A DNA stretch of 64,000 bases from contig NZ_QNRT01000008.1 of the NCBI RefSeq assembly GCF_003315245.1, positions 1 to 64,000 on the forward strand, in the 5' to 3' direction. Below are positions 1 through 64,000 of the stretch, in pieces. The notes beneath the pieces were generated by a model. It was not told the origin of the DNA. It saw only the letters and a program-made list of their open reading frames with translations, and did no database searches. Source of the stretch: Arenicella xantha. Its GTDB lineage: Bacteria; Pseudomonadota; Gammaproteobacteria; Arenicellales; Arenicellaceae. How positions within the stretch are numbered: the first letter of the stretch is position 1; each line of letters opens with the position of its first letter. A program made the position numbers and the translations under genes.

Positions 1-40
1 GGAGCTGCTCAATCTGAGCAGAGAGTTTGTTCTTAGTCAT
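1..40 (-). CDS. N-terminus of an unidentified protein, cut by the window edge
   Basis: On the minus strand an ATG at position 40 opens a frame that runs off the left edge; the 13 visible residues read MTKNKLSAQIEQL. An AAGG stretch lies roughly 7 to 10 bases upstream and could be its ribosome binding site. The start is polar and helix-like, as in small mobilisation or accessory proteins, but 13 residues are too few to name a family. It would be read away from the tRNA-Leu, in the same direction as the broken integrase, which fits island cargo. Confidence 0.35.
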   Translation of the reverse strand, partial: MTKNKLSAQIEQL

Positions 41-451
41 AGTATCTACCTTAACAAGTTGCGTTAAGCAGATACACAGTTCAGTTTACAGTCTCGGCTG
101 ATACGAGGGTGCTTCTTGCTTGAGTCATCCATAACTCCTGATTAAATTCCTTGTGTAGTAAGAGTGACATTTTGAGGTCATGTATTCAAGTGTTAAGACG
201 CCTGTCCCCGCAGTGCCGATAAGCTATCCCCGCTTTTTATTGCGTGGGCAGTTGAAAGTTTTTGATTATTGAAGATCTAGTTATTGCTAGGTTCTTTCAG
301 TGGCCAAAGAACAAGGGTAGCTCGCCCGCGCAGGGTTCTTCTAGCCGCCAAGCTTTTGAGTGCTTTGATATTTATCAAGTCGGCTCTCAAGTTCGGATCA
401 TGTCGTATACCTAATGATTAATCAAATGGCGGAAAGTCCCATTCCGGACAT
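41..451. other. Intergenic stretch without a recognisable gene
   Basis: This 411-base stretch lies between the partial minus-strand gene at the left edge and the 3' end of the exported hypothetical protein. I see no open frame with a ribosome binding site, no clear terminator with a U-tract and no repeat. It should hold the promoter of the partial gene, but no convincing -35/-10 pair could be picked. Confidence 0.4.
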
Positions 452-1048
452 TTATTGAGGCTTCATTGAGAACTTAGGAGTGAGAACCCAATTAATGCTC
501 GATTTTTCCATGATTTCAGCCAACATTATTGCCTTTTTGTCTTGGGCGTGAACTCTTTCCTCAAAGTCTTTTACTATCTGCAACCCACCAATGGAGTTAG
601 ATTCGCATACTCGTCTGGTGCGATTAAAATTTTTAGCAAATTCTTTCGCGCCTAGTTCTTGTTGGATTTGTGTCATCAGCCTAATGTATTCAGAACTTCT
701 TTCCGAAACTATCTTATTTGCGGTCCAAACAACTGAAAGAGCATTGCGTTGATCTTCCCTCCAAAGATTAGGGTCATCAAGCAAGGTCATCATAATGATA
801 AGCTTAGTAGCCTCGGCAAGTTTTTCTCGCTGTTGCGATTGAGTTGGTTCGGTATTTTTTCTACTAGCCAAGGCCTTGTCCATTGCATAGCATGTCGCCC
901 AAGCGTGCGATCTATCCTTTAAATTAACTATTTTTTGGAAGTCTGTTCCGCTTGGGAAAATTTCCAATTCCTTTGCCAAACTTACGCTTAAAGGTAAAAA
1001 GTAAAGTGCAAGGTAGGTGATAACTAATGAAGTGACTCTTAAGCTCAT
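452..1048 (-). CDS. Exported hypothetical protein
   Basis: This 198-residue protein was not recognised. The N-terminus (residues 1 to about 25) is a classic Sec signal peptide, with an Arg near the start, a hydrophobic core and a likely cleavage site after SLA. The mature part is polar, mostly helical in appearance, and holds two cysteines (about residues 53 and 147) that could form a disulfide in the periplasm. A basic NRTRRVC stretch lies close to the second one. It sits alone on the minus strand between the partial gene at the left edge and the Sel1-repeat gene, inside what looks like the remains of a tRNA-integrated island, so horizontal acquisition is likely. No function can be assigned. 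Confidence 0.65.
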   Translation of the reverse strand: MSLRVTSLVITYLALYFLPLSVSLAKELEIFPSGTDFQKIVNLKDRSHAWATCYAMDKALASRKNTEPTQSQQREKLAEATKLIIMMTLLDDPNLWREDQRNALSVVWTANKIVSERSSEYIRLMTQIQQELGAKEFAKNFNRTRRVCESNSIGGLQIVKDFEERVHAQDKKAIMLAEIMEKSSINWVLTPKFSMKPQ

Positions 1049-1314
1049 TCGAGGGGTCCATTGACAAAAAATTGAATTAGATAAGTGACGGTAAGGAAGT
1101 TATGAGGCCGCCACTTATGTCCGATTGGAGTATTGAACTTCCATTCTAGCTTCGTACTAGGGCTAAAGGGGCAATGTTACCTCAAGTTCGTGATGTGTAG
1201 CGGCAAAAAGCAAGACTCGACACCAACTTTTCATTCGCGGTAGGAGTGATGGCCATAAGACTTGGCTGGTGTTTAATCAAAGAGTATTATCAGCAATCTC
1301 AAATAATTCCCAAC

Positions 1315-1319
1315 GGAGG
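1315..1319 (+). promoter_or_regulatory. Ribosome binding site that supports a TTG start
   Basis: A perfect GGAGG lies 5 bases before a TTG codon at 1325, with a second TTG at 1328. No ATG occurs near the start of the reading frame, so this site decides that the Sel1-repeat protein begins at TTG. Confidence 0.6.
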
Positions 1320-1324
1320 CAGGC

Positions 1325-2161
1325 TTGTTGAAGACAGTTTACATCAAACATTTGTTAGTAACCTTATCGACAATACTTTGCGCTTTTGTCCAGCTCGAAT
1401 CCATAGCACAAGACCTGGCAGGTGACGATGCAGAAAGTAATCATGTCGCCTGCGATAGCGGCGATAGTCGGGCTTGCTCTATGCTAGGCGACGCCTACTT
1501 TTCAAGCAACGGAGTTAAACAAGACATTTTAAGAGCGTCAGATCTTTACCAAAAGGCATGCGATGGTGGCGATGCTCGCGGTTGTTATAGGCTTGGGTAT
1601 CTTTATTTTGATGGCAAGGGTGTCGCTCAAGATCAAGTCAAAGCGAGTAAACTTTTTCGCAAGGCCTGCGATGAGGACTATTTTGACGGATGCCTAAAGC
1701 TTGGCCAAGCATATTTTTTCGGTGAAGGCGTTAAACAAGACTATTTCAAATCGGCAAAGCTTTACCGTAAGACATGCGAGGGTGGCGAGGCTGTAGGTTG
1801 CTTAAACCTAGGCAATGCTTACGCTACAGGTAATGGAGTGATAAAGAATCAAGTAAAGGCAAATGAACTTTACCTAAATTCATGCGATAACGGCATCGTG
1901 GGCGCTTGCTTTAACCTAGCTGAAGCTCATGCTTATGGTAATGGAGTAACACAAGATCAAGTAAAGGCAAATGCACTTTACCTGAGGTCATGCAATGGCG
2001 GCATATCGAGCGGATGCTTCAACCTAGGCGATGTATACTACAATGGAAAGGGGGTAGAGCGGGACATACCGAAAGCAAAAGCCTTCTTTGGCAAAGCTTG
2101 TGGTCTTCGGCATCAAGCTGGGTGCACAAATTATGGGTTGTTGCACGAAGATGGCCATTGA
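1325..2161 (+). CDS. Secreted cysteine-rich Sel1-repeat protein (HcpA-like)
   Basis: This 278-residue protein has a signal peptide (about residues 1 to 29, ending SIAQ) followed by six full 36-residue Sel1-like repeats and a partial seventh. Each repeat carries a Cys at its start (ACD, TCE or SCD) and another about 7 to 8 residues later (as in GC-x-x-LG). This disulfide-paired pattern is typical of the Helicobacter cysteine-rich (Hcp) branch of the SLR family, where each helical hairpin is stapled by one disulfide. The repeats also share a G-x-G-V-x-x-D turn before the second helix. SLR proteins are scaffolds for protein-protein contacts, and export plus disulfides points to the periplasm or outside the cell. 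It starts at TTG behind a perfect GGAGG. It lies in the tRNA-Leu island remnant, and its target is unknown. Confidence 0.85.
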   Translation: MLKTVYIKHLLVTLSTILCAFVQLESIAQDLAGDDAESNHVACDSGDSRACSMLGDAYFSSNGVKQDILRASDLYQKACDGGDARGCYRLGYLYFDGKGVAQDQVKASKLFRKACDEDYFDGCLKLGQAYFFGEGVKQDYFKSAKLYRKTCEGGEAVGCLNLGNAYATGNGVIKNQVKANELYLNSCDNGIVGACFNLAEAHAYGNGVTQDQVKANALYLRSCNGGISSGCFNLGDVYYNGKGVERDIPKAKAFFGKACGLRHQAGCTNYGLLHEDGH

Positions 2162-2387
2162 GAAAGCCCATTGCTGCAGAGAAGTTTTAGTCAAAAGTTT
2201 AGCCTCTCGTACTAGCGTTGAGGCTCAAATGGAAACTAGCGAAGCAGCCAATGGTGGGGGGGTACCTATCAAATGCCTAGGTTGTTGCAAAGGCCTAATA
2301 AACCATACCCACTTTTTTAGACGCGCAGTATTCATTTAGTGACAGAGATTCAAAGGCGTTTCACGTTCGGACGTGGTTTAGGGTATC

Positions 2388-3434
2388 TCACTTTATATTG
2401 CTATGGAGAGGAACGACTTTGTTTGAGACTGAATCAAGGTAATTGCTCCAGTCGCGCATTAACACGATCCTTTCTTCCATATACTCGCTGCGATTATAGG
2501 CGGCGCGAATTTTGTTAGTTTCAGCGTGGGCGAGTTGGCGCTCAATGGCGTCTGGGTTGTAGCCCATTTCATTGAGTGTAGTGCTCGCGGTAGCGCGAAA
2601 GCCGTGACCGGTGGCTTTGCCTTTGTAGCCCATTCTGTACAGCAAGTTAAGGATAGCGTTTTCGCTTAAACCTTGTTTCGGGCGGCTGGGGCTGGCGAAT
2701 ACGTGTTGACGCTTGCCGTTATATTCCTTTAGCTCGTTTAAAAAGCCGATGGTTTGATCAGTCAGCGGTACGATGTGATCGGCATCCATTTTCATACGGG
2801 CGGCTGGGATATGCCAAACCCGTTCTTCAAAGTCGATTTCATCCCATGTTGCGTGGCGTAGTTCACCTGTTCTTACAAAGGTGTGGATAAGCATTTTGGT
2901 TGCAAGCCTAACGATAGGGTGGGTGTCGAAGTTCTCAAGTTTATGGAAAAATTCGGGTAACTCTTTACTCGATAGAGCGTTTCGGTGGGTCACTTTCTTT
3001 GTTTTCAACACGCCTACCAATTGGGTCGCAGGATTGTGTGTAAGGCGATCTGAGAGAATCGCGTGTTTAAAGATAGCCTCGCAGCGCTGGCGTTGACGTG
3101 ACGCAATGTCGAGCTCAACTCTTCTCAATAGATCCTATAGATCAGTGGTCGATGGGTTTGTCTTTCAGGTAGGGAAGAATATTGGCCTCAAGTTACCGCC
3201 AAACCTTTTTGGAATGCAGCGGTTTCTAGTTTACGCTTTGTTTCTTGTGCCATTCCTTAGCAACTAGACCAACAATATTGTCTAGTTTGTTCTTTTCTTG
3301 CCGTTATACCGAAAATTTTTACGCCAGTATTTTCCCCCACTGGGCGCGACTTCAATATAAAGGCCGTTGCCATCCGATTTAGAGTAGCTCTTATCCTGCG
3401 CTTTTAACGACTTGAACAGCGTATCTGTCAGCAT
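2388..3434 (-). pseudogene. Broken P4-type tyrosine integrase
   Basis: This is the wreck of a P4-family tyrosine recombinase. The N-terminal arm-binding (DUF4102) part is still readable from an ATG at 3434 to a stop at 3282, and ends just after the YNGKKRT segment. About 60 residues are then missing. The core-binding part resumes in 3281-3129 with recognisable pieces (VAKEWHKKQ, ILPYLKDKPID) interrupted by several stops and a frameshift. The catalytic domain is open from 3128 to 2388 and keeps the R (RTGELR), the H-x-x-R (HGFRA), the late H (LAHAE) and the Tyr (AAYNR). Intact family members have about 400 residues. It lies just beyond the 3' end of tRNA-Leu, the usual target of this family. 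A 246-residue fragment might still be translated but should not recombine DNA. Confidence 0.85.
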
Positions 3435-3561
3435 TAGGTGTTGCCATCTGTGTAAATGTGGCAACAATTTTCTAGGCTGTCAATGGATCAATTAGGATTG
3501 CTTAGGAAGTAAAGAAAATATAAAGCTAGGTTTTATGCGGGTTTCCGTTCGCTTCAGGCAC

Positions 3562-3585
3562 AAAAAAGCCCGAATTAACGGGCTT
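3562..3585 (-). terminator. Rho-independent terminator of tRNA-Leu
   Basis: Read on the minus strand, an AAGCCCG / CGGGCTT stem with a 6-base loop runs into six U residues, 14 bases after the CCA end of the tRNA-Leu gene. It is well placed to end the tRNA transcript before the integrase remnant. Confidence 0.8.
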
Positions 3586-3598
3586 GTTTGCTAACCGA

Positions 3599-3685
3599 TG
3601 GTACCGAGGGTCGGAATCGAACCGACACTCCCGTGAAGGAACCGGATTTTGAATCCGGCGCGTCTACCAGTTCCGCCACCCCGGC
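3599..3685 (-). tRNA. tRNA-Leu (anticodon CAA)
   Basis: The 87-base minus-strand gene folds as a class II tRNA. It has a 7-bp acceptor stem (GCCGGGG with CCTCGGT), a D arm with GGTAGACGC, and a 5-bp anticodon stem (CCGGA/TCCGG) closing a TTCAAAA loop with anticodon CAA. A long variable arm and a T arm with GGTTCGATTCC follow. The CCA end is encoded. It reads UUG leucine codons. In enterics the tRNA-Leu(CAA) gene leuX is a known integration site for P4-type integrases, and here a broken P4-type integrase lies directly on its 3' side. It has its own promoter and terminator. Confidence 0.95.
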
Positions 3686-3704
3686 GTAACATCAGCGAGC
3701 CGCG

Positions 3705-3734
3705 ATTATATATGCGTGTGCACTTTAGTTTCAA
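3705..3734 (-). promoter_or_regulatory. Sigma-70 promoter of tRNA-Leu
   Basis: On the minus strand a TTGAAA -35 box (3729-3734) and a perfect TATAAT -10 box (3705-3710) are 18 bases apart. The -10 is followed by a GC-rich discriminator (CGCGGCTCGC), the kind seen at stable-RNA promoters under stringent control. The tRNA begins about 20 bases downstream of the -10. Confidence 0.7.
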
Positions 3735-4220
3735 CGCTTTTAATCATTAATTTTCACTCTGCTAAATAATCTATGATGGTCGCACGTTAAAGGGCGGAAT
3801 TCCGTTGCATTGGGAAGCTCGTTTCAGGAGCAAAACAGAGAGTCGGTTTGAGTGCGAATTGTTATTGAATGCTGCGTTGATGCTCGGCTGCGAGAAGTGA
3901 ACAGGCAAAAAAAAACGCCGCATAAGTTTTGCGGCGTTAAATTAACAAAAAGAAGAGAGAGTTATGAAAATAAATACTCATTTACATTTCATGAGTAAAG
4001 TATATGAGCGTAATCGGGTTTAAAATGCGCTTGTAACCAACAGTTAACTAAATGCAAGAAATCTCTATTGATAGTGTGTTTTTCGCAACACCTGTGGTGT
4101 GATTAATACCCAATAAAATTAAAAATACTTATAAAACAGTGGCTTATGGCTGTTTCGAAGAATGAGACTAGCACAGCTTTACTGTGAAGTGAACGCCGTT
4201 AACCGAAAAATTGAAGCAAC
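3735..4220. other. Gene-poor stretch between tRNA-Leu and the glycosyltransferase
   Basis: No normal gene is visible here. It contains a strong minus-strand terminator at 3907-3938. A 19-codon frame (ATG at 3964, stop ending 4023) lies behind a purine-rich AGAAGAGAGAG. An ACTCAT / ATGAGT inverted repeat (3976-3996) falls inside that frame. The terminator is oriented for a transcript coming from the right on the minus strand, where there is no protein gene, so an untranslated leftward RNA is possible. The rest of the stretch is AT-rich and should hold the promoter for the gene at 4221. Confidence 0.4.
3907..3938 (-). terminator. Strong minus-strand terminator with no obvious gene in front of it
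   Basis: Read on the minus strand, AACGCCGC and GCGGCGTT form an 8-bp stem with a 9-base loop, followed by nine U residues. On the plus strand the hairpin lacks a U-tract. There is no minus-strand protein gene between it and the plus-strand gene at 4221. Confidence 0.7.
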
Positions 4221-5060
4221 GTGAATCTATCAATCCTCATTCCTACCTATAACCGCCAAGCGCTATTAGTGCGCGCGTTGGAGTCTGTTTTTGCGCAAGA
4301 CTGGCTTGTCGAGCGCGAGGATTATGAAGTGATTGTGATCGACGACGGTTCGACTGATGGCACCGCAGACATGATTGCAGTGCAGTTTCCGCAGGTTCGT
4401 TATATCTATCAGACTAACCGTGGCGTGAGTTCTGCTAGAAATACCGGCCTTGGTGTTGCTGAAGGTGATTGGATCGCTTTACTTGATTCGGACGACAACT
4501 GGCTGCCTGAGAAATTGTCATTGCAGTTTAGCGCGTTGGAGCAAACTAAATTACAAGTGTGTCATGGCGAAGAAATCTGGATTCGCAATGGCGTGCGGGT
4601 AAACCAAATGGATAAGCATCAGAAGCATGGTGGTTGGATCTTTGAGTATTGCCTGCCGTTGTGCGCTATGTCGCCGTCGTCGATTGTTATTCATCGCTCT
4701 GTATTTGATCGTGTCGGGGTCTTTGATCCAGACTTACCGGCTTGCGAGGACTATGACCTGTGGCTTCGTATTGCCGCGTTATATGAGGTGGCGTTTGTCT
4801 CGACTCCGTGCATTAATAAATACGGAGGACATACCGACCAGCTTTCACGGCAATTCTGGGGGATGGATCGGTTCCGCGTGATAGCATTAGAAAATTGTTT
4901 GGGTCATTCTGAAATACAAGCTAATTTGTCTTCGGAATTGACCTATATGGCGCGACAAACGTTGTTAAAAAAACTTGAGATATTGCTGAACGGCGCAATT
5001 AAGCGAGATAACCTCGAGTTGATCGAATACTGTGAAACTAAGTTAGCGCACTGGCGCTGA
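4221..5060 (+). CDS. Family 2 glycosyltransferase
   Basis: This 279-residue cytoplasmic GT-A enzyme would transfer a sugar from a nucleotide-sugar donor to an unknown acceptor. The N-terminus begins with the family's IPTYNR strand. An IDDGSTDGT segment binds the nucleotide, DSDD (about residues 88 to 91) is the metal-binding DxD, and CEDYDLW (about residues 174 to 180) carries the ED motif that supplies the catalytic base. Length fits a single-domain GT2, with no membrane segments. It starts at GTG, with only a weak GAAG upstream. Three overlapping plus-strand genes follow after 20 bases, so it probably heads their transcript, although a sugar-transfer role has no clear link to them. Confidence 0.85.
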   Translation: MNLSILIPTYNRQALLVRALESVFAQDWLVEREDYEVIVIDDGSTDGTADMIAVQFPQVRYIYQTNRGVSSARNTGLGVAEGDWIALLDSDDNWLPEKLSLQFSALEQTKLQVCHGEEIWIRNGVRVNQMDKHQKHGGWIFEYCLPLCAMSPSSIVIHRSVFDRVGVFDPDLPACEDYDLWLRIAALYEVAFVSTPCINKYGGHTDQLSRQFWGMDRFRVIALENCLGHSEIQANLSSELTYMARQTLLKKLEILLNGAIKRDNLELIEYCETKLAHWR

Positions 5061-5080
5061 ACCGATATGACATTAGCACT

Positions 5081-5938
5081 ATGCCCGTAACGCAGCCGCC
5101 GAGCTCAACGTTGCCATTGATCACCTTAATCGCTGCGCTAAGCTGCGAAGTTCGGCCGTGGATTGATGCGCATCGCCTCAAAAAGACTATTGCTAAGCCA
5201 TTTGATTGCTATCGCTCGGAGTCTTTAGAAATTATCGTGGCTGGGATTGGTGCCGAAGCGATGGCAACGGCGGTCGGTTGGGCTGGAGGGCAATCTGATC
5301 GTTCACGGGTCTGGTTGAATATTGGTACTGCCGGGCATGCCTCACGTGCTGTGGGCGAGGTTTTTTTAGTGCATGGCTGTGCCGCAGGAGAACAGGGTAG
5401 AGCGCATTATCCTCCATTAATCGCAAAATGGTCTGGTGCCAGTGATGCCGTGCTGAGTGTGCCTGCGCCATCGAGTGACTACCCGATTGGTGCGGCGGTC
5501 GATATGGAGGCGGCTGCTTTTTATAGCGCGGCTATGCGCTTTGCTCCGAGCGAACTAGTGCAGTCTATTAAGGTAGTGTCAGATAATCAAAGCGAAGGTA
5601 TTGAACACCTAAATGCGTCACGTATTACCGAGTTGATGACGCCGCATGTGGCGTGTGTTGATCGATTTTCCGAGCAATTACGCGATGTGGCGATGCAGAG
5701 CATGGTTGCTACGCCAGCGCAGTGTTTCACAGATATCCGAGCCACCGTTAGCCAGCGTCGACAGATTGAACAGTTGGTGAATCAAATCTCATATATGTCA
5801 GATACTGATGTATTGCATGACTTATCGCAAAAAACGAGCTTAACCGCCAAGGCATTGTTGCGTGAGCTTAATGCGATTGCTGCCGACATTGTTCCGCAGT
5901 TAGCTGCATTGTCACTCGAGGGCACGAAGCATGGTTGA
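5081..5938 (+). CDS. Nucleoside phosphorylase/nucleosidase-like protein with C-terminal extension
   Basis: The first 190 or so residues of this 285-residue protein resemble the PNP/UDP phosphorylase superfamily, closest in layout to methylthioadenosine/S-adenosylhomocysteine nucleosidase. They show an N-terminal ALSCEV segment, a central NIGTAG glycine turn, a VDMEAAA segment (ribose-binding Met-Glu) and a KVVSDN segment carrying the catalytic Asp. The phosphate-binding and mid regions are shortened. The last 85 residues are a helical extension of unknown use. The gene overlaps the radical SAM gene by 8 bases, so the two are likely translated together. Clearing 5'-deoxyadenosine or a related nucleoside made by radical SAM chemistry is an attractive but unproved role. 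Confidence 0.7.
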   Translation: MPVTQPPSSTLPLITLIAALSCEVRPWIDAHRLKKTIAKPFDCYRSESLEIIVAGIGAEAMATAVGWAGGQSDRSRVWLNIGTAGHASRAVGEVFLVHGCAAGEQGRAHYPPLIAKWSGASDAVLSVPAPSSDYPIGAAVDMEAAAFYSAAMRFAPSELVQSIKVVSDNQSEGIEHLNASRITELMTPHVACVDRFSEQLRDVAMQSMVATPAQCFTDIRATVSQRRQIEQLVNQISYMSDTDVLHDLSQKTSLTAKALLRELNAIAADIVPQLAALSLEGTKHG

Positions 5939-6941
5939 TTCCGTATATATCGAACAAGCGATCATGGATTTACCGCGAACCGCGACTATTTTGGCGCGTT
6001 ACCCTAAAGCGCGGCAAATCATAATAGAGCGATATGGAGAGGTGTTTAATTCGCACGCACAGAACTTTCGAATTCAGAAGCAAAACCCATCGTTGATTTT
6101 GGCGGCCAAGCAAAATAGCAAGGTCATGCCAACACCGGCTCAATATGAAACCGGCGGTGGCGCACATTACTACTTTTCACACATGCTTAATTGTGTGTAT
6201 GACTGTCGCTATTGTTTTTTACAGGGCATGTTGCGCTCGGCTAACTATCTACTGTTCGTTAACTATGACGATTTTCTTGAAGAGATTAAGCAGGTTGCCA
6301 AGCGGCATGTCGACGATGCAAAGCCGGTGTGGTTTTTTTCAGGCTATGACTGCGATAGTTTAGCTTATGAACCTGTTACTAAGTTCGCTGAAGTGTTTGT
6401 GCCAGCGTTTAAAGAAATTCCCAATGCGGTGCTCGAGTTACGCACTAAGAGCACGCAAATCCGTTCGTTGCTGAATATGCCTGCGCAGGAAAATGTGGTG
6501 GTGGCCTATAGTTTGAGTCCTGACGCGGTGGCACAACAAGTTGAATTCGGTGCGCCCCCTTTTGCTAAGCGTTTAGAGGCTTTACAGCGCTTACAAGCGC
6601 ACGGTTGGCGGATTGGCATTCGCTTTGATCCAATCGTGTGGCACAGTGATTATGTTGAGGATTATCGCCGTACCGCGCAGGCAGTTTTCGAAACGCTTGA
6701 TCCGAAGCGTATAGATAGCGTCACCTTAGGTGGTTTTCGTCTGCCCAAAGGGTTTCATAAGACAATGTCGAAGCTTTATCCTGAGCATTGGATATTAAAT
6801 GCTGGATTGGATGATACCAATGGCATGGTGGCTTATCGACAAGAAATCGAAGCTGAGGTGCTGGAGACCGTATCCGCTTTGTGTCAAAAATATATGCCAG
6901 CCGACAAACTATTTTGCTATTCGTCGTATGAGTCAGAATAA
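5931..6941 (+). CDS. Spore photoproduct lyase family radical SAM protein
   Basis: This 336-residue protein belongs to the SPL family, whose Bacillus member reverses the UV-made spore photoproduct (a methylene-bridged thymine dimer) with a 5'-deoxyadenosyl radical. The cluster motif C-x3-C-x2-C is at Cys88, Cys92 and Cys95. A further Cys in YDCDS falls at residue 141, the same number as the hydrogen-donating Cys of Bacillus SPL, in a matching context before a helix. Length matches the family (about 340). Since this organism shows no spore genes beyond family-name coincidences, the real substrate may be another thymine lesion. The gene overlaps both neighbours: the nucleosidase by 8 bases and the SDR by 14. 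Confidence 0.85.
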   Translation: MVDSVYIEQAIMDLPRTATILARYPKARQIIIERYGEVFNSHAQNFRIQKQNPSLILAAKQNSKVMPTPAQYETGGGAHYYFSHMLNCVYDCRYCFLQGMLRSANYLLFVNYDDFLEEIKQVAKRHVDDAKPVWFFSGYDCDSLAYEPVTKFAEVFVPAFKEIPNAVLELRTKSTQIRSLLNMPAQENVVVAYSLSPDAVAQQVEFGAPPFAKRLEALQRLQAHGWRIGIRFDPIVWHSDYVEDYRRTAQAVFETLDPKRIDSVTLGGFRLPKGFHKTMSKLYPEHWILNAGLDDTNGMVAYRQEIEAEVLETVSALCQKYMPADKLFCYSSYESE

Positions 6942-7623
6942 TAAATCAGCGCTGATTACCGGTGCCAGCTCAGGCATCGGTTTAGCGACTGCAAAACAAT
7001 TGCTGGCCGCGGGGTATTCAGTCAGCGGAATAGCGCGAGACTTTTCTGATGTTGAGACTATTGGAATGGACACGCATTCGTTTGATTTAAGTAAGCTCGA
7101 CGCTTTACCCAGTTTTCTAAAGCAAGCCAATTTACCAGCGGATGTGCTGATACTGAATGCGGGTTACGGACAGTTTGGCGGAATAGAGCAGTTCTCGCAT
7201 GCCCAGATTCGAAAAATGGTGGACACCAACTTAGTTAGTCATTTTTATTTACTTAAGCACTATCTGCCGATTTTTAAGCAACGTGGGCATGGCGATATTG
7301 TATTGATTGGCAGTGAGTCGGCGCTGCAAGGTGCGCGTGCAGGAGCGGTGTACTGTGCAACGAAATTTGCCTTACGCGGGTTAGCTCAGAGCTTGCGGGC
7401 CGACTGTTCCACATCAAATATACGAGTTATGTTGGTGAATCCCGGCCCAGTAGATAGCGATTTTTTCGACCAGCTAGACTTTGCTCCACAATTAGGTAAT
7501 GAGTTTGTGATCGAGCCAGAGTCGGTTGCTCAGGCAATTTTACATACCTTGGCACAACCTAGGAACGTGGTGGTTGACGAAATTAATTTGCAACCGATTA
7601 AGCGTAGCTTTAGAAAGAAATAG
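6928..7623 (+). CDS. Short-chain dehydrogenase/reductase
   Basis: This 231-residue classical SDR has TGASSGIG near residue 11 for NAD(P) binding, an LNAGYG strand end and a catalytic Ser in GSES. The Tyr-Lys pair is in YCATK, and NPGPVDS comes before the substrate loop. It would oxidise or reduce an alcohol/ketone pair, but the substrate cannot be read from sequence. I chose the ATG at 6928, which overlaps the end of the SPL gene by 14 bases. A longer frame upstream exists but its extra residues do not look like an SDR. A 3' stem-loop follows before the convergent oxidoreductase gene. Confidence 0.85.
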   Translation: MSQNNKSALITGASSGIGLATAKQLLAAGYSVSGIARDFSDVETIGMDTHSFDLSKLDALPSFLKQANLPADVLILNAGYGQFGGIEQFSHAQIRKMVDTNLVSHFYLLKHYLPIFKQRGHGDIVLIGSESALQGARAGAVYCATKFALRGLAQSLRADCSTSNIRVMLVNPGPVDSDFFDQLDFAPQLGNEFVIEPESVAQAILHTLAQPRNVVVDEINLQPIKRSFRKK

Positions 7624-7636
7624 TGCTTGGCAAAGT

Positions 7637-7672
7637 GTTAAGAACGCACGGTGATTGCCGCGCTTTCTTAAC
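7637..7672. terminator. Stem-loop between convergent genes
   Basis: GTTAAGAA and TTCTTAAC form an 8-bp stem enclosing a second GC-rich hairpin (CGC..GCG with GGT/GCC). It lies between the ends of the plus-strand SDR (7623) and the minus-strand oxidoreductase (7695). There is no good U-tract on either side, so it is a weak terminator or a 3'-end stabiliser. Confidence 0.4.
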
Positions 7673-7694
7673 TAAAGTAGTTCAAGGTTGTTTG

Positions 7695-8696
7695 TTAGAC
7701 GCCGCTTTCAAACGGATATTTGAGTCCAATTTGGCGTCTAACATCATCCATGATTGACATGACCGTCAAGCTTTCCTGCCACGGTAGCAGTGGGCTCTCA
7801 AGTTGGCCTGCAGCTAGGCAGCGGTGCACTTCTTCGATCTCGCCTTCATAACCGTTGATGCGGTGTGGAAATTCGTGCACCTGCGGGTTGTCAAATTCAA
7901 TGTTGCTCGGGCTGTATACGGTGGCCGACTCAGCGAACCAGAAGCGAGGGATGTGGATGCTGCCTTTGCTGCCAAAAATCCAGGCGTCATACGAGGTGTT
8001 GGCACGTACGGTGGCATTCAGAGTGGCGATGGCGCCGGATGGGTACTGCAACACCATGCCGGTTCGTTCATCCACTCCGGTCTGGCCTAACGACGCGCTA
8101 GCCTTGATGTCAATTGGTGCATCCTGCAGAGCAACTTGCGCCAATGTGATCGGGTAGATGCCTAAGTCTAGCAGCGCGCCACCAGCGAGCTCGGGGTCGT
8201 ATAGACGATGACTTGCGTCGAATTCTTTGGCAAAGCCAAAGCTGGCTTGCACGGTTTCCACTTCGCCGATTAAGCCTTGGTCAATCCAGCTACGTATCGC
8301 CTGATAGACCGGCATAAAGCGAGTCCAGACGGCCTCCATGTAAAACTGTTTATTGTCTTTGGCGGCTTGCAGTACGCGTTTTGCATCTGCCACGTTGACC
8401 GTCATTGGTTTTTCACACAAAACGGCTTTGCCAGCGTTCAGGCATTGGATAGATTGTTCGGCATGAAATCGGTGGGGGGAGGCGATGTAGATTGCATCGA
8501 CCTCTGGGTCAGCGAGTAGCGCGGTATAGTCGCTGGCAACATGTTTGAATCCGTGTGTTTTAGCAAATGCTGCGGCCCGTTCGGGGTCTCGGCTGGCCAC
8601 AGAATGCAATATTGCACCATCGGTGCCATTTAATGCTGTCGCAAATTTGTTCGCAATATTACCTGGCGCGATTATTCCCCAATTAACAGTTGTCAC
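7695..8696 (-). CDS. Gfo/Idh/MocA family oxidoreductase
   Basis: This 333-residue NAD(P)-dependent dehydrogenase has an N-terminal Rossmann fold (GIIAPGNIANKF, residues 7 to 18). The family's EKP motif follows in CEKPMTVN, whose Lys is catalytic. The C-terminal alpha/beta domain has GGALLDLGIYP, also characteristic. The family acts on sugars, inositols, dihydrodiols and biliverdin, and this one most resembles the dihydrodiol/glucose-fructose oxidoreductase-like branch, without a signal peptide. It starts at GTG with a GAGG about 11 bases upstream. It is downstream of the hotdog gene on the same strand with a 21-base gap, so the two may be cotranscribed. Confidence 0.9.
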   Translation of the reverse strand: MTTVNWGIIAPGNIANKFATALNGTDGAILHSVASRDPERAAAFAKTHGFKHVASDYTALLADPEVDAIYIASPHRFHAEQSIQCLNAGKAVLCEKPMTVNVADAKRVLQAAKDNKQFYMEAVWTRFMPVYQAIRSWIDQGLIGEVETVQASFGFAKEFDASHRLYDPELAGGALLDLGIYPITLAQVALQDAPIDIKASASLGQTGVDERTGMVLQYPSGAIATLNATVRANTSYDAWIFGSKGSIHIPRFWFAESATVYSPSNIEFDNPQVHEFPHRINGYEGEIEEVHRCLAAGQLESPLLPWQESLTVMSIMDDVRRQIGLKYPFESGV

Positions 8697-8717
8697 GGTG
8701 TTTGATTCCTCATTAAG

Positions 8718-9173
8718 TTATTTTTTCAAGCTGACATAAAATGTGATGTCAGCAGTAAAGACTGTGTCGCCGGCAGAATTGTTGACGCGAACGGGTACCA
8801 CAAAGTCACCTTCTCTAAGTTCGCTGTTCGGTAGATCAGTGACCCCAGTAATGATTCCCGTTGCTTTGGCTAGATAATTTACCGTCATGCTGCGCGGGAT
8901 CCAGCGCATGTTACTCGGCACTAGCGTGTCGAGTGCCATACCGCCGGTCATTTCGGCTAAGGAGCACAATGCGCCAGCGTTGATTGTACCGAGGTGGTTA
9001 CGAATACCCCAGCGGTCTTTAATCTGGACTTCGCAATAACCGGGGCGAAGATCAATAACGTTCGGGCGGATCTTGCCGAAAAACGGAGCGCTGAACCCCA
9101 CCACTTTGCTGAATACGAAGTTGCCGCCAGTCAGTCGTCTAAACTGTTCGTAGCGTTGTAAAATCGAGGGCAT
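8718..9173 (-). CDS. DUF4442 hotdog-fold protein, possible acyl-CoA thioesterase
   Basis: This 151-residue hotdog-fold protein of the DUF4442/PaaI-like group would hydrolyse an acyl-CoA. The central helix region (LGTINAGALCSLAEMTGG, residues about 60 to 77) has the N-x-G and Glu arrangement found in the active site of this group. WIPRSMTVNYL is the typical following strand. Substrate is unknown. It lies upstream of the Gfo/Idh/MocA gene on the minus strand, and divergent from the HPr-kinase-like gene with an 80-base spacer that must hold both promoters. Confidence 0.8.
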   Translation of the reverse strand: MPSILQRYEQFRRLTGGNFVFSKVVGFSAPFFGKIRPNVIDLRPGYCEVQIKDRWGIRNHLGTINAGALCSLAEMTGGMALDTLVPSNMRWIPRSMTVNYLAKATGIITGVTDLPNSELREGDFVVPVRVNNSAGDTVFTADITFYVSLKK

Positions 9174-9252
9174 ATTGATCTGAGGTTGGGTTTAAAAAAA
9201 TATTATTGAGTAAGATGTTCTCAAGCTCAAGTGTATTCGTTATGATCACCGC

Positions 9253-10191
9253 GTGATTAGGGTGACTTCAACTGGGTTTCATACCGCGGACTCGGCGGCG
9301 CACCACTATGTATTAGCGGGGCAGCCGGTTGTGTTCGAGTCGCAAGTGGCCGCACTGAGTGCTTTTTATATTGGCCCGGCCTCGACTCGTTTTTCCGAAC
9401 TACTATTGCATTTTCCAGAGCCAATTCGGCTAGATCAGCAGAATGCCGAACTGTGTTATCAAGGACAGACCCCGATTCATAATCGCCTGCGCGGTATTCA
9501 ATACTGGCGCAAATCGCATCGAGCTCAGATCGATGTCGATGGGCGGCCTATCTGCTTAATTGATTTCGATGAAAAGCACATCCATCTGTTGAATGAGGCG
9601 TCGTTCGACGCTCGAGTTAATTTGGAAGTTATTATTGGCCCGGCGTTGGTGTTGTTGTTAGCCGAGCTAGATACTTATTGCTTACACGCGGGCGCGGTAA
9701 CTACGCCGGTTGGAAATATCGGCATTATCGCGGAATCGGGCGCTGGGAAATCGACCTTTTCTCGGCATCGAGACACCTTATGGCAACAAATTTCGGATGA
9801 TATCTTGCCAGTGCAAGCACCGGAATTTAAAGATCAAAAACCGTTGTTACTGCCGCGCTTTCCACAACTGAAACTACCCAATGCTACGGTCGAAAAAAGC
9901 GCCAGCGGCAAACTGTCATTAGATTTTTTGGTGCGACTGCATCCGGAGCCTGCCGACACGCTCTATTTTGATCGTTTAGATCGGCGAGCGGCTATGTTGC
10001 AAATTATTCGCCACACAGTTGCCACTAAGCTGTTTGACAGAGACGCCATGCAGCGTCATGCGCGTTTTGCTAAATCGGTATGTGGCACTGTGCCGGTGTT
10101 GGAAATTCGGTTTCCACGCGACAAAAAGCAACTCGCTAGTATGCGAATGAAAACGATTGAGGCCTTGGCTAAGCTCCGCGCACTCGCTTGA
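9253..10191 (+). CDS. HPr-kinase-like protein (HprK-related kinase A type)
   Basis: This 312-residue protein resembles the C-terminal P-loop domain of HPr kinase. A Walker A (ESGAGKST, about residues 161 to 168) is followed by a DDILP segment that matches the HprK catalytic/metal Asp region. The first 150 residues form a mixed strand-rich domain without the HprK N-terminal signature. Such stand-alone HprK relatives occur with PqqD-like and NTP_transf_5 proteins, in so-called HPr-rel-A clusters and in some lasso-peptide clusters, where they phosphorylate a peptide. Both partners are present next door, on the opposite strand, and the 3' ends of this gene and the nucleotidyltransferase overlap by 23 bases. 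It starts at GTG. No HPr or precursor peptide is visible nearby. Confidence 0.75.
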   Translation: MIRVTSTGFHTADSAAHHYVLAGQPVVFESQVAALSAFYIGPASTRFSELLLHFPEPIRLDQQNAELCYQGQTPIHNRLRGIQYWRKSHRAQIDVDGRPICLIDFDEKHIHLLNEASFDARVNLEVIIGPALVLLLAELDTYCLHAGAVTTPVGNIGIIAESGAGKSTFSRHRDTLWQQISDDILPVQAPEFKDQKPLLLPRFPQLKLPNATVEKSASGKLSLDFLVRLHPEPADTLYFDRLDRRAAMLQIIRHTVATKLFDRDAMQRHARFAKSVCGTVPVLEIRFPRDKKQLASMRMKTIEALAKLRALA

Positions 10192-11311
10192 TGCCGCGAA
10201 TCAAACGCTTCATATAGGCTAAGCTGGTCGAGTTAGTGCCCATTTGTTGGCGCACATAAGCGGCTGGTGGTAGCACGGTCTCGCGAATCAAGCCTGCGCG
10301 CGCACTAAGACTAGGCATGCTTTTCAGGTCGCGCATAAAGTAGCGCCATTCTGGTAGGTCTCGGTTAACAAATAACGCGCTAGGCTCCAGTTTGCTATCA
10401 CTTAAGCTAGTCATGATCGTGTCTGGAACTATTGTGCCGAGACGTGTTTGGCAAGTCGCTAGCCCATCAGCCACGATGGCGCACAATTGCTTGTGCCGAC
10501 TTTTGCTAAGCAAAACTTGCCAATCGCTGGATTGCAGTTTACTCGCAAGTAGGTGGATATCGTAAAGCCAGATCAATCGTTCTTCGGTTGCGTGGTGCCC
10601 TAAGCGATGCAGGCAAGCGATTAGTAGATTGTCGACTGTGCTGGGGACTACCACAGTATCGTGCAGAGCATTCAGTGATTGGCCATCGGCATGTAATTGT
10701 TCGACGCTGTAAGCTTGGGCGAGCGCTTGCCGGTTATTGATTCGCCAATGCAGATCGATATGCTGCTTGCTGCCGCCCGGTAGTGTGAGTGAGTAGCTGC
10801 TTTGATATGAGACGTATTTGCCTTCAATCGCAAACTCTTTTTGGTATCCAAGGTTGGCTAAAACTGAATTAGCCAAGGGGCGGTAAATTTCGTCGATTAA
10901 TATGTCAGCGTCCGAGCGAGGTCGGTGCCAAGGTTGCTGATAGATCGTGTGGGCGACGGCCCCTCCTTTAAACAGAATGAAGTGCGCGAGGCCGGCGGCG
11001 GAGAACTGGCTAAATAGCGTTAGCAGAGCCTGTGATCTCAGTCCCTCGCTGGCCACTACCATTGCTTTGCGCTCCAGCAAGGCTGGTTGTAATTTGGTTG
11101 GCAGGGAGTGTTTGCTTGCGAGCAACAGAGTAACGCCGTGGTAGTCAAGTATGCTTAGCAAAGTGTCGACAGATGGCGCAATGTGATCGAATATTGCCTT
11201 TAGCGCGGTACTCGACTCGGCACGGTACGGTTCAGCTAGAAGTGGCGCGAGCAACGCGAGGCTGTTCGAGCGACTAAGCAATTTAGATTGGCTTAGTGGG
11301 GCGGTGGCCAT
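10169..11311 (-). CDS. Nucleotidyltransferase family protein (NTP_transf_5)
   Basis: About 380 residues, belonging to the uncharacterised NTP_transf_5 group of minimal nucleotidyltransferases. The active-site region reads LFKGGAVAH, then RPRSDADILID, i.e. GG followed by R-x3-D-x-D, the metal-binding pair. A second Asp-containing strand is IDLHWR, and a helical half follows. Members recur with HprK-like kinases and PqqD-like proteins, and in lasso-peptide clusters, suggesting nucleotide transfer to a peptide or small molecule. I prefer the ATG at 11311, 4 bases after the PqqD gene ends. A TTG at 11356 would give 15 more residues and overlap it. Its target is unknown. Confidence 0.75.
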   Translation of the reverse strand: MATAPLSQSKLLSRSNSLALLAPLLAEPYRAESSTALKAIFDHIAPSVDTLLSILDYHGVTLLLASKHSLPTKLQPALLERKAMVVASEGLRSQALLTLFSQFSAAGLAHFILFKGGAVAHTIYQQPWHRPRSDADILIDEIYRPLANSVLANLGYQKEFAIEGKYVSYQSSYSLTLPGGSKQHIDLHWRINNRQALAQAYSVEQLHADGQSLNALHDTVVVPSTVDNLLIACLHRLGHHATEERLIWLYDIHLLASKLQSSDWQVLLSKSRHKQLCAIVADGLATCQTRLGTIVPDTIMTSLSDSKLEPSALFVNRDLPEWRYFMRDLKSMPSLSARAGLIRETVLPPAAYVRQQMGTNSTSLAYMKRLIRGIKRVRGA

Positions 11312-11315
11312 TGGC

Positions 11316-11588
11316 TTAGGGAGCTTCGCCGCGACGAGTGATAAGCCCTTGATCAACCAATGTTGTTAGTAACTCAGTGAGGTCATGCTGGACTTGTTCG
11401 GCAGGTGCGTCGTATTGTGATTGAACTGTAGAGACTGCTTCAGGAAAGCTGGATTTCGCTTCAAGTAACTGGAGAAAACTGGTTCCGACCGCATTTAGCC
11501 CAAAATAGGTGCCGGCGTCTAAGTCTAGTAAAACAGATTCATCGTCGACTTGGGTTAGGGATATGTTTGCGGCTAATTGGTACTTCAC
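11316..11588 (-). CDS. PqqD-like peptide chaperone
   Basis: This 90-residue PqqD-fold protein (a RiPP recognition element type) carries the family's hallmark sequence: LLDLDAGTYFGLNAVGTSF at about residues 20 to 38, followed by helices. In PQQ and many peptide-natural-product pathways this fold binds the leader of a precursor peptide and presents it to enzymes. No pqqA, C, E or radical SAM maturase is nearby, so a PQQ role is unlikely. It leads a two-gene minus-strand unit with the nucleotidyltransferase, facing the HprK-like kinase. It starts at GTG. The promoter must lie in the roughly 250-base gap shared with rpsF. Confidence 0.8.
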   Translation of the reverse strand: MKYQLAANISLTQVDDESVLLDLDAGTYFGLNAVGTSFLQLLEAKSSFPEAVSTVQSQYDAPAEQVQHDLTELLTTLVDQGLITRRGEAP

Positions 11589-11811
11589 AATGTCAACCTG
11601 CTTGGTATTGATTCAACGTTGCCTTATTTTACGAGCTTTTCGCGTCGCTTGCTTTGCAGTTTAGCCGCCTTTCGGCTAGAATCGCGCTTCGCTGAGGGTT
11701 GGTCATTCAGAATCCTTGCGAAAATCGAGGTTATCTAGTGTGTTTTCCAAGCTTTGGGAGCCATTTTTAACCACTCTCCTTGTTTCACTGTAAGTATTCG
11801 AATTTTGCGTA

Positions 11812-11846
11812 CTTCACAGGAGACTTTGTAACCGTGAGGAGCTCTA
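11812..11846 (+). promoter_or_regulatory. Candidate S6:S18 autoregulatory mRNA leader
   Basis: Directly before rpsF, CTTCAC (11812-11817) can pair with GTGAGG (11834-11839), closing a loop that ends in an unpaired CCG (11832-11834, its G at the stem edge). This small hairpin with CCG next to the stem, overlapping the Shine-Dalgarno GAGGAG, is the layout described for the S6:S18-binding motif in rpsF mRNAs. Binding of the S6:S18 complex would block translation of the operon. Base pairing was checked by eye only. Confidence 0.5.
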
Positions 11847-12371
11847 ATGAGACATTACGAAATTGTGTATCTGGTACATCCAGATCAAAGCGAGCAGGTC
11901 ACCGCAATGGCTGATCGCTATAAAGGCGTTATCGAGCAGGGCGGTGGAACCGTTCATCGCTACGAAGACTGGGGTCGCCGCCAGTTAGCATTCCCAATCA
12001 ATAAAATCCACAAGGCTCACTACATTTTGATGAATGTAGAAGTTTCACAAGAGACTTTGGCTGAAATTGAGAACCTTTTCCGCTTTAACGATGCCATCAT
12101 TCGCAACCTCGTGTTGAAAATGAAGAAAGCTGAGACTGAGCCATCAATGATGATGAAAGAAGTTGAAGCTGAGCGTCAGCGTGATGAAGAGCGTGACGCA
12201 GCACGTGCTGCTTCTGCTGAAGCTGATGCCGCCGCTGCTGAAGAGGCTGCTAAAGTAGCAGCAGCTAAAGCCGCTGAGGAAGCGAAAGCTGCCGAAGCTG
12301 AAGAAACCGTTGAAGCCGACAGCGCTGATGAGTCAGCTGCTGAAGAAAAAACTGAAACTGAGGAGGCATAA
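11847..12371 (+). CDS. rpsF: 30S ribosomal protein S6 with long acidic tail
   Basis: S6 binds the central domain of 16S rRNA together with S18. Residues 1 to about 95 are the complete S6 fold ([12 protein letters not shown] at the start, [12 protein letters not shown] in the middle, HYILMNVE). The family is usually 95 to 135 residues long; this one has 174. The extra C-terminal 65 or so residues are a low-complexity Ala/Glu stretch with scattered Asp and Lys, probably a helix or disordered. In E. coli, RimK adds glutamates to the S6 C-terminus; here a Glu-rich tail is encoded in the gene. It heads the rpsF-rpsR-rplI operon behind a GAGGAG site. Confidence 0.97.
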
Positions 12372-12373
12372 AG

Positions 12374-12631
12374 ATGAAACGTAATGCACCTAAGAAAAGA
12401 CGTCCAGGTTTTCGCCAGATGCGTCGTCGCTTTTGCCGTTTTACGGCTGAAGGCGCAACGCATATCGATTACAAAGATTTAGCTACGCTAAAATCATTTG
12501 TTTCGGAATCAGGCAAAATCATTCCGAGTCGTAACACTGGCACTGCAGCGCGTTTTCAACGTCAGCTTGCAAGCGCCATCAAAAACGCTCGTTATTTAGC
12601 GTTGTTGCCATACACTGACGGACACCGATAG
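12374..12631 (+). CDS. rpsR: 30S ribosomal protein S18
   Basis: This 85-residue S18 forms a heterodimer with S6 on the 30S platform. The conserved core [19 protein letters not shown] (about residues 35 to 53), the [11 protein letters not shown] segment and the [13 protein letters not shown] end are all present. It is a little longer than the E. coli protein (75), due to a basic N-terminal extension rich in Lys and Arg. It follows rpsF after 2 bases, and priB, which lies between the two in enterics, is absent. rplI follows after 9 bases behind a good AGGAGG. Confidence 0.97.
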
Positions 12632-12640
12632 GAGGTCATC

Positions 12641-13087
12641 ATGCAAGTTATCCTATTGGAAAGAATCGTAAACCTAGGCAACCTAGGCGATATGGTCACT
12701 GTGAAGCCGGGCTATGCTCGTAACTACTTGGTGCCACAAGGTCTAGCAACTGTTGCGACTGAAACCAACATCCAAGCATTTGAAGGCCGACGTTTGGAGC
12801 TTGAAAAAGCTTCTGCGGATAAACTTCAAGCCGCACAAGCGCGTGCTACTGAGCTCGAAGGTAAGTCCGTCGAAATCGCTAGTCGTGCGAGTGATGAAGG
12901 CAAGTTGTTTGGTTCGGTTGGTGTAATTGAAATTGCTGATGCTTTCACGGCCAAAGGTTATGAAATCACCAAATCAGAAATTCAACTGCCAGAAGGTCCT
13001 ATTAAAGCGATTGGTGACTATGAAGTCGCCGCCTCGGTTCATTCCGAAGTTAATTTCACTATTAACGTGAAAGTCGTTGCAGAATAA
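12641..13087 (+). CDS. rplI: 50S ribosomal protein L9
   Basis: This 148-residue L9 binds 23S rRNA near the base of the L1 stalk and bridges neighbouring ribosomes. The N-terminal domain has the diagnostic signature around residues 13 to 41 (LGDMVTVKPGYARNYLVPQG). A central connecting helix comes next and then the C-terminal domain (GKLFGSVG onwards). Length matches E. coli (149). It is the last gene of the operon and is followed by a strong terminator. Confidence 0.97.
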   Translation: MQVILLERIVNLGNLGDMVTVKPGYARNYLVPQGLATVATETNIQAFEGRRLELEKASADKLQAAQARATELEGKSVEIASRASDEGKLFGSVGVIEIADAFTAKGYEITKSEIQLPEGPIKAIGDYEVAASVHSEVNFTINVKVVAE

Positions 13088-13111
13088 AGTCACTGATTTT
13101 AATTCTGTAAG

Positions 13112-13140
13112 AAAATCCCCGCTCTGCGGGGATTTTTTTT
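13112..13140 (+). terminator. Terminator of the rpsF-rpsR-rplI operon
   Basis: AAATCCCCGC and GCGGGGATTT form a 10-bp stem with a TCT loop, followed by a run of T. It lies 25 bases after the rplI stop. Confidence 0.9.
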
Positions 13141-13337
13141 GGCCGAACGCGGCATCTTAAGGTCTTTTTCTGTGACTCTCTTGGTGTGTTCTAGGCGCTT
13201 TTAATATGCTTGAATATTTCGTGAGGATTCGATGAAATCCTGCGCTGGAGGAAGCAAAAAAAGTAGCGGTTGTGTTACAGTATTCGGCCGTCGATCGGGA
13301 GTCTATCCCGACATATTAACCGAACAATCGTAGCAAG

Positions 13338-14723
13338 ATGGCCAAAACAACGTTAGAAGAAGATGTCCTGCGCTTACCGCCGCAAGCCATAGAGGCTGAG
13401 CAGTCTATTCTCGGTTCTATGATGCTGGATAACCGAGTTATTGATGAGATCAGCTCAGAAATAGAAGTTCGCGATTTTTATCGCAGTGATCACCAGCTAA
13501 TTTTTAATGAAATAGTTCGCTTGGATGAGCGTGGCGAAGCCGCTGACGTAGTAACCGTATCGGAGGCACTCACGCATCTTGGCGAAATCGATAAAATTGG
13601 CGGTTTGGCTTATTTGGGGGCGCTGGCGAAGAACACACCGAACACCGGAAACGTTAAGTCTTACGCTAAAATTGTTCGTGATCGTGCCATTCTTCGACGC
13701 CTGATCGAAAGTGCCAACGACATTATTCAGCGCGCGTATCAACCGGATGGTAGTTCGCCTGAAGATATCTTAGATTTCGCCGAGTCGATTATTTTTGAAA
13801 TCGCTAAAAATAATCATGAAGCTAAGGCTGGGTTCCGTCGTATTGATAGCTTGTTGGCGGAAGCGGTCGACAAAATCGAGGAGCTATTTAACACCAAGCA
13901 AACAGTCACGGGTGTTCCAACTGGGTTTGTGGATTTGGATAAAAAGACCAGTGGTCTGCAGGGCGGGGACTTGGTGATTGTGGCGGGGCGTCCATCAATG
14001 GGTAAAACCTCTTTTTCGATGAACTTAGTTGAATATGCTGCGATTAATCAAAATTTGCCGGTAGCCGTATTCAGTATGGAGATGCCTGGCACGCAGTTAG
14101 CTACTCGTTTGTTAGCGTCGTTAAGTCATGTAAATTCCGGTAAGTTGCGTACTGGTCAGCTGGATACCGAGGATTGGCCGAAACTCACTTCTGCGGTTGG
14201 AATACTGCAAGATAAGTACATTTATATCGATGATACGCCAGCCTTGTCGCCACTCGAGGTGCGCACGCGAGCGCGACGTTTAGCGCAAGAGCATGAGCAC
14301 GGTTTAGGCATGATCATGATCGATTACCTGCAACTTATGCGTGGTAATGACACCGGCGGTGGTGAAAACCGAACCCTAGAGATATCGAACATTACACGAT
14401 CTCTAAAGGGTTTAGCTAAAGAGCTTGATTGTCCAATCATCGTGCTATCTCAGCTGAATCGAAGCTTGGAACAACGACCCAATAAACGGCCTGTGATGTC
14501 AGATTTGCGGGAATCGGGCGCGATCGAGCAAGATGCTGACGTTATTATGTTTATTTACCGTCATGAAGTGTATGAGCCTGAGACCGACCAAAAAGGTCTT
14601 GCTGAAATTATTATTGGTAAACAGCGTAATGGACCGATTGGTACTGTTCGTTTAGCTTGGTTAGGCGAATTTACCCGTTTCGAGAACTATGCTAATCCGA
14701 ACTTTTCGGAAGAGATGCATTAG
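13338..14723 (+). CDS. dnaB: Replicative DNA helicase DnaB
   Basis: This 461-residue hexameric helicase unwinds DNA at the replication fork. The N-terminal primase-interacting domain opens with PPQAIEAEQSILG (residues 14 to 26). The RecA-like ATPase has Walker A GRPSMGKTS (about 217 to 225), Walker B MIMIDYLQLM and the arginine-finger region near the C-terminus (IIGKQRNGPIGT). Length is normal and there is no intein. It follows the L9 terminator with a 250-base gap and is followed after 34 bases by alr, the common gammaproteobacterial order. Confidence 0.97.
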   Translation: MAKTTLEEDVLRLPPQAIEAEQSILGSMMLDNRVIDEISSEIEVRDFYRSDHQLIFNEIVRLDERGEAADVVTVSEALTHLGEIDKIGGLAYLGALAKNTPNTGNVKSYAKIVRDRAILRRLIESANDIIQRAYQPDGSSPEDILDFAESIIFEIAKNNHEAKAGFRRIDSLLAEAVDKIEELFNTKQTVTGVPTGFVDLDKKTSGLQGGDLVIVAGRPSMGKTSFSMNLVEYAAINQNLPVAVFSMEMPGTQLATRLLASLSHVNSGKLRTGQLDTEDWPKLTSAVGILQDKYIYIDDTPALSPLEVRTRARRLAQEHEHGLGMIMIDYLQLMRGNDTGGGENRTLEISNITRSLKGLAKELDCPIIVLSQLNRSLEQRPNKRPVMSDLRESGAIEQDADVIMFIYRHEVYEPETDQKGLAEIIIGKQRNGPIGTVRLAWLGEFTRFENYANPNFSEEMH

Positions 14724-14757
14724 TGCGTTGGCATTAATTGTTGCGAATATCTGATCC

Positions 14758-15849
14758 GTGTCCATAGTTAAAACTCAACATAGGGCGACTCATGTCGTCA
14801 TTGATACGGCGGCGTATCAACATAATCTTCGCGTCGTTAAGGATTTGCTTCCAGGCGCCAGAATAATGGCGATTATCAAGGCCGATGGTTATGGGCATGG
14901 TATGGAGCTGGCGGCTGATGCTTTGCAACAAGCTGATGAGTTTGGCGTAACATGCCAAGATGATGCTGAACGTTTACGCGCACACGGCATAAATAAGCCG
15001 CTAACCCTGTTATCCAGCCGTTTTACACATGATGAACTATCTAGCTTCGGTGCTAAACGATGGCGCCCCGTAGTCTACGATTTGGCGCAGCTTGATGCCT
15101 TCGAGCAGTTGCCAGTTTCTGCGGCGCTCGACATATGGTTAAAGATTGATACTGGAATGGGGCGCTTGGGGTTTTCCTTGGCGGAAGCTCCCGAGGTGCT
15201 GGATCGTTTACGTGTTAATCCCGGTGTCCAGTCGATCAGTTTAATGACACATTTAGCGAATGCTGATTGTGTTGATCATCCTGGCAATCATTATCAATTT
15301 GACCGATTTGATCGATTTCGTGCCAAGCATACATTTGCGCAGCACAGTATTTTGAACTCGGCTGGTTGCGTAGGTTTTCCAGGTCAGGCGCTCGATATAG
15401 TGAGGCCGGGGCTTATTTTGTACGGTGTCTCGCCACAGAGTGGTGAATACGCGTCGGCGTTACCATTGAAACCGGTTATGACGTTCAAATCAGCGTTACT
15501 GTCGGTGCGTCAGGTATCAGCAGGAACACCGATCGGGTATGGCTCTACGTATGCCGTTGAGCAGGATACGCGCATCGGCATCGTTGCGGCTGGTTACGGA
15601 GATGGTTATCCACGGCATGCGCCATCTGGTACACCAGTGTTTGTGAATGGTACGCTAGTACCGCTGATCGGGCGTGTGTCGATGGATCTAATTACCATTG
15701 ATCTTGGTCAGGTCGAGGCCAGTGTAGGCGATGAGGTTGTGTTGTGGGGCGCAGAGAATCCGGTGGAGATCGTGGCGCAGAATGCCGAGACTATCGCCTA
15801 TGAGTTGACCTGTGGTATTACGCCGCGCGTTGAGCGAATTATCATCTAG
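14758..15849 (+). CDS. alr: Alanine racemase
   Basis: This 363-residue PLP enzyme makes D-alanine for peptidoglycan. The PLP lysine is Lys41 in the AIIKADGYGHG signature. The second catalytic residue, the Tyr in the GYGSTYA segment, and the C-terminal barrel (IGRVSMDLITIDL) are present. The start is a GTG at 14758, the only one giving a normal N-terminus, with a poor ribosome binding site. It lies between dnaB and radA on the same strand and probably shares their transcript. Confidence 0.95.
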   Translation: MSIVKTQHRATHVVIDTAAYQHNLRVVKDLLPGARIMAIIKADGYGHGMELAADALQQADEFGVTCQDDAERLRAHGINKPLTLLSSRFTHDELSSFGAKRWRPVVYDLAQLDAFEQLPVSAALDIWLKIDTGMGRLGFSLAEAPEVLDRLRVNPGVQSISLMTHLANADCVDHPGNHYQFDRFDRFRAKHTFAQHSILNSAGCVGFPGQALDIVRPGLILYGVSPQSGEYASALPLKPVMTFKSALLSVRQVSAGTPIGYGSTYAVEQDTRIGIVAAGYGDGYPRHAPSGTPVFVNGTLVPLIGRVSMDLITIDLGQVEASVGDEVVLWGAENPVEIVAQNAETIAYELTCGITPRVERIII

Positions 15850-15862
15850 AGGGAGTTGGTTA

Positions 15863-17242
15863 ATGGCGAAAACAAAAACTGTCTACGCATGTACTGCTTG
15901 TGGTGCGCAGTTTCCAAAATGGACGGGGCAATGCCAGGATTGTGGAGATTGGAACACCTTGCAAGAGGAGCTTGGAAGTCAAAGAACAACGAGCAGCGCG
16001 AACCCCAAGGCGGCGCGGTTTGAAGGTTTTGCGCCGAAAGCTGAGGTTCAGAAGCTGCAAAAAGTCAGTGTTGCCGGCACGCCACGTTTTGGCACGGGGT
16101 TGGCTGAACTGGACCGTGTGCTCGGTGGTGGCTTAGTGCCTGGCTCGGTGATTTTATTAGGTGGCGACCCTGGTATTGGAAAGTCCACTTTGATTCTGCA
16201 AAGCTTAGCTCTGTTGAGCGAGCAAAAAGAAACGCTGTATGTGACTGGCGAGGAATCTGCCGAACAAATTGCATTGCGGGCACGTCGCTTGGGCGTGCAA
16301 GATGCTGATCTGAGTTTGTTGGCGGATAATCAACTGGAAGGCATTTTAGATGTGGCTATTCAATATAAGCCGCAAGTGTTGGTGGTCGATTCGATTCAAA
16401 CCCTTTACACCGATACCTTGCAATCTGCGCCGGGCAGCGTTGCGCAGGTAAGGGAAACCGCTAGCCGCTTGGTACGTTTTGGTAAGCAAACCGGCACAAT
16501 CGTTATTTTGGTGGGGCATGTCACTAAAGAAGGTGCGCTGGCGGGGCCACGCGTGCTTGAGCATATGGTGGATACAGTCTTGTATTTTGAGGGCGAGCAG
16601 AGCAGTACTTTTCGCTTGATCCGCGCGATCAAAAATCGTTTTGGGGCAGTCAATGAAATTGGCGTATTTGCAATGACTGATCGTGGCTTGAAAGAGGTCA
16701 CCAATCCGTCTGCAATGTTTATTAAGCGCACGCAAGATGATGCGACAGGGAGTGTGGTATTGGTCTCGCAAGAGGGTACTCGCCCGTTATTAGTTGAGGT
16801 GCAGGCGCTGGTTGATCAGAGTTCCTTGGCGAACCCGCGTCGAGTTACTGTGGGGCTGGATAATCAACGGCTAGCGATGCTGTTAGCGGTGGTTAATCGC
16901 CATGCGGGATTTTCCTTGTATGATCAAGATGTGTTCGTCAACGTGATCGGTGGTGTTAAGGTGCATGAACCGGCGGCCGATCTCGCGATATTACTAGCGG
17001 TGCTATCGAGTTTTAAGAATCGCCGACTACCCTCCGATATGGCTGTGTTTGGCGAAATTGGTTTAACTGGTGAGATTCGCCCTGTACAAGGCGGGCTAGA
17101 TCGGATAAAAGAGGTAGAGAAGCTCGGATTTAAGCGCTTAATTATACCCAAGGGGAACCAATCGAGCTGGAAGTCGAGCAAATTGGAAATAGTCGCCGTT
17201 AATACCCTGGAACAGGCAGTGAGATGTGCATTTGATGATTAA
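15863..17242 (+). CDS. radA: DNA repair protein RadA
   Basis: This 459-residue RadA (Sms) drives branch migration of recombination intermediates. A four-Cys zinc finger sits at Cys10, Cys13, Cys24 and Cys27. The RecA-like domain has Walker A GGDPGIGKST (about residues 95 to 104) and the RadA-specific KNRFG motif (in AIKNRFGAVNE). The C-terminus is a Lon-protease-like domain without protease residues. I placed the start at the ATG at 15863, which has AGAGGGA 7 bases upstream; a longer upstream frame overlapping alr lacks family similarity. The protease gene overlaps its 3' end. Confidence 0.96.
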   Translation: MAKTKTVYACTACGAQFPKWTGQCQDCGDWNTLQEELGSQRTTSSANPKAARFEGFAPKAEVQKLQKVSVAGTPRFGTGLAELDRVLGGGLVPGSVILLGGDPGIGKSTLILQSLALLSEQKETLYVTGEESAEQIALRARRLGVQDADLSLLADNQLEGILDVAIQYKPQVLVVDSIQTLYTDTLQSAPGSVAQVRETASRLVRFGKQTGTIVILVGHVTKEGALAGPRVLEHMVDTVLYFEGEQSSTFRLIRAIKNRFGAVNEIGVFAMTDRGLKEVTNPSAMFIKRTQDDATGSVVLVSQEGTRPLLVEVQALVDQSSLANPRRVTVGLDNQRLAMLLAVVNRHAGFSLYDQDVFVNVIGGVKVHEPAADLAILLAVLSSFKNRRLPSDMAVFGEIGLTGEIRPVQGGLDRIKEVEKLGFKRLIIPKGNQSSWKSSKLEIVAVNTLEQAVRCAFDD

Positions 17243-17888
17243 ACAACTCTTGATGATATTTTTGTTGCTGTCGATCAGTAGCGTCGCTTATGCTAAGTCA
17301 GTGACTGCGATAGCGTTGTTTAACGATCGGGCAATGTTATCGATTGATGGCACTAAGCCCAAAATAGTGCGTGCCGGCAGCTCATATAGAGGTGTCGAGT
17401 TAGTCAGTTCGAATACTAAAGAGGCCGTGATCTCAGTCAACGGACAGCGCGAAACCTTAACCCTCAATAGTACTACACGACTTAAACACAGCCTTGGTGC
17501 CAAACCTTCTGCAAGCTATGCTGAAGAGGTTACGTTGTTTGTTAATGATGCCGGTTTTTTTGAATCTGACGGTAGCATTGATGGCAAAGGCATTCGCTTT
17601 TTGGTTGATACCGGAGCGAGCTTAGTGGTGCTCAGTAGCGAGCAAGCCGAGCGAGTGGGGGTTGATTATCTGAGTGGCCAAATGGGCTATGCAAATACCG
17701 CGTCAGGCACAGCGCCGATGTATAGCGTTGAATTAGACGAAGTCAGTATCGGTGGCATTCGGATTAACAATGTTAGAGCGGGAGTCATCGTCGGCAATTA
17801 CCCGTTGAAACCGTTATTAGGAATGACCTTTTTAAGTCGTTTAAATATGAATCGCACCGGTAATACCATGGTGTTGAAGCGTCGCTAA
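17226..17888 (+). CDS. Periplasmic retropepsin-like aspartic protease (TIGR02281 type)
   Basis: This 220-residue single-domain aspartic protease of clan AA has a signal peptide (about residues 1 to 23, ending AYA). The active-site motif VDTGAS is at residues 127 to 132, and a late GMTFLSRL matches the family's LGM-x-FL end. One Asp per chain means it must act as a dimer. The listed start is a GTG; an ATG 9 bases later (17235) gives an equally good signal peptide and may be the true one. It overlaps radA by 17 bases, so it is probably translated from the same mRNA. Its substrate is unknown. Confidence 0.85.
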   Translation: MHLMIKQLLMIFLLLSISSVAYAKSVTAIALFNDRAMLSIDGTKPKIVRAGSSYRGVELVSSNTKEAVISVNGQRETLTLNSTTRLKHSLGAKPSASYAEEVTLFVNDAGFFESDGSIDGKGIRFLVDTGASLVVLSSEQAERVGVDYLSGQMGYANTASGTAPMYSVELDEVSIGGIRINNVRAGVIVGNYPLKPLLGMTFLSRLNMNRTGNTMVLKRR

Positions 17889-17922
17889 GCACGACATTAG
17901 CTTGCGATTGATGGCAATAAAT

Positions 17923-17957
17923 AAAAGCCGCATGGACTCGACTCCATGCGGCTTTTT
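17923..17957. terminator. Bidirectional terminator
   Basis: AAAAGCCGCATGGA and TCCATGCGGCTTTT make a near-perfect long stem with a 6-base loop and T-rich flanks on both strands. It sits between the plus-strand protease gene and the convergent folE2. Confidence 0.9.
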
Positions 17958-18096
17958 TATTGCCTAGCAACATCCTGTTGCAACTCGTACATCCTGTACT
18001 TTTAGCTATTCCCGGTAAGGAAATAATAGTATAGGACGACGGTGTTTGCCGCGCCTCACCCGACTGGGTGAGATTGCTGACTTTGTGTGCCGATTG

Positions 18097-18921
18097 CTAA
18101 ACAGACTTGTCGTGTTCGACCACCGCAAAAGCGCTGTGATTATGTATCGATTCAAAATTTTCGGCGTGAACGTAATAGCGTAAAATTCGGTCGTTTTGGT
18201 CAAACACATCAGCTACATCGCGTACCACGTCTTCAACGAATTTAGGATTGTTATACGCGCGCTCGGTTATGTATTTTTCGTCTGGTCGTTTTAAAATTGC
18301 GAATAGTTCAGCGCTTGCTTGCGCTTCTACGCTTTTAATAAGTTCGTCAAGCCACAGTTTGCTACTGCAATTGATGCCAACGGTAATGTGCGAGCGTTGA
18401 TTATGTGCGCCATATTCGGAAATTTTCTTAGAGCAGGGGCATAAACTTTTGACTGGAATGGTTACTTCCAATGTCGCATCGATATGACCTTGTTCAATTT
18501 GGCCCACAAGATTCACTTGGTAGTCCATCAAGCTTTTAACTCCCGAGACAGGCGCAGTTTTTTCGATGAAGTACGGAAACTGCATCTCGATGTACCCTGA
18601 TTCAGCTTCTAAGCGTTCCACCATGCTCGATAGCATTTTGTTGAAATTTTTCGCTGAAATTTCAGTTTCAGTTTCATTCAGCATTTGAATGAAACGAGAC
18701 ATGTGCGTGCCTTTTTGGTCGTGTGGCAAGCTCACTGACATCGAAAATGTGGCAATACTGGCGGAGCGTCGTCCGTCTTTACCAAGTACTGTAATAGGAT
18801 GCTGAATATCTTTGATGCCGACTCGGTTAATCGGAATCTGGCGAGTGTCGACGCTACCTTGAACATCTTCCATGGTTGCTGAAGTTGATTGGGTATTAGT
18901 CGATTTAGTTGCGGATGTCAT
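18097..18921 (-). CDS. folE2: GTP cyclohydrolase FolE2 (type IB)
   Basis: FolE2 converts GTP to dihydroneopterin triphosphate, the first step of folate synthesis (and of queuosine). This 274-residue protein has the N-terminal [12 protein letters not shown] segment, the [14 protein letters not shown] region and the active-site Cys in LCPCSK (about residues 161 to 163). Family length is about 260 to 310. I chose the ATG at 18921; a GTG 30 bases upstream is possible. FolE2 can work with metals other than zinc and is often switched on by zinc lack through Zur, but I see no convincing Zur box upstream. It sits 65 bases downstream of dxs on the same strand. Confidence 0.93.
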
Positions 18922-18986
18922 AACAATGCTTGGGGGACGGGTAAAGCACACTAACGTGGCTTAATGTCGTTAAATTAGTTGATAGG

Positions 18987-20879
18987 TTAAACAGTTTTCT
19001 GCTGTTTTTCGTGTGACGGACGAAAGAACGGTGAGGCTTTAATGCTGGCCTCGATGCCCTCGCTGTCAAGCCCGCACTGCGCAAGCTGTGCGGTTTGTGT
19101 GCCGTGATCTATATATCGGTCTGGAAGACCCAAATTCAAGGTCGCTGTGGCGAGCGCGTTAGCTGCTAGAAATTCATTGACGCCAGAGCCAGCGCCACCG
19201 GCGATTACATTTTCTTCTACGGTGACTAATAAGTCGTACTGCGCAGCCAGTTTGTGTAATAGCGCTTCATCGAGAGGTTTAACAAAGCGCATGTTCACGA
19301 CGGTTGCGTTAAGTTTTTCAGCGGCCAGTTGTACGGCCGGTAACAGCGTTCCGAATGACAAAATGGCGACGTGCTGGCCTTCGCGTACAATTTGAGCCGT
19401 GCCGAGCGGTATTGTTTGCATGTCTTGGCGCTCTTGTGCACCAATTCCGGCACCGCGCGGATAGCGTACCGCGGTTAATCCGACGTGCTGATAGGCACTG
19501 TATAGCATGTCTCGGCATTCTGCTTCATCGCTCGGTGCGTATATCACACAGTCTGGAATGCAACGCAAATAGCTATAGTCAAATACCCCTGCGTGAGTAG
19601 CGCCATCGGCACCAACGAGTCCGGCACGATCTATCGCGAGCATGACATCGAGGTCTTGAACGCTTACATCGTGAATAAGTTGATCGTAAGCGCGTTGTAA
19701 AAACGTGGAGTAGATTGCCACGACTGGCTTTTGGCCGTCGCAGGCCATGCCAGCGGCAAAGGTTAGTGCGTGTTGTTCAGCAATTGCAACGTCGAAATAG
19801 CGCTCTGGGTATTCTTCTGAGAAGCGTACTAAGCCCGACCCTTCGCGCATGGCCGGTGTTATGCCGATCAGTTTTTCATCCAGTTTGGCCATGTCGCATA
19901 ACCAGTCGCTGAACACGTCAGTATAGCTGCGAACTTTCGCTTTTTTGCCAAACTCACCGGTAGTTGGATTAAACGGTGATACGCCATGGTATTTGATCGG
20001 CGCATGTTCGGCGGGTTCAAAGCCTTTACCTTTTTTGGTGACGATATGTAAAAAGCGTGGTCCTTCTATGTCTTTCAGGTTTCGCAGCGTGGTGACCAAA
20101 GTGTCGATGTCGTGCCCATCAATCGGTCCGGCGTAGTAGAAACCCATTTCCTCAAATAGAGTGCTGGGTAGGATCATGCCTTTAATATGTTCTTCCCAGC
20201 GGCGTGCGTAATCACGTACTGGAGGAATGCTGCTGAGCGCTTTCTTGGTGCTGCGCCGAACTGAGCTGACCGTCGGGCCGGTCATAAGCTTGGTAAGATA
20301 GTTCTTTAGGGCACCGACATTCGGCGATATCGACATGTCATTGTCGTTAAGAATCACCAAAACATTGGCGTCCATGTCGCCAGCGTTGTTTAACGCTTCA
20401 AATGCCATGCCTGCAGTGAGCGCACCGTCGCCGATAACGGCGATTACGTCACGATCAAGTTTTTGTTGTGCAGCGGCAACGGCCATGCCTAGCGCAGCAC
20501 TTATTGAGGTGCTCGAATGGCCCGCGCCAAAGGTGTCGTATTCGCTCTCGGAACGCTTTAAAAAACCAGATAGGCCGCCTTGCTGACGAATTGTGTGCAG
20601 CTGGTCGCGACGTCCGGTGAGAATTTTATGCGGATACGCTTGGTGGCCGATATCCCATACTAGGCGGTCATCAGGTGTGTTGAATACATAGTGTAGGGCA
20701 GTGGTAAGCTCTACGGTGCCAAGCCCCGCGGCTAGGTGTCCGCCGATTTTAGCAACGGTATCGATCAGGAAGCCGCGCGTCTCATCACAGACTTGCTGTA
20801 GTTGATCCTCACTGCAGGCTCGCAAATCAGCGGGCGAGTTAAGTGTCATCAATAATGGAAATTTAGCAGTATCGGTCAC
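18987..20879 (-). CDS. dxs: 1-deoxy-D-xylulose-5-phosphate synthase
   Basis: This 630-residue thiamine-diphosphate enzyme joins pyruvate and glyceraldehyde 3-phosphate, the first step of the MEP isoprenoid pathway. Visible are the [14 protein letters not shown] block, the ThDP/Mg motif [16 protein letters not shown] (about residues 146 to 161), and [15 protein letters not shown] in the second domain. The transketolase C-terminal domain closes the chain. Length is normal. It starts at GTG. It is the third gene of xseB-ispA-dxs, 61 bases after ispA, the usual order in this class. Confidence 0.97.
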
Positions 20880-20940
20880 AGTCTTTTAGGATTATTGACT
20901 CGCTGAGGCGAGTACTAATTTAGTGGTTAGGCGAAAAAAC

Positions 20941-21831
20941 TCAGTGTGTTCGGTTAACGATTCGTTCCGCCAGTTCACGCAACATAGAGCGTGCCGTGGA
21001 TGTGTTTCTATTATCGCTGATCGTGTCGATGCTTTCCATCGCGACGCGACAAAGATTTTGCGCCAATGATTTTGATTCAGCCAGGCCGAGCAGCACTGGA
21101 AAGGTTGCTTTACCGGCCGCGACGTCAGAGCCACTGGGTTTACCGAGTTCTTCGGTGCTTCCTTCTACATCTAATACGTCATCGACGACTTGAAAGGCTA
21201 GCCCAAGGTTTTCGGCATATGTTACGAGCGCGGATTGCTCGAGCTCTGATAGTGAGTCGCTGCACAAGGCGCCGCATAGCACTGACGCGTGAATCAGTGC
21301 GCCAGTTTTACGTCGATGAATGTCTTCCATCTCGGCTCGGTTCAAGGTTTGATCGGTTGCGAGGATATCCAGCATTTGTCCGCCTACCATTCCAACCGGC
21401 CCCGCGCTTTGCGTGAGTTGTGTGGTGATGGCGCGTGCTTGTGCATCGCTCAGCGTTGATTGGACGATTACTTCAAACGCCAACGATTGCAAAGCGTCGC
21501 CGGCTAAGATGGCGGTTGCTTCATCAAATTGAACATGATTAGTCGGTTTGCCGCGCCGCAGATTGTCGTCGTCCATGGCGGGTAAGTCATCGTGGATCAA
21601 TGAATATGCGTGTAAGCACTCAATAGCTACTGCCACCGCATCTAATTTTTCAATTGGGGCGTCGACGCTCAGGCCAGCACAATACGTGAATAACGCACGT
21701 ATCCGTTTGCCGCCATTAAGCGTTGAGTAGCGCATAGCTTCCAGCAGGCGTTCAGGTACCTGCGGGTTAGATAACGCATTGTCTAGCGCAGTCTCAACTC
21801 GAGTCTGCAAAGATTGCAATGAAAGAGACAC
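20941..21831 (-). CDS. ispA: Geranylgeranyl/farnesyl diphosphate synthase
   Basis: This 296-residue trans-prenyltransferase condenses isopentenyl diphosphate with dimethylallyl and geranyl diphosphate to give farnesyl diphosphate. The first Asp-rich motif is DDLPAMDDD (residues 81 to 89) and the second is DDVLD (217 to 221); GGKRIR binds the diphosphate. Length matches E. coli IspA (299). It follows xseB after 6 bases and precedes dxs, so the two isoprenoid enzymes are made together. Confidence 0.96.
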   Translation of the reverse strand: MSLSLQSLQTRVETALDNALSNPQVPERLLEAMRYSTLNGGKRIRALFTYCAGLSVDAPIEKLDAVAVAIECLHAYSLIHDDLPAMDDDNLRRGKPTNHVQFDEATAILAGDALQSLAFEVIVQSTLSDAQARAITTQLTQSAGPVGMVGGQMLDILATDQTLNRAEMEDIHRRKTGALIHASVLCGALCSDSLSELEQSALVTYAENLGLAFQVVDDVLDVEGSTEELGKPSGSDVAAGKATFPVLLGLAESKSLAQNLCRVAMESIDTISDNRNTSTARSMLRELAERIVNRTH

Positions 21832-21837
21832 TTGGGG

Positions 21838-22083
21838 TTAGTCGTTACGTTCGTCGAATGGCTCGGTACTGAATAAGCCATTGTTATCTTTGACTAAAAT
21901 TTCAACTTTTTGTTCAGCGTCGCGTAACACGCCGTGACAATGCTTCATTAGCACAACACCTCGCTCGAAATCGCTTAACGACTGCTCCAGCGACTGTTCG
22001 CCGCGTTCCATGCGGTCAACAATTGCCTCTAGTTCTTGGTATGCGTGTTCAAAATCAAGCTCTTTTAGTTCGGTATCAGCCAT
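21838..22083 (-). CDS. xseB: Exodeoxyribonuclease VII small subunit
   Basis: This 81-residue XseB forms a complex with XseA to degrade single-stranded DNA. The family signature DFEHAYQELEAIVDRMERGEQ (residues 9 onward, broken here for length) with LEQSLSDFERG is clear, and the whole chain is helical. The C-terminus ends in an acidic FDERND tail. It is first in the xseB-ispA-dxs unit. The large subunit gene is not in the window. Confidence 0.94.
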   Translation of the reverse strand: MADTELKELDFEHAYQELEAIVDRMERGEQSLEQSLSDFERGVVLMKHCHGVLRDAEQKVEILVKDNNGLFSTEPFDERND

Positions 22084-22148
22084 GCGAAGTTATCTGGTTA
22101 AAGTCGTTAAAATGTCAGCGGGGTCGTATTCTAACACTGCTGGCGGAT

Positions 22149-22982
22149 TTATCCGTTATTCCCGATAATTTTGTCCAGCATTCGGGTGCTCAATATACGT
22201 TTTAGCTGCGCGATGATGATCGTCGGCAAGGTGATACGGTAGCGGAGCTTGGGTCGTTTGGCGGTCAAGGCGTGTAGAATGTCTTTAGATACGCGTTCGG
22301 ATGAGGCTGAAAATCGCGCTGGCTCGGCACGACTTAGTCGTTGCAGCGCCAATGTGTAGTTAGGTTTGTGACGGCTTTGTTCGATTTCGATGTTCTGCTG
22401 CAGTTTAATGAGCGCGTTGGCTCTAAACTGTGTATCTATCGCGCCAGGTTCAATTAGCGAAATTTTAATGTTGGTGTTGCTCAGCTCTAAGCGTAGCGTA
22501 TCGCTCAAGCCCTCTAATGCATACTTCGACGCGACATAGGCGCCGCGCAACGGTAGCGCCACAAACCCCAACACTGAACTGATTTGTATTATTCGAGCGT
22601 CTGTTTGTTGGCGGAGCAGCGGAATTAGGTGCCGAGTTAATTCATGGGTTCCAAATACATTGGTTTCAAATTGAGCGCGCAGCGTTGCGCGATCTAGGTC
22701 TTCGACCGCTCCGGGTTGCCCGAATGCGGCGTTGTTAATGAGGCCGAATAGATTGGGATGGTTGGTCTGGATATACTCAACCGCAGATTGAATGCTAAGA
22801 GAATCATCTAAATCGAGTAAGAGTGTCTCAAAGCCGCGGCGTTCTAATTCGATAACATCGCTGGCTTTACGTGCGGAGGCGACGACATGAAAGTCGTGAT
22901 CTCTCAGAATACGAGCCGTTTCACGTCCAATACCAGAGCTGCATCCGGTGATTAAAATAGTTTTTTGCTGAGCTTTGTGCAT
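22149..22982 (-). CDS. Short-chain dehydrogenase/reductase
   Basis: This 277-residue classical SDR has TGCSSGIG (residues 13 to 20) for cofactor binding, LINNAAFG, a catalytic Ser in ISSVLG and YVASK for the Tyr-Lys pair. EPGAIDT and a roughly 90-residue C-terminal part rich in basic and hydrophobic residues follow, perhaps for membrane contact. It resembles the retinol-dehydrogenase-like SDRs common in marine bacteria; the substrate is unknown. It lies 65 bases upstream of xseB on the same strand, and is divergent from parE with a 108-base spacer. Confidence 0.85.
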   Translation of the reverse strand: MHKAQQKTILITGCSSGIGRETARILRDHDFHVVASARKASDVIELERRGFETLLLDLDDSLSIQSAVEYIQTNHPNLFGLINNAAFGQPGAVEDLDRATLRAQFETNVFGTHELTRHLIPLLRQQTDARIIQISSVLGFVALPLRGAYVASKYALEGLSDTLRLELSNTNIKISLIEPGAIDTQFRANALIKLQQNIEIEQSRHKPNYTLALQRLSRAEPARFSASSERVSKDILHALTAKRPKLRYRITLPTIIIAQLKRILSTRMLDKIIGNNG

Positions 22983-23084
22983 ACCTTAACAATCTGGTTT
23001 CTAGTACGAGCGAATCGCGTTAAACTTCACCGCTTATCATAGACCAGACTGATCTCGCATCAACCCAGAAAGTATGAGTAATAA

Positions 23085-25507
<2,423 letters not shown>

Positions 25508-25555
25508 CTAGTGAGTTTCTAGTGATTGATAGTCATTGGATAATGCAAAAAGCAA

Positions 25556-25580
25556 AAAAAAAGCCAGCTATTAAGCTGGC
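25556..25580. terminator. Bidirectional terminator
   Basis: AAAGCCAGCT and AGCTGGCTTT form a 10-bp stem with an ATTA loop. A-rich sequence stands before it and T-rich sequence after it, so it can work on both strands. It ends the parE unit and also the convergent DUF805-like gene. Confidence 0.9.
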
Positions 25581-25599
25581 TTTTTTGATTGACGCGCTA

Positions 25600-25914
25600 T
25601 TATTCCGAATACCCTGATAGATCCATGTCATTAAAGCGACGCTTGGCGAAAATGAACGAGAATACAATTAGAAACAAGTAAGCCGCGACACCGATCGCTA
25701 TCAGTAAGCCTTTTGCCAATGGGTTTTCGCCGCCGCTGCCAATAACTGCCACGAGAGCGCCTGCAAGCGTGATTACCGGAAATACGATCAAGATTGATGC
25801 GAGTCCATATGCAAGGCAGCGTAGACGATCGATTCGATCTTTGTGGGTAAACACTTTTGGTTGACAGGTAGCGTCGGAGTGTTGTGCTGAAACATCAGCT
25901 GATGGCGCTTTCAA
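25600..25914 (-). CDS. Truncated DUF805-like membrane protein
   Basis: This 104-residue protein begins like DUF805 inner-membrane proteins. A polar N-terminal tail is followed by DRIDRLRCLAYG (about residues 26 to 37; the family has a G-R-x-x-R-L-R-Y start), then two membrane helices. It stops directly after KRRFNDMDLSG, the family's R-R-x-x-D-x-x-x-S-G signature. At that point normal members continue with a Trp and one or two more helices. The stop codon is 20 bases before the shared terminator, so the 3' half appears lost. It may be a degraded gene or a shortened but still made protein. Confidence 0.65.
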   Translation of the reverse strand: MKAPSADVSAQHSDATCQPKVFTHKDRIDRLRCLAYGLASILIVFPVITLAGALVAVIGSGGENPLAKGLLIAIGVAAYLFLIVFSFIFAKRRFNDMDLSGYSE

Positions 25915-26023
25915 AATTGGTCTCAGTAGTTTAGCATCGCATGACGAAATTCGAGAACCTGGATTTTAGTATTTCGTTAATAGTGCGCCCCTAGACAATA
26001 AAAAACCCTGAGGAGAGTTCAGT

Positions 26024-26773
26024 ATGTCCGATATTTATAAAGCACCCGAATCTAGCTTGCGTGACCCAGCGGCGGCTGGTGAGTATGGTTCAGTCGAAAA
26101 AGCATTAAACGGAGACTATTCGCTTCGTCCGGTGGAAGTGATTAAATCTGCTTGGGCCATGTTGCCCGGCTTGAAATTGCCATTTTGGATCGCCGCGATT
26201 ATTTATGGTGTTGTGTCGATGGCATTTAGCTTGTTCCAAACTGGAATTGCTGGCGATCCTGCACAAGGCTCAGTGAACTGGGGGCTCTACCTTGGGATTT
26301 CGGTATTGCAAGTTGCTGCGACAGCACCGCTTGGCGCGGGCTTAATGATGATTGGTATTAAGCACTCTGTTGGCGCACCTGTCGAGTTTAAAGAAATATT
26401 TAAGCACTTCGACAAGACCCTGAATCTGTTTCTAACCATGGTGATTATGTATGTGCTACTAATCATTGGATTCTTGTTGCTAATATTGCCGGGCATCTAT
26501 TTAGCGATTGCATTCTCTTTTGCAATGCCGCTTGTGGTTGAAAAAAATATGGGTCCCTGGGAAGCACTAATGACGTCACGCAAAGCAATTACTCACAAGT
26601 GGTTTAATATGCTCGGTTTTGCTGTATTGGCAATGCTCGTGGTGTTGGCTGGTGTGCTCGCGCTATTGGTTGGATTGATTTGGGCTTACCCATTGGTCGT
26701 ATTGGCTGCCGGTATTATCTATCGAGATATGTTTGGTGTTGAAGCCAGTACAATCGCTGATTCGTCGGTGTAG
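26024..26773 (+). CDS. Multi-pass membrane protein with DUF805-like N-terminal tail
   Basis: This 249-residue inner-membrane protein has about five hydrophobic segments between residues 50 and 235. The cytoplasmic N-terminus (MSDIYKAPESSLRD) resembles the Y-x-A-P-x-S tail common in front of DUF805-type proteins. The middle segment with PGIYLAIAFSFAMPLVVEKN resembles that of the YciC/glycerophosphodiesterase-type membrane domain, a family without known activity. It is preceded by a GAGGAGAG ribosome site and followed by the RDD gene after 92 bases, so it may be the first member of the MoxR membrane locus. No function can be given. Confidence 0.7.
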   Translation: MSDIYKAPESSLRDPAAAGEYGSVEKALNGDYSLRPVEVIKSAWAMLPGLKLPFWIAAIIYGVVSMAFSLFQTGIAGDPAQGSVNWGLYLGISVLQVAATAPLGAGLMMIGIKHSVGAPVEFKEIFKHFDKTLNLFLTMVIMYVLLIIGFLLLILPGIYLAIAFSFAMPLVVEKNMGPWEALMTSRKAITHKWFNMLGFAVLAMLVVLAGVLALLVGLIWAYPLVVLAAGIIYRDMFGVEASTIADSSV

Positions 26774-26865
26774 TTTGGTGGCTGAGGCCGAATTCGCTCA
26801 CCGTATTGGCGTGTTACATGGAGTGGGTCGCTTTAGGAGCGCGGCGTACTGCCTGAGGTAATACG

Positions 26866-27552
26866 GTGAAGTTCGATACCATCTGCCTGGTGGAGACACC
26901 AGAGGGCATTGATTTGCATGCCGAGTTAGTTGGCTTAGTGCCGCGTAGTCTCGCCTACGGTATTGATTTGCTGGTACGTATCGGCATTTTGACTGTGTTT
27001 GGGATTGCGGTGGCATTGACTGGTGGCAAGCTCGGCGGCCTTTGGTTAGTGGCATATTTCTTGTTGGAATGGGGATACCCAGTTGCTTTTGAGGTCTACC
27101 GAAATGGCCAAACCATTGGTAAGAAAGCATTCAATATTAAGGTTGTAAACGACGATTTAACGCCAATTCAGTTTGGTCCGTCGTTGGTTAGGAATCTATT
27201 GAGAACGGCTGACATCTTCCCGTTTTTCTATGTGTTTGGCGCGATCAGCATTTGCCTCACTAGCCGTTTCCAACGTTTAGGAGATCTGGCTGCTGGTACT
27301 GTGGTTATTTATGCCGAAGAGCCCGCGTATGATTCGTCGGCACTGGATGACGTGACGCCAGTTACTCCGGTAATGGCGCTGAGCGAGGCGCAACAAACCG
27401 CCTTTATCAATTTTTCTCTCAATCGAGGCAATTTGTCACAGGCTCGCCAGCAAGAAATTGCTGAGATAATTCGAGATGTAATTCCGCAGCGTATTGACGA
27501 CCCAGTTGATTATGTGCGCGGGGTCGGTAAGTGGCTTTTAGGGGCTAAATAG
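26866..27552 (+). CDS. RDD family membrane protein
   Basis: This 228-residue RDD protein has the name-giving Arg and first Asp in PRSLAYGIDLL (about residues 25 to 35), the GKKAFNIKVV loop and three or four helices. A polar C-terminal tail of about 80 residues carries no further domain. RDD proteins are small transporters or assembly partners; some exchange Na+ or Li+ for protons. RDD genes commonly accompany SpoIIM, MoxR and DUF58 genes, as here. The start is a GTG at 26866. SpoIIM follows after 39 bases. Confidence 0.85.
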   Translation: MKFDTICLVETPEGIDLHAELVGLVPRSLAYGIDLLVRIGILTVFGIAVALTGGKLGGLWLVAYFLLEWGYPVAFEVYRNGQTIGKKAFNIKVVNDDLTPIQFGPSLVRNLLRTADIFPFFYVFGAISICLTSRFQRLGDLAAGTVVIYAEEPAYDSSALDDVTPVTPVMALSEAQQTAFINFSLNRGNLSQARQQEIAEIIRDVIPQRIDDPVDYVRGVGKWLLGAK

Positions 27553-27591
27553 TATGTGTTGGAATCAGCCAAAAGGTCATTTTAGATTGTT

Positions 27592-28581
27592 ATGAAGCAG
27601 CTAGAGTTTGAGCGTTTACATAACGATTTTTGGAATCGTATGCAACGCATATTAGAAGGAGCAGAAATTATTGAGTCGGAACGTTCTACTGAGTTTCCGT
27701 CTGACTATCGTCGACTCTGTCAGCATTTGGCAATGGCCAAGAGCCGACGCTATGCGCCAGGCCTGACCAATCGTTTGAATCAACTCGTAGGGCTTGGGTA
27801 CCAGTCGTTATACGGCCAACGAATCAAAGATCACGGCCAAATAGTCGAATTTCTGGTTACCGGGTTTCCAGCCGCTTTGCGTTCAAATGCACCGTATTTA
27901 TGGATCGCTGGCGCGTTATTTGTATTGCCGTATTTGGCCATGATGATCGCTTGTTTATTCAACGACCAAATGTTGTATTCGGTAATGAGCGCTGGTGAAG
28001 TGCGCATGATGGAGGCGATGTATGAACCGTCGGTGGAAAAGTTTGGTCGCGAAAGCCAAGCATCAACCGACTTATGGATGTTTGGTTTTTATATCTATAA
28101 CAATATCGGCATAGCGTTTAAGTGTTTCGCTACTGGCTTGTTTGCCGGCGTTGGGAGCCTCTTTATGCTGGCATACAATGGTGTCGTGATCGGCGGAGTG
28201 TCGGGCCACTTGACGGCTTTGGGGTATACCGAAACGTTTTATCCGTTTGTGATTGGTCATGGTTCATTCGAGTTAACCGCCATCGCATTTAGTGGAGCCG
28301 CTGGTCTAAAACTTGGTTGGGCATTGTTGGCACCAGGCAAGCACACGCGTATCAAAGCCATGCATTATGCGGCTATTGACGCTATTAAGATCATGTATGG
28401 CGTATTTATTATGTTGACCATAGCGGCGTTTCTTGAAGCCTTTTGGTCTGCTTCTGCGAGCATTCCGATAGCGGTTAAGTATCTCGTTGGCGCAATTTTA
28501 TGGGTTGCCGTTTACTACTACTGTTTTTTCTTTGCGCGCGCTAAAGTGCGTCTATACATCGAACACAATGCAGCTCGATAA
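27592..28581 (+). CDS. Stage II sporulation protein M (SpoIIM) family membrane protein
   Basis: This 329-residue protein belongs to the SpoIIM family, widespread in non-sporulating bacteria next to MoxR and RDD genes. Residues 1 to 90 are a cytoplasmic helical part. Five to six membrane helices follow, with the family's NNIGIAFKCFATGLFAG segment and the HGSFELTAI motif near residue 223. The name comes from the Bacillus septal peptidoglycan hydrolase complex; in a MoxR locus the role is unknown. The following gene starts 14 bases before its stop. Confidence 0.88.
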   Translation: MKQLEFERLHNDFWNRMQRILEGAEIIESERSTEFPSDYRRLCQHLAMAKSRRYAPGLTNRLNQLVGLGYQSLYGQRIKDHGQIVEFLVTGFPAALRSNAPYLWIAGALFVLPYLAMMIACLFNDQMLYSVMSAGEVRMMEAMYEPSVEKFGRESQASTDLWMFGFYIYNNIGIAFKCFATGLFAGVGSLFMLAYNGVVIGGVSGHLTALGYTETFYPFVIGHGSFELTAIAFSGAAGLKLGWALLAPGKHTRIKAMHYAAIDAIKIMYGVFIMLTIAAFLEAFWSASASIPIAVKYLVGAILWVAVYYYCFFFARAKVRLYIEHNAAR

Positions 28582-29347
28582 GCTAATCATTGAAACGCGG
28601 TTGCGTACCGGTTGGTCAGCAATTGACCTTGGTATTGCGCTTGGCCGTCGATTTTGGCTGCGAAGCTTTGCCTTGTATTTGGTCATTGCATTACCGGTTT
28701 TTTGGTTGACGCGAACATTTGTTACCGAGAGCTATTGGTTGCCTTACTTCATCATATGGTGGTGTAAGCCTCTATTTGAACGGCCCAGCTTGTATTTTTT
28801 GAGTCGTGAGTTATTTCAGCAAGATATGGGGTTCTGGCAGACGCTGCGTAATTGGCGTGATTGGATATTTCCTGGCCTTGGCTGGATTTTGACCATACGA
28901 CGCATCAGTGTTGGGCGTGGGATGTATGCGCCGATCACCTTGTTGGAAAGCCCTTCAGCTGGACAATACAGTAAGCGTGCATCGGTTCTTGGCAGTAAGT
29001 ACGCCAGTCAGGCAAGCTGGCTAACCGTTGTGTTGTTTCACTTTGAATCGTTTCTGGCAATCGCTGCGGTGATACTGTTAGAGGTCTTTTTTCCTGACCA
29101 AATTACTTTCGGGTTTGGGTTGTTTGAGGACTTTCAAAACAATAGCGCTTGGGTCGACTTAGGAAGCCTGATGATGATGGCGGTGGTTGCACCATTTTAT
29201 GTTGCGTCGGGCTTCATGTTGTATATATCACGACGGATAGAGCTAGAAGGTTGGGATATTGAGATTTGCTTCCGTGACTGGATGTCGGAACAACCAGCTG
29301 CTTCTAGCGCGATGCAGCGCGCGGCCGGTCCTGAGGTCAAGCCATGA
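28568..29347 (+). CDS. Conserved membrane protein of the MoxR locus
   Basis: This 259-residue protein was not assigned to a family. It has membrane segments near residues 28 to 60, perhaps 100 to 115, 145 to 165 and 195 to 220, and many Trp and aromatic residues. The ends face the cytoplasm, judging by basic loops (RRFWLR, NWRDW, SRRIELEG). The ATG at 28568 overlaps the SpoIIM gene by 14 bases, and the stop overlaps the DUF4129 gene by 4, so it is firmly part of the operon. The N-terminal frame upstream of this ATG is not membrane-like and was left out. Confidence 0.7.
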   Translation: MQLDKLIIETRLRTGWSAIDLGIALGRRFWLRSFALYLVIALPVFWLTRTFVTESYWLPYFIIWWCKPLFERPSLYFLSRELFQQDMGFWQTLRNWRDWIFPGLGWILTIRRISVGRGMYAPITLLESPSAGQYSKRASVLGSKYASQASWLTVVLFHFESFLAIAAVILLEVFFPDQITFGFGLFEDFQNNSAWVDLGSLMMMAVVAPFYVASGFMLYISRRIELEGWDIEICFRDWMSEQPAASSAMQRAAGPEVKP

Positions 29348-30117
29348 AACGGTTGATGATTATATTATCACTGAGTTTCCTGACCCTGACGTCGGTAGTA
29401 GCTCAAGAGTCGGTCGAGAACTTTGTCTTGGAGGAGGGCGACTCGCTACCTCGCAGTCCGCAGTCTGAAGCCGCCTACCTTGCGATCGAAAAAGTATTGT
29501 CGAGCGACGATTTTGCACGTAAGAAAACCGTAACTCGTTGGCAAGCCAAAAAACGTGAAACCAAAGAGCAGCGACAAGAGTCATTTCCTTACTGGATGAT
29601 TACGTTGATGGAGTGGTTTGAAGGTACCGGAGGGTTCTTTAAGGCATTAGCACTGATTATAAAAATATTATTGTTTGCGCTTTTCGCATGGTTAATCTAT
29701 TACGTGGTGAAACGCTATCATCAACCGATTGGCGACTTCTTCCAATCGATGGGGCGTCACAAGGAGGTGGTAGATCTGCCAACCACGATGTTTGGTTTAG
29801 ACGTCCAGAAAGACAGTTTGCCAACCGATGTAGTGGCAACCGCGCAAGCGCATTGGGCCGCCGGAGACAAGCGCCTTAGTTTGGCTACCTTGTTGCAGGC
29901 CAGTTTAATCAAGCTGTTGCATGAACATGGCTGCCGATTTTATGACAGCGACACCGAGACTGAGTGTTGTCAACGTATTGAGCAGCAGGTCAATGAGTCT
30001 TTAAGCCAGTATATGTGGACCTTAGTCGGTACATGGCAGCAATTGGCTTATGCTCATCAGTCACCGAATGACACGCAGTTTGCTGCACTGTGTACGCAAT
30101 GGCGCGAGGTATTCTGA
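29344..30117 (+). CDS. DUF4129-like exported membrane protein
   Basis: This 257-residue protein has a signal peptide (about 1 to 20, ending VVAQ), an extracytoplasmic polar part and one membrane helix (about residues 103 to 122). A cytoplasmic C-terminal helical domain follows with AHWAAGDKRLSLATLLQASL, the region that marks DUF4129. DUF4129 domains also occur at the C-terminus of TgpA-type transglutaminases. Here it stands alone. Its start overlaps the previous gene (ATGA) and its stop overlaps the next (TGATG). Confidence 0.8.
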   Translation: MKRLMIILSLSFLTLTSVVAQESVENFVLEEGDSLPRSPQSEAAYLAIEKVLSSDDFARKKTVTRWQAKKRETKEQRQESFPYWMITLMEWFEGTGGFFKALALIIKILLFALFAWLIYYVVKRYHQPIGDFFQSMGRHKEVVDLPTTMFGLDVQKDSLPTDVVATAQAHWAAGDKRLSLATLLQASLIKLLHEHGCRFYDSDTETECCQRIEQQVNESLSQYMWTLVGTWQQLAYAHQSPNDTQFAALCTQWREVF

Positions 30118-31553
30118 TGCAAGCGCGGATTGTTTGGATTGTGAGTATTTTGGTTTTGGCGGCTGCAGTTGGTGGCTTCTACTTGATGTACGAGAAAGTA
30201 GAAGAAGAGATTTGGATTGGCGAAAGTGCTGAAGCAAAGCGCAATCCATTTTTGGCTGCACAACGTTTTCTATCGGAGCGCGGGGTAAGCGTTGTTGAAA
30301 CAACCTCCGAATTGCGCTTTTCAACATTGCCGACCGACGAAATGGTGATTCTGTCAGAGGTCGACAGTATGTTGGTCTCCGCTAGTCAAATCGATGCCGC
30401 AGTTGATTGGGTACAGCGTGGTGGGTCGTTAATCGTTGGCGTTGGTGCTGAGGTTACGGGCTACGACTCGCTATTGAGGCGTGTTGAGTTGCTACCGCAA
30501 GAGGAATTATTTTCGTTAGATGACGTGATTGACGAGACAGTTGAAGAGCTTTCCGCGAGCGAACGGATGCGTGAAGTTAATCGTAAGCTAAAGGAGGAGC
30601 AACAAGCTAATGCGGAAAAAGATGCGCGAGCGGCTAATGACTCCAATGAGACTGGTGAGAATTCCAGTGAACAGGCTCAGGTAGCCGACCAAGAGACGTC
30701 AACAAATTCGCGAGCGAAAGCTGGTAGTGAATTTAATCGACAGTTATTTAAACTCTTAAACGTAGAGCTTGATTACGAATACTATCCGGTGTTTCTGAAT
30801 GAACAAGTCGGTCAAATCTACCTTGCGGTGCTCGACGAAATTACGTTTGTCCACCCTGAAATTGATGTAGATGCCTACGACGACGCAATTGCAGACAATG
30901 ACAGTTTGTCGGACACCGAGTCTGAGTTGATTGATTATCAAATATTGACTTCCATCAGTGACGAAAACGGTGTGCGGTTGATTCAATTCGAACTAGGTGA
31001 GGGCACTTTTACGGCAATTTCTAGCTCAGATCTATGGACCAATGAGCATATTGGTTTAGGCGACCATGCCTACTTTTTGTCGTACATGGTGCCGTCTGGT
31101 TCGACCTTGCATTTTTTCTACAATGTAGACGTGCCTTCGTTAGGAACAATGCTGACGCGCTATTTCTTGGAATTTATACTGCTTTCCTTGCTCATCTTAG
31201 GGCTATGGTTATGGCGTCATGGACTACGAGTTCAGCGGATACAGGCGGTGGATGAAAGCCGGCGCCGCAGTTTCGCTGAGCATTTATCTGCGAGCGCTAA
31301 ATATCTAGTGACACACAAACAATGGGATGCCTTGCTCACATCATTGCAAGAAGATATCGAGCTACAAATGCGTGCGTACGACTCAGGTTTTTCAAGACTT
31401 GATGTTCAAGCGCAAACTGATTTGTTGGCGCGCCAAAGCCAACTACCAAGCGAACAGATTGAACGCTGGATAGCGTATTGTAATCAACTTAACAATCAAG
31501 ACGAACTCTTCGCTGCACTCAAACTCGGCCATTTAATTCGGAAACGACTATGA
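30117..31553 (+). CDS. DUF4350 domain membrane protein
   Basis: This 478-residue protein has an N-terminal membrane helix (about residues 5 to 23). A DUF4350 Rossmann-like domain follows (NPFLAAQRFLSERG, WVQRGGSLIVG), as in proteins that accompany MoxR-DUF58 operons. A charged insert of about 60 residues (160 to 220) is rich in Glu, Ala and Asn and looks disordered. A second membrane helix near residue 355 (LEFILLSLLILGLWLW) precedes a cytoplasmic helical tail. I chose the ATG at 30117, which overlaps the DUF4129 stop. It would sit in the inner membrane with a large periplasmic domain. Confidence 0.8.
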   Translation: MQARIVWIVSILVLAAAVGGFYLMYEKVEEEIWIGESAEAKRNPFLAAQRFLSERGVSVVETTSELRFSTLPTDEMVILSEVDSMLVSASQIDAAVDWVQRGGSLIVGVGAEVTGYDSLLRRVELLPQEELFSLDDVIDETVEELSASERMREVNRKLKEEQQANAEKDARAANDSNETGENSSEQAQVADQETSTNSRAKAGSEFNRQLFKLLNVELDYEYYPVFLNEQVGQIYLAVLDEITFVHPEIDVDAYDDAIADNDSLSDTESELIDYQILTSISDENGVRLIQFELGEGTFTAISSSDLWTNEHIGLGDHAYFLSYMVPSGSTLHFFYNVDVPSLGTMLTRYFLEFILLSLLILGLWLWRHGLRVQRIQAVDESRRRSFAEHLSASAKYLVTHKQWDALLTSLQEDIELQMRAYDSGFSRLDVQAQTDLLARQSQLPSEQIERWIAYCNQLNNQDELFAALKLGHLIRKRL

Positions 31554-32599
31554 ACGATAATACCCAAGACCCAACTCAAGCTACTGCGAATACCAACATC
31601 GCTACTGACTCCAGTGCTACCTCCGGGGCAGCGCAAGATGCGATGAACACCGACTCGGTAAACAATCTCCGCATGATGATTGCGCAGGTTAACAAAGCAT
31701 TAATCGGGCAGGAACGTGTTGTGAAGCATGTTGTGTTGGCGCTGTTATCGAACGGCCATGTGTTGCTTGAGGGAGTGCCTGGATTGGGTAAAACGTTGTT
31801 GGTTAGAGCGCTCTCCAAGACCTTTTCCGGTGACTTTAAGCGAATTCAGTTTACTCCTGACCTAATGCCTTCCGATGTGACTGGTCATGTGGTGTTCGAT
31901 ATGGAAAACAAGTCTTTCCAAATGAATCGTGGCCCAGTGTTTACTAACCTATTGTTGGCCGATGAAATCAATCGCGCGCCGGCTAAGTCGCAAGCCGCTT
32001 TGCTTGAAGTTATGCAAGAAAAGCAAGTCACGACCGAAGGTGAGTCACGTAAAGTGCCACTGCCGTTTATGGTGCTAGCAACGCAAAACCCGCTGGAACA
32101 AGAGGGTACGTACCCATTGCCCGAAGCCGAGCTGGATCGCTTTCTGGTTAAGGTTGTGATTGATTTCCCGAGTATCGATAACGAAGTTAAATTGACTAAG
32201 TTGATTACCCAAGGTCAGGTTGGAGATAATAGCTCGATTGAGTCGATTAAACCGGTATTGACGGCTAATGAATTGCTAGCCTACCAGCAGCAAGTCGCCA
32301 ACGTTGAGGTTGATGATCAGGTGGTGGATTACGCGGTTCGTATCGTACGCGCGACACGCTCTCATCCGGCGATTTTTCGTGGAGCCGGGTCTCGCGCCAG
32401 TATTGGTTTAGTACGTATTGCTAAAGCCAATGCCTTTTTGGCTGGCCGTCAGTTTGTCTTGCCTGATGATGTTAAGAGTATGGCGGTAGCCGTATTGCAA
32501 CACCGTGTTGCTTTGACCCCAGATGTTGAAATCGAAGGCTTGAGCGCGCCAGATGTGCTCAACCAAATGCTGATGGACATCGAGGCACCGCGTCAGTGA
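31550..32599 (+). CDS. MoxR family AAA+ ATPase (first locus)
   Basis: This 349-residue MoxR ATPase has an unstructured N-terminal tail of about 35 residues rich in Thr, Asn and Ala. The AAA core has Walker A GVPGLGKTLL (about residues 79 to 88), Walker B LLADEINRAPAKSQ, sensor 1 ATQNP and arginine-finger region LPEAELDRF. The MoxR C-terminal lid follows. MoxR ATPases act as chaperones that activate partner proteins, often through DUF58 and VWA proteins. The gene overlaps DUF4350 and DUF58 by 4 bases each. A second MoxR gene lies about 22 kb away. Confidence 0.93.
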   Translation: MNDNTQDPTQATANTNIATDSSATSGAAQDAMNTDSVNNLRMMIAQVNKALIGQERVVKHVVLALLSNGHVLLEGVPGLGKTLLVRALSKTFSGDFKRIQFTPDLMPSDVTGHVVFDMENKSFQMNRGPVFTNLLLADEINRAPAKSQAALLEVMQEKQVTTEGESRKVPLPFMVLATQNPLEQEGTYPLPEAELDRFLVKVVIDFPSIDNEVKLTKLITQGQVGDNSSIESIKPVLTANELLAYQQQVANVEVDDQVVDYAVRIVRATRSHPAIFRGAGSRASIGLVRIAKANAFLAGRQFVLPDDVKSMAVAVLQHRVALTPDVEIEGLSAPDVLNQMLMDIEAPRQ

Positions 32600-33954
32600 G
32601 ACTGCCTGAGTTTCTGTCTGTCCGACCTAGCCAACGCTTATTACAAGTATTGGCTGTTGCTGCTGTATTGGGATTGTGTCTCGGTGGGCTGCGTGTGGCT
32701 GCGCCGGAGTCAGAGACGGTCGAATTTTTGGTAGGTTTGTGGTGGTGGTTGTTAGCGGCGTTTGGAGCTATAGCAATATGGGACGCGCTGAGCCCTGAAG
32801 CGAGCGACCAGTATCGTGTTCGTCGAGTGTTACCGAACTCTTTGTCATTGAATCGGTCGCAGACGATTGCGTTTGAATTTGAAAACCTGTCGAATCGGCC
32901 GCTCAAAGTGAGTTTGAGCGATGGAATTCCTGAGCAGCTGATTAGTTCGGCGTTCCCCTTAACACAAACCGTGGCGGTCGATCAGAATGGGCGTTATGAG
33001 TATTCGGTCATTGCTAAACGTCGCGGCTTGGCCGAGTTTGAACCAGCTTTTGTGTTAATCGAGTCACGGCTTGGTTTCTGGGAGCATTTACGCCGTTTAG
33101 GCGGTTCGCCAAGTATTAAGGTGTATCCCGATTTCACTGCAGTGTCGAATAGTTTTGTGTTTGGTGTTGAGCAAGCGATGCGCAATATGGGGGCGCATAT
33201 TGCCAAACGCAAAGGTGATGGCATGGAGTTTAACCAACTGCGTGATTTTCGCGAGGGCGACACTCTCAAGCAGGTAGATTGGAAAGCGACGGCAAAGTTA
33301 GGGTCTCCGATCTCCCGAGAGTACCAAGAAGAGAAAGATCAGAATATTGTATTTTTGTTGGATTGTAGTCGGCGGATGCGTGCCATGGAGAACAATCTGA
33401 GCTACTTCGACTATGCGCTAAACGCGTTATTGATGAGTAGCTACATAGCCTTAGACAAGGGCGATGCAGTTGGTGTTATGAGTTTCTCTGGAGAGCCTAG
33501 TTGGTTACCACCGATTAAGGGTAAAACCAGCATCAATGTTCTGCTAAACCACTTATACGCACTCACCACCTCAACCGAGAGTAGTGATTACGTCACGGCG
33601 GCTGAGAATTTATTACTTAAGCAGCGTAAACGTTCGCTGATTATTGTAATTACCAACGTGCGTGACGAAGACAGTGCTGATTTACAAAAAGCGGTGTCGA
33701 TATTATCGCGTCAGCATTTGGTGATGATCGTGGCATTGCAGGAACGCCTGCTGGAAAACGCCGACCGTATGGAATTAAGTTCGCGTGATGACACATTGCT
33801 CTATGCGGGCATCAAACATTTCGAGCGTAATCGTAAACAAATGTTGGCGCTGCTTAAGGCGCAAGGTGTTTCGGTGGTTGATGCAACCCACAAAAACATC
33901 CATGTCCAGCTTGTCTCTGAGTACCTAAGACTGAAGCAATACGGGCGTATCTAA
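32596..33954 (+). CDS. DUF58 domain protein (first locus)
   Basis: This 452-residue membrane-anchored protein has two N-terminal helices (about residues 15 to 60). A periplasmic beta-rich domain follows, then the DUF58 core, with GDGMEFNQLRDFREGD and the adjoining QVDWKATAKLG at about residue 210. A VWA-like domain comes after this (FLLDCSRRM, DxS-like metal site changed to D-C-S). DUF58 proteins are the usual partners of MoxR. It is the last gene of the locus; I see no clear terminator before the photolyase gene 86 bases on. Confidence 0.88.
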   Translation: MRLPEFLSVRPSQRLLQVLAVAAVLGLCLGGLRVAAPESETVEFLVGLWWWLLAAFGAIAIWDALSPEASDQYRVRRVLPNSLSLNRSQTIAFEFENLSNRPLKVSLSDGIPEQLISSAFPLTQTVAVDQNGRYEYSVIAKRRGLAEFEPAFVLIESRLGFWEHLRRLGGSPSIKVYPDFTAVSNSFVFGVEQAMRNMGAHIAKRKGDGMEFNQLRDFREGDTLKQVDWKATAKLGSPISREYQEEKDQNIVFLLDCSRRMRAMENNLSYFDYALNALLMSSYIALDKGDAVGVMSFSGEPSWLPPIKGKTSINVLLNHLYALTTSTESSDYVTAAENLLLKQRKRSLIIVITNVRDEDSADLQKAVSILSRQHLVMIVALQERLLENADRMELSSRDDTLLYAGIKHFERNRKQMLALLKAQGVSVVDATHKNIHVQLVSEYLRLKQYGRI

Positions 33955-34040
33955 TCGCGGTTTTTACTTGCGGTTGGATCCAGTAGTAAATGTTTTGCTA
34001 ACTTCACCGTAAAGTCACCTAGGACTCTTACACTAGCGCG

Positions 34041-35453
34041 ATGAAAACACTAGTTTGGTTCCGCGAAGATCTTCGCTTACATGACAATCCCGCGCTGTAT
34101 TACGCTGCTCGCAGTGGCGAGGTGATGCCGGTCTTTATTTACCCATCAACTCTGGGGGAGGCTAGCTATTGGTGGCTGCATCATAGTCTGCTGGCGCTGT
34201 CTGATGATCTCGCAAAACATGGCGTAACATTGACGCTCGCTACTGGCGACCCGGCATCGATCCTTGCTGAGTTGGCGCTAAAGCACAGTGCTGACAAAGT
34301 GGTGTGGAATCGAGTCTACTCTCCTGATGGTATTCAAACTGGTAAAGCGGTTAAAACGAGTTTGCAAGCGTCCAACATTGCGTGCGACTCCTACAATGGG
34401 CAACTGCTGATCGAACCGACTACTATTCTGACCAAGCAAGGCACACCGTTTAAGGTGTTTACACCGTTTTGGCGCAATTGTATGGCGCAACTTGATCCGC
34501 CCGAGCCACTGGGTTTGCCGACCTTAAATTGTTGGCATGACGACATCGGTTCAGAGACCTTGTCGGACTGGGGGCTATTGCCCTCACAACCGGATTGGTC
34601 CGGTGGTTTGGCGGAGCGGTGGCAGCCCGGTGAGTCTGGCGCGCAAGCTCGATGGGAGCGCTTTTTAGAAGAGGGCATTCAGCGTTATAAAAACGGTCGA
34701 GATATTCCTAGTAGGACCGATACCTCTATGCTATCTCCACACTTAGCGTTTGGCGAGATTAGTGTGCGTCAATTGTGGTTTGATATCCAACAGGCGATGG
34801 CCGATGGTTCTGTTAGTCATGAAGATGGTATGAAGTATCTATCTGAGCTTGGTTGGCGTGAGTTTAGTCGTTACCTATTAGTACATTTTCCGCATGTGCT
34901 TAAGGAGCCTTTTAACGCACGATTTACGGAGTTTCCGTGGGACGGACAAAGTCAGCAGATTGATGCATGGAAGCAAGGTAAAACAGGTTACCCAATTGTT
35001 GATGCTGGTATGCGTGAGTTATGGCATACCGGGTTTATGCATAACCGCGTTCGCATGATTTGCGCGTCGTTTTTAACCAAACATTTACGGACTCATTGGC
35101 AAGTAGGGGCTGATTGGTTTTGGGATACTTTGGTCGATGCCGATATTGCTAATAATACCGCAAGCTGGCAATGGGTTGCTGGTTGTGGTGCCGATGCAGC
35201 ACCTTACTTTCGGATATTCAATCCGATCTTGCAAGGTGAGAAGTTTGATAAGCAAGGTGACTACATAAAACACTGGGTTCCAGAACTAGAACAGTTAGGA
35301 CCACGTTACCTGAATAAGCCATGGGAAGCGGACACTAAGACATTGTTGGAGGCTGGTATTACATTGGGCGATAACTATCCATTCCCCATCGTTGAACACA
35401 AGGCCGCGCGGATTGATGCGTTGGCCGCTTACCAAGCGATAAAAAATGCATAA
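34041..35453 (+). CDS. phrB: Deoxyribodipyrimidine photolyase (cryptochrome/photolyase family)
   Basis: This 470-residue flavoprotein uses blue light to reverse UV-made cyclobutane pyrimidine dimers. The N-terminal Rossmann antenna domain opens with VWFREDLRLHDNPAL. The FAD-binding helical domain has LGWREFSRYLL, the MRELWHTGFMHNRVRM block that lines FAD, and DTLVDADIANNTASWQWVAGCG, typical of CPD photolyases. The Trp residues needed for electron transfer appear present. Length is normal. It could be a class I or the related class III enzyme, which needs an alignment to settle. It is the second UV-lesion enzyme in the window. Confidence 0.92.
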   Translation: MKTLVWFREDLRLHDNPALYYAARSGEVMPVFIYPSTLGEASYWWLHHSLLALSDDLAKHGVTLTLATGDPASILAELALKHSADKVVWNRVYSPDGIQTGKAVKTSLQASNIACDSYNGQLLIEPTTILTKQGTPFKVFTPFWRNCMAQLDPPEPLGLPTLNCWHDDIGSETLSDWGLLPSQPDWSGGLAERWQPGESGAQARWERFLEEGIQRYKNGRDIPSRTDTSMLSPHLAFGEISVRQLWFDIQQAMADGSVSHEDGMKYLSELGWREFSRYLLVHFPHVLKEPFNARFTEFPWDGQSQQIDAWKQGKTGYPIVDAGMRELWHTGFMHNRVRMICASFLTKHLRTHWQVGADWFWDTLVDADIANNTASWQWVAGCGADAAPYFRIFNPILQGEKFDKQGDYIKHWVPELEQLGPRYLNKPWEADTKTLLEAGITLGDNYPFPIVEHKAARIDALAAYQAIKNA

Positions 35454-35505
35454 GCCTGGTAATTAGAGGCGTTTTGTCGGCTGACTTTATTGATGGGTTT
35501 CATTA

Positions 35506-35542
35506 ATAGATTTTTTGGATATATAAGATAGGAATAAACGAT
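35506..35542 (+). promoter_or_regulatory. Candidate OxyR operator
   Basis: Four tetranucleotide elements (ATAG, GGAT, ATAG, CGAT) start at 35506, 35517, 35528 and 35539, each separated by exactly 7 bases. This is the spacing of the OxyR consensus ATAG-N7-CTAT-N7-ATAG-N7-CTAT. The two ATAG elements are exact; GGAT and CGAT match CTAT at 2 and 3 of 4 bases. It ends directly next to the proposed -35 box of the peroxiredoxin-glutaredoxin gene, the position used for activation. Confidence 0.55.
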
Positions 35543-35571
35543 TTTACCTTTTAGTCACGCGCCGCTATTCT
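35543..35571 (+). promoter_or_regulatory. Candidate promoter of the peroxiredoxin-glutaredoxin gene
   Basis: A poor -35 (TTTACC, 35543-35548) and a fair -10 (TATTCT, 35566-35571) are 17 bases apart. A weak -35 adjoining the OxyR-like site is what an activated promoter should look like. It lies 42 bases before the start codon. Confidence 0.45.
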
Positions 35572-35612
35572 TAACAAATAAATTATTATTCAGTCAATTG
35601 GAGACAAAAATT

Positions 35613-36368
35613 ATGTCAAACCCTGTGAGCCCGAACGCTGATATGGTGGGAAAAGCTGTTCCTTCTGTGGTTTTTCCTTTCAGAGAAAATGACCAATGGG
35701 TAACTGCCAGCAGTGACGACCTGTTCGCTGGAAAAACGGTAGTGTTATTCTCGCTGCCTGGTGCGTTCACACCAACCTGTTCCTCAGCTCACTTACCACG
35801 TTACAACGAGTTGGCTGGCACCTTCGCGAAAAACGGCGTCGACAGCATTATTTGCATGAGCGTTAATGATACGTTCGTAATGAATGCCTGGAAGGAAGAC
35901 CAAGAAGCCGAGAATATTACGGTGATTCCAGACGGCAACGGCGAGTTCACGGCAGGCATGGGAATGCTGGTGGATAAAGGTGAAATTGGCTTCGGAAAGC
36001 GGTCGTGGCGTTATTCTATGTTGGTTAAGAATGGAATAATCGAGAAAATGTTTGTAGAACCGGATGTGCCTGGTGATCCATTTGAAGTGTCGGATGCTGA
36101 TACGATGTTGAATTACATCAATCCCAATGCAGCTAAACCGTCTTCAGTTGCGATGATTACTAAGCCGGGTTGCCCGCATTGCTCGCGTGCTAAAACATTG
36201 TTAAGTGAGCATGGAATCGCCTATGAAGAAATCGTGTTAGGTAAAGATGCAACGTCGGTCAGTGTTAAAGCAATCTCGGGTAATGCTACGGTTCCGCAAA
36301 TCTTTTTCGACGGGAAAAACATTGGTGGTTCCGACGATTTAGCCGCGTTTTTGACTAATCAAAAATAG
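35613..36368 (+). CDS. Hybrid peroxiredoxin-glutaredoxin (Prx5-Grx)
   Basis: This 251-residue peroxidase reduces hydrogen peroxide and organic peroxides with glutathione. Residues 1 to about 165 are a Prx5 domain with the peroxidatic Cys at residue 56 in PGAFTPTCS. Residues about 172 to 251 are a glutaredoxin domain with CPHC and the TVPQIFFDG and GGSDDL glutathione-binding segments. Such fusions are known from Haemophilus and other Gammaproteobacteria. I chose the ATG at 35613, with GGAG 9 bases upstream; an upstream TTG would start inside that site. An OxyR-like operator lies upstream and oxyR lies two genes downstream. Confidence 0.95.
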   Translation: MSNPVSPNADMVGKAVPSVVFPFRENDQWVTASSDDLFAGKTVVLFSLPGAFTPTCSSAHLPRYNELAGTFAKNGVDSIICMSVNDTFVMNAWKEDQEAENITVIPDGNGEFTAGMGMLVDKGEIGFGKRSWRYSMLVKNGIIEKMFVEPDVPGDPFEVSDADTMLNYINPNAAKPSSVAMITKPGCPHCSRAKTLLSEHGIAYEEIVLGKDATSVSVKAISGNATVPQIFFDGKNIGGSDDLAAFLTNQK

Positions 36369-36431
36369 TCTAGCAAGTCAGCTGCTAGGTGTTGTTAGGA
36401 CGTGAAACTCGTTGTGCGAATTGTCAAATAC

Positions 36432-36464
36432 GGTGAGCGCGTTGATCAAATGCGCTCGCCTTTA
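36432..36464 (+). terminator. Likely terminator after the peroxiredoxin-glutaredoxin gene
   Basis: GGTGAGCGC and GCGCTCGCC form a 9-bp stem (one G-U pair) with an 11-base loop, followed by TTTAT. The U-tract is short, so termination may be partial, with read-through towards the DUF3820 gene. Confidence 0.5.
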
Positions 36465-36480
36465 TCTGGGTCTAAATTAA

Positions 36481-36750
36481 ATGGAAAGTGACTCCTTATC
36501 CAGTATGCTCGGGTTTTCACAATCTGACCTGATTAAGCTTGCTACTTGGTCAATGCCATTTGGTAAATACGCTGGTCGGGCATTGATTGACTTGCCTGAA
36601 GCCTATTTGTTTTGGTTTCACAAGAATAGTTTTCCGGAAGGTGAACTAGGCAAGCTGATGAAGCTTTGCTTGGAGCTTAAAATAGAAGGTTTGGATGGTT
36701 TGATTAAGCCTCTTAAGTCACGAGTGGCGAGCGATGGCGACATCGGTTAA
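36481..36750 (+). CDS. DUF3820 family protein
   Basis: This 89-residue protein has the family core MPFGKYAGRALIDLPEAYLFWF (residues about 26 to 47, given here in shortened terms: MPFGKY, then DLPEAYLFWF) and a GELGKLM helix after it. The family, sometimes called putative quorum-sensing-regulated virulence factor after a Pseudomonas member, has a compact fold and no proven activity; relatives bind exonuclease-like modules. It lies between the peroxidase gene and oxyR on the same strand, suggesting but not proving a stress link. Confidence 0.8.
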   Translation: MESDSLSSMLGFSQSDLIKLATWSMPFGKYAGRALIDLPEAYLFWFHKNSFPEGELGKLMKLCLELKIEGLDGLIKPLKSRVASDGDIG

Positions 36751-36825
36751 TTTCACTACTCATTCTTTATTATTTGAGTGCAAGCTGTTAATGCTAATTG
36801 CTTGAGCTAAGGACTAACAATAGCG

Positions 36826-37722
36826 ATGAATATCCGGGATTTTGAATACCTAGTTGCGGTGCATGAGTTACTGAACTTTAGTAAGGCCGCAGAGCGCTGT
36901 CATGTTAGCCAGCCAACCCTGAGTGGGCAGTTAAAAAAACTCGAGGAAGAGCTAGGTACGCCTTTAATAGAACGTTCAACACGGCAAGTCATGTTTACTG
37001 CGATTGGCGAGGAAGTGGTGGCTCAAGCTCGCCAGCTATTGCAGATGGTCGAGCAGATCCGTGTCACCGCCAAGCAAGCTGACGATCCCATGCTCGGGGA
37101 GTTTCGCATTGGTTTAATTCCAACTGTTGGTCCGTTCTTATTACCGATTGTCATGCCGCTGCTGAGTAGGGAGTTCCCGCAGGCGACGATTTACTTATAC
37201 GAGCTGACGACTGAGCAGTTGATTGAGAGGTTATTAAGAGGTGAGTTGGATGCTGTGATACTGGCGCGTTTGGAATGGTCGTATCCCGTCACTGAAATAT
37301 TGCTGTATAACGAGACTATGAAGCTCGCAGTATCCGCGCACGATAAATTAGCAGCGAATAGTTCCCCCGTGACTAAATCGGTGCTCGACGGACGTTCGGT
37401 ACTAATGCTGGAAGATGGTCATTGTCTGCGTGATCAAGCTTTAGGTGTCTGTTTTGCTGCCGGAGCGGATGAGGATAAGCGTTTTCAAGCGACAAGTTTG
37501 GATACTTTGTTGCATATGGTCGGGGCTGGTGTGGGCATTACTTTAGTGCCGGATCTGGCAAGCCGAAGCGATCTCGCGAATATTAAAGTACTCGATTTTG
37601 AGGAGCCGCAGCCGACCAGAGATATTGTTATGTTGGTACGCAAGCGGATTACTCGACCTGTTGCGTTACATGCTATCGCCGATGTAATTCGGGCCGGGAT
37701 CAAGCCGTTGCTAACTATTTAG
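36826..37722 (+). CDS. oxyR: Hydrogen-peroxide sensing regulator OxyR
   Basis: This 298-residue LysR-type activator has a winged helix-turn-helix at residues 1 to 60 (FSKAAERCHVSQPTLSGQLKKLE). The sensor domain has both redox cysteines: Cys200 in DGHC and Cys209 in LGVC, matching Cys199 and Cys208 of E. coli. The GHCLRDQALG block and the ATSLDTLLHMV segment are specific for OxyR. Oxidation forms the disulfide and switches on target genes such as peroxidases. The peroxiredoxin-glutaredoxin gene upstream carries a suitable operator. It is convergent with the DCC-family gene, with a 45-base gap. Confidence 0.95.
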   Translation: MNIRDFEYLVAVHELLNFSKAAERCHVSQPTLSGQLKKLEEELGTPLIERSTRQVMFTAIGEEVVAQARQLLQMVEQIRVTAKQADDPMLGEFRIGLIPTVGPFLLPIVMPLLSREFPQATIYLYELTTEQLIERLLRGELDAVILARLEWSYPVTEILLYNETMKLAVSAHDKLAANSSPVTKSVLDGRSVLMLEDGHCLRDQALGVCFAAGADEDKRFQATSLDTLLHMVGAGVGITLVPDLASRSDLANIKVLDFEEPQPTRDIVMLVRKRITRPVALHAIADVIRAGIKPLLTI

Positions 37723-37767
37723 CACGGCTAAATGGCTGGTTCTATTTCTGCCCCCGATGTGATGAAT

Positions 37768-38136
37768 TTACCCGATTTTGCATGCTCGGTTGTTTGCCCA
37801 GCGGTTGTAGCACCAGTCACTAATCTGCTTGAATATTGGCCAACGCAGCGGTAGTAATAGCCAGCCGAACTTAGTGTGTTGCCAAGCTCTCACGGTTGCG
37901 TCTAAGCCGGTAAGCCACAGTCCATCGGCTGAGCGTAAATGCAGGCGAGTCATAAGTTCGAGTTTGTTTACTGATGCTGGGAAATCAGTCGCTGCCATGG
38001 CGTGAATATCAATTAGCTGTAGAGTAGAGTCCTTTAGCCTATTTAGGTGCCTAATTTCCGTACTGCACAGCGCGCAGGCTCCGTCATAAAATAGTGTGTC
38101 GACCGGTGAGGTTTCGGTGCTTCTGCTCATGCTCAA
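37768..38136 (-). CDS. DCC family thiol-disulfide oxidoreductase-like protein (DUF393)
   Basis: This 122-residue DUF393 protein is named after the D-x-x-C-x-x-C motif, here YDGACALC at about residues 17 to 24. A thioredoxin-like CxxC in this position suggests redox activity, although no substrate is known for the family. The rest is helical with a Trp- and aromatic-rich end. Family length is 110 to 140. It reads towards oxyR from the opposite strand, so any link to oxidative stress is by neighbourhood only. Confidence 0.85.
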   Translation of the reverse strand: MSMSRSTETSPVDTLFYDGACALCSTEIRHLNRLKDSTLQLIDIHAMAATDFPASVNKLELMTRLHLRSADGLWLTGLDATVRAWQHTKFGWLLLPLRWPIFKQISDWCYNRWANNRACKIG

Positions 38137-38266
38137 AGGAATGATTGCTAATGAAATTCTGCATTGATAATAGTCGATTAATCAGAAATCCTTGTGATCA
38201 TTCATGCGTAAAGTTAGACTCGCTGGCAGTTAAAACAATAAATAAAATTTCCAAAGGACAACGTTT

Positions 38267-39685
38267 ATGAGTAATCAGCGCGAACAATTTCGCTCCCGTC
38301 TGGGATTTATTCTAGCGGCGGCAGGGTCAGCCGTTGGTATCGGTAATTTGGTTGGCTTTCCGGTGAATGCGGCAAAGAGTGGAGGCGCTGCTTTTTTGCT
38401 CATTTATGCTGCATTTGTGGTAGTGATTTGTCTGCCAGTGATGATGGCGGAAATGGCGCTCGGTCGAAAAACTCAACGCAATCCCTTAGGTGCTTACCAA
38501 GCGGTGGCTGGCAAAGGTTCTTTGTGGCGATTTGGTGGTTGGTTGGCGCTTATTACACCGTTCATGATCGCGGTGTTTTACCAAGTGCTGACCGTGTGGT
38601 TGCTCGGGTACTTTATTGGCGCGGTATCGGGTAATCTCGAAGCCATGGCGGCACCGGGGTATTTTGGTGAGTTTATTAATGCTAATGGTGTCTTCATCTA
38701 CTTAGTAATACTGACTATGGTGGTGGGTATTATTTTGAATTCGGGTGTGCAAAATGGCATTGAGCGATTAGCTAAAATTTTGATGCCGTCGTTGTTTGTT
38801 ATGCTGATTGTTCTGACTATCTTTGTGCTAACCCTGCCGAACGCGCTGGTTGGCGTGAAATATTATCTGGTGCCTGATTTCAGTAAGATAAATTTAGAGG
38901 TCGTTAACTTGGCACTTAGCCAAGCGTTTTTCTCGCTGTCGTTGGGTATGGGTATTTTGATTACCTATGGTTCCTATGTCAGTAGCAAAGAGAGTGTTGC
39001 CGGCGGTGCTAAAATGGTAGCGGCGGTCGACACGTCGGTGGCATTCTTCGCCGGATTATTAATATTGCCAGCGATTTTTGTATTCAACCCCGATACCGAT
39101 ACAGCGGAGCTTTCATCGTCGTCGGTTTCTTTAGTTTTTTCTTTTTTGCCTAAGATATTCTTATCATTGCAAGCATTGGTCGGCTACGTTGGTGCGTCGC
39201 TGTTTGCCAGCGCATTCTTTTTGCTGGTGTTTTTTGCGGCATTAACGTCGCAGGTATCGATTTTGCAAGTGCCTATTTCAGCGTTTCAGGATGAACTAAA
39301 ATTCAGTCGCTTTAAAAGTGTGTTAGCGCTCGGGCTATGTGCTGGGCTGTTAGTGATCGCGTCTACCGTTTCATTTGGCATGAGTTCATTCTTTACAGAA
39401 TTTGTTAGTTACGCAGGGCAAACAAAATCGTTTTTCGATGTGATTATCGACATCTTTTACGAGACTATCTTGCCATTGAACGGGTTTATAATTTGCCTGT
39501 TTGTGGTCTACAAGTGGCGACGTAGTGATTTCAATGATGAGATGTCAATTGGCGATGAAGCGTTTGATAAGTCACTTACTAAAAAATACGTGAATCTGGC
39601 ACTGGGTACATTTGTGCCAGCCATACTGCTGTTTGTGTTTGTGAGTACGGTGCTGCTTAAGTTTTTTGGTGTTAGTGTTATCTAA
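38267..39685 (+). CDS. NSS family sodium-dependent transporter (first copy)
   Basis: This 472-residue neurotransmitter:sodium symporter-type carrier has about 11 membrane helices. Helix 1 contains the unwound sodium/substrate site (GSAVGIGNLVGFP, about residues 20 to 32), and helix 6 has LSQAFFSLSLGMGILITYGSY. Bacterial relatives (MhsT, LeuT, TnaT) import amino acids with Na+. The substrate cannot be read. A second, different NSS gene lies on the other side of smpB. The start ATG follows an AAAGGA site. A perfect inverted repeat lies past its 3' end. Confidence 0.93.
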   Translation: MSNQREQFRSRLGFILAAAGSAVGIGNLVGFPVNAAKSGGAAFLLIYAAFVVVICLPVMMAEMALGRKTQRNPLGAYQAVAGKGSLWRFGGWLALITPFMIAVFYQVLTVWLLGYFIGAVSGNLEAMAAPGYFGEFINANGVFIYLVILTMVVGIILNSGVQNGIERLAKILMPSLFVMLIVLTIFVLTLPNALVGVKYYLVPDFSKINLEVVNLALSQAFFSLSLGMGILITYGSYVSSKESVAGGAKMVAAVDTSVAFFAGLLILPAIFVFNPDTDTAELSSSSVSLVFSFLPKIFLSLQALVGYVGASLFASAFFLLVFFAALTSQVSILQVPISAFQDELKFSRFKSVLALGLCAGLLVIASTVSFGMSSFFTEFVSYAGQTKSFFDVIIDIFYETILPLNGFIICLFVVYKWRRSDFNDEMSIGDEAFDKSLTKKYVNLALGTFVPAILLFVFVSTVLLKFFGVSVI

Positions 39686-39729
39686 TACTTTTGCTCTGGG
39701 TCGCTAAGATTTGCGCGTGAGCAAAGAAT

Positions 39730-39754
39730 GGCATTACCGCGTTGCGGTAATGCC
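39730..39754. terminator. Perfect hairpin between convergent genes, likely bidirectional terminator
   Basis: GGCATTACCGC and GCGGTAATGCC pair over 11 bases with a GTT loop. The flanks are only mildly T-rich (TGTTCT one way, ATTCTTT the other), so termination is likely but not certain. It separates the first NSS gene from the convergent smpB. Confidence 0.55.
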
Positions 39755-39852
39755 TGTTCTCGAGGAATTTGGCCTGAGTTGTGCTTATTTAGAGGGGGTT
39801 GTTATTGGTGCTTAACGTAGCGCTAGAGCAGCACTAAATGCACCAACTTTGC

Positions 39853-40326
39853 TTAGCTGCCGCCTTTCAATACTCGGTGTTGTTCACGCTTCCAATCACG
39901 TTCTTTGATCGTGGCGCGTTTATCGTGTTGCTTCTTGCCCTTTGCGAGTCCAATTTTTAGCTTGGCGCGACCGCGCGACCAATATAAATCTAGTGGTGCA
40001 ATGGTATAGCCGGCACGTTCTACTTGGCCGATTAAGCGGCTGATTTCAAAGCCTTTCATCAGCAACTTACGTTTGCGAACGGGGTCGGCGATAATGTGCG
40101 TAGACGCCGAGTTTAGTGGAGAAATATGTGCCCCATGTAAGAACAGCTCGCCTTTATGAATGGTGACGTAGCTCTCTTTGAGTTGCACTCGACCAGCACG
40201 CATACTTTTGACTTCCCAACCTTCCAGCACGAGGCCCGCCTCAAAATCCTCTTCTATGAAGAAATCAAAACGTGCCTTCTTATTGGTCGCGATTGTATTA
40301 GACTGGGCTTTCTTTGGCTTTGCCAT
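39853..40326 (-). CDS. smpB: SsrA-binding protein SmpB
   Basis: This 157-residue protein binds tmRNA and delivers it to stalled ribosomes for trans-translation. It has the family's beta-barrel core: [12 protein letters not shown] (residues 14 to 25), [39 protein letters not shown], the [10 protein letters not shown] segment, and the basic C-terminal tail ([19 protein letters not shown]) that acts in the decoding centre. Length is normal. It is divergent from the second NSS gene with a 75-base spacer. tmRNA itself is not in the window. Confidence 0.97.
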
Positions 40327-40401
40327 GGCTCGGGCTTAGGTATACTAAATAACAGATTGGCATGATAACGCCGTTGGCATTAAAACGACATAAAAAAACA
40401 C

Positions 40402-41802
40402 GTGACAGTAGAAAATCAAAGCAATCAGGGCGACTTGCCCCGATCTCGACCTAAATGGGGGTCGTACCCAGCATTTTTGTTGGCTACGATTGGCTCATCC
40501 ATCGGTTTGGGGAATGTGTGGCGATTTCCGTCAGAATTAGGTGTGCATGGTGGCACCTTTTTGTATCTGTACTTAATCAGTGTTGCGCTGGTGGCGTTTC
40601 CTCTAATTCTCGCTGAGCTTTGGATTGGTCGGGTTGGACAAGGGAATCCCGTAGCCAGTGTTCGTTCAATTGCCGAAACCGAGCATCGCTCAGGACTCTG
40701 GCAAGTTATTGGTTGGTTGGGGATACTTACTAGTTTCCTGATTTTTTCATTTTACAGCGTGGTGGCAAGCTGGATTCTGTTTTACCTAATGAGCTCTATT
40801 TCTGGGGCTTTTGTCGATATGCCGGCTGAAATAGTACAGAACTCGTTTGGCGCTTTGTTGCGCAACACCGACCAAATGCTTATCTGGCATAGCGTCTTTG
40901 TGTTGCTGGTTGTGTTGGTATTATCGCGCGACGTGCGGCATGGTTTAGAGCGATCAGTGCGGTTTTTGATGCCGGTGTTTATTGGGATACTTGTATGGTT
41001 GGCGCTGTACGCAACCGAAGTTGGTGATTATCAAACAGCCTATGACTTTATGTTTGGCTTTGATGCTAGTCGTATTAATGCCGAGATGATCGTGAGTGCT
41101 CTGACTCAAGCGTTGTTTTCTCTAAGTATTGGAATTGGCATATTAATTATGTACGGGTCTTATTTGAGCCAAGATAAGCCTTTGTTTCTAGGCGCAGGTT
41201 CAATTATGTTGTTCGATACCGGTATCGCATTGCTAATGAGCGTCACTATATTTTCGATTGTGTTTGCTTTCGGAATGCAACCCGATTCAGGGTTTGGTCT
41301 GATTTTTGAGACTTTGCCGGTCGCTTTTGCGCAGATGACAGAGAATGGTGTTTGGTGGAGTAGTGCGTTTTTCTGTTTGTTGTTGGTGGCTGCATTAACG
41401 TCGGGGTTTGCTTTGCTGGAGCCGACGATTGCATTTTTGGTCGATCGTTTATCAATGACGCGACGAATTGCCGCTTGGCTGGTGGGGGCAGGTGCTTGGT
41501 TGTTGGGCTTGTTGTCGGTTTACTCATTTAGCGAATTGCGTTTCAGTTTCTATTACTTTGGGACCGAGCGGCAAGATGGTTTTTTTGATTTGCTGAGCTT
41601 GTTGTCAATTCATATTCTATTGCCCTTAACAGCGTTGTTGATCGCGCTGTTTGCTGGTTGGCGAATGCCAACAATTAGCGATCGCGATGGACTCAAACAA
41701 AAGCCGTTTATGAGTTATCGTGTGTGGCGCTTGTGTATTTGTTATCTTGCTCCGACTATAATTGCCGTTGTGCTATTACTCGTGCTGTTTTTTCCTGGTT
41801 AG
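40402..41802 (+). CDS. NSS family sodium-dependent transporter (second copy)
   Basis: This 466-residue NSS carrier has the helix 1 site GSSIGLGNVWRFP (about residues 32 to 44), closer to the classical NSS sequence (GNVWRFP) than the first copy's GNLVGFP. Helix 6 reads LTQALFSLSIGIGILIMYGSY. It has about 11 membrane helices and a cytoplasmic N-terminal tail. It would import an amino acid or similar solute with Na+. It starts at GTG with no good ribosome site. It sits between smpB and ratA, which are normally direct divergent neighbours, so it looks like an insertion into that pair. Confidence 0.92.
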   Translation: MTVENQSNQGDLPRSRPKWGSYPAFLLATIGSSIGLGNVWRFPSELGVHGGTFLYLYLISVALVAFPLILAELWIGRVGQGNPVASVRSIAETEHRSGLWQVIGWLGILTSFLIFSFYSVVASWILFYLMSSISGAFVDMPAEIVQNSFGALLRNTDQMLIWHSVFVLLVVLVLSRDVRHGLERSVRFLMPVFIGILVWLALYATEVGDYQTAYDFMFGFDASRINAEMIVSALTQALFSLSIGIGILIMYGSYLSQDKPLFLGAGSIMLFDTGIALLMSVTIFSIVFAFGMQPDSGFGLIFETLPVAFAQMTENGVWWSSAFFCLLLVAALTSGFALLEPTIAFLVDRLSMTRRIAAWLVGAGAWLLGLLSVYSFSELRFSFYYFGTERQDGFFDLLSLLSIHILLPLTALLIALFAGWRMPTISDRDGLKQKPFMSYRVWRLCICYLAPTIIAVVLLLVLFFPG

Positions 41803-41860
41803 TGAAGACGCAGCCTTAATCTTGTTTATAAAAGGCTCCGGCCACGATCAGTTGTTACCA

Positions 41861-42292
41861 ATGAAGGTTTCTCGTTCCGCATTATTGCCCTATAGCGCCG
41901 CTCAGATGTTCGATGTCATCGCTGATGTTCGGTCGTATCCTGCGTTCCTAAACTGGTGCGATGGCATGGAAATTCTTGATGAGTCGCATGAAGAGGTGGT
42001 TGCCAAATTAGTCATTGCTTATAGTAAGCTAAAGTTTTCTTTCACCACTCGTAACTTGATGCAGCGTCATGAGTCGGTTGCTATGACCTTAGTAAAAGGA
42101 CCATTTTCGAACTTGCAGGGCGAATGGCTAATCACCACATTGAATGACACCGCATGCAAAGTGTCGCTAGATATGGAATTTGAATTTGAGAGCACTCTAA
42201 CTCAAAAGGTCTTCGGCGGTGTTTTTCAAAGCGTCATCGCTGCGCAACTTGATGCGTTTCATAATCGCGCTAAACAACTGTATGGAGTTTAA
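41861..42292 (+). CDS. ratA: RatA family START-domain protein
   Basis: This 143-residue protein of the SRPBCC/START fold is the family of E. coli RatA (YfjG), described as blocking 50S-30S joining, and of yeast Coq10, which binds ubiquinone. Visible are the family start (MKVSRSALLPYSAAQMFD), DVRSYPAFLNWC, the FTTRNLM strand and FGGVFQSVIAAQLDAFHNRA, the C-terminal helix. I chose the ATG at 41861; a longer frame starting inside the transporter gene adds unrelated residues. rnfH follows after 1 base. Given the Nqr operon and ubiquinone need, a Coq10-like role is as likely as the toxin role. Confidence 0.9.
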   Translation: MKVSRSALLPYSAAQMFDVIADVRSYPAFLNWCDGMEILDESHEEVVAKLVIAYSKLKFSFTTRNLMQRHESVAMTLVKGPFSNLQGEWLITTLNDTACKVSLDMEFEFESTLTQKVFGGVFQSVIAAQLDAFHNRAKQLYGV

Positions 42293-42293
42293 A

Positions 42294-42599
42294 ATGCATA
42301 ATATTGACGTCGCTATTGTCTACGCAACGGCTGAGCAGCAGTGGATATTTGAGACTCAAGTTGCACGCGGCACCAGTGCCGGTGACTTGCTTATGATGTC
42401 CGGATTCTTGCAAAAGGTACCAGACTTAGATGGTCGCGCGGTTAGTGATTTATCGCTTGGTGTGTATGCGCAAAAAGTGACCGACGATCACTTGCTGCAA
42501 CCTAATGATCGAGTTGAAATTTATCGGCCCTTACTGGCTGACCCAAAGGAAGTGAGGCGCCAACTGGCATTGGTCGGTAAAACTATGGGGAAAAATTAG
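42294..42599 (+). CDS. rnfH: RnfH family ubiquitin-like protein
   Basis: This 101-residue protein (UPF0125; RatB in E. coli) has a beta-grasp fold like ThiS and MoaD but lacks their C-terminal Gly-Gly. Signatures are VAIVYATAEQQ at the start and LQPNDRVEIYRPLLADPKEVRRQ near the end. The ATG at 42294 lies 1 base after the ratA stop. Together with ratA and smpB this is a conserved gammaproteobacterial neighbourhood. The role is unknown. Confidence 0.9.
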   Translation: MHNIDVAIVYATAEQQWIFETQVARGTSAGDLLMMSGFLQKVPDLDGRAVSDLSLGVYAQKVTDDHLLQPNDRVEIYRPLLADPKEVRRQLALVGKTMGKN

Positions 42600-42751
42600 T
42601 TTAGGGGCGTGCTTGCTTTAGTAATTTTATTTGCTTTTTTACTTCAGTGAATTGATAGAAGCTGAGTTCTTAATTTCATTATATTGCATTGGATGCGGCA
42701 TATGGCTATGGTCTAGGTGGGATGAGTAACATTTAGTGTGTGGTTGTATTA

Positions 42752-43468
42752 ATGGAGATGATAGAAGAAAGGCGGCAGAAATTTGACGCCATTCGTAGTT
42801 GCCCTTGGTTTGCCGTGTTGCCCGATACCGCTATTCATACGCTGGTTGATCGCTCGCAGATCAGGCCATATCGAAGCGGTCAATATTTATATATGGTCGG
42901 CGAAGTTCAACGACACTTATATTGTGTAATGAACGGTCGAATACGAATCAACGTGGTGAGTAGTCGCGGTCAGGAATTTGTTATGGCTAACTTGCGGCGA
43001 GGCTCATGGGTAGGCGAGGCGTCTATTGTAGAGAGCTGTTCTCGCACGCTTGAAGCCAAAGTTGATGAACCCGGCGAGATGCTGTTACTGCCGGCCGCTG
43101 CGGTTACTGCGCTTACCAAACAATATCCGTTGATCTATCGGTGCCTATTTCACGAAACCATATCGCGCTCTAAGTTAATTTCCGAATTAATGGCAGACAT
43201 GCTGTTCCTGCCGTTAAAGTCGCGTTTAGCCGGCCGCTTACTTTGGCTGGCGGAAAATCATGGGGATGTTACTTCACGAGGTATCGTACTGAAAATGAAA
43301 TTGAGCCAAGGTGACTTTGCCAATATGGTTATGGGGTCGCGTCAGCGCGTCAACAAAGCGATTCGCGAATGGGTTGCTGATGGCGTGGTTGCGCGCCAAG
43401 GTGATTATTATTTAATCCATGACATTGACCCGCTGCTTGAGTGTTATAGAGCTAGGGATGTTGACTAA
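42752..43468 (+). CDS. Crp/Fnr family transcription regulator
   Basis: This protein of about 238 residues has an N-terminal cyclic-nucleotide-binding-type beta barrel (YRSGQYLYMVGE, LRRGSWVGEASIV). A dimer helix follows, then a C-terminal winged helix (LSQGDFANMVMGSRQRVNKAIREW, recognition helix about residues 193 to 210). It lacks the Fnr four-Cys cluster pattern, and the cAMP-contact Arg-Ser pair of Crp is replaced by Cys-Ser-Arg-Thr, so the ligand is unknown. The start is uncertain: ATG at 42752, with a GTG 12 bases upstream as alternative. It precedes the TonB-receptor cassette on the same strand and may control it. Confidence 0.85.
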   Translation: MEMIEERRQKFDAIRSCPWFAVLPDTAIHTLVDRSQIRPYRSGQYLYMVGEVQRHLYCVMNGRIRINVVSSRGQEFVMANLRRGSWVGEASIVESCSRTLEAKVDEPGEMLLLPAAAVTALTKQYPLIYRCLFHETISRSKLISELMADMLFLPLKSRLAGRLLWLAENHGDVTSRGIVLKMKLSQGDFANMVMGSRQRVNKAIREWVADGVVARQGDYYLIHDIDPLLECYRARDVD

Positions 43469-43748
43469 TTCGTCTGAGCTTGGCACGTTTTCTAGTTAGG
43501 TGGCTGGCATTCGGTCCGAGTAATATTGCTGTGAAAATATAGTGTGAAGGCGTTTTGCTATTTAGGGTATACAGTATTATTGATAATCAACTGGAAGCTA
43601 AAGAGCATGTGAGTCAAGCCATGCTGTGTGTCAGTCAATATTGATGGACAAAGCTAATTATATTACGTAGGCTCAATGGGGAAGCCTTAAGGTTTTAGGA
43701 ATGGTTGGGTCGACATCACTATTCACGTTGGAAATAGACATTATGTCT

Positions 43749-43776
43749 TTGAAGATTCGACGATTAATGGTAAAAA
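43749..43776 (+). promoter_or_regulatory. Candidate promoter of the TonB-receptor cassette
   Basis: TTGAAG (43749-43754) and TAAAAA (43771-43776) are 16 bases apart. The start of transcription would fall just upstream of the Fur-box-like site, which would then block the polymerase when occupied. Both boxes are imperfect. Confidence 0.3.
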
Positions 43777-43789
43777 TACATATGTACGT

Positions 43790-43804
43790 CCATAATCATT
43801 ATCA
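43790..43804 (-). promoter_or_regulatory. Candidate Fur box
   Basis: On the minus strand the sequence reads TGATAATGATTATGG, matching the 7-1-7 Fur consensus TGATAAT-N-ATTATCA at 12 of 14 defined bases. The left arm is perfect. It lies 149 bases before the TonB-dependent receptor start, beside a possible promoter. Iron repression of a TonB receptor is common. Confidence 0.5.
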
Positions 43805-43952
43805 TTGAAAGAATCGCCCGTCGCTGATGGATTAAGAATCGCAGTGGTTAAAGCGGGTAGGGTAAATAAGAAGGGTGGTAGTTCAAACTGCGTTAAGCAG
43901 GGTAAACCCGAAATAATAACTTGAAAACAAATCCGTCGAGGAGGAGTAGTAA

Positions 43953-46457
43953 ATGTCGTTATCATTACGAAAAATAACCGCTGCGTTGGCACTAGCTGGT
44001 GTCGCAGCACCCGGACTGAGTATCGCTCAAGATAGTTCAGCACCATTTATGGAAGAGATTGTCGTAACTGCCACCAAGCGTGCGCAAACGTTGCAGGATA
44101 TTCCTATCGCGGTTTCTGTAACTTCTTCTGAAACTATTGAACGCGCTCAAATTCAAGACATTAGTGACCTACAAAGTGTGGTTCCTAGTTTGCGTGTTAG
44201 CCAACTGCAAAGCTCGACCAATACTAACTTCGTGATTCGCGGGTTTGGTAATGGTGCAAATAATCCAGGTATTGAGCCATCGGTTGGTGTGTTCATTGAC
44301 GGTGTATACCGATCTCGTTCAGCCGGTGCGATCTCAGATCTACCGAATCTAGAGCGTGTCGAAGTACTACGTGGTCCTCAAAGTACTTTGTTTGGTAAGA
44401 ACGCATCCGCTGGTGTAATCAACATTGTCACGGCTAAACCCTCTGGTGAAAGCGCTGGGCAAGTATCCGGTACTATCGGCAACTACGGCCAGTTTATTGC
44501 GAAAGGCAATGTCGAAGCCGCGTTGAGCGATACAGCAGCGTTTAGTTTGGCTGCATCGACTAACACTCGTGACGGTTACGTAGAGAACACTAATCCCGGT
44601 GGAGGTAGCGATTTAAACAATCGTGATCGTCAATCCTTTCGTGGTCAATTATTGCTGAACCCTAGCGATGCTACTGAGATTCGTTTCATTGCTGATTACG
44701 ATACAATCGACGAAAAGTGTTGTGCGACGGTTAATATTGTTGCCGGTCCTACATTGGGCGCGATCCAATTTGCTGGTGGTGACTTGATTGCAAATGACCG
44801 TGAGTCATTGGAAACTAAGACTAATATTGATCCGAATAATCAGCTAGACAATACTGGTTTGTCGATGCAAATCGATCACGACTTCGATTCGTTTACTTTT
44901 ACGTCGATCACATCGTTCCGCAACGTTGATTCTCGTTACGACATCGATGCTGACTTCACTAGTGCAGACATTATTACTAATGAAATTTTGTCTGACATTG
45001 ATACATTCACTCAAGAATTCCGTTTAACTTCTACCGGTGGCGACAAGCTTGACTGGATGGTCGGTGGTTTCTATTTTGATGAGTCAGTTGAATATCAAGA
45101 TGACCTTCCTTTTGGCACTCAGTATCGTCGTTACCTAGACGCATTAGCCATCGGTGCTGGTGCTCCTGGCGCGATTGGTACAGTTGAAGCAATCTTAGGT
45201 TTGCCAGTTGGTCAAGCATTTGGTCAAGTTGGCCAAGGCTTTACGCATCAATCAACGCTAGACAACGAAGCAATTTCATTGTTCGGTCAGTTTGATTTCC
45301 ATCTTAGCGATGCTCTAACCGCAACAGTCGGCTTGAGCTATACAAAAGATGAAAAGCAAGCATCGACTACTCAAACCCGTGCTGACGCCTTCTCAGGTGT
45401 TGATCGTGTTGAGCTAGGTACTGCTGTTATCTTTAATGCTTTGACTGGTTTGGCGCCAACTCCGCAAAACTTTGCCTTGGTTCCATCTGCATTCCAAGGT
45501 GCATTGGGCGCAGCTTCTAATCCAGCCACGAACCCTTTCGCTGGTTTAGCCGGCTTTCAGTTCTTGCCTCCGTATGTTGATTTTCCAAATGCCGTTGAAT
45601 CTGGTGAGTCAGACGATGATGAGTTGAGTTATACCTTTCGTTTAGCCTATGACGTAAATGATAGCTTGAACGTATACGGTGGTGTATCAACCGGTTTTAA
45701 AGCGACATCTTGGAACTTGAGTCGTGATGCTGCACCATTTGCTGAAGATGTTGCTGCGCTGCGAGCAGCTGGCCTGATTCCTGCTAACTTTGTTTCAGGA
45801 ACTCGTTTTGCTGGACCAGAAGAAGCTACAGTGTACGAATTGGGTTTGAAATCTAGTTTCGAGCGTGGTTCATTCAATATCGCTTTGTTTGATCAATCTA
45901 TCAAAGGCTTTCAGTCTAATGCCTTCGTTGGAACTGGTTTCAACTTGACGAGTGCCGGTGAGCAGTCTACCAAGGGTGTTGAATTTGATTTGGTTTACTA
46001 CCCAACCGATTCTTTACAGTTAACCTTGTCTGGTACTTTGTTGGATCCTACGTATGATTCATTCGAAGGGGCTGGCCGTGATCCACTAACCGGTGAAGTT
46101 GTTGATTTAACTGGTGTTGACCCAGCTGGTATCAACGAAGTGAGCTTATCAACTTCGTTCACCTACCGCTTCAACTTGGGATCAAATGATGCTTACTTCC
46201 GTGGCGACTACTTTTATGAAGACAGTGTTCCAATTGGTGACTTAGCAATTTCAGCTTTTGAGCGTGAAACTAAAAACCTAAATTTGGCCGCAGGTATCAA
46301 TACTGAAAGTGGCCTTGGGTTCTCTATTTGGGTTCGTAACGCTACCGACCATGCGTCGTTGATCAGTGCCTTCGCCTCGGTTGCTCAAGCTGGCAGCTTT
46401 AGTGGTTACCGTACGCAACCGCGTACCTATGGCATTACCGTTTCAAAGGATTTCTAA
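43953..46457 (+). CDS. TonB-dependent receptor
   Basis: This 834-residue outer-membrane receptor has a signal peptide (residues 1 to about 25, ending SIAQ). A TonB-box-like MEEIVVTATKR follows at about 31 to 41, and the plug domain has VEVLRGPQSTLFGKNASAG (about 130 to 148). A 22-strand barrel of some 650 residues ends in the aromatic Phe needed for assembly. A Cys-Cys pair (DEKCCAT, about residue 250) lies in an early extracellular loop. The type is the one frequent in sphingomonads and marine Gammaproteobacteria that scavenge organic compounds rather than known siderophores. It has a strong GAGGAGGAG ribosome site, and a Fur-box-like site lies upstream. A terminator separates it from the enzyme genes. 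Confidence 0.95.
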   Translation: MSLSLRKITAALALAGVAAPGLSIAQDSSAPFMEEIVVTATKRAQTLQDIPIAVSVTSSETIERAQIQDISDLQSVVPSLRVSQLQSSTNTNFVIRGFGNGANNPGIEPSVGVFIDGVYRSRSAGAISDLPNLERVEVLRGPQSTLFGKNASAGVINIVTAKPSGESAGQVSGTIGNYGQFIAKGNVEAALSDTAAFSLAASTNTRDGYVENTNPGGGSDLNNRDRQSFRGQLLLNPSDATEIRFIADYDTIDEKCCATVNIVAGPTLGAIQFAGGDLIANDRESLETKTNIDPNNQLDNTGLSMQIDHDFDSFTFTSITSFRNVDSRYDIDADFTSADIITNEILSDIDTFTQEFRLTSTGGDKLDWMVGGFYFDESVEYQDDLPFGTQYRRYLDALAIGAGAPGAIGTVEAILGLPVGQAFGQVGQGFTHQSTLDNEAISLFGQFDFHLSDALTATVGLSYTKDEKQASTTQTRADAFSGVDRVELGTAVIFNALTGLAPTPQNFALVPSAFQGALGAASNPATNPFAGLAGFQFLPPYVDFPNAVESGESDDDELSYTFRLAYDVNDSLNVYGGVSTGFKATSWNLSRDAAPFAEDVAALRAAGLIPANFVSGTRFAGPEEATVYELGLKSSFERGSFNIALFDQSIKGFQSNAFVGTGFNLTSAGEQSTKGVEFDLVYYPTDSLQLTLSGTLLDPTYDSFEGAGRDPLTGEVVDLTGVDPAGINEVSLSTSFTYRFNLGSNDAYFRGDYFYEDSVPIGDLAISAFERETKNLNLAAGINTESGLGFSIWVRNATDHASLISAFASVAQAGSFSGYRTQPRTYGITVSKDF

Positions 46458-46504
46458 TCCTGCGAACGTGTTACCAAGACGAATGTAGTAATTTCGTTTA
46501 GAAA

Positions 46505-46542
46505 GCCGGCGCGAGGGTCCTACCTTGCGCCGGTTTTTTTTC
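46505..46542 (+). terminator. Terminator after the TonB-dependent receptor
   Basis: CCGGCGCGAGG and CCTTGCGCCGG form an 11-bp stem (one G-U pair) with a 6-base loop, followed by eight T. It should make the receptor mRNA mostly separate from the genes after it. Confidence 0.9.
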
Positions 46543-46594
46543 GCCCAGCGACTAGTTGTCAGAATTTTCATAAACATTGGAATAGAGTCCTCTC

Positions 46595-47722
46595 ATGAAT
46601 CAGTTCAAGACCGTTCCGAACATTTTATTTGGAGCCGGCTGCAGCAAGCAGTTAGCCGATGTATGCAAATCGTCAGGAATAAGAAAGCCGTTTATTGTTA
46701 CCGATAATGGCGTGCTCGCGTGTGGGTTGCTTGACCGCGTGATGTCATCTATACCGAGTGCGACCATCTATTCTGAGGTGATCGCCGACCCTCCTGCCGC
46801 GACCGTAGAGCACGCGGCCCAAATCGCCAGTGGAGACAATTGTGACGCTGTGATTGGTTTCGGTGGCGGTAGTTCGATGGATGTGGCTAAGTTGGTTGCA
46901 GTGCTAATGGGTGGGGAGCAACAGCTGGCAAAAATGTATGGAGTTGGGAATGTTGTTGGTTCTCGTGTTCCGTTGATTCAAGTCCCAACTACAGCTGGCA
47001 CTGGGTCTGAAGCAACAGCTGTGGCAATTGTGACAACTGGCGAACACACTAAATCGGGCGTTGTGAGCGATCAGTTGTTTGCGGATACAATTATTTTAGA
47101 TCCTGAATTGACTCTCGGTTTGCCCGCGTCAGTTACTGCGGCAACAGGCATTGACGCAATGGTGCACGCTATTGAAGCGTTTACCAGTAAGAGATTAAAG
47201 AACCCGATCTCGGATATGTTCGCACTGCGAGCGCTAGCGCTACTGTCAGGCAGTATTCACGCTGCGGTTTCGCATGGTGATGACATAATGGCGCGTAGCG
47301 ATATGTTGCTCGGCGCCATGTTGGCTGGTCAGGCCTTTGCTAATGCGCCGGTGGGCGCCGTGCATGCGCTGGCGTATCCGCTAGGAGGGATTTATCACAT
47401 TCCGCATGGCTTGAGTAACTCTCTGGTATTGCCTTACGTGCTGAGATTCAACGCCACTGCAGCGCTCGATCAATACGATACATTGGCCGCAGTCATCTTG
47501 GAAAGTACGGCAGTTGGCGAAGGCGCGATGCGGTTATCGGACTATTTTTTACAGCTTGCAGGTGAATTGGAATTGCCGACGACTTTACGGGCCGTAGGTA
47601 TACCTGAGGACGGGCTATCGGAACTCGCCGAGCAATCACAGCTCCAACAGCGATTGCTCATAAATAACCCACGTGAAGTGTCTCTTGCCGAGTCGCTTAC
47701 TATTTATCAGCAAGCATACTAG
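46595..47722 (+). CDS. Iron-containing alcohol dehydrogenase
   Basis: This 375-residue group III alcohol dehydrogenase would interconvert an alcohol and an aldehyde or ketone with NAD(P). Domain 1 carries GFGGGSSMDVAK (about residues 88 to 99), the cofactor loop, and VPTTAGTGSEAT. Domain 2 holds the metal ligands: Asp and His in TGIDAMVHAIEAF, and the two His in HALAYPLGGIYHIPHG. Length is normal. It starts the enzyme part of the cassette, 16 bases before the thioesterase gene, and has no promoter that I could identify beyond the terminator gap. The substrate is unknown. Confidence 0.93.
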   Translation: MNQFKTVPNILFGAGCSKQLADVCKSSGIRKPFIVTDNGVLACGLLDRVMSSIPSATIYSEVIADPPAATVEHAAQIASGDNCDAVIGFGGGSSMDVAKLVAVLMGGEQQLAKMYGVGNVVGSRVPLIQVPTTAGTGSEATAVAIVTTGEHTKSGVVSDQLFADTIILDPELTLGLPASVTAATGIDAMVHAIEAFTSKRLKNPISDMFALRALALLSGSIHAAVSHGDDIMARSDMLLGAMLAGQAFANAPVGAVHALAYPLGGIYHIPHGLSNSLVLPYVLRFNATAALDQYDTLAAVILESTAVGEGAMRLSDYFLQLAGELELPTTLRAVGIPEDGLSELAEQSQLQQRLLINNPREVSLAESLTIYQQAY

Positions 47723-47737
47723 GTCTAGAAAAATATA

Positions 47738-48160
47738 ATGTCAGTGACACGCGAGGAATATAAGTACTTTTCGGATATCACCACTCGATGGAGTGATAAC
47801 GACATTTATGGCCATGTGAATAATGTCACTTATTACTCCTATTTTGATACGGTTGCCAATAATTTTCTTATTGAACGTGCAGGGTTAGATATTCATGCTG
47901 CGAGCGTGGTTGGCTTTGTCGTGGCCTCAGAGTGTCAATATCACTCACCAGTGGCTTATCCTGAACGCTTAGAGGCTGGGTTTCGGGTAAATCGCATCGG
48001 TAACCGTTCGGTTGAGTACGGCATCGCTATTTTTCAACAAGGCTCTAAGTTAGCTGCAGCGTCAGGAAGTTTTACACACGTATTCGTTAATCGGCAGGAA
48101 GGTAAATCTGTCGCTATCCCCGAAATTGTCCGACAAGCGTTATTGTCGGTAACTATCTAG
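47738..48160 (+). CDS. Acyl-CoA thioesterase, 4-HBT hotdog family
   Basis: This 140-residue hotdog-fold enzyme would split an acyl-CoA into acid and CoA. The 4-HBT signature is clear: TRWSDNDIYGHVNNVTYYSYFD (residues about 14 to 35), where the first Asp region and the His-Val-Asn-Asn form the active site. Length fits the YbgC/FadM group. It follows the iron alcohol dehydrogenase after 15 bases and precedes the MaoC gene after 14, with AGGAGA ahead of the latter. Substrate cannot be told, but its place among CoA genes suggests a pathway-specific release step. Confidence 0.9.
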   Translation: MSVTREEYKYFSDITTRWSDNDIYGHVNNVTYYSYFDTVANNFLIERAGLDIHAASVVGFVVASECQYHSPVAYPERLEAGFRVNRIGNRSVEYGIAIFQQGSKLAAASGSFTHVFVNRQEGKSVAIPEIVRQALLSVTI

Positions 48161-48174
48161 ATTAGGAGAAATAT

Positions 48175-48636
48175 ATGGGAAAATTAGTAACGTCAAGTTC
48201 GATATATGATGAGGTTGGTAAAGAAATCGGTGTGTCTGACTGGTTTGAAGTGACTCAAGACAACGTTGATAAGTTTGCCGATGTCACGCTGGATCATCAG
48301 TTCATTCATATTGACCCTGAAAAAGCCGCTAAATCACCGTTTGGTGGAACGATTGCACATGGTTTCTATACCATGTCGATGTTGTCGCACTTTGCCGAGT
48401 CTGGATGTGGAATTTCCATTGCTGACGCCAAAATGGGCGTCAATTATGGTTGTGATAAGTTGCGATTCATTCATCCGGTACGAGTCGGATCAAAAATACG
48501 AGGGCGTTCTGTGTTGATTGACGCCGAAGAAAAACAACCTGGACAGTTTTTGTTTAAACAACGCATTACTGTCGAGATCGAAGGTGTCGAGAAGCCAGCA
48601 TTGATTGCCGAGTGGCTAACGATGGCATTTCTCTAA
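48175..48636 (+). CDS. MaoC family (R)-enoyl-CoA hydratase
   Basis: This 153-residue hotdog-fold hydratase would add water to a 2-enoyl-CoA giving an (R)-3-hydroxyacyl-CoA. The hydratase-2 motif is DHQFIHIDPEKA (about residues 40 to 51) with catalytic Asp and His, followed by FGGTIAHGFYTMSML. Single-domain MaoC proteins act as dimers. The next gene encodes an SDR resembling the dehydrogenase part of peroxisomal MFE-2, which oxidises exactly this kind of product. The ATG follows AGGAGAAATAT. Confidence 0.92.
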   Translation: MGKLVTSSSIYDEVGKEIGVSDWFEVTQDNVDKFADVTLDHQFIHIDPEKAAKSPFGGTIAHGFYTMSMLSHFAESGCGISIADAKMGVNYGCDKLRFIHPVRVGSKIRGRSVLIDAEEKQPGQFLFKQRITVEIEGVEKPALIAEWLTMAFL

Positions 48637-48659
48637 AGATAATATGGAGTACTAAATAC

Positions 48660-49580
48660 ATGACTATTAATTTTGAAAATCAAGTTGCAATTGTAACGGG
48701 CGCAGGCAACGGTTTAGGCCGCAGTCACGCACTTGAATTAGCTAAACGCGGTGCAAAGGTTGTTATCAATGACCTGGGTGGCGCTCGCGATGGTACCGGT
48801 GGATCGAGTCAAGCGGCTAAAGATGTGGTGGCTACGATTGAAGGCTTCGGCGGTGAGGCTTTAGCTAATGGCGCGAACGTGTCGGATGCTGAACAGGTAG
48901 CGCAAATGATCGAAGAGACCATGACTCGCTGGGGACGCATTGATGTTCTAGTAAATAACGCAGGTATTTTGCGTGATAAGACGTTTGCAAAAATGTCGCT
49001 CGATGATTTCACAGCGGTTTTAGATGTGCATTTGATGGGCAGTGTGAATTGTACTAAGGCTGTTTGGGATATCATGCGTGAACAAAATTACGGACGAATC
49101 GTGATGACAACTTCGTCGAGCGGAATGTACGGAAATTTTGGTCAGGCTAATTATGGTGCAGCCAAGATGGCGCTGGTTGGGTTGATGAATACGCTAGTGC
49201 TCGAGGGTAAAAAGTACGGCATTAATGTGAATACCTTGGCACCTACGGCAGGTACTCGAATGCTGGAAGACATTATCGAAGATGAGCAGGTAATGGACAT
49301 AATGAGCGTTGAGTCGGTAACCGCAGGTCTAATTACTTTGTGCGATAAAGATGCACCGAATCGCAGTATTCTTTGTGCAGGGGCGGGCGGTTATGCGACA
49401 ACGCATATCTATGAAACTGAGGGTATTTATCTGCCGCCAGAAGATCAAACGCCAGAACAAGTCCGTTTAAATATTGATGCAATCAATGCCGCCGACGGCG
49501 AAAGAATTTATACCGCTGGCTTTGAACAGACAAATAAATTTGTTGAAAAAGCGATTGCTCATTTCAAGTCAAAGGCTTGA
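48660..49580 (+). CDS. MFE-2-like (R)-3-hydroxyacyl-CoA dehydrogenase (SDR)
   Basis: This 306-residue SDR resembles the N-terminal dehydrogenase domain of eukaryotic multifunctional enzyme 2. The start VAIVTGAGNGLGRSHALELA and the insert NDLGGARDGTGGSSQAA (about residues 35 to 51) are hallmarks of that group. Catalytic residues are in TTSSSG and YGAAK. A C-terminal extension of about 70 residues beyond the classical SDR fold is also typical. It would oxidise the (R)-3-hydroxyacyl-CoA made by the MaoC hydratase. I chose the ATG at 48660 (TGGAGT upstream); a longer frame overlapping MaoC is less likely. Confidence 0.92.
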   Translation: MTINFENQVAIVTGAGNGLGRSHALELAKRGAKVVINDLGGARDGTGGSSQAAKDVVATIEGFGGEALANGANVSDAEQVAQMIEETMTRWGRIDVLVNNAGILRDKTFAKMSLDDFTAVLDVHLMGSVNCTKAVWDIMREQNYGRIVMTTSSSGMYGNFGQANYGAAKMALVGLMNTLVLEGKKYGINVNTLAPTAGTRMLEDIIEDEQVMDIMSVESVTAGLITLCDKDAPNRSILCAGAGGYATTHIYETEGIYLPPEDQTPEQVRLNIDAINAADGERIYTAGFEQTNKFVEKAIAHFKSKA

Positions 49581-49618
49581 TTTGTTGAAGCTCAAGCGTT
49601 TGGTGTTTTAACAAAAAA

Positions 49619-49646
49619 TGGAGGTTGGCCGAATGGTCAACCTCCT
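49619..49646 (+). terminator. Hairpin after the enzyme cassette
   Basis: GGAGGTTGGCC and GGTCAACCTCC pair over 11 bases with a GAAT loop, 40 bases after the SDR stop. There is no T-run after it, so it may protect the mRNA end more than terminate. Its left arm recurs at 49891. Confidence 0.45.
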
Positions 49647-49748
49647 AACCACGAGTGTATGAATTACTAAGATATTGTTATAAGAATTCGGGTAATTTTT
49701 TGCATGCGCATGAGTTTGATGTATATCTCGAGCCGCGATCTAATTTAG

Positions 49749-49967
49749 CCTTGTTGGCTTAAAATTCGACGGGCTTGTGTTTACTTCTATATTGAAAATA
49801 TAGTTCAAGTTATTGCTGGGACTTATCTATTAGATGCGCAAAACATTGATTTGGATTCAAAATTTTCAAATTTAGCACGTGACCCATACGTGGAGGTTGG
49901 CCAAGCGGACAACGTCGGTAACATGGACTTACCTAACTTGAATGCCTACAAGTTGAAATTGCTTTAA
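49749..49967 (+). pseudogene. Possible gene remnant with protein-like reading frame
   Basis: From a stop at 49746 to a TAA ending at 49967 the frame is open for 72 codons without an ATG until near its end. The latter part reads like a real protein (AGTYLLDAQNIDLDS, then VEVGQADNVGNMDL, ending in KLKLL). The bases before about 49800 look random. It could be the 3' end of a lost gene, perhaps an exported beta-rich protein. No family was recognised, and there is no ribosome site. Confidence 0.3.
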
Positions 49968-50156
49968 GTTTAAAAAGGGCAGCCGAATCAATAAATTGCG
50001 GATATGTGTTAATCAATGTTATCGGCAGTCCTTTGCCTTGATTGATGCGCCTTACGTGTTTTTTTGAGCTTATGCGACGGAGGCTAAACCGAAACGGTGA
50101 AGCATAGGTCGAGTCGTGTTTAGTGGTAAATAGCCCTAGCCCCTAGCCCTAGAGTG
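49968..50156. other. Non-coding remainder with a short C-rich repeat
   Basis: Together with the stretch from 49581 this forms a 576-base gap between the SDR and the convergent phosphatase-like gene. It ends with a small imperfect tandem of TAGCCC units (about 50129-50153). No open frame or clear promoter is visible here. Confidence 0.4.
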
Positions 50157-50588
50157 CTACTTTGAATTTTCTAAGCTCTCTAGTACAGCTCTTGCATTGC
50201 CCAGTGGAATTCCTGCCGCTTGGGCAGACTCTATCGTTTCATCTGCGCTGAGGTTTTTAGCTTCAATTTGGCCTATAGCCCAAATAAATGATGATCGCAT
50301 TCCACTTCGGCAGTGCGCGAAGATCGGGTCCTCGTTGCTATCGATAATGGATTTAAAATTTGCTACTAAATCGTCCGGCATAGGTTGACCATTTGCCATT
50401 GGCAGGTAGTGATAGTCGATGCCATATTCAGCGGCTAATTCACGTGCTTGATGTGCGGTGAGCTGATTAGGTTCTTCGCCGTCTGGGCGGTTATTGATAA
50501 TGACTTTGATGCCGGCATGAGCCAGTGCGTCAAAGTCGGCGGCTTGAATTTGGCCGCCAACGAAAATATTTTTATGTAGGTGTTTCAT
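50157..50588 (-). CDS. DUF442 (TIGR01244) phosphatase/sulfurtransferase-like protein
   Basis: This 143-residue protein has the protein-tyrosine-phosphatase-like fold of DUF442. The P-loop is HCRSGMRSS (about residues 92 to 100), fitting Cx5R with Cys93 as nucleophile. FVGGQIQAADF and NNRPDGEEP are family marks. In other bacteria this domain (Blh, BigR-linked) goes with sulfide or persulfide oxidation, fused to or near a metallo-beta-lactamase. Here it stands alone, 19 bases downstream of the transglutaminase gene and perhaps cotranscribed with it. The substrate is unknown. Confidence 0.85.
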   Translation of the reverse strand: MKHLHKNIFVGGQIQAADFDALAHAGIKVIINNRPDGEEPNQLTAHQARELAAEYGIDYHYLPMANGQPMPDDLVANFKSIIDSNEDPIFAHCRSGMRSSFIWAIGQIEAKNLSADETIESAQAAGIPLGNARAVLESLENSK

Positions 50589-50607
50589 GGTTGTCCTGTT
50601 GCGACGA

Positions 50608-52671
50608 TTAGTTTTTGTGCTTTGCGTTAAATTTTTTCACCAGCCGTCTCAGTGTGAGTAGTTGAGTCGTTGGGTCAGTGCTATCAGGGCCGAAGCGGAT
50701 AGCATGGTAGGTATCGGTGATTTTTTCGATTTGGTGTTTTAAATGCGGTGCTTCGCGACAAGCTTTGTCTGAAAACTCTTGAGGTGATTCGTCTTGTCGC
50801 TTGTTTATATTAAGTTTTGCTAGTTTGGCAACAAACTTAAGATATAACAACTGCGCATCGCTGCGCTTGATTCTACGAGGCATGAGGCGCCAGAAATAAA
50901 ACACTATTAGTGCGCCAGTAGCGCTAAACATTAATGCAACCAAAGTGCTTAGACTGTTCTCTGATTTGATGCCGAGATTTTTTAAAAGCTCTTTTTGTGT
51001 TTCGAAATCGTATTCGACAATCCATTTATTCCATTGGTATGAAATATTATTCCAGCTATCACGCATGTTGCGCATCAGTCTGGCGCCCGAGCTAGGGTTT
51101 AAGAAATCCGCTAAAGCACGTCCGGATGCGTCTCCTCCAAGACCGTCACCGTCCCAAAGTTGAAGCAGTGCATCCATGCCAAACTCTATGCGTTCAGGGC
51201 TGATCGCCGCTGTTGGATCAACGCGTTGCCAGCGCTGATTGACCCACACTTCGCTCCAAGCATGCGCATCTGAGTAGCGGACTTCCAGAAAATCACCAGC
51301 GTCATTAAAACGCCCTCCTTGATATCCAACAACCACTCGAGCCGGAATCCCCATCCAGCGCATTATTATTGTGAAGGCGCTAGCATAATGTTCGCAATAC
51401 CCTGTTTTAGTATTTAGTAAAAAGTCCTCGATTTTGTTTTCGTCACTAAGCCCCGGAGGGTTAAGCGAATAGCTAAAGTCGGTGTTCTCAATGTGTTGAT
51501 AAACTCGAGCAATGATGTCAGCGTCACTCTCGGCGCCGTCGCGCCACTGAGCCATCAGTGCTTGGAGGCGTGCGCTTGGCTGGCTGTCGGTTCGCAACAG
51601 TCTGTCACGGTCTACCTGCTGGTCAAAAACTGGTGGGGTTAAATTTGATCCACCTCGATAACGAAACTTGTTAGATGAGCTTTGGCTTTGGAAAACGGAG
51701 AAATCAAACAAGACTTTGCCGCGTTCGACTTCGGTGATGTAGTCCAGATAGGGAAGGTAGTGATCCGTCGTCTGCTCATGAAGTACTTGATAGCGAATGT
51801 CGTCTTCACTCGGTGTGATTGCGGCCTGTAATGCCCGTGATCTTTGAAAGTCGCGCGCATTGGGTTCTGACACTTTCCATGTGAAATTTTGTTCTTCATT
51901 CATCACTTTAACTCGCCAATACCGGTCTGCTGATATTGGCGGACTATCGTCGAACTCAACTCGAAAAGCGAGTGAGTTGTCAAAGGCCGAGGCGGCCATC
52001 TCGCCGGCTACCAAGCTGTCGCTTAGTTCTGAGCTAAGTTCATCCTGAGAAGGCAGAAAGCCGAAGTCGCCTTGTATTCTTGGAAAAAAGAAGAACAACA
52101 AAATGGCAATTGGCACGGCTTTAACCACAAGCATGGTGCTAGATTTGAAGGGAGCAAATAAACCTTGTGGTGTAGGGTTAGACAATTGGAACAAAATGCC
52201 GGTAATTGCCAAGGTGTATATAAGTACCACCGTAATACTTAAAATCGACGAATCAAACAAAAAGCTAGATGCAGCTAAAAAGTACAGAATTAGACAAACT
52301 ACGAAGTAGTCTCGCAGCCCGCGTGACTCTAAAAATTTTAGTGTGGCCAATAAAACTAAAAAGCTTATGCCTGCGCGCTGGCCATTCCAACCTCCGTATA
52401 AAGCGACAATTGCGACTAAGCTGACGATCGATAAGACCATCATGATTACGCGATGAGGCGCGTTTTTTCCAGTGATAATAAGTGTTAGTTTAAGGGTGTA
52501 TACCGCGAGGGCGAAGAAGCCGATGATCGGGTCGGCTATCTGAAAGTGCATCAATGCCGCCACGCCAATAATCACCGACAGTTGAATGAGCGTCTGGCGG
52601 TGTGGTTCATGGGTCGGAGGTTGGCTCGGCAACGGCGGCAGCTTAATACCTAGGCGCTTAAGTATACTCAT
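50608..52671 (-). CDS. tgpA: TgpA-like membrane transglutaminase (DUF3488-transglutaminase-DUF4129)
   Basis: This 687-residue protein is like TgpA of Pseudomonas, an essential periplasmic transglutaminase. Five to six N-terminal helices (about residues 30 to 205, DUF3488) anchor it. The periplasmic transglutaminase-like domain has the catalytic Cys in TGYCEHYASA, His in YSDAHAWSEVW and Asp in RVDPTAA. One more helix near residue 570 leads to a cytoplasmic DUF4129-like tail. It is third in MoxR-DUF58-TgpA, with an ATGA overlap to DUF58. It may crosslink or cut amide bonds in envelope proteins; its substrate is unknown. Confidence 0.92.
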   Translation of the reverse strand: MSILKRLGIKLPPLPSQPPTHEPHRQTLIQLSVIIGVAALMHFQIADPIIGFFALAVYTLKLTLIITGKNAPHRVIMMVLSIVSLVAIVALYGGWNGQRAGISFLVLLATLKFLESRGLRDYFVVCLILYFLAASSFLFDSSILSITVVLIYTLAITGILFQLSNPTPQGLFAPFKSSTMLVVKAVPIAILLFFFFPRIQGDFGFLPSQDELSSELSDSLVAGEMAASAFDNSLAFRVEFDDSPPISADRYWRVKVMNEEQNFTWKVSEPNARDFQRSRALQAAITPSEDDIRYQVLHEQTTDHYLPYLDYITEVERGKVLFDFSVFQSQSSSNKFRYRGGSNLTPPVFDQQVDRDRLLRTDSQPSARLQALMAQWRDGAESDADIIARVYQHIENTDFSYSLNPPGLSDENKIEDFLLNTKTGYCEHYASAFTIIMRWMGIPARVVVGYQGGRFNDAGDFLEVRYSDAHAWSEVWVNQRWQRVDPTAAISPERIEFGMDALLQLWDGDGLGGDASGRALADFLNPSSGARLMRNMRDSWNNISYQWNKWIVEYDFETQKELLKNLGIKSENSLSTLVALMFSATGALIVFYFWRLMPRRIKRSDAQLLYLKFVAKLAKLNINKRQDESPQEFSDKACREAPHLKHQIEKITDTYHAIRFGPDSTDPTTQLLTLRRLVKKFNAKHKN

Positions 52672-53576
52672 TCTGATTCATCTCCCCATAGGGCTAGAAC
52701 TCTTAGACAAGTATGAAAATGTGTTAGGCCCTTATCAAACGCTACGGTGTGATTGGGCATCTCGAGTTGATAGCGCACGCCGTCTTGTTCGGCTTGAATG
52801 ATCCAGTAACAAAGTTGGCTGAGGCGATCTTCTTGGCCGAGCGAAGTTGGTAGTGCAAACCAACTTAAGTTAACGGAGCTATTGCTCTGATTTTCATACT
52901 GAATCGAAACGAGTTTGTTAGTCTTAGCGAGTGAAGGCCAATGAATGTCGCGGATTCGATCTCCTGGTTGGTAACTCTTCATGCCAGCAAAGTCTTCAGC
53001 TCCGAGTCTTATGTTCGCTGTTTGTTGCTGTTGTCCTTCATTGGAACCATCGTTGGGTAAGGGGATGAGGTTTAAAGGTTGTGGATACACCAGGCATCTA
53101 TGAGGTGATTTATATTGTTTAGTCCAGCAAAAAAACAAGCCAATTGGGAACTGAGAGCTAAGTGTGATTGGGTCGCAGGTTAAATAGCCGCGTTGCAATG
53201 TAGGAAGCTTGAGTTCAACTGATTGTGACTCTCCTGCGTCTAGATGGCTCAGTCGATGAAATCCGCCACATATAAGCCATATTGCCGAGCGTTGTTTGGC
53301 GCTGGAGTTGGAAAGTGTCACTGGGAAGGTCGACGGTTCTCCTAAAAATACAGACTTACTTGGCTGAGAGCTTATGGCTAGGCCGATTACGTTGTTGTGC
53401 GTGTAAATCATTGCTACCAAACCAATCGCAATTAGAATGAATAACATCATAAATGCGGCTTGATTATTAAACTTAATGGCAATGCCAAACAGCGCGATCA
53501 AGATCAGTGAAAAATACCAACCAATGCGTGTCGGCAAGATATACAGCTGGCGGCGTCCGATAATAAAGTCTGACAT
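52668..53576 (-). CDS. DUF58 domain protein (second locus)
   Basis: This 302-residue protein has two N-terminal membrane helices (about residues 17 to 60), a beta-rich part with PSTFPVTLSN, and a shortened DUF58 core (EDFAGMKSYQPGDRIRDIHWPSLAKTNKL at about 190 to 218, shown only by its ends in the family motif G-D-x-x-R-x-I-x-W). Unlike the 452-residue DUF58 of the first locus it lacks a VWA part. It works with the MoxR ATPase encoded upstream and the transglutaminase downstream, whose ATG overlaps its stop. Confidence 0.88.
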   Translation of the reverse strand: MSDFIIGRRQLYILPTRIGWYFSLILIALFGIAIKFNNQAAFMMLFILIAIGLVAMIYTHNNVIGLAISSQPSKSVFLGEPSTFPVTLSNSSAKQRSAIWLICGGFHRLSHLDAGESQSVELKLPTLQRGYLTCDPITLSSQFPIGLFFCWTKQYKSPHRCLVYPQPLNLIPLPNDGSNEGQQQQTANIRLGAEDFAGMKSYQPGDRIRDIHWPSLAKTNKLVSIQYENQSNSSVNLSWFALPTSLGQEDRLSQLCYWIIQAEQDGVRYQLEMPNHTVAFDKGLTHFHTCLRVLALWGDESE

Positions 53577-53593
53577 ATTAGGTAGTCGCTAGC

Positions 53594-54493
53594 TTAGAGG
53601 ATCTCAGTGGACTCAATTAGTTTGTTTAAGGCGACGGTAGAGTCTTCTCCATCTGCGCAGTGCAAGCGATGCACAGCGGTGTATGGAGCCAGAATTTTGA
53701 TGTCATCGGGCAGAACTGAGTCGCGTCGCTCAATCATCGCGTGTGCTTTAGCTGCCTGTAGCCATTGTAATCCTGCACGTGGCGATAGCCCGGTAACAAA
53801 CGCGCCGCTTTCACGAGTTTTGGCCAGCAATGTTTGTAAATAGTCAACCAGTGCTTCGCTGACGTGGATATTGTCTACTTGGGCGATAAGTTTGGCTACT
53901 TCATCTGGCGAATAGACTGGGTCGCCTTGGGTTGCTCGCTGGTTTTTTTGCAGCAGTAGTTGACGCTCGTGTTCAGCACTTGGATATCCGAGTGAAATTC
54001 TCATTAAAAACCGATCAAGCTGCGACTCGGGCAGCGGAAACGTGCCGCTTTGTTCTAACGGGTTTTGTGTGGCGATCACAAAAAATGGATCGCTGAGAGC
54101 GATTTGTCGACCTTCTACTGAGACCTCTTTTTCTTCCATCGCTTGGAGTAACGCGCTTTGACTTTTTGGTGTGGCTCGATTTATTTCATCGGCTAACAGG
54201 ATCGAAGTGAATAGCGGACCCTTTTTGAAATGAAATTTCTTTGTTTCCATATCAAAGATGGTCATACCGATTATGTCAGTGGGCAACAAATCGCTGGTGA
54301 ATTGAACGCGCTTGAAGGGTAATCCAAATAGGTTTGCCAGCGCGTGCGATAAAGTAGTCTTACCCACTCCTGGTATGTCTTCTATTAACAGGTGGCCTCT
54401 CGCCAGCAGGCAGACCACGGCTAACTTGGTGGCCAGTGGGTTTCCCAAAATAACGGTATTGAGGCGGTCGAATAAAGAGTCTAATTTTTGCAT
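53594..54493 (-). CDS. MoxR family AAA+ ATPase (second locus)
   Basis: This MoxR ATPase has about 299 residues from the ATG at 54493 (MQKLDSLFDRLN, the usual family start). A GTG at 54604 would add 37 residues of poor similarity and overlap the K+ channel gene. Walker A is EDIPGVGKTT, Walker B LLADEINRATPKSQ, sensor 1 ATQNP, and LPESQLDRF follows. Sequence differs clearly from the MoxR at 31550, so they serve separate sets of partners. It heads MoxR-DUF58-TgpA, the order found around tgpA in Pseudomonas. Confidence 0.92.
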   Translation of the reverse strand: MQKLDSLFDRLNTVILGNPLATKLAVVCLLARGHLLIEDIPGVGKTTLSHALANLFGLPFKRVQFTSDLLPTDIIGMTIFDMETKKFHFKKGPLFTSILLADEINRATPKSQSALLQAMEEKEVSVEGRQIALSDPFFVIATQNPLEQSGTFPLPESQLDRFLMRISLGYPSAEHERQLLLQKNQRATQGDPVYSPDEVAKLIAQVDNIHVSEALVDYLQTLLAKTRESGAFVTGLSPRAGLQWLQAAKAHAMIERRDSVLPDDIKILAPYTAVHRLHCADGEDSTVALNKLIESTEIL

Positions 54494-54576
54494 TACGGTT
54501 AGATGGTTGTGATAAATCGTAGTGGTGAATTCTGAGCCGCGGACGGCTGGCGGGGAGTAGCTGATCGGGGCGTCAC

Positions 54577-56277
54577 TCAGTGTTGTACCTTGCGCGAGAG
54601 CCACCTAATTAACGGAATGCTGTGTTCGTTCCCGTTTATTAGTGTGTCTACCAGTTCTTCGTTGTCGCACAGTCGTTGTGCAAGTAAATCAGTGTTGCGG
54701 CGTGCACAGAACAAGATCTCATCATTTTCCTGTACCGGCATGTCGGGCGAGGGCATGAGATGGCTGATATTGTCGCGCCACAAAAGTAGTGGTATGGCAT
54801 TGGCGCGCGGTATGCGTTGGTGGCGGCACAAATCTTCAACGTTTAGTGCGCCACCAGCCTGCAAGTGGGATGTTAGTGCTGGTGAGCGGTCGGCGCGCAC
54901 GGCTAATCGCCAAGTGACCGGAGATTTATTGCCGGTAAGCTGGCATATCTGGGCAATAAGCTCTTCCGTCGCGCTCTTGGTGAGAGTATATGAGTACTGA
55001 ATGAAGCGTGTAACTAATGGGCGCGAGATTAATGTAAGAACTTCATTGGCGACCACTAGGCTGCGGCGGAAAATATAATCGCAGCGTGCTTGCTCAAATA
55101 ACATCTGGTCTGATTCGTGGCTAACGCGGCCAATCGTTACGACATTTTTGTTGATTTGCTTAGCGGTAATCAAAATCGATAGATTATTAGCATCATCGTC
55201 GCTGGCGGCTACTACGACGGTGGCGTCATCGATGCCAGCTTCACGTAATGTTTTGGCCTCAGTGCCGCGCCCGACTATCGTTCCTTTAGGTGCGCGACTG
55301 GCAATTGGGTCAGGATCAACTACCGTGATCTCTACTTCAATGTCGGCCAGCGCCTGAGTGACGGCGCGACCAAAGCGACCGTAGCCGCACACTAACCAGC
55401 GACCTTTGGGGAGACCGGATTGAGCGACGCTTTGATGTAGGTGCTCTTCGCTGTGTTGGTTAATAAACCAATTCTGGATTCGGTGTAGTCCCGGGTTCTG
55501 TGTCAGAAGATTTATGCGTCGCGCGAAAGTTAAGTATGGGTTGACGATAAAGTTAGTGCCAAATGACTCCATGTTAGCGGCCTCATCTTCAATCTCGGAA
55601 CGGCAGATAACCGGTACATCAGGTTTTATTAGCTTGCAAGCTACCGCCACTTTTAAATTAACGTGATCATTTTGAGTAACGGCTATCACGCCACGACACC
55701 AACCACCCTTTATGCCGGCTGATGTCAAATTCTTCGGTTCTTTTATGTCGGCATTTAAAACAATCGGCGGGATCGATAGATTGTTCAATTCAATAGCGTT
55801 GGTGCGTTCCGGGTCGATGTCAATCACCACGGTTTGAATGCCCATGTCGGCTAAACCTTGAGTGATCAATTCGCCGGTTTCTCCATAGCCGCATATTATG
55901 TAGAACGGTTGGTCAATTCGATTGATGCTGACTCGGAAGTTGCGTTCAGATACCGCATAGCGGAAGGTTTCATCTTGAACCAATCTAAGTAAGCTACCGA
56001 TTCCGTAAAGCCAAGCTATCACCGAGGTGTAAATGCAGCCGAGTACCCAGGCTCTTTGAGCGTCGGTGAACGGGTAGGGTATTTCGCCAAAGCCAATGGT
56101 CGTGCCCATAAAGCTTACAAAATAGAAGGCATGAAAAAAACTCATGTGCCAAGTGTCGCCGTTCGGGTCGATGCCTGGCATTAAGGTCATTCCGATGGTC
56201 GATATTGAATAGACGCTGATCAAAAAGATCAACGGCATCCGCATGCGCCGGAGAATTAAAAAAAAGATATCTGACAA
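54577..56277 (-). CDS. Potassium channel with two TrkA-N (RCK) domains
   Basis: This 566-residue inner-membrane protein has two helices around a pore loop with TTIGFGE (residues 59 to 65), a K+ selectivity filter. Two RCK-type NAD-binding domains follow in one chain: CGYGETG (129 to 135) and CGYGRFG (about 298 to 304). A C-terminal TrkA-C-like part comes last. This layout resembles MthK/GsuK-type ligand-gated channels, in which nucleotides or ions on the RCK domains open the gate. A DUF6394 membrane gene lies 30 bases upstream on the same strand, and the second MoxR gene follows. Confidence 0.88.
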   Translation of the reverse strand: MSDIFFLILRRMRMPLIFLISVYSISTIGMTLMPGIDPNGDTWHMSFFHAFYFVSFMGTTIGFGEIPYPFTDAQRAWVLGCIYTSVIAWLYGIGSLLRLVQDETFRYAVSERNFRVSINRIDQPFYIICGYGETGELITQGLADMGIQTVVIDIDPERTNAIELNNLSIPPIVLNADIKEPKNLTSAGIKGGWCRGVIAVTQNDHVNLKVAVACKLIKPDVPVICRSEIEDEAANMESFGTNFIVNPYLTFARRINLLTQNPGLHRIQNWFINQHSEEHLHQSVAQSGLPKGRWLVCGYGRFGRAVTQALADIEVEITVVDPDPIASRAPKGTIVGRGTEAKTLREAGIDDATVVVAASDDDANNLSILITAKQINKNVVTIGRVSHESDQMLFEQARCDYIFRRSLVVANEVLTLISRPLVTRFIQYSYTLTKSATEELIAQICQLTGNKSPVTWRLAVRADRSPALTSHLQAGGALNVEDLCRHQRIPRANAIPLLLWRDNISHLMPSPDMPVQENDEILFCARRNTDLLAQRLCDNEELVDTLINGNEHSIPLIRWLSRKVQH

Positions 56278-56307
56278 AGTGAAGTCTCGCTAAAGCTGGT
56301 TGTGAGC

Positions 56308-56688
56308 CTATTTGCGAATTTGCCCAGTTTCGATAATGAGTAGAATGACAGATATTAGGTTTGCCATTAGTGCGCCGCCTGCTAATGAGGTAATGCTGGC
56401 CATTGCCATCGGCGAAATTACTCGTCCGTCGGTTGTTGCTAATGCCCAGGTGATCGCCGCGGTAATAAGTAGCCCGTCAACTACGAGGCTGGATGCCAGT
56501 ACTGTTGAGCCGAAATGAGTGCGGTCGCCGAATTTCATCACGGTGCAAATTAAACTGATAAATAGGGCGGCGAATAGTTCGTAGGGATGGTGATGGGTTG
56601 ACTCGGAAATCTCACCTAGAAAGAAGCCAAAATTAAGTGACAGGGCGAGAATTATAAAGAACGCGAAGACAACTTTCTCAAAGTTCAT
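56308..56688 (-). CDS. DUF6394-like small membrane protein
   Basis: This 126-residue protein has four membrane helices, a histidine-rich loop after the first (STHHHPYEL, about residues 31 to 39) and a KFGDRTHFG turn. It fits the uncharacterised DUF6394 family that sits next to TrkA-domain channel genes. The ATG at 56688 has AGGA 9 bases upstream; a TTG 6 bases earlier was rejected. It probably shares a transcript with the channel gene and could be an accessory subunit, but this is only from neighbourhood. Confidence 0.75.
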   Translation of the reverse strand: MNFEKVVFAFFIILALSLNFGFFLGEISESTHHHPYELFAALFISLICTVMKFGDRTHFGSTVLASSLVVDGLLITAAITWALATTDGRVISPMAMASITSLAGGALMANLISVILLIIETGQIRK

Positions 56689-57061
56689 GGGCAATCCTAT
56701 TAAAGCTAACTCTTTTGTGCGGTTGAAGACTGGTTGTATCCTATCTCCGACACTGTTTCACAAGCGTGAAAGTGATGTTGGGATGGAGTCTGGATAATAG
56801 CAGATCGAGGTAAAATTAAAGCTTAGCACAAAAGTCGGCATTTCGGTCTTGACCATCGGGCGGTGATGACAGATTCTGACAGACTTGTTCAGCACAAGAG
56901 CGCTATATCTGAACGCCAACTAACTGTTGCTCGCTTTGGCAAAGTTGTATACTATGCGCGCGCAAGAGGTATGCCGGTATTCTAGTTAGGCAGATGATTT
57001 ACCACCGGTATAGCACGCTAACCACGTAAGGCAGCCAATTCGAGATTTGGCGAGGTATTCA
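56689..57061. other. Divergent control region in front of the nqr operon
   Basis: This 373-base region separates the minus-strand DUF6394-channel pair from the plus-strand nqr genes. It has a promoter candidate at 56927-56953 for nqr. The proposed leader is about 100 bases long. No gene, repeat or strong hairpin was seen. The promoter for the leftward pair could not be picked. Confidence 0.5.
56927..56953 (+). promoter_or_regulatory. Candidate promoter of the nqr operon
   Basis: TTGCTC (56927-56932) and TATACT (56948-56953) are 15 bases apart. The spacing is short but the -10 is good and preceded by TTG. It would start the transcript near 56960, about 100 bases before nqrA. Confidence 0.4.
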
Positions 57062-58396
57062 TTGTTTTTCAAGATAAAGAAAGGGCTTGATATCCCACTA
57101 AAGGGTCGTCCAGACGAGAGAATTGATGTGGCTAATGAAGTCACTACAGTTGCGGTACTTGGAAGTGATTATGTTGGCTTGAAGCCCACCATGCTGGTCA
57201 AAGAAGGTGACCGGGTCAAAGAGGGTTCACCGCTTTTCGAAGACAAAAAGAATCCTGGTGTCGTTGTCACGTCGCCAGCGGCAGGAATTGTCTCGGCTAT
57301 TAATCGTGGCGCTCGACGCGTACTGATCTCCGTTGTTATCGAAATAGATGGCAAAGACAGCGAGTCGTTTGAGCTACCAGACAATACGTCGATTTCAGCT
57401 GACCAGCTGCGCAAGGTTCTTCAGCAATCAGGCCTTTGGGCTTCATTTCGCACTCGCCCGTATGGCAAAGTGCCGGCGGTTGCGGCAGTTCCGAATTCGA
57501 TCTTTGTTAATGCGATGGACACGAACCCCTTGGCGGTTGAGCCAAGTGTGATTATTAACGAGCGTGCGTCTGACTTCGCCATGGGCGTAGGTCTGCTGAG
57601 CAAGTTCGATGTGCCGGTCTATGTTTGTCAAGGCGAGAACGCTAAGCTCCCTGAATTGTCCGGCTCAAATGTCCAGCTTGCTACCTTCGCGGGGAAGCAT
57701 CCAGCGGGCTTGAGTAGTACGCATGTTCATTTTATCGACCCAGTTAATGCCGCTAAATCAGTCTGGACCCTTGGGTATCAAGATGTGATTGCTATTGGCG
57801 CACTGTTTAATAGCGGAAAGCTTGATGTTTCTCGCTATGTGGCCGTGGCTGGCCCATTAGTGAATTCACCAAGAGTATTCGCTACTCGCCTTGGTGCTAA
57901 CTTGACCGAATTGGTCGCTAGCCGTACCGCTGAGGGCAAGCAACGCGTGATTAGCGGTTCAGTATTGAATGGTCATACTGCGGTTGGCGATACCGACTTC
58001 TTGGGCCGATACGATAATTTGGTGTCAGTCATTGAGGAGCATGATGATCGTGAATTTATGGGTTGGATTGCGCCTGGGCGCAACAAGTTCTCGGCGCTAA
58101 ACGTCTTTGTTTCCAGCATATTTAAGCCTAAGTCGTATAATATTTCGACTTCTCAGTATGGCAGTCCACGAGCGATTGTGCCGATTGGCGTGTTCGAGAA
58201 GGTGATGCCGCTGGATATTCTGCCAACGCCGCTAATTAAGTCGATTTTGGTTAAAGATACCGACTCCGCTCAGGAGCTTGGTTGTTTGGAGTTGGTCGAA
58301 GAAGATCTCTCGTTACTGTCATTTGTTGATCCCGGTAAGCATGACTTCGGTCCGGTGCTTAGATCAACCCTCACTCAAATCGAGAAGGAAGGTTAA
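57062..58396 (+). CDS. nqrA: Na+-translocating NADH:quinone reductase subunit A
   Basis: NqrA is the cytoplasmic, quinone-associated subunit of the six-part respiratory sodium pump. This 444-residue protein has the N-terminal [11 protein letters not shown], the [14 protein letters not shown] region, EDKKNPGV and [16 protein letters not shown]. All are diagnostic. I placed the start at a TTG at 57062, with GAGG 6 bases upstream; this gives an N-terminus like other NqrA proteins. Another TTG 15 bases earlier lies before that site. A TTG start on the first gene may keep its synthesis low. nqrB follows after 1 base. Confidence 0.94.
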
Positions 58397-58397
58397 T

Positions 58398-59612
58398 ATG
58401 TCTTTTCTACGTCGAACCCTCGATAGCATCCATCCCCACGTTGCTAAGGGTGGGAAATATGAAAAATTTTATGCGCTCTACGAAGCGGTAGATACGATAT
58501 TTTACTCGCCAGCGGATGTGAATCGCGGGCGTAATCACGTGCGCGACGGTATCGACTTAAAGCGTGTGATGATTTATGTGTGGCTGGCGGCTATGCCCAC
58601 CATGCTTATGGGCTGTTATAACGTCGGTTTGCAGGCGAATACTGCAATGGCGAGCCTTGGAATCACCGAGGTTGTCGGCTGGCGTGGTGATATTTTGTCA
58701 TTATTTGGCATTGGTATTGATCCGGCCAGCGTATTCGATAATTTTTGGCACGGGTTTTGGTACTGGTTTCCTATTTACGCCGTCGTATTTATTGTTGGCG
58801 GGTTTTGGGAAGTGTTGTTCGCTTCAGTGCGCGGACATGAAATTAACGAAGGTTTCTTTGTTACCTCTATTTTATTCAGCTTGATCGTTCCGGCTACGTT
58901 GCCGTTATGGCAGGCGGCGCTGGGTATTAGTTTTGGTATTGTAATCGGTAAAGAAGTCTTTGGCGGTACCGGCAAGAACTTCTTAAATCCAGCGTTGACC
59001 GCTCGGGCATTTTTGTATTTCGCATATCCTGCGCAAATTTCCGGTGATGCTGTTTGGGTCGCAGTTGACGGTTACACCGGCGCAACCGCGTTAAGTGTGG
59101 CGGCCAACGGCGGCGTGCAAGCGTTGATTGATGCTGGTTTCAGTATTCAACAATCGTTGCTGGGTCATATAGCGGGTTCGATCGGCGAAACTTCGCTTAT
59201 TGCAATCGGTATAGGCGCGTTATTCTTGCTGTTTACCAAAGTTGCGTCGTGGCGAATTATGCTCGGTGTCGGTGCCGGTGTTGTCGCGACTAGCCTGCTG
59301 TTTAACGTGATTGGCAGTGAGACCAATCCAATGTTTAGTTTGACACCTCAATGGCATCTTGTGATCGGTGGTCTAGCCTTTGGTTTGGTATACATGGCAA
59401 CGGATCCTGTTAGTGCCTCGATGACCAATACAGGTCGTTTCTGGTATGGCTTTTTAATCGGTCTGATGACGGTGTTGATTCGCGTGGTGAATCCAGCATT
59501 TCCTGAGGGGATTATGTTGGCGATCTTGTTTGCAAACCTCTTTGCACCGTTAATCGATTGGTTTGTAGTACAAGCCAATATTAAGCGCCGCGCGGCACGT
59601 TATGCAGCGTAA
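58398..59612 (+). CDS. nqrB: Na+-translocating NADH:quinone reductase subunit B
   Basis: NqrB is the large membrane subunit that carries the sodium path and a covalent FMN. This 404-residue protein has about nine to ten helices. The flavin attachment motif is DGYTGAT (residues 224 to 230), with Thr230 as the acceptor of the phosphoester-linked [20 protein letters not shown] is a strong family mark. I chose the ATG at 58398, which follows AAGGAAGG. The flavin is put on by ApbE, encoded at the end of the operon. Confidence 0.96.
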
Positions 59613-59625
59613 TCGGAGTCCAAAA

Positions 59626-60486
59626 ATGAGAAAAAACACATTTTATCGGCAACAGGGCTTTTTTAGCCTGCCGAACGACAATATTGTTAAAACCATTGGG
59701 GTTGCGCTCTTGCTGTGTCTGATTTGCTCGATCATTGTATCGGGTTCAGCAACACTGCTAAAACCAAAGCAAGTAGCTAATAAGTTGCTGGATAAGAAGA
59801 GTAATATTTTAACCGTGTCTGGTTTGAGTGACCCTAGTAAAACCGTTGATGAGCTTTTTAAGCAAGTCGAAACACGGGTCATTGATTTGCGTACTGGTGA
59901 ATATACTGATGCGGTTGATGCCGATACGTTTGATCAGAGAAAAGCGTCTAAGGACGCAGAGTATCGGATTGATTTGGCTAAAAATGAGGACATCGCCGGA
60001 GTTGGCGGTATTTCGAAATATGCCAATGTCTACTTGGTTCGTGATCAAGGTGAAATCAGTAAAATCGTTCTGCCGATTAAAGGCTACGGTTTATGGTCTA
60101 CGTTATACGGCTTTTTAGCGCTCGAAAGTGACGGCAATACGGTAAGCAGTATCACGTTTTATGAACACGGTGAAACGCCGGGTCTGGGCGGTGAGATTGA
60201 GAACCCAAAATGGCAGGCGAGTTGGCACGGTAAGCAAGTGTCTGAGACGATCGGCAATCCGGTTATTCGGTTGATCAAAGGTTCAGTAGATCCAAGTGCT
60301 GCCGATGCTGAGCATAAAATTGACGGCTTAGCTGGCGCGACATTGACCAGTAACGGGGTCACCAATTTAGTGCAGTTTTGGATGGGCGATAAAGCCTTTG
60401 GCCCATACTTGAAGCGTGTCCATGAGGGCACAGTAGACAGTTCAGCGGCTGCCGCTGTAACAACAACGACTAACGGGAAAAGCTAA
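59626..60486 (+). CDS. nqrC: Na+-translocating NADH:quinone reductase subunit C
   Basis: NqrC carries the second covalent FMN, on the periplasmic side. This 286-residue protein has one N-terminal helix (about residues 22 to 42) and a soluble domain with YGLWSTLYGFLAL and HGETPGLGGEIENPKW. The attachment motif is DGLAGAT (233 to 239), with Thr239 as the flavin acceptor. I chose the ATG at 59626, 13 bases after nqrB, with CGGAG upstream. The C-terminal tail is Ala/Thr-rich and longer than in Vibrio. Confidence 0.95.
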   Translation: MRKNTFYRQQGFFSLPNDNIVKTIGVALLLCLICSIIVSGSATLLKPKQVANKLLDKKSNILTVSGLSDPSKTVDELFKQVETRVIDLRTGEYTDAVDADTFDQRKASKDAEYRIDLAKNEDIAGVGGISKYANVYLVRDQGEISKIVLPIKGYGLWSTLYGFLALESDGNTVSSITFYEHGETPGLGGEIENPKWQASWHGKQVSETIGNPVIRLIKGSVDPSAADAEHKIDGLAGATLTSNGVTNLVQFWMGDKAFGPYLKRVHEGTVDSSAAAAVTTTTNGKS

Positions 60487-60489
60487 ATT

Positions 60490-61158
60490 ATGGCTAGCGA
60501 AGCAAGAAAAGCGCTCTTTGAGCCTTTAGTCTCGAATAATCCGATCGCGCTACAGATCCTCGGGATTTGTTCTGCACTTGCAGTGACATCCCAACTGTCA
60601 GTGGCTCTGATTATGTGTTTGGCTCTCACCAGCGTGACAGCCTTCTCCAGTTTATCAATCAGCTTGATTCGTAACCATATTCCATCGAGTATTCGTATCA
60701 TCGTGCAGATGACGATTATTGCCTCGTTGGTTATTGTGGTGGATCAGTTGTTGAAAGCCTATGCTTTTGATGTCAGTAAAAAGCTCGCTGTTTTCGTCGG
60801 CTTAATCATTACCAACTGTATCGTAATGGGCCGGGCTGAAGCCTATGCCATGAAGAATACCCCGTGGAACTCGTTCTTGGATGGTATCGGCAATGGCTTA
60901 GGCTATAGCTTGATTTTGATTATCGTGGCAGTGTTCCGAGAGTTGTTTGGCTCGGGTTCATTGCTCGGATTTCAAATTTTTACGCCTGTGTCTGACGGTG
61001 GTTGGTATACGCCAAATGGACTGATGTTATTAGCTCCGAGTGCGTTCATCATTATTGGTTTAACGATTTGGGTTATACGTTCGTTCAAGACAGATCAAGT
61101 CGAACAGCCGGACTTTAAAATCCAAAATGCGCACAGCACGGCAGGAGGGTCGCACTAA
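60490..61158 (+). CDS. nqrD: Na+-translocating NADH:quinone reductase subunit D
   Basis: NqrD is a membrane subunit that, with NqrE, holds an iron centre between the two proteins. This 222-residue protein has six helices, the conserved Cys in [12 protein letters not shown] (about residue 28) and the second Cys in [33 protein letters not shown] is typical. It starts 3 bases after nqrC and its stop shares a base with the nqrE start. Confidence 0.95.
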
Positions 61159-61763
61159 TGGATCTACTCAGTTTAGCGGTTAAGGCCATATTTATTGAAA
61201 ATTTGGCGCTTTCCTTCTTTTTGGGGATGTGTACGTTTCTAGCGGTCTCCAAAAAGATTCAAACAGCTCTCGGTCTCGGTTTTGCGGTCTTCGTGGTATT
61301 GGCAATTACTGTTCCGATCAATAATTTGATCTATCAGAATTTTTTGCAAGAAGGCGCATTAGCTTGGGCAGGTTTACCTAATGTTGACCTGAGTTTTCTC
61401 GGCCTGATTAGCTACATCGGCGTTATTGCGGCATTGGTTCAAATTCTTGAGATGTTTCTTGATCGGTTTGTACCTGCTTTATACAACGCATTAGGTATAT
61501 TCTTGCCACTGATCACGGTGAATTGTGCGATTCTTGGCGCGTCTCTATTTATGGTCGAGCGCGATTACACATTCTCTGAAAGCTTAGTGTATGGCGCAAG
61601 TAGTGGTATTGGCTGGGCGTTAGCGATTGTTGCGTTGGCCGGTATTCGTGAGAAATTGAAATACAGTGATGTGCCTGATGGCTTGCAGGGGCTAGGAATC
61701 ACATTTATCACCGTCGGTCTGATGTCGCTAGGATTCTTGGCGTTCTCCGGAATCCAACTGTAA
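61158..61763 (+). CDS. nqrE: Na+-translocating NADH:quinone reductase subunit E
   Basis: NqrE is homologous to NqrD and inserted in the opposite sense. This 201-residue protein has six helices, the Cys in [12 protein letters not shown] (about residue 25) and the second in [15 protein letters not shown] (about 120), which hold the shared iron centre. Length is normal. It overlaps nqrD by 1 base, and nqrF follows after 20 bases. Confidence 0.96.
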
Positions 61764-61783
61764 GACTTGATTAGAGAGTTGAT

Positions 61784-63004
61784 ATGTTAGAAATAGGTTT
61801 AGGCGTAGGTTTTTTTACAACTATCGTGTTGGCGCTGGTCGCTGTGATTCTATTTGCCAAGAGCAAGTTGGTTGCGAGCGGCAATGTTAAGATTTCGATT
61901 AATGGTGAAAAAGAGATAGAAGTACCAGCTGGCGGTAAATTGCTCGGCGTACTTGCCGACAATAAATTGTTTGTCCCTTCTGCTTGTGGTGGCGGTGGTA
62001 CTTGTGCGCAATGTCGTGTACGTATTTTTGAAGGCGGTGGTTCGATATTGCCGACCGAAGAAACGCATATCACTAAACGTGAAGCGGCTTGCGGCGACCG
62101 GTTGTCGTGCCAAGTTACGGTCAAACAGGACATGAAGATTGAAGTTCCGGAAGAAGTCTTCGGGGTCAAGCAGTGGCGTTGTACCGTGCGCTCTAACGAT
62201 AACGTTGCGACGTTTATTAAAGAGTTAGTCTTAGAGTTACCTGAAGGCGAAAATGTTGATTTCCGCGCAGGTGGATATATCCAAATAGAATGTCCGCCGC
62301 ATACTGTCAAGTACACTGACTTTCAGGTGCAAGACGAGTACAAGCCGGATTGGGATCATTTTAACATTTGGCAATACGAGTCGGTGGTTAACGAAACCGT
62401 GGTGCGTGCTTATTCAATGGCTAATTACCCTGAAGAGAAAGGGATTATTATGCTGAATGTTCGTATCGCATCGCCGCCGCCTAGAACTGAAGGGTTGCCA
62501 CCTGGTCAGATGTCGTCTTACATTTTCAACCTCAAGGCTGGCGACGAAGTTACGATTTCTGGTCCGTTCGGCGAGTTCTTTGCTAAGAAGACCGACGCTG
62601 AGATGGTGTTTGTTGGCGGTGGTGCTGGTATGGCGCCAATGCGTTCACACATCTTCGATCAATTAGAGCGTATTAAAACCGACCGTAAGATGACGTTTTG
62701 GTATGGTGCACGAAGTAAGCGCGAAATGTTCTATGTAGAAGATTTTGATCGGCTTGCGGCTGAACATGATAATTTTGAATGGCATGTTGCGTTGTCTGAC
62801 CCTCAGCCTGAAGATGATTGGGACGGCGATACTGGCTTTATTCACAATGTATTGTATGAGAACTACTTAAAGGATCATGAAGCGCCGGAAGATTGCGAAT
62901 TCTATATGTGTGGTCCGCCAATGATGAATCAGGCTGTGATCAATATGTTGCACGAGCTTGGTGTGGAAGACGAAAATATACTGCTAGATGATTTTGGTGG
63001 TTAG
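61784..63004 (+). CDS. nqrF: Na+-translocating NADH:quinone reductase subunit F
   Basis: NqrF takes electrons from NADH. This 406-residue protein has an N-terminal membrane helix (residues 3 to 24). A 2Fe-2S ferredoxin domain follows, with ligands Cys68, Cys74, Cys77 and Cys109 ([11 protein letters not shown] and LSC). An FAD-binding domain (RAYSMANYP) and an NADH domain ([19 protein letters not shown]) come next. It ends with LDDFGG, as in the family. It is the last subunit gene, followed by apbE after 3 bases and a hairpin within the apbE start. Confidence 0.97.
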
Positions 63005-63007
63005 TTT

Positions 63008-64000
63008 ATGAGTAATCGACATACTCGATTATTTAAAAACAGCGAGCGTTGCTCGCTGTTTTTGATTGTGATGCTTGGCCTCGTGTTGTTAGGTGGTTGC
63101 CAGCCTACCGCGACAGAGGTGCGCGAGTGGGTTTTCTCTGGCCCGATAATGGGGACTCAGTATCGAGTAGTGGTGATCGCGCCTGAGAGCTTAGATGCAT
63201 CCGCTACCGAGCAAGTTATTATGACGGCGATGGAGTCAGTTAATCAGGCTATGTCCACTTATATAAGTGGATCTGAGCTGAGCCAGTTTAATCGACAGGT
63301 GGCTGATCAGCCTACTAGCCTGTCTGCGGACCTAAATAGTGTGGTTGCCGAAGCGCTCGAGATAGCCGCGCTGACCGACGGTGCTTTCGACCCTACGATA
63401 GGACCCGCCGTAAACTTATGGGGCTTCGGCCCGCAGGGGCGCATTACGCGCAAACCTAATGAGTCGGAGTTAGATTCTTTAAGGCAATCTATTGGTTATC
63501 AAAAACTGAGTTTAAACGACTCGGTGTTAAGTAAAAAAGTTGATGGTGTTACGCTAGATCTTTCGGCGATTGCGAAAGGCTTTGCGGTCGACAAGGTCGC
63601 ACAGTCATTAGCTGGCAAGGGTTTGAATCGATTTTTGGTTGATATCGGTGGTGAACTCAGAGCTTCCGGTGCTGCGTTATCTGGCGACAGTTGGCGGATA
63701 GCCATTGAGAAGCCGCAAATTCTTGGCGGTGTGCAGCAAGTAATCGAACTGCGCGACCAAGCTATCGCCACCTCTGGAGATTATCGCAACTTTATACAGA
63801 TTGATGGTCAGCCATTCTCCCATACCATCTCGCCAGAAACTTTAAAGCCGGTGTTTCATCGGTTGGCCTCAGTGAGTGTAATCACTCAGCGCGCGAGTAC
63901 TGGTGATGCATTAGCTACCGCATTGATGTCGATGGGGGAGGAGCGTGCTATGGCCTTCATTGAAGATCACGGTTTGGCTGCTTATTTGCTCATTCGTAAA
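63008..64000 (+). CDS. apbE: FAD:protein FMN transferase ApbE, cut by the window edge
   Basis: ApbE attaches FMN from FAD to threonines in NqrB and NqrC. The 331 visible residues begin with an N-terminal basic stretch and a lipoprotein signal (VLLGGC, Cys at about residue 31), placing it on the periplasmic face. Family marks are PIMGTQYRV, GAFDPTIGPAVNLWGFGP, DLSAIAKGFAVDKV and VDIGGELRASG. The C-terminal metal and substrate part (TSGDYRNF, HTISPETLKP, and TGDALATALM) is present, so only a short end is missing. Placement right after nqrF is usual. The first codons overlap a terminator-like hairpin. Confidence 0.95.
   Translation, partial: MSNRHTRLFKNSERCSLFLIVMLGLVLLGGCQPTATEVREWVFSGPIMGTQYRVVVIAPESLDASATEQVIMTAMESVNQAMSTYISGSELSQFNRQVADQPTSLSADLNSVVAEALEIAALTDGAFDPTIGPAVNLWGFGPQGRITRKPNESELDSLRQSIGYQKLSLNDSVLSKKVDGVTLDLSAIAKGFAVDKVAQSLAGKGLNRFLVDIGGELRASGAALSGDSWRIAIEKPQILGGVQQVIELRDQAIATSGDYRNFIQIDGQPFSHTISPETLKPVFHRLASVSVITQRASTGDALATALMSMGEERAMAFIEDHGLAAYLLIRK
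63038..63063 (+). terminator. Terminator-like hairpin inside the start of apbE
   Basis: AACAGCGAGC and GCTCGCTGTT pair perfectly over 10 bases with a GTT loop, and five T follow from within the stem end onwards. It lies 34 bases after the nqrF stop and covers codons 11 to 18 of apbE. It could lower apbE transcription relative to nqr. Confidence 0.65.

Follow-up and report, generated by a model that had tools for sequence, protein, structure and literature searches.

A kinase, nucleotidyltransferase and PqqD trio in Arenicella is very probably one arm of a lasso-peptide pathway scattered over three genomic sites

The 64,000-nucleotide stretch of Arenicella xantha DNA analyzed here (the window) carries three neighboring genes, for an HprK-like kinase (K), a nucleotidyltransferase (N) and a PqqD-like RiPP recognition element (RRE; B1), which very probably serve leader recognition and tailoring in a genus-wide lasso-peptide pathway scattered over three sites. 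Lasso pathways are usually recognized by their adjoining A, B and C genes. Here the pathway appears to be split over three sites and its parts therefore read as three unrelated orphans, and gene-cluster search tools would probably miss a pathway scattered in this way. It was genus-wide conservation in combination with gene neighborhood that gave the K-N-RRE trio a concrete candidate substrate and candidate phosphosite.

The trio and its genomic site

K occupies positions 9253..10191 on the + strand (a 312-aa ORF with a GTG start) and encodes a protein of predicted HprK/PEPCK fold that has the His-Lys-Asp-Asp residues of lasso kinases. Facing it on the − strand are N (10169..11356; 395 aa, TTG start), an NTP_transf_5 protein for which an ATG at 11311, 4 nt past the PqqD stop, is the likelier start, and B1 (11316..11588; 90 aa, GTG start), a lasso-type PqqD or RRE. 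The first-pass annotation had described these genes as packed into 2.3 kb with the kinase facing the other two, and all three ORFs are indeed open in that arrangement. The 23-nt overlap that it reported between the 3′ ends of the kinase and its neighbor is exact in the window (10169..10191), though it is no conserved feature of the genus, because across 16 genus loci (window included) the K-N junction is anything between an overlap of 51 nt and a gap of 59 nt. The landmark of the site, which lies outside the pathway, is rpsF (11847..12371, + strand; name recognized from the translation), the first gene of a block, rpsF-rpsR-rplI-dnaB-alr-radA, whose synteny is conserved.

Matches to K, N and PqqD are present in all 18 genomes of the genus (that of A. 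xantha included), although K of G010 is cut to 45 residues by the end of a contig; the stop codons flagged in the G017 K and N hits are the genes' own ends by ORF coordinates. The K / N-B1 block lies beside rpsF-rpsR-rplI in 16 of the 18 loci; in the remaining two the contig ends ahead of rpsF (G005), or N-B1 remain at rpsF and K is on another contig (G015). K was sought in three family-mates outside the genus (G018-G020) and gave no match there. In the order as a whole 38 genomes have a K match, and wide loci were taken for the 18 genus genomes and 12 others. Homologs are co-located in other genomes too, with a broad-family kinase at 23 of 61 N loci, many of them on short contigs. In the eight fetched f5 loci of order-mates (G027-G034), C, A and K stand together in 8/8, and 7/8 lie at the rpsF/rplI/dnaB site (rpsF is labeled in L123, L124, L125 and L128, whereas L126, L127 and L131 continue into rplI, rpsR or dnaB).

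A survey of these neighborhoods for a conserved small ORF gave no precursor candidate near the trio in the 18 genus loci: those recurring in at least 3 of the 18 within 2 kb of it are only the B1-rpsF promoter region, rpsR and rpsR-overlapping ORFs, and further recurring small ORFs overlap tRNA-Leu or sit more than 3.5 kb away.

A probable lasso precursor and a cyclase-like gene at a second site

At site 2 (G000:C4:16246-18355) a lasso-cyclase-like gene (C) is followed directly by a precursor gene (A). C is present in 16 of the 18 genus genomes at E ≤ 1e-30, and A lies directly 3′ of it in all 16. These 16 precursors follow the pattern leader YxxPxL...T(-2), core G1-x-[T/S]3-x-G-x-G-E8-S9: Y(-17), P(-14), L(-12) and T(-2) in the leader and G1, T/S3, E8 and S9 in the core are each found in 16/16. 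Core position 3 is Thr in 15 and Ser in 1; among nine order-mate precursors of the kinase clade it is Ser/Thr in six and Pro in three. The two genus precursors that were submitted score 22.4 and 23.0 against the cut-off of 19 of the NCBIfam model lasso_leader_L3 (NF033521), and the order-mate precursor tested scores 17.5. In locus L005 a Ser follows the ring acid as well, though no kinase was seen there.

The C protein passes the PF00733 cut-off and has an SGGxDS motif that is invariant in the 16 sequences (statistics for C cover 16 of 18 genomes); its best NCBIfam match is the lasso cyclase model NF033535, at 227.6 bits vs a cut-off of 525. G012 (88% complete) and G016 (98%) yielded no C, although both keep K, N, PqqD and B2 (the leader peptidase, below). 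For G016 that search covers 1.15 Mb read of 3.1 Mb. An a3-like flank gene there starts 241 bp into its contig; the assembly may therefore break at this point, but the next neighbor does not match the flank.

N matches PF14907 at 108.8 bits (cut-off 31.2), bearing out its earlier assignment to NTP_transf_5, and its G131, D149, D151 and D201, which we take to be a Pol-beta-type nucleotidyltransferase motif, are invariant in 18 genus sequences. B1 matches PF05402 at 59.6 bits (cut-off 23.4) and TbiB1 (5v1u) at E 1.5e-10; its best NCBIfam match, lasso_PqqD_Strm, reaches 54 bits, below the cut-off of 70. N32 and D69 of B1 are invariant in 16 genus sequences (of 18; G005 is cut by a contig end and G008 was missed by the gene caller) and, as predicted from alignment to LppB, probably contact the YxxP leader.

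A is probably the substrate of the trio, and it looks like an ordinary lasso precursor. But might the trio have another substrate, a linear phosphopeptide of the kind made in the LPP family, leaving the lasso A-C pair to other enzymes? The LPP report describes a K-RRE-N set that can work without a lasso cyclase (PMC13381572), three additional PqqD matches in the A. xantha genome exceed the cut-off, and G016 and G012 keep the trio while A-C was not found in them. We nevertheless consider this unlikely: the small-ORF survey returned only the rpsR-related and promoter ORFs within 2 kb, the kinases of the same clade adjoin A-C in order-mates, and the trio's PqqD is the sole PqqD match in G003, G007, G009 and G011 (99%, 95%, 78% and 87% complete, respectively), all of which carry A-C. 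The best reading remains that of a peptide bound by PqqD and then phosphorylated, as the first-pass annotation had surmised. It had also supposed that the substrate is either encoded elsewhere, which agrees with A at site 2, or is not a classical peptide product, which does not agree with the ordinary lasso appearance of A.

A lone leader peptidase at a third site

The B2 gene stands alone at site 3 (G000:C3:59884-60303), and its product scores 62.1 bits against the lasso_biosyn_B2 (NF033537) cut-off of 33. The site-3 gene is intact in 13 of the 18 genus genomes, with Cys81 and His115 invariant in those 13 orthologs; it is broken in G017, and B2 was not found in G005 (81% complete). Another B2 is present in 4/5 genomes without an intact site-3 B2 vs 1/13 with one (one-sided Fisher p 0.008, uncorrected for kinship). 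A, B1, B2 and C are thus unclustered in A. xantha, at three loci on contigs C8, C4 and C3, and in G001 B2 and C are ~556 kb apart on a single contig. An HPr-family gene (TIGR01003, 93.9 bits) lies near the lone B2 on C3.

The kinase

Searches of K against Pfam and NCBIfam kinase models gave no match. A profile built from K and 14 relatives ranks HPr kinases first (1jb1, E 3e-7), over the P-loop region only, and ABC ATPases next, from E 4e-6. Residues 6-312 of an AlphaFold2 model of K (pLDDT 82.8) resemble PEP carboxykinases (1j3b_A, Z 13.6, rmsd 4.5, 238 aligned residues), and the model also resembles HprK at weaker Foldseek E-values (1kkl_B, 2e-4). Its predicted fold, together with the His, Walker Lys and Asp-Asp residues, places K in the HprK/PEPCK fold superfamily, in keeping with its original HprK-like designation. 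H145, K166, D182 and D183 are invariant in 17 genus sequences (of 18; the cut G010 gene was left out).

In the kinase tree (55 rows, in which L146 and L116 are the same locus; five long branches of unsure place; kinases <271 or >419 aa left out, e.g. L129 of G022) the genus kinases and the f5 kinases from lasso C-A-K loci form one clade (99/99). The 460-aa genes in L108, L111 and L117 that were first labeled kinase (42-46 bits) were taken for RadA because they lie at the RadA position of other genus loci, and were left out. Membership of the broad kinase family does not always go with a lasso cluster: the kinases of L011, L024, L048, L049 and L062 adjoin a PqqD gene and a cluster, whose member in L049 is a radical SAM protein.

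K could in principle be a divergent HPr(Ser) kinase whose regulatory target is the HPr specified close to the lone B2 gene, its position beside N and B1 being incidental. The predicted fold, that HPr-family gene, and the rarity of PF07475, which reaches its cut-off in just one of the 18 genus genomes (at a lasso-like cluster kinase in G013), would all accord with such a role. We regard it as very improbable: K itself has no TIGR00679 or PF07475 match, and its nearest relatives outside the genus adjoin lasso precursor and cyclase genes, with the exception of the one in G041, which stands beside N alone. K as a true HPr kinase, which the first-pass annotation had named as the finding that would make the trio coincidental, was rejected on the same two models.

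A proposed pathway

From the genes, their conservation, motifs, synteny and phylogeny we infer the following chemistry, modified residue and order of steps. B1 would bind the YxxPxL leader of A, and K would phosphorylate either Thr3/Ser3 of the core, the position used by BsfK in Bradymonas, or Ser9, the better conserved of the two. N would then move a nucleotidyl or sugar group onto the core phosphate, apparently the role of PsmN as well; B2 would cut the leader off one residue past Thr(-2), and C would join Gly1 to Glu8 and so close the ring. No exporter for the pathway was identified. The ancestor probably carried C-A-K jointly at rpsF; in the genus K stayed there and A-C now lie elsewhere.

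The reading of the trio as a relic of this ancestral rpsF-site cluster, in decay and with no current role, is scarcely credible even with the apparent rearrangement of the cluster and the broken site-3 B2 of G017, since K, N, B1, B2 and C keep their key residues unchanged despite median identities of 0.38-0.43, the ORFs are full-length wherever contigs allow, and the genes were kept even after K and N-B1 separated in G015. We did not use mirror-tree correlation as proof of partnership, because a neighbor gene, hk12 (median identity 0.34), correlates as strongly with C (r 0.93) and a shared pace of divergence is therefore unspecific.

As a more tentative extension of the scattered-pathway reading, the product might be a core-genome lasso peptide of an unclustered pathway, phosphorylated at Thr3 or Ser9 and extended there by N with a sugar or nucleotide, and might act as a conserved physiological molecule and not as an accessory antibiotic. 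The findings also suggest that vertical inheritance can maintain a lasso peptide as a stable trait, and if the core-genome reading is true, K-N-RRE orphans elsewhere would often be pieces of scattered lasso pathways.

Comparison with known systems

Among the matches listed in the open-licence PMC literature we saw none in which A-C, B1 and B2 are scattered, and we found nothing in that literature on HPr-rel-A, on NTP_transf_5/PF14907, on Arenicella lasso peptides, on HprK, PqqD and a nucleotidyltransferase combined with a lasso peptide, or on lasso genes described as not co-localized. The trio had been equated with the HPr-rel-A set of TIGRFAM models, which it resembles in combining a kinase with a PqqD gene; here NTP_transf_5 is present too, and by score the kinase and PqqD belong to other families. 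That identification must be given up: K has no TIGR04352 match at E up to 10 (cut-off 200 bits) and the PqqD scores 15.3 bits vs the TIGR04353 cut-off of 35. An HPr-rel-A-like locus does exist on contig C1.

The LPP family of Bacillota (LppA/K/B/S/D/N), as described in its report, shares the module of a discrete RRE, an HprK-like kinase and an NTP transferase, with phosphorylation at S3, but has a signal-peptidase-like LppS, an MsbA-like exporter and a precursor within its cluster, where the genus has a lasso B2 and a C elsewhere (PMC13381572). In the paeninodin and pseudomycoidin systems (PadeK, PsmK, PsmN), a His-Lys-Asp-Asp HprK-like kinase and an annotated nucleotidyltransferase likewise tailor a lasso peptide; there the genes are clustered, and PadeK and PsmK phosphorylate a C-terminal Ser (PMC9266682). 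PadeK-type phosphorylation misfits A, because none of the 16 genus cores ends in Ser. Citrulassin likewise has a lasso-peptide enzyme (PAD) encoded away from its cluster; there one tailoring enzyme is unlinked, whereas in the genus B1, B2 and A-C are all apart (PMC12971885).

The bsf system of Bradymonas sediminis resembles the genus in several respects. As its report describes, the HprK-like kinase BsfK targets position 3 of the core, where Thr is accepted, and it acts with B1 and B2 on a lasso precursor that has Gly1, a ring acid at position 8 and, like genus A, no terminal Ser (PMC10368454). Ser or Thr at core position 3, the BsfK-type residue, is found in 16/16 genus precursors. The two differ in that bsf, described as a single cluster, has Asp8 and Ile(-2) (PMC10368454), whereas the genus has Glu8 and Thr(-2), includes N as well, and has its genes spread over three sites.

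Identity of the kinase, nucleotidyltransferase and RRE genes

The Arenicella xantha genome (4.44 Mb in 29 contigs) has the window at the start of contig C8, and the window's gene order recurs on a public contig (L004). Reading of the ORFs upheld the three genes of the first-pass annotation: a HprK/PEPCK-fold kinase (K), an NTP_transf_5 protein (N) and a PqqD/RRE protein (B1). N and B1 pass the curated cut-offs for NTP_transf_5 and PqqD, and K searched alone is recognised by no curated Pfam or NCBIfam kinase model. A profile of K and its relatives has HPr kinases as top matches in the P-loop region, followed closely by ABC ATPases, and an AlphaFold2 model predicts the HprK/PEPCK fold for K residues 6-312. 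Seventeen genus sequences of K share His145, Lys166, Asp182 and Asp183 without exception; a His-Lys-Asp-Asp motif is conserved and required in lasso-peptide kinases, as a review puts it (PMC9266682). Elsewhere in the window, 5931-6941 (+ strand) encodes a spore-photoproduct-lyase-like radical SAM protein (PF20903, 68.2 bits), preceded by an ORF of 285 aa that has no Pfam match.

The trio had also been proposed to be an HPr-rel-A set, an assignment that we reject: K has no TIGR04352 match and B1 scores 15.3 bits against a TIGR04353 cut-off of 35. An HPr-rel-A-like set of kinase, PqqD and NTP_transf_5 genes sits on contig C1 of the same genome (L104, G000:C1:about 1047725-1049989); its kinase gives 104.8 bits to TIGR04352, itself under the 200-bit cut-off, and nearby, with a methyltransferase gene in between, is a gene for an SdrD_B repeat protein (2105 aa or longer). 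Proteins of the blast cluster of this SdrD_B protein reappear near related kinases at other loci.

K, N and PqqD are matched in all 18 genus genomes (G000-G017, with A. xantha counted as G000). Across the order, 38 of 109 genomes have a K match. The block K> <N <B1 adjoins rpsF-rpsR-rplI in 16 of the 18; the contig of G005 stops early at this site, and in G015 N-B1 remain beside rpsF with K on a separate contig. The trio proteins diverge fast (median pairwise identity 0.38-0.43) with their key residues kept; rpsF, rpsR, rplI and dnaB stand at 0.81-0.94 and a further four neighbours at 0.34-0.64. No small recurring ORF was found close to the trio except rpsR, ORFs overlapping rpsR and the rpsF promoter region.

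The probable precursor and cyclase-like genes

Where might a substrate be encoded? Of the broad kinase family, many members outside the genus occur in lasso clusters with a cyclase and often a leader peptidase (B2), and others occur with radical SAM genes; the precursors in relatives are small ORFs bearing a YxxPxL leader. In eight fetched loci of family f5 of the order (G027-G034) a lasso-cyclase-like gene (C), a precursor (A) and K are together, and in seven of these C-A-K occupies the site of the window's K, upstream of rpsF-rpsR-rplI-dnaB. The kinase tree places the kinases of these loci, of G048 and of G041 in one clade (99/99) with all genus kinases; the paralogous kinases of the A. xantha genome fall outside it.

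A motif scan over fetched loci gave a precursor in A. xantha: G000:C4:16246-18138 is an asparagine-synthase-like gene, and the ORF directly after it ends in YQKPVLTCYGDVRDVTL-GPTFGGGESGCEGIFKVGPGGCPGP. Of the 18 genus genomes, 16 have C, in each case followed by A. Both genus precursors submitted to the NCBIfam lasso leader model are over its cut-off and the order-mate one is under it. Against a lasso pathway stand the score of C, well under the curated lasso-cyclase cut-off, and the genomes G012 and G016, where A-C was not found and the remaining genes are kept. A reading of 1.15 Mb of G016 did not turn A-C up either; an a3-like flank gene there starts 241 bp into its contig, but the following neighbour is unlike the flank. 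TonB-dependent receptor genes (such as L143:5967-8183 and L184:3462-5555) fall into two types, with one tested member for each, and adjoin A-C in 8 of the 16 genus loci; several of these loci stop at the end of a contig.

The leader peptidase gene and dispersal of the probable pathway

A lone lasso B2 (NF033537, 62.1 bits against a cut-off of 33) occupies a third site, between a gspC-like gene and the genes mgtE-ptsI-ptsH-rapZ-ptsN-hpf-rpoN, where we take mgtE, rapZ, ptsN, hpf and rpoN to be such from their translations (HPr, enzyme I and GspC excepted). At L144 (8885-9307 with 10809-12815) the lone B2 is near ptsH-ptsI genes. Apart from a lasso-cluster kinase, no standard HPr kinase over the PF07475 cut-off was found in the genus. 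Thirteen of the 18 genus genomes have the third-site B2 intact, and in G017 it is broken; four of the five that lack an intact third-site copy carry another B2, versus one of the 13 that have it (one-sided p 0.008, genomes treated as unrelated).

In each of G003, G009 and G011, the window's K and N and also C give one match apiece, and there is a single PqqD and a single B2, all at three places; these K and N counts used the window proteins as queries, which could miss distant paralogs. The dispersal is not an assembly artefact, because in G001 about 556 kb separate B2 from C within a single contig, and the trio lies 987 kb into a different one. There is probably a lasso pathway with genes at three sites, K/N-B1 being one of them; all of its enzymology is what we infer.

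Predicted modification of the precursor

Leader residues Tyr(-17), Pro(-14), Leu(-12) and Thr(-2) are present in 16/16 genus precursors; the first three are positions of B1 recognition and Thr(-2) is the usual processing residue, as described in PMC10368454. Asn32 and Asp69 of B1, invariant in 16 sequences, line up with one Asn and one Asp in LppB whose spacing, 37 residues, is that of N33 and D70, the LppB residues that hold the leader (PMC13381572). The genus cores all share G1, T/S3, E8 and S9, and none has a C-terminal Ser.

K would phosphorylate one of two predicted sites. The first is Thr3/Ser3, since BsfK, aided by its own B1, phosphorylates core Ser3 and takes Thr3 (PMC10368454), and LppK likewise targets an S3 (PMC13381572). 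The other is Ser9: Ser follows the ring acid in 9/9 order-mate precursors of the kinase clade; at position 3, six of these have Ser and the other three (L123, L124 and L128) have Pro. Position 3 is thus favoured by precedent and Ser9 by conservation. N may transfer a nucleotidyl or sugar group to the phosphate: PsmN is linked to hexoses on the pseudomycoidin phosphate by an unproven route (PMC9266682), and LppN had no activity seen in its host (PMC13381572). Also against a lasso pathway, no exporter was identified.

Other lasso-like and orphan loci

A second complete-looking lasso cluster (L103, G000:C3:364943-376900; L159, G013:C33) contains N, B2, cyclase, K, sulfotransferase, B1 and fused Asp-hydroxylase/sulfotransferase genes and, on the opposite strand, precursor-like ORFs that end ...TS; its product is possibly a sulfated, C-terminally phosphorylated lasso peptide. 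At the rpsF site of three order-mates (L123, L128 and L131), cyclase-precursor-kinase sets flank on both sides a large repeat protein of the same blast cluster as the L104 SdrD_B protein; these loci have precursors of two types and also proteins of a 460-aa family (c19), whose single tested member has no Pfam match. Another N-K pair (L130, G041:C6:54759-56710), whose kinase is in the same 99/99 clade, has no cyclase in the 19 kb seen and may belong to a scattered pathway.

Comparison with known systems

Each component (kinase, N, RRE, B2, C, precursor) is of a known kind, and for LPP a module of K, RRE and N was reported in 2026 (PMC13381572). Searches of open-licence PMC papers showed no lasso pathway that has A-C, B2 and K/N-B1 at three separate sites and is kept throughout a genus. 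In the case of citrulassin, one tailoring enzyme is unlinked from the cluster (PMC12971885), whereas here A-C, B2 and K/N-B1 lie at three sites.
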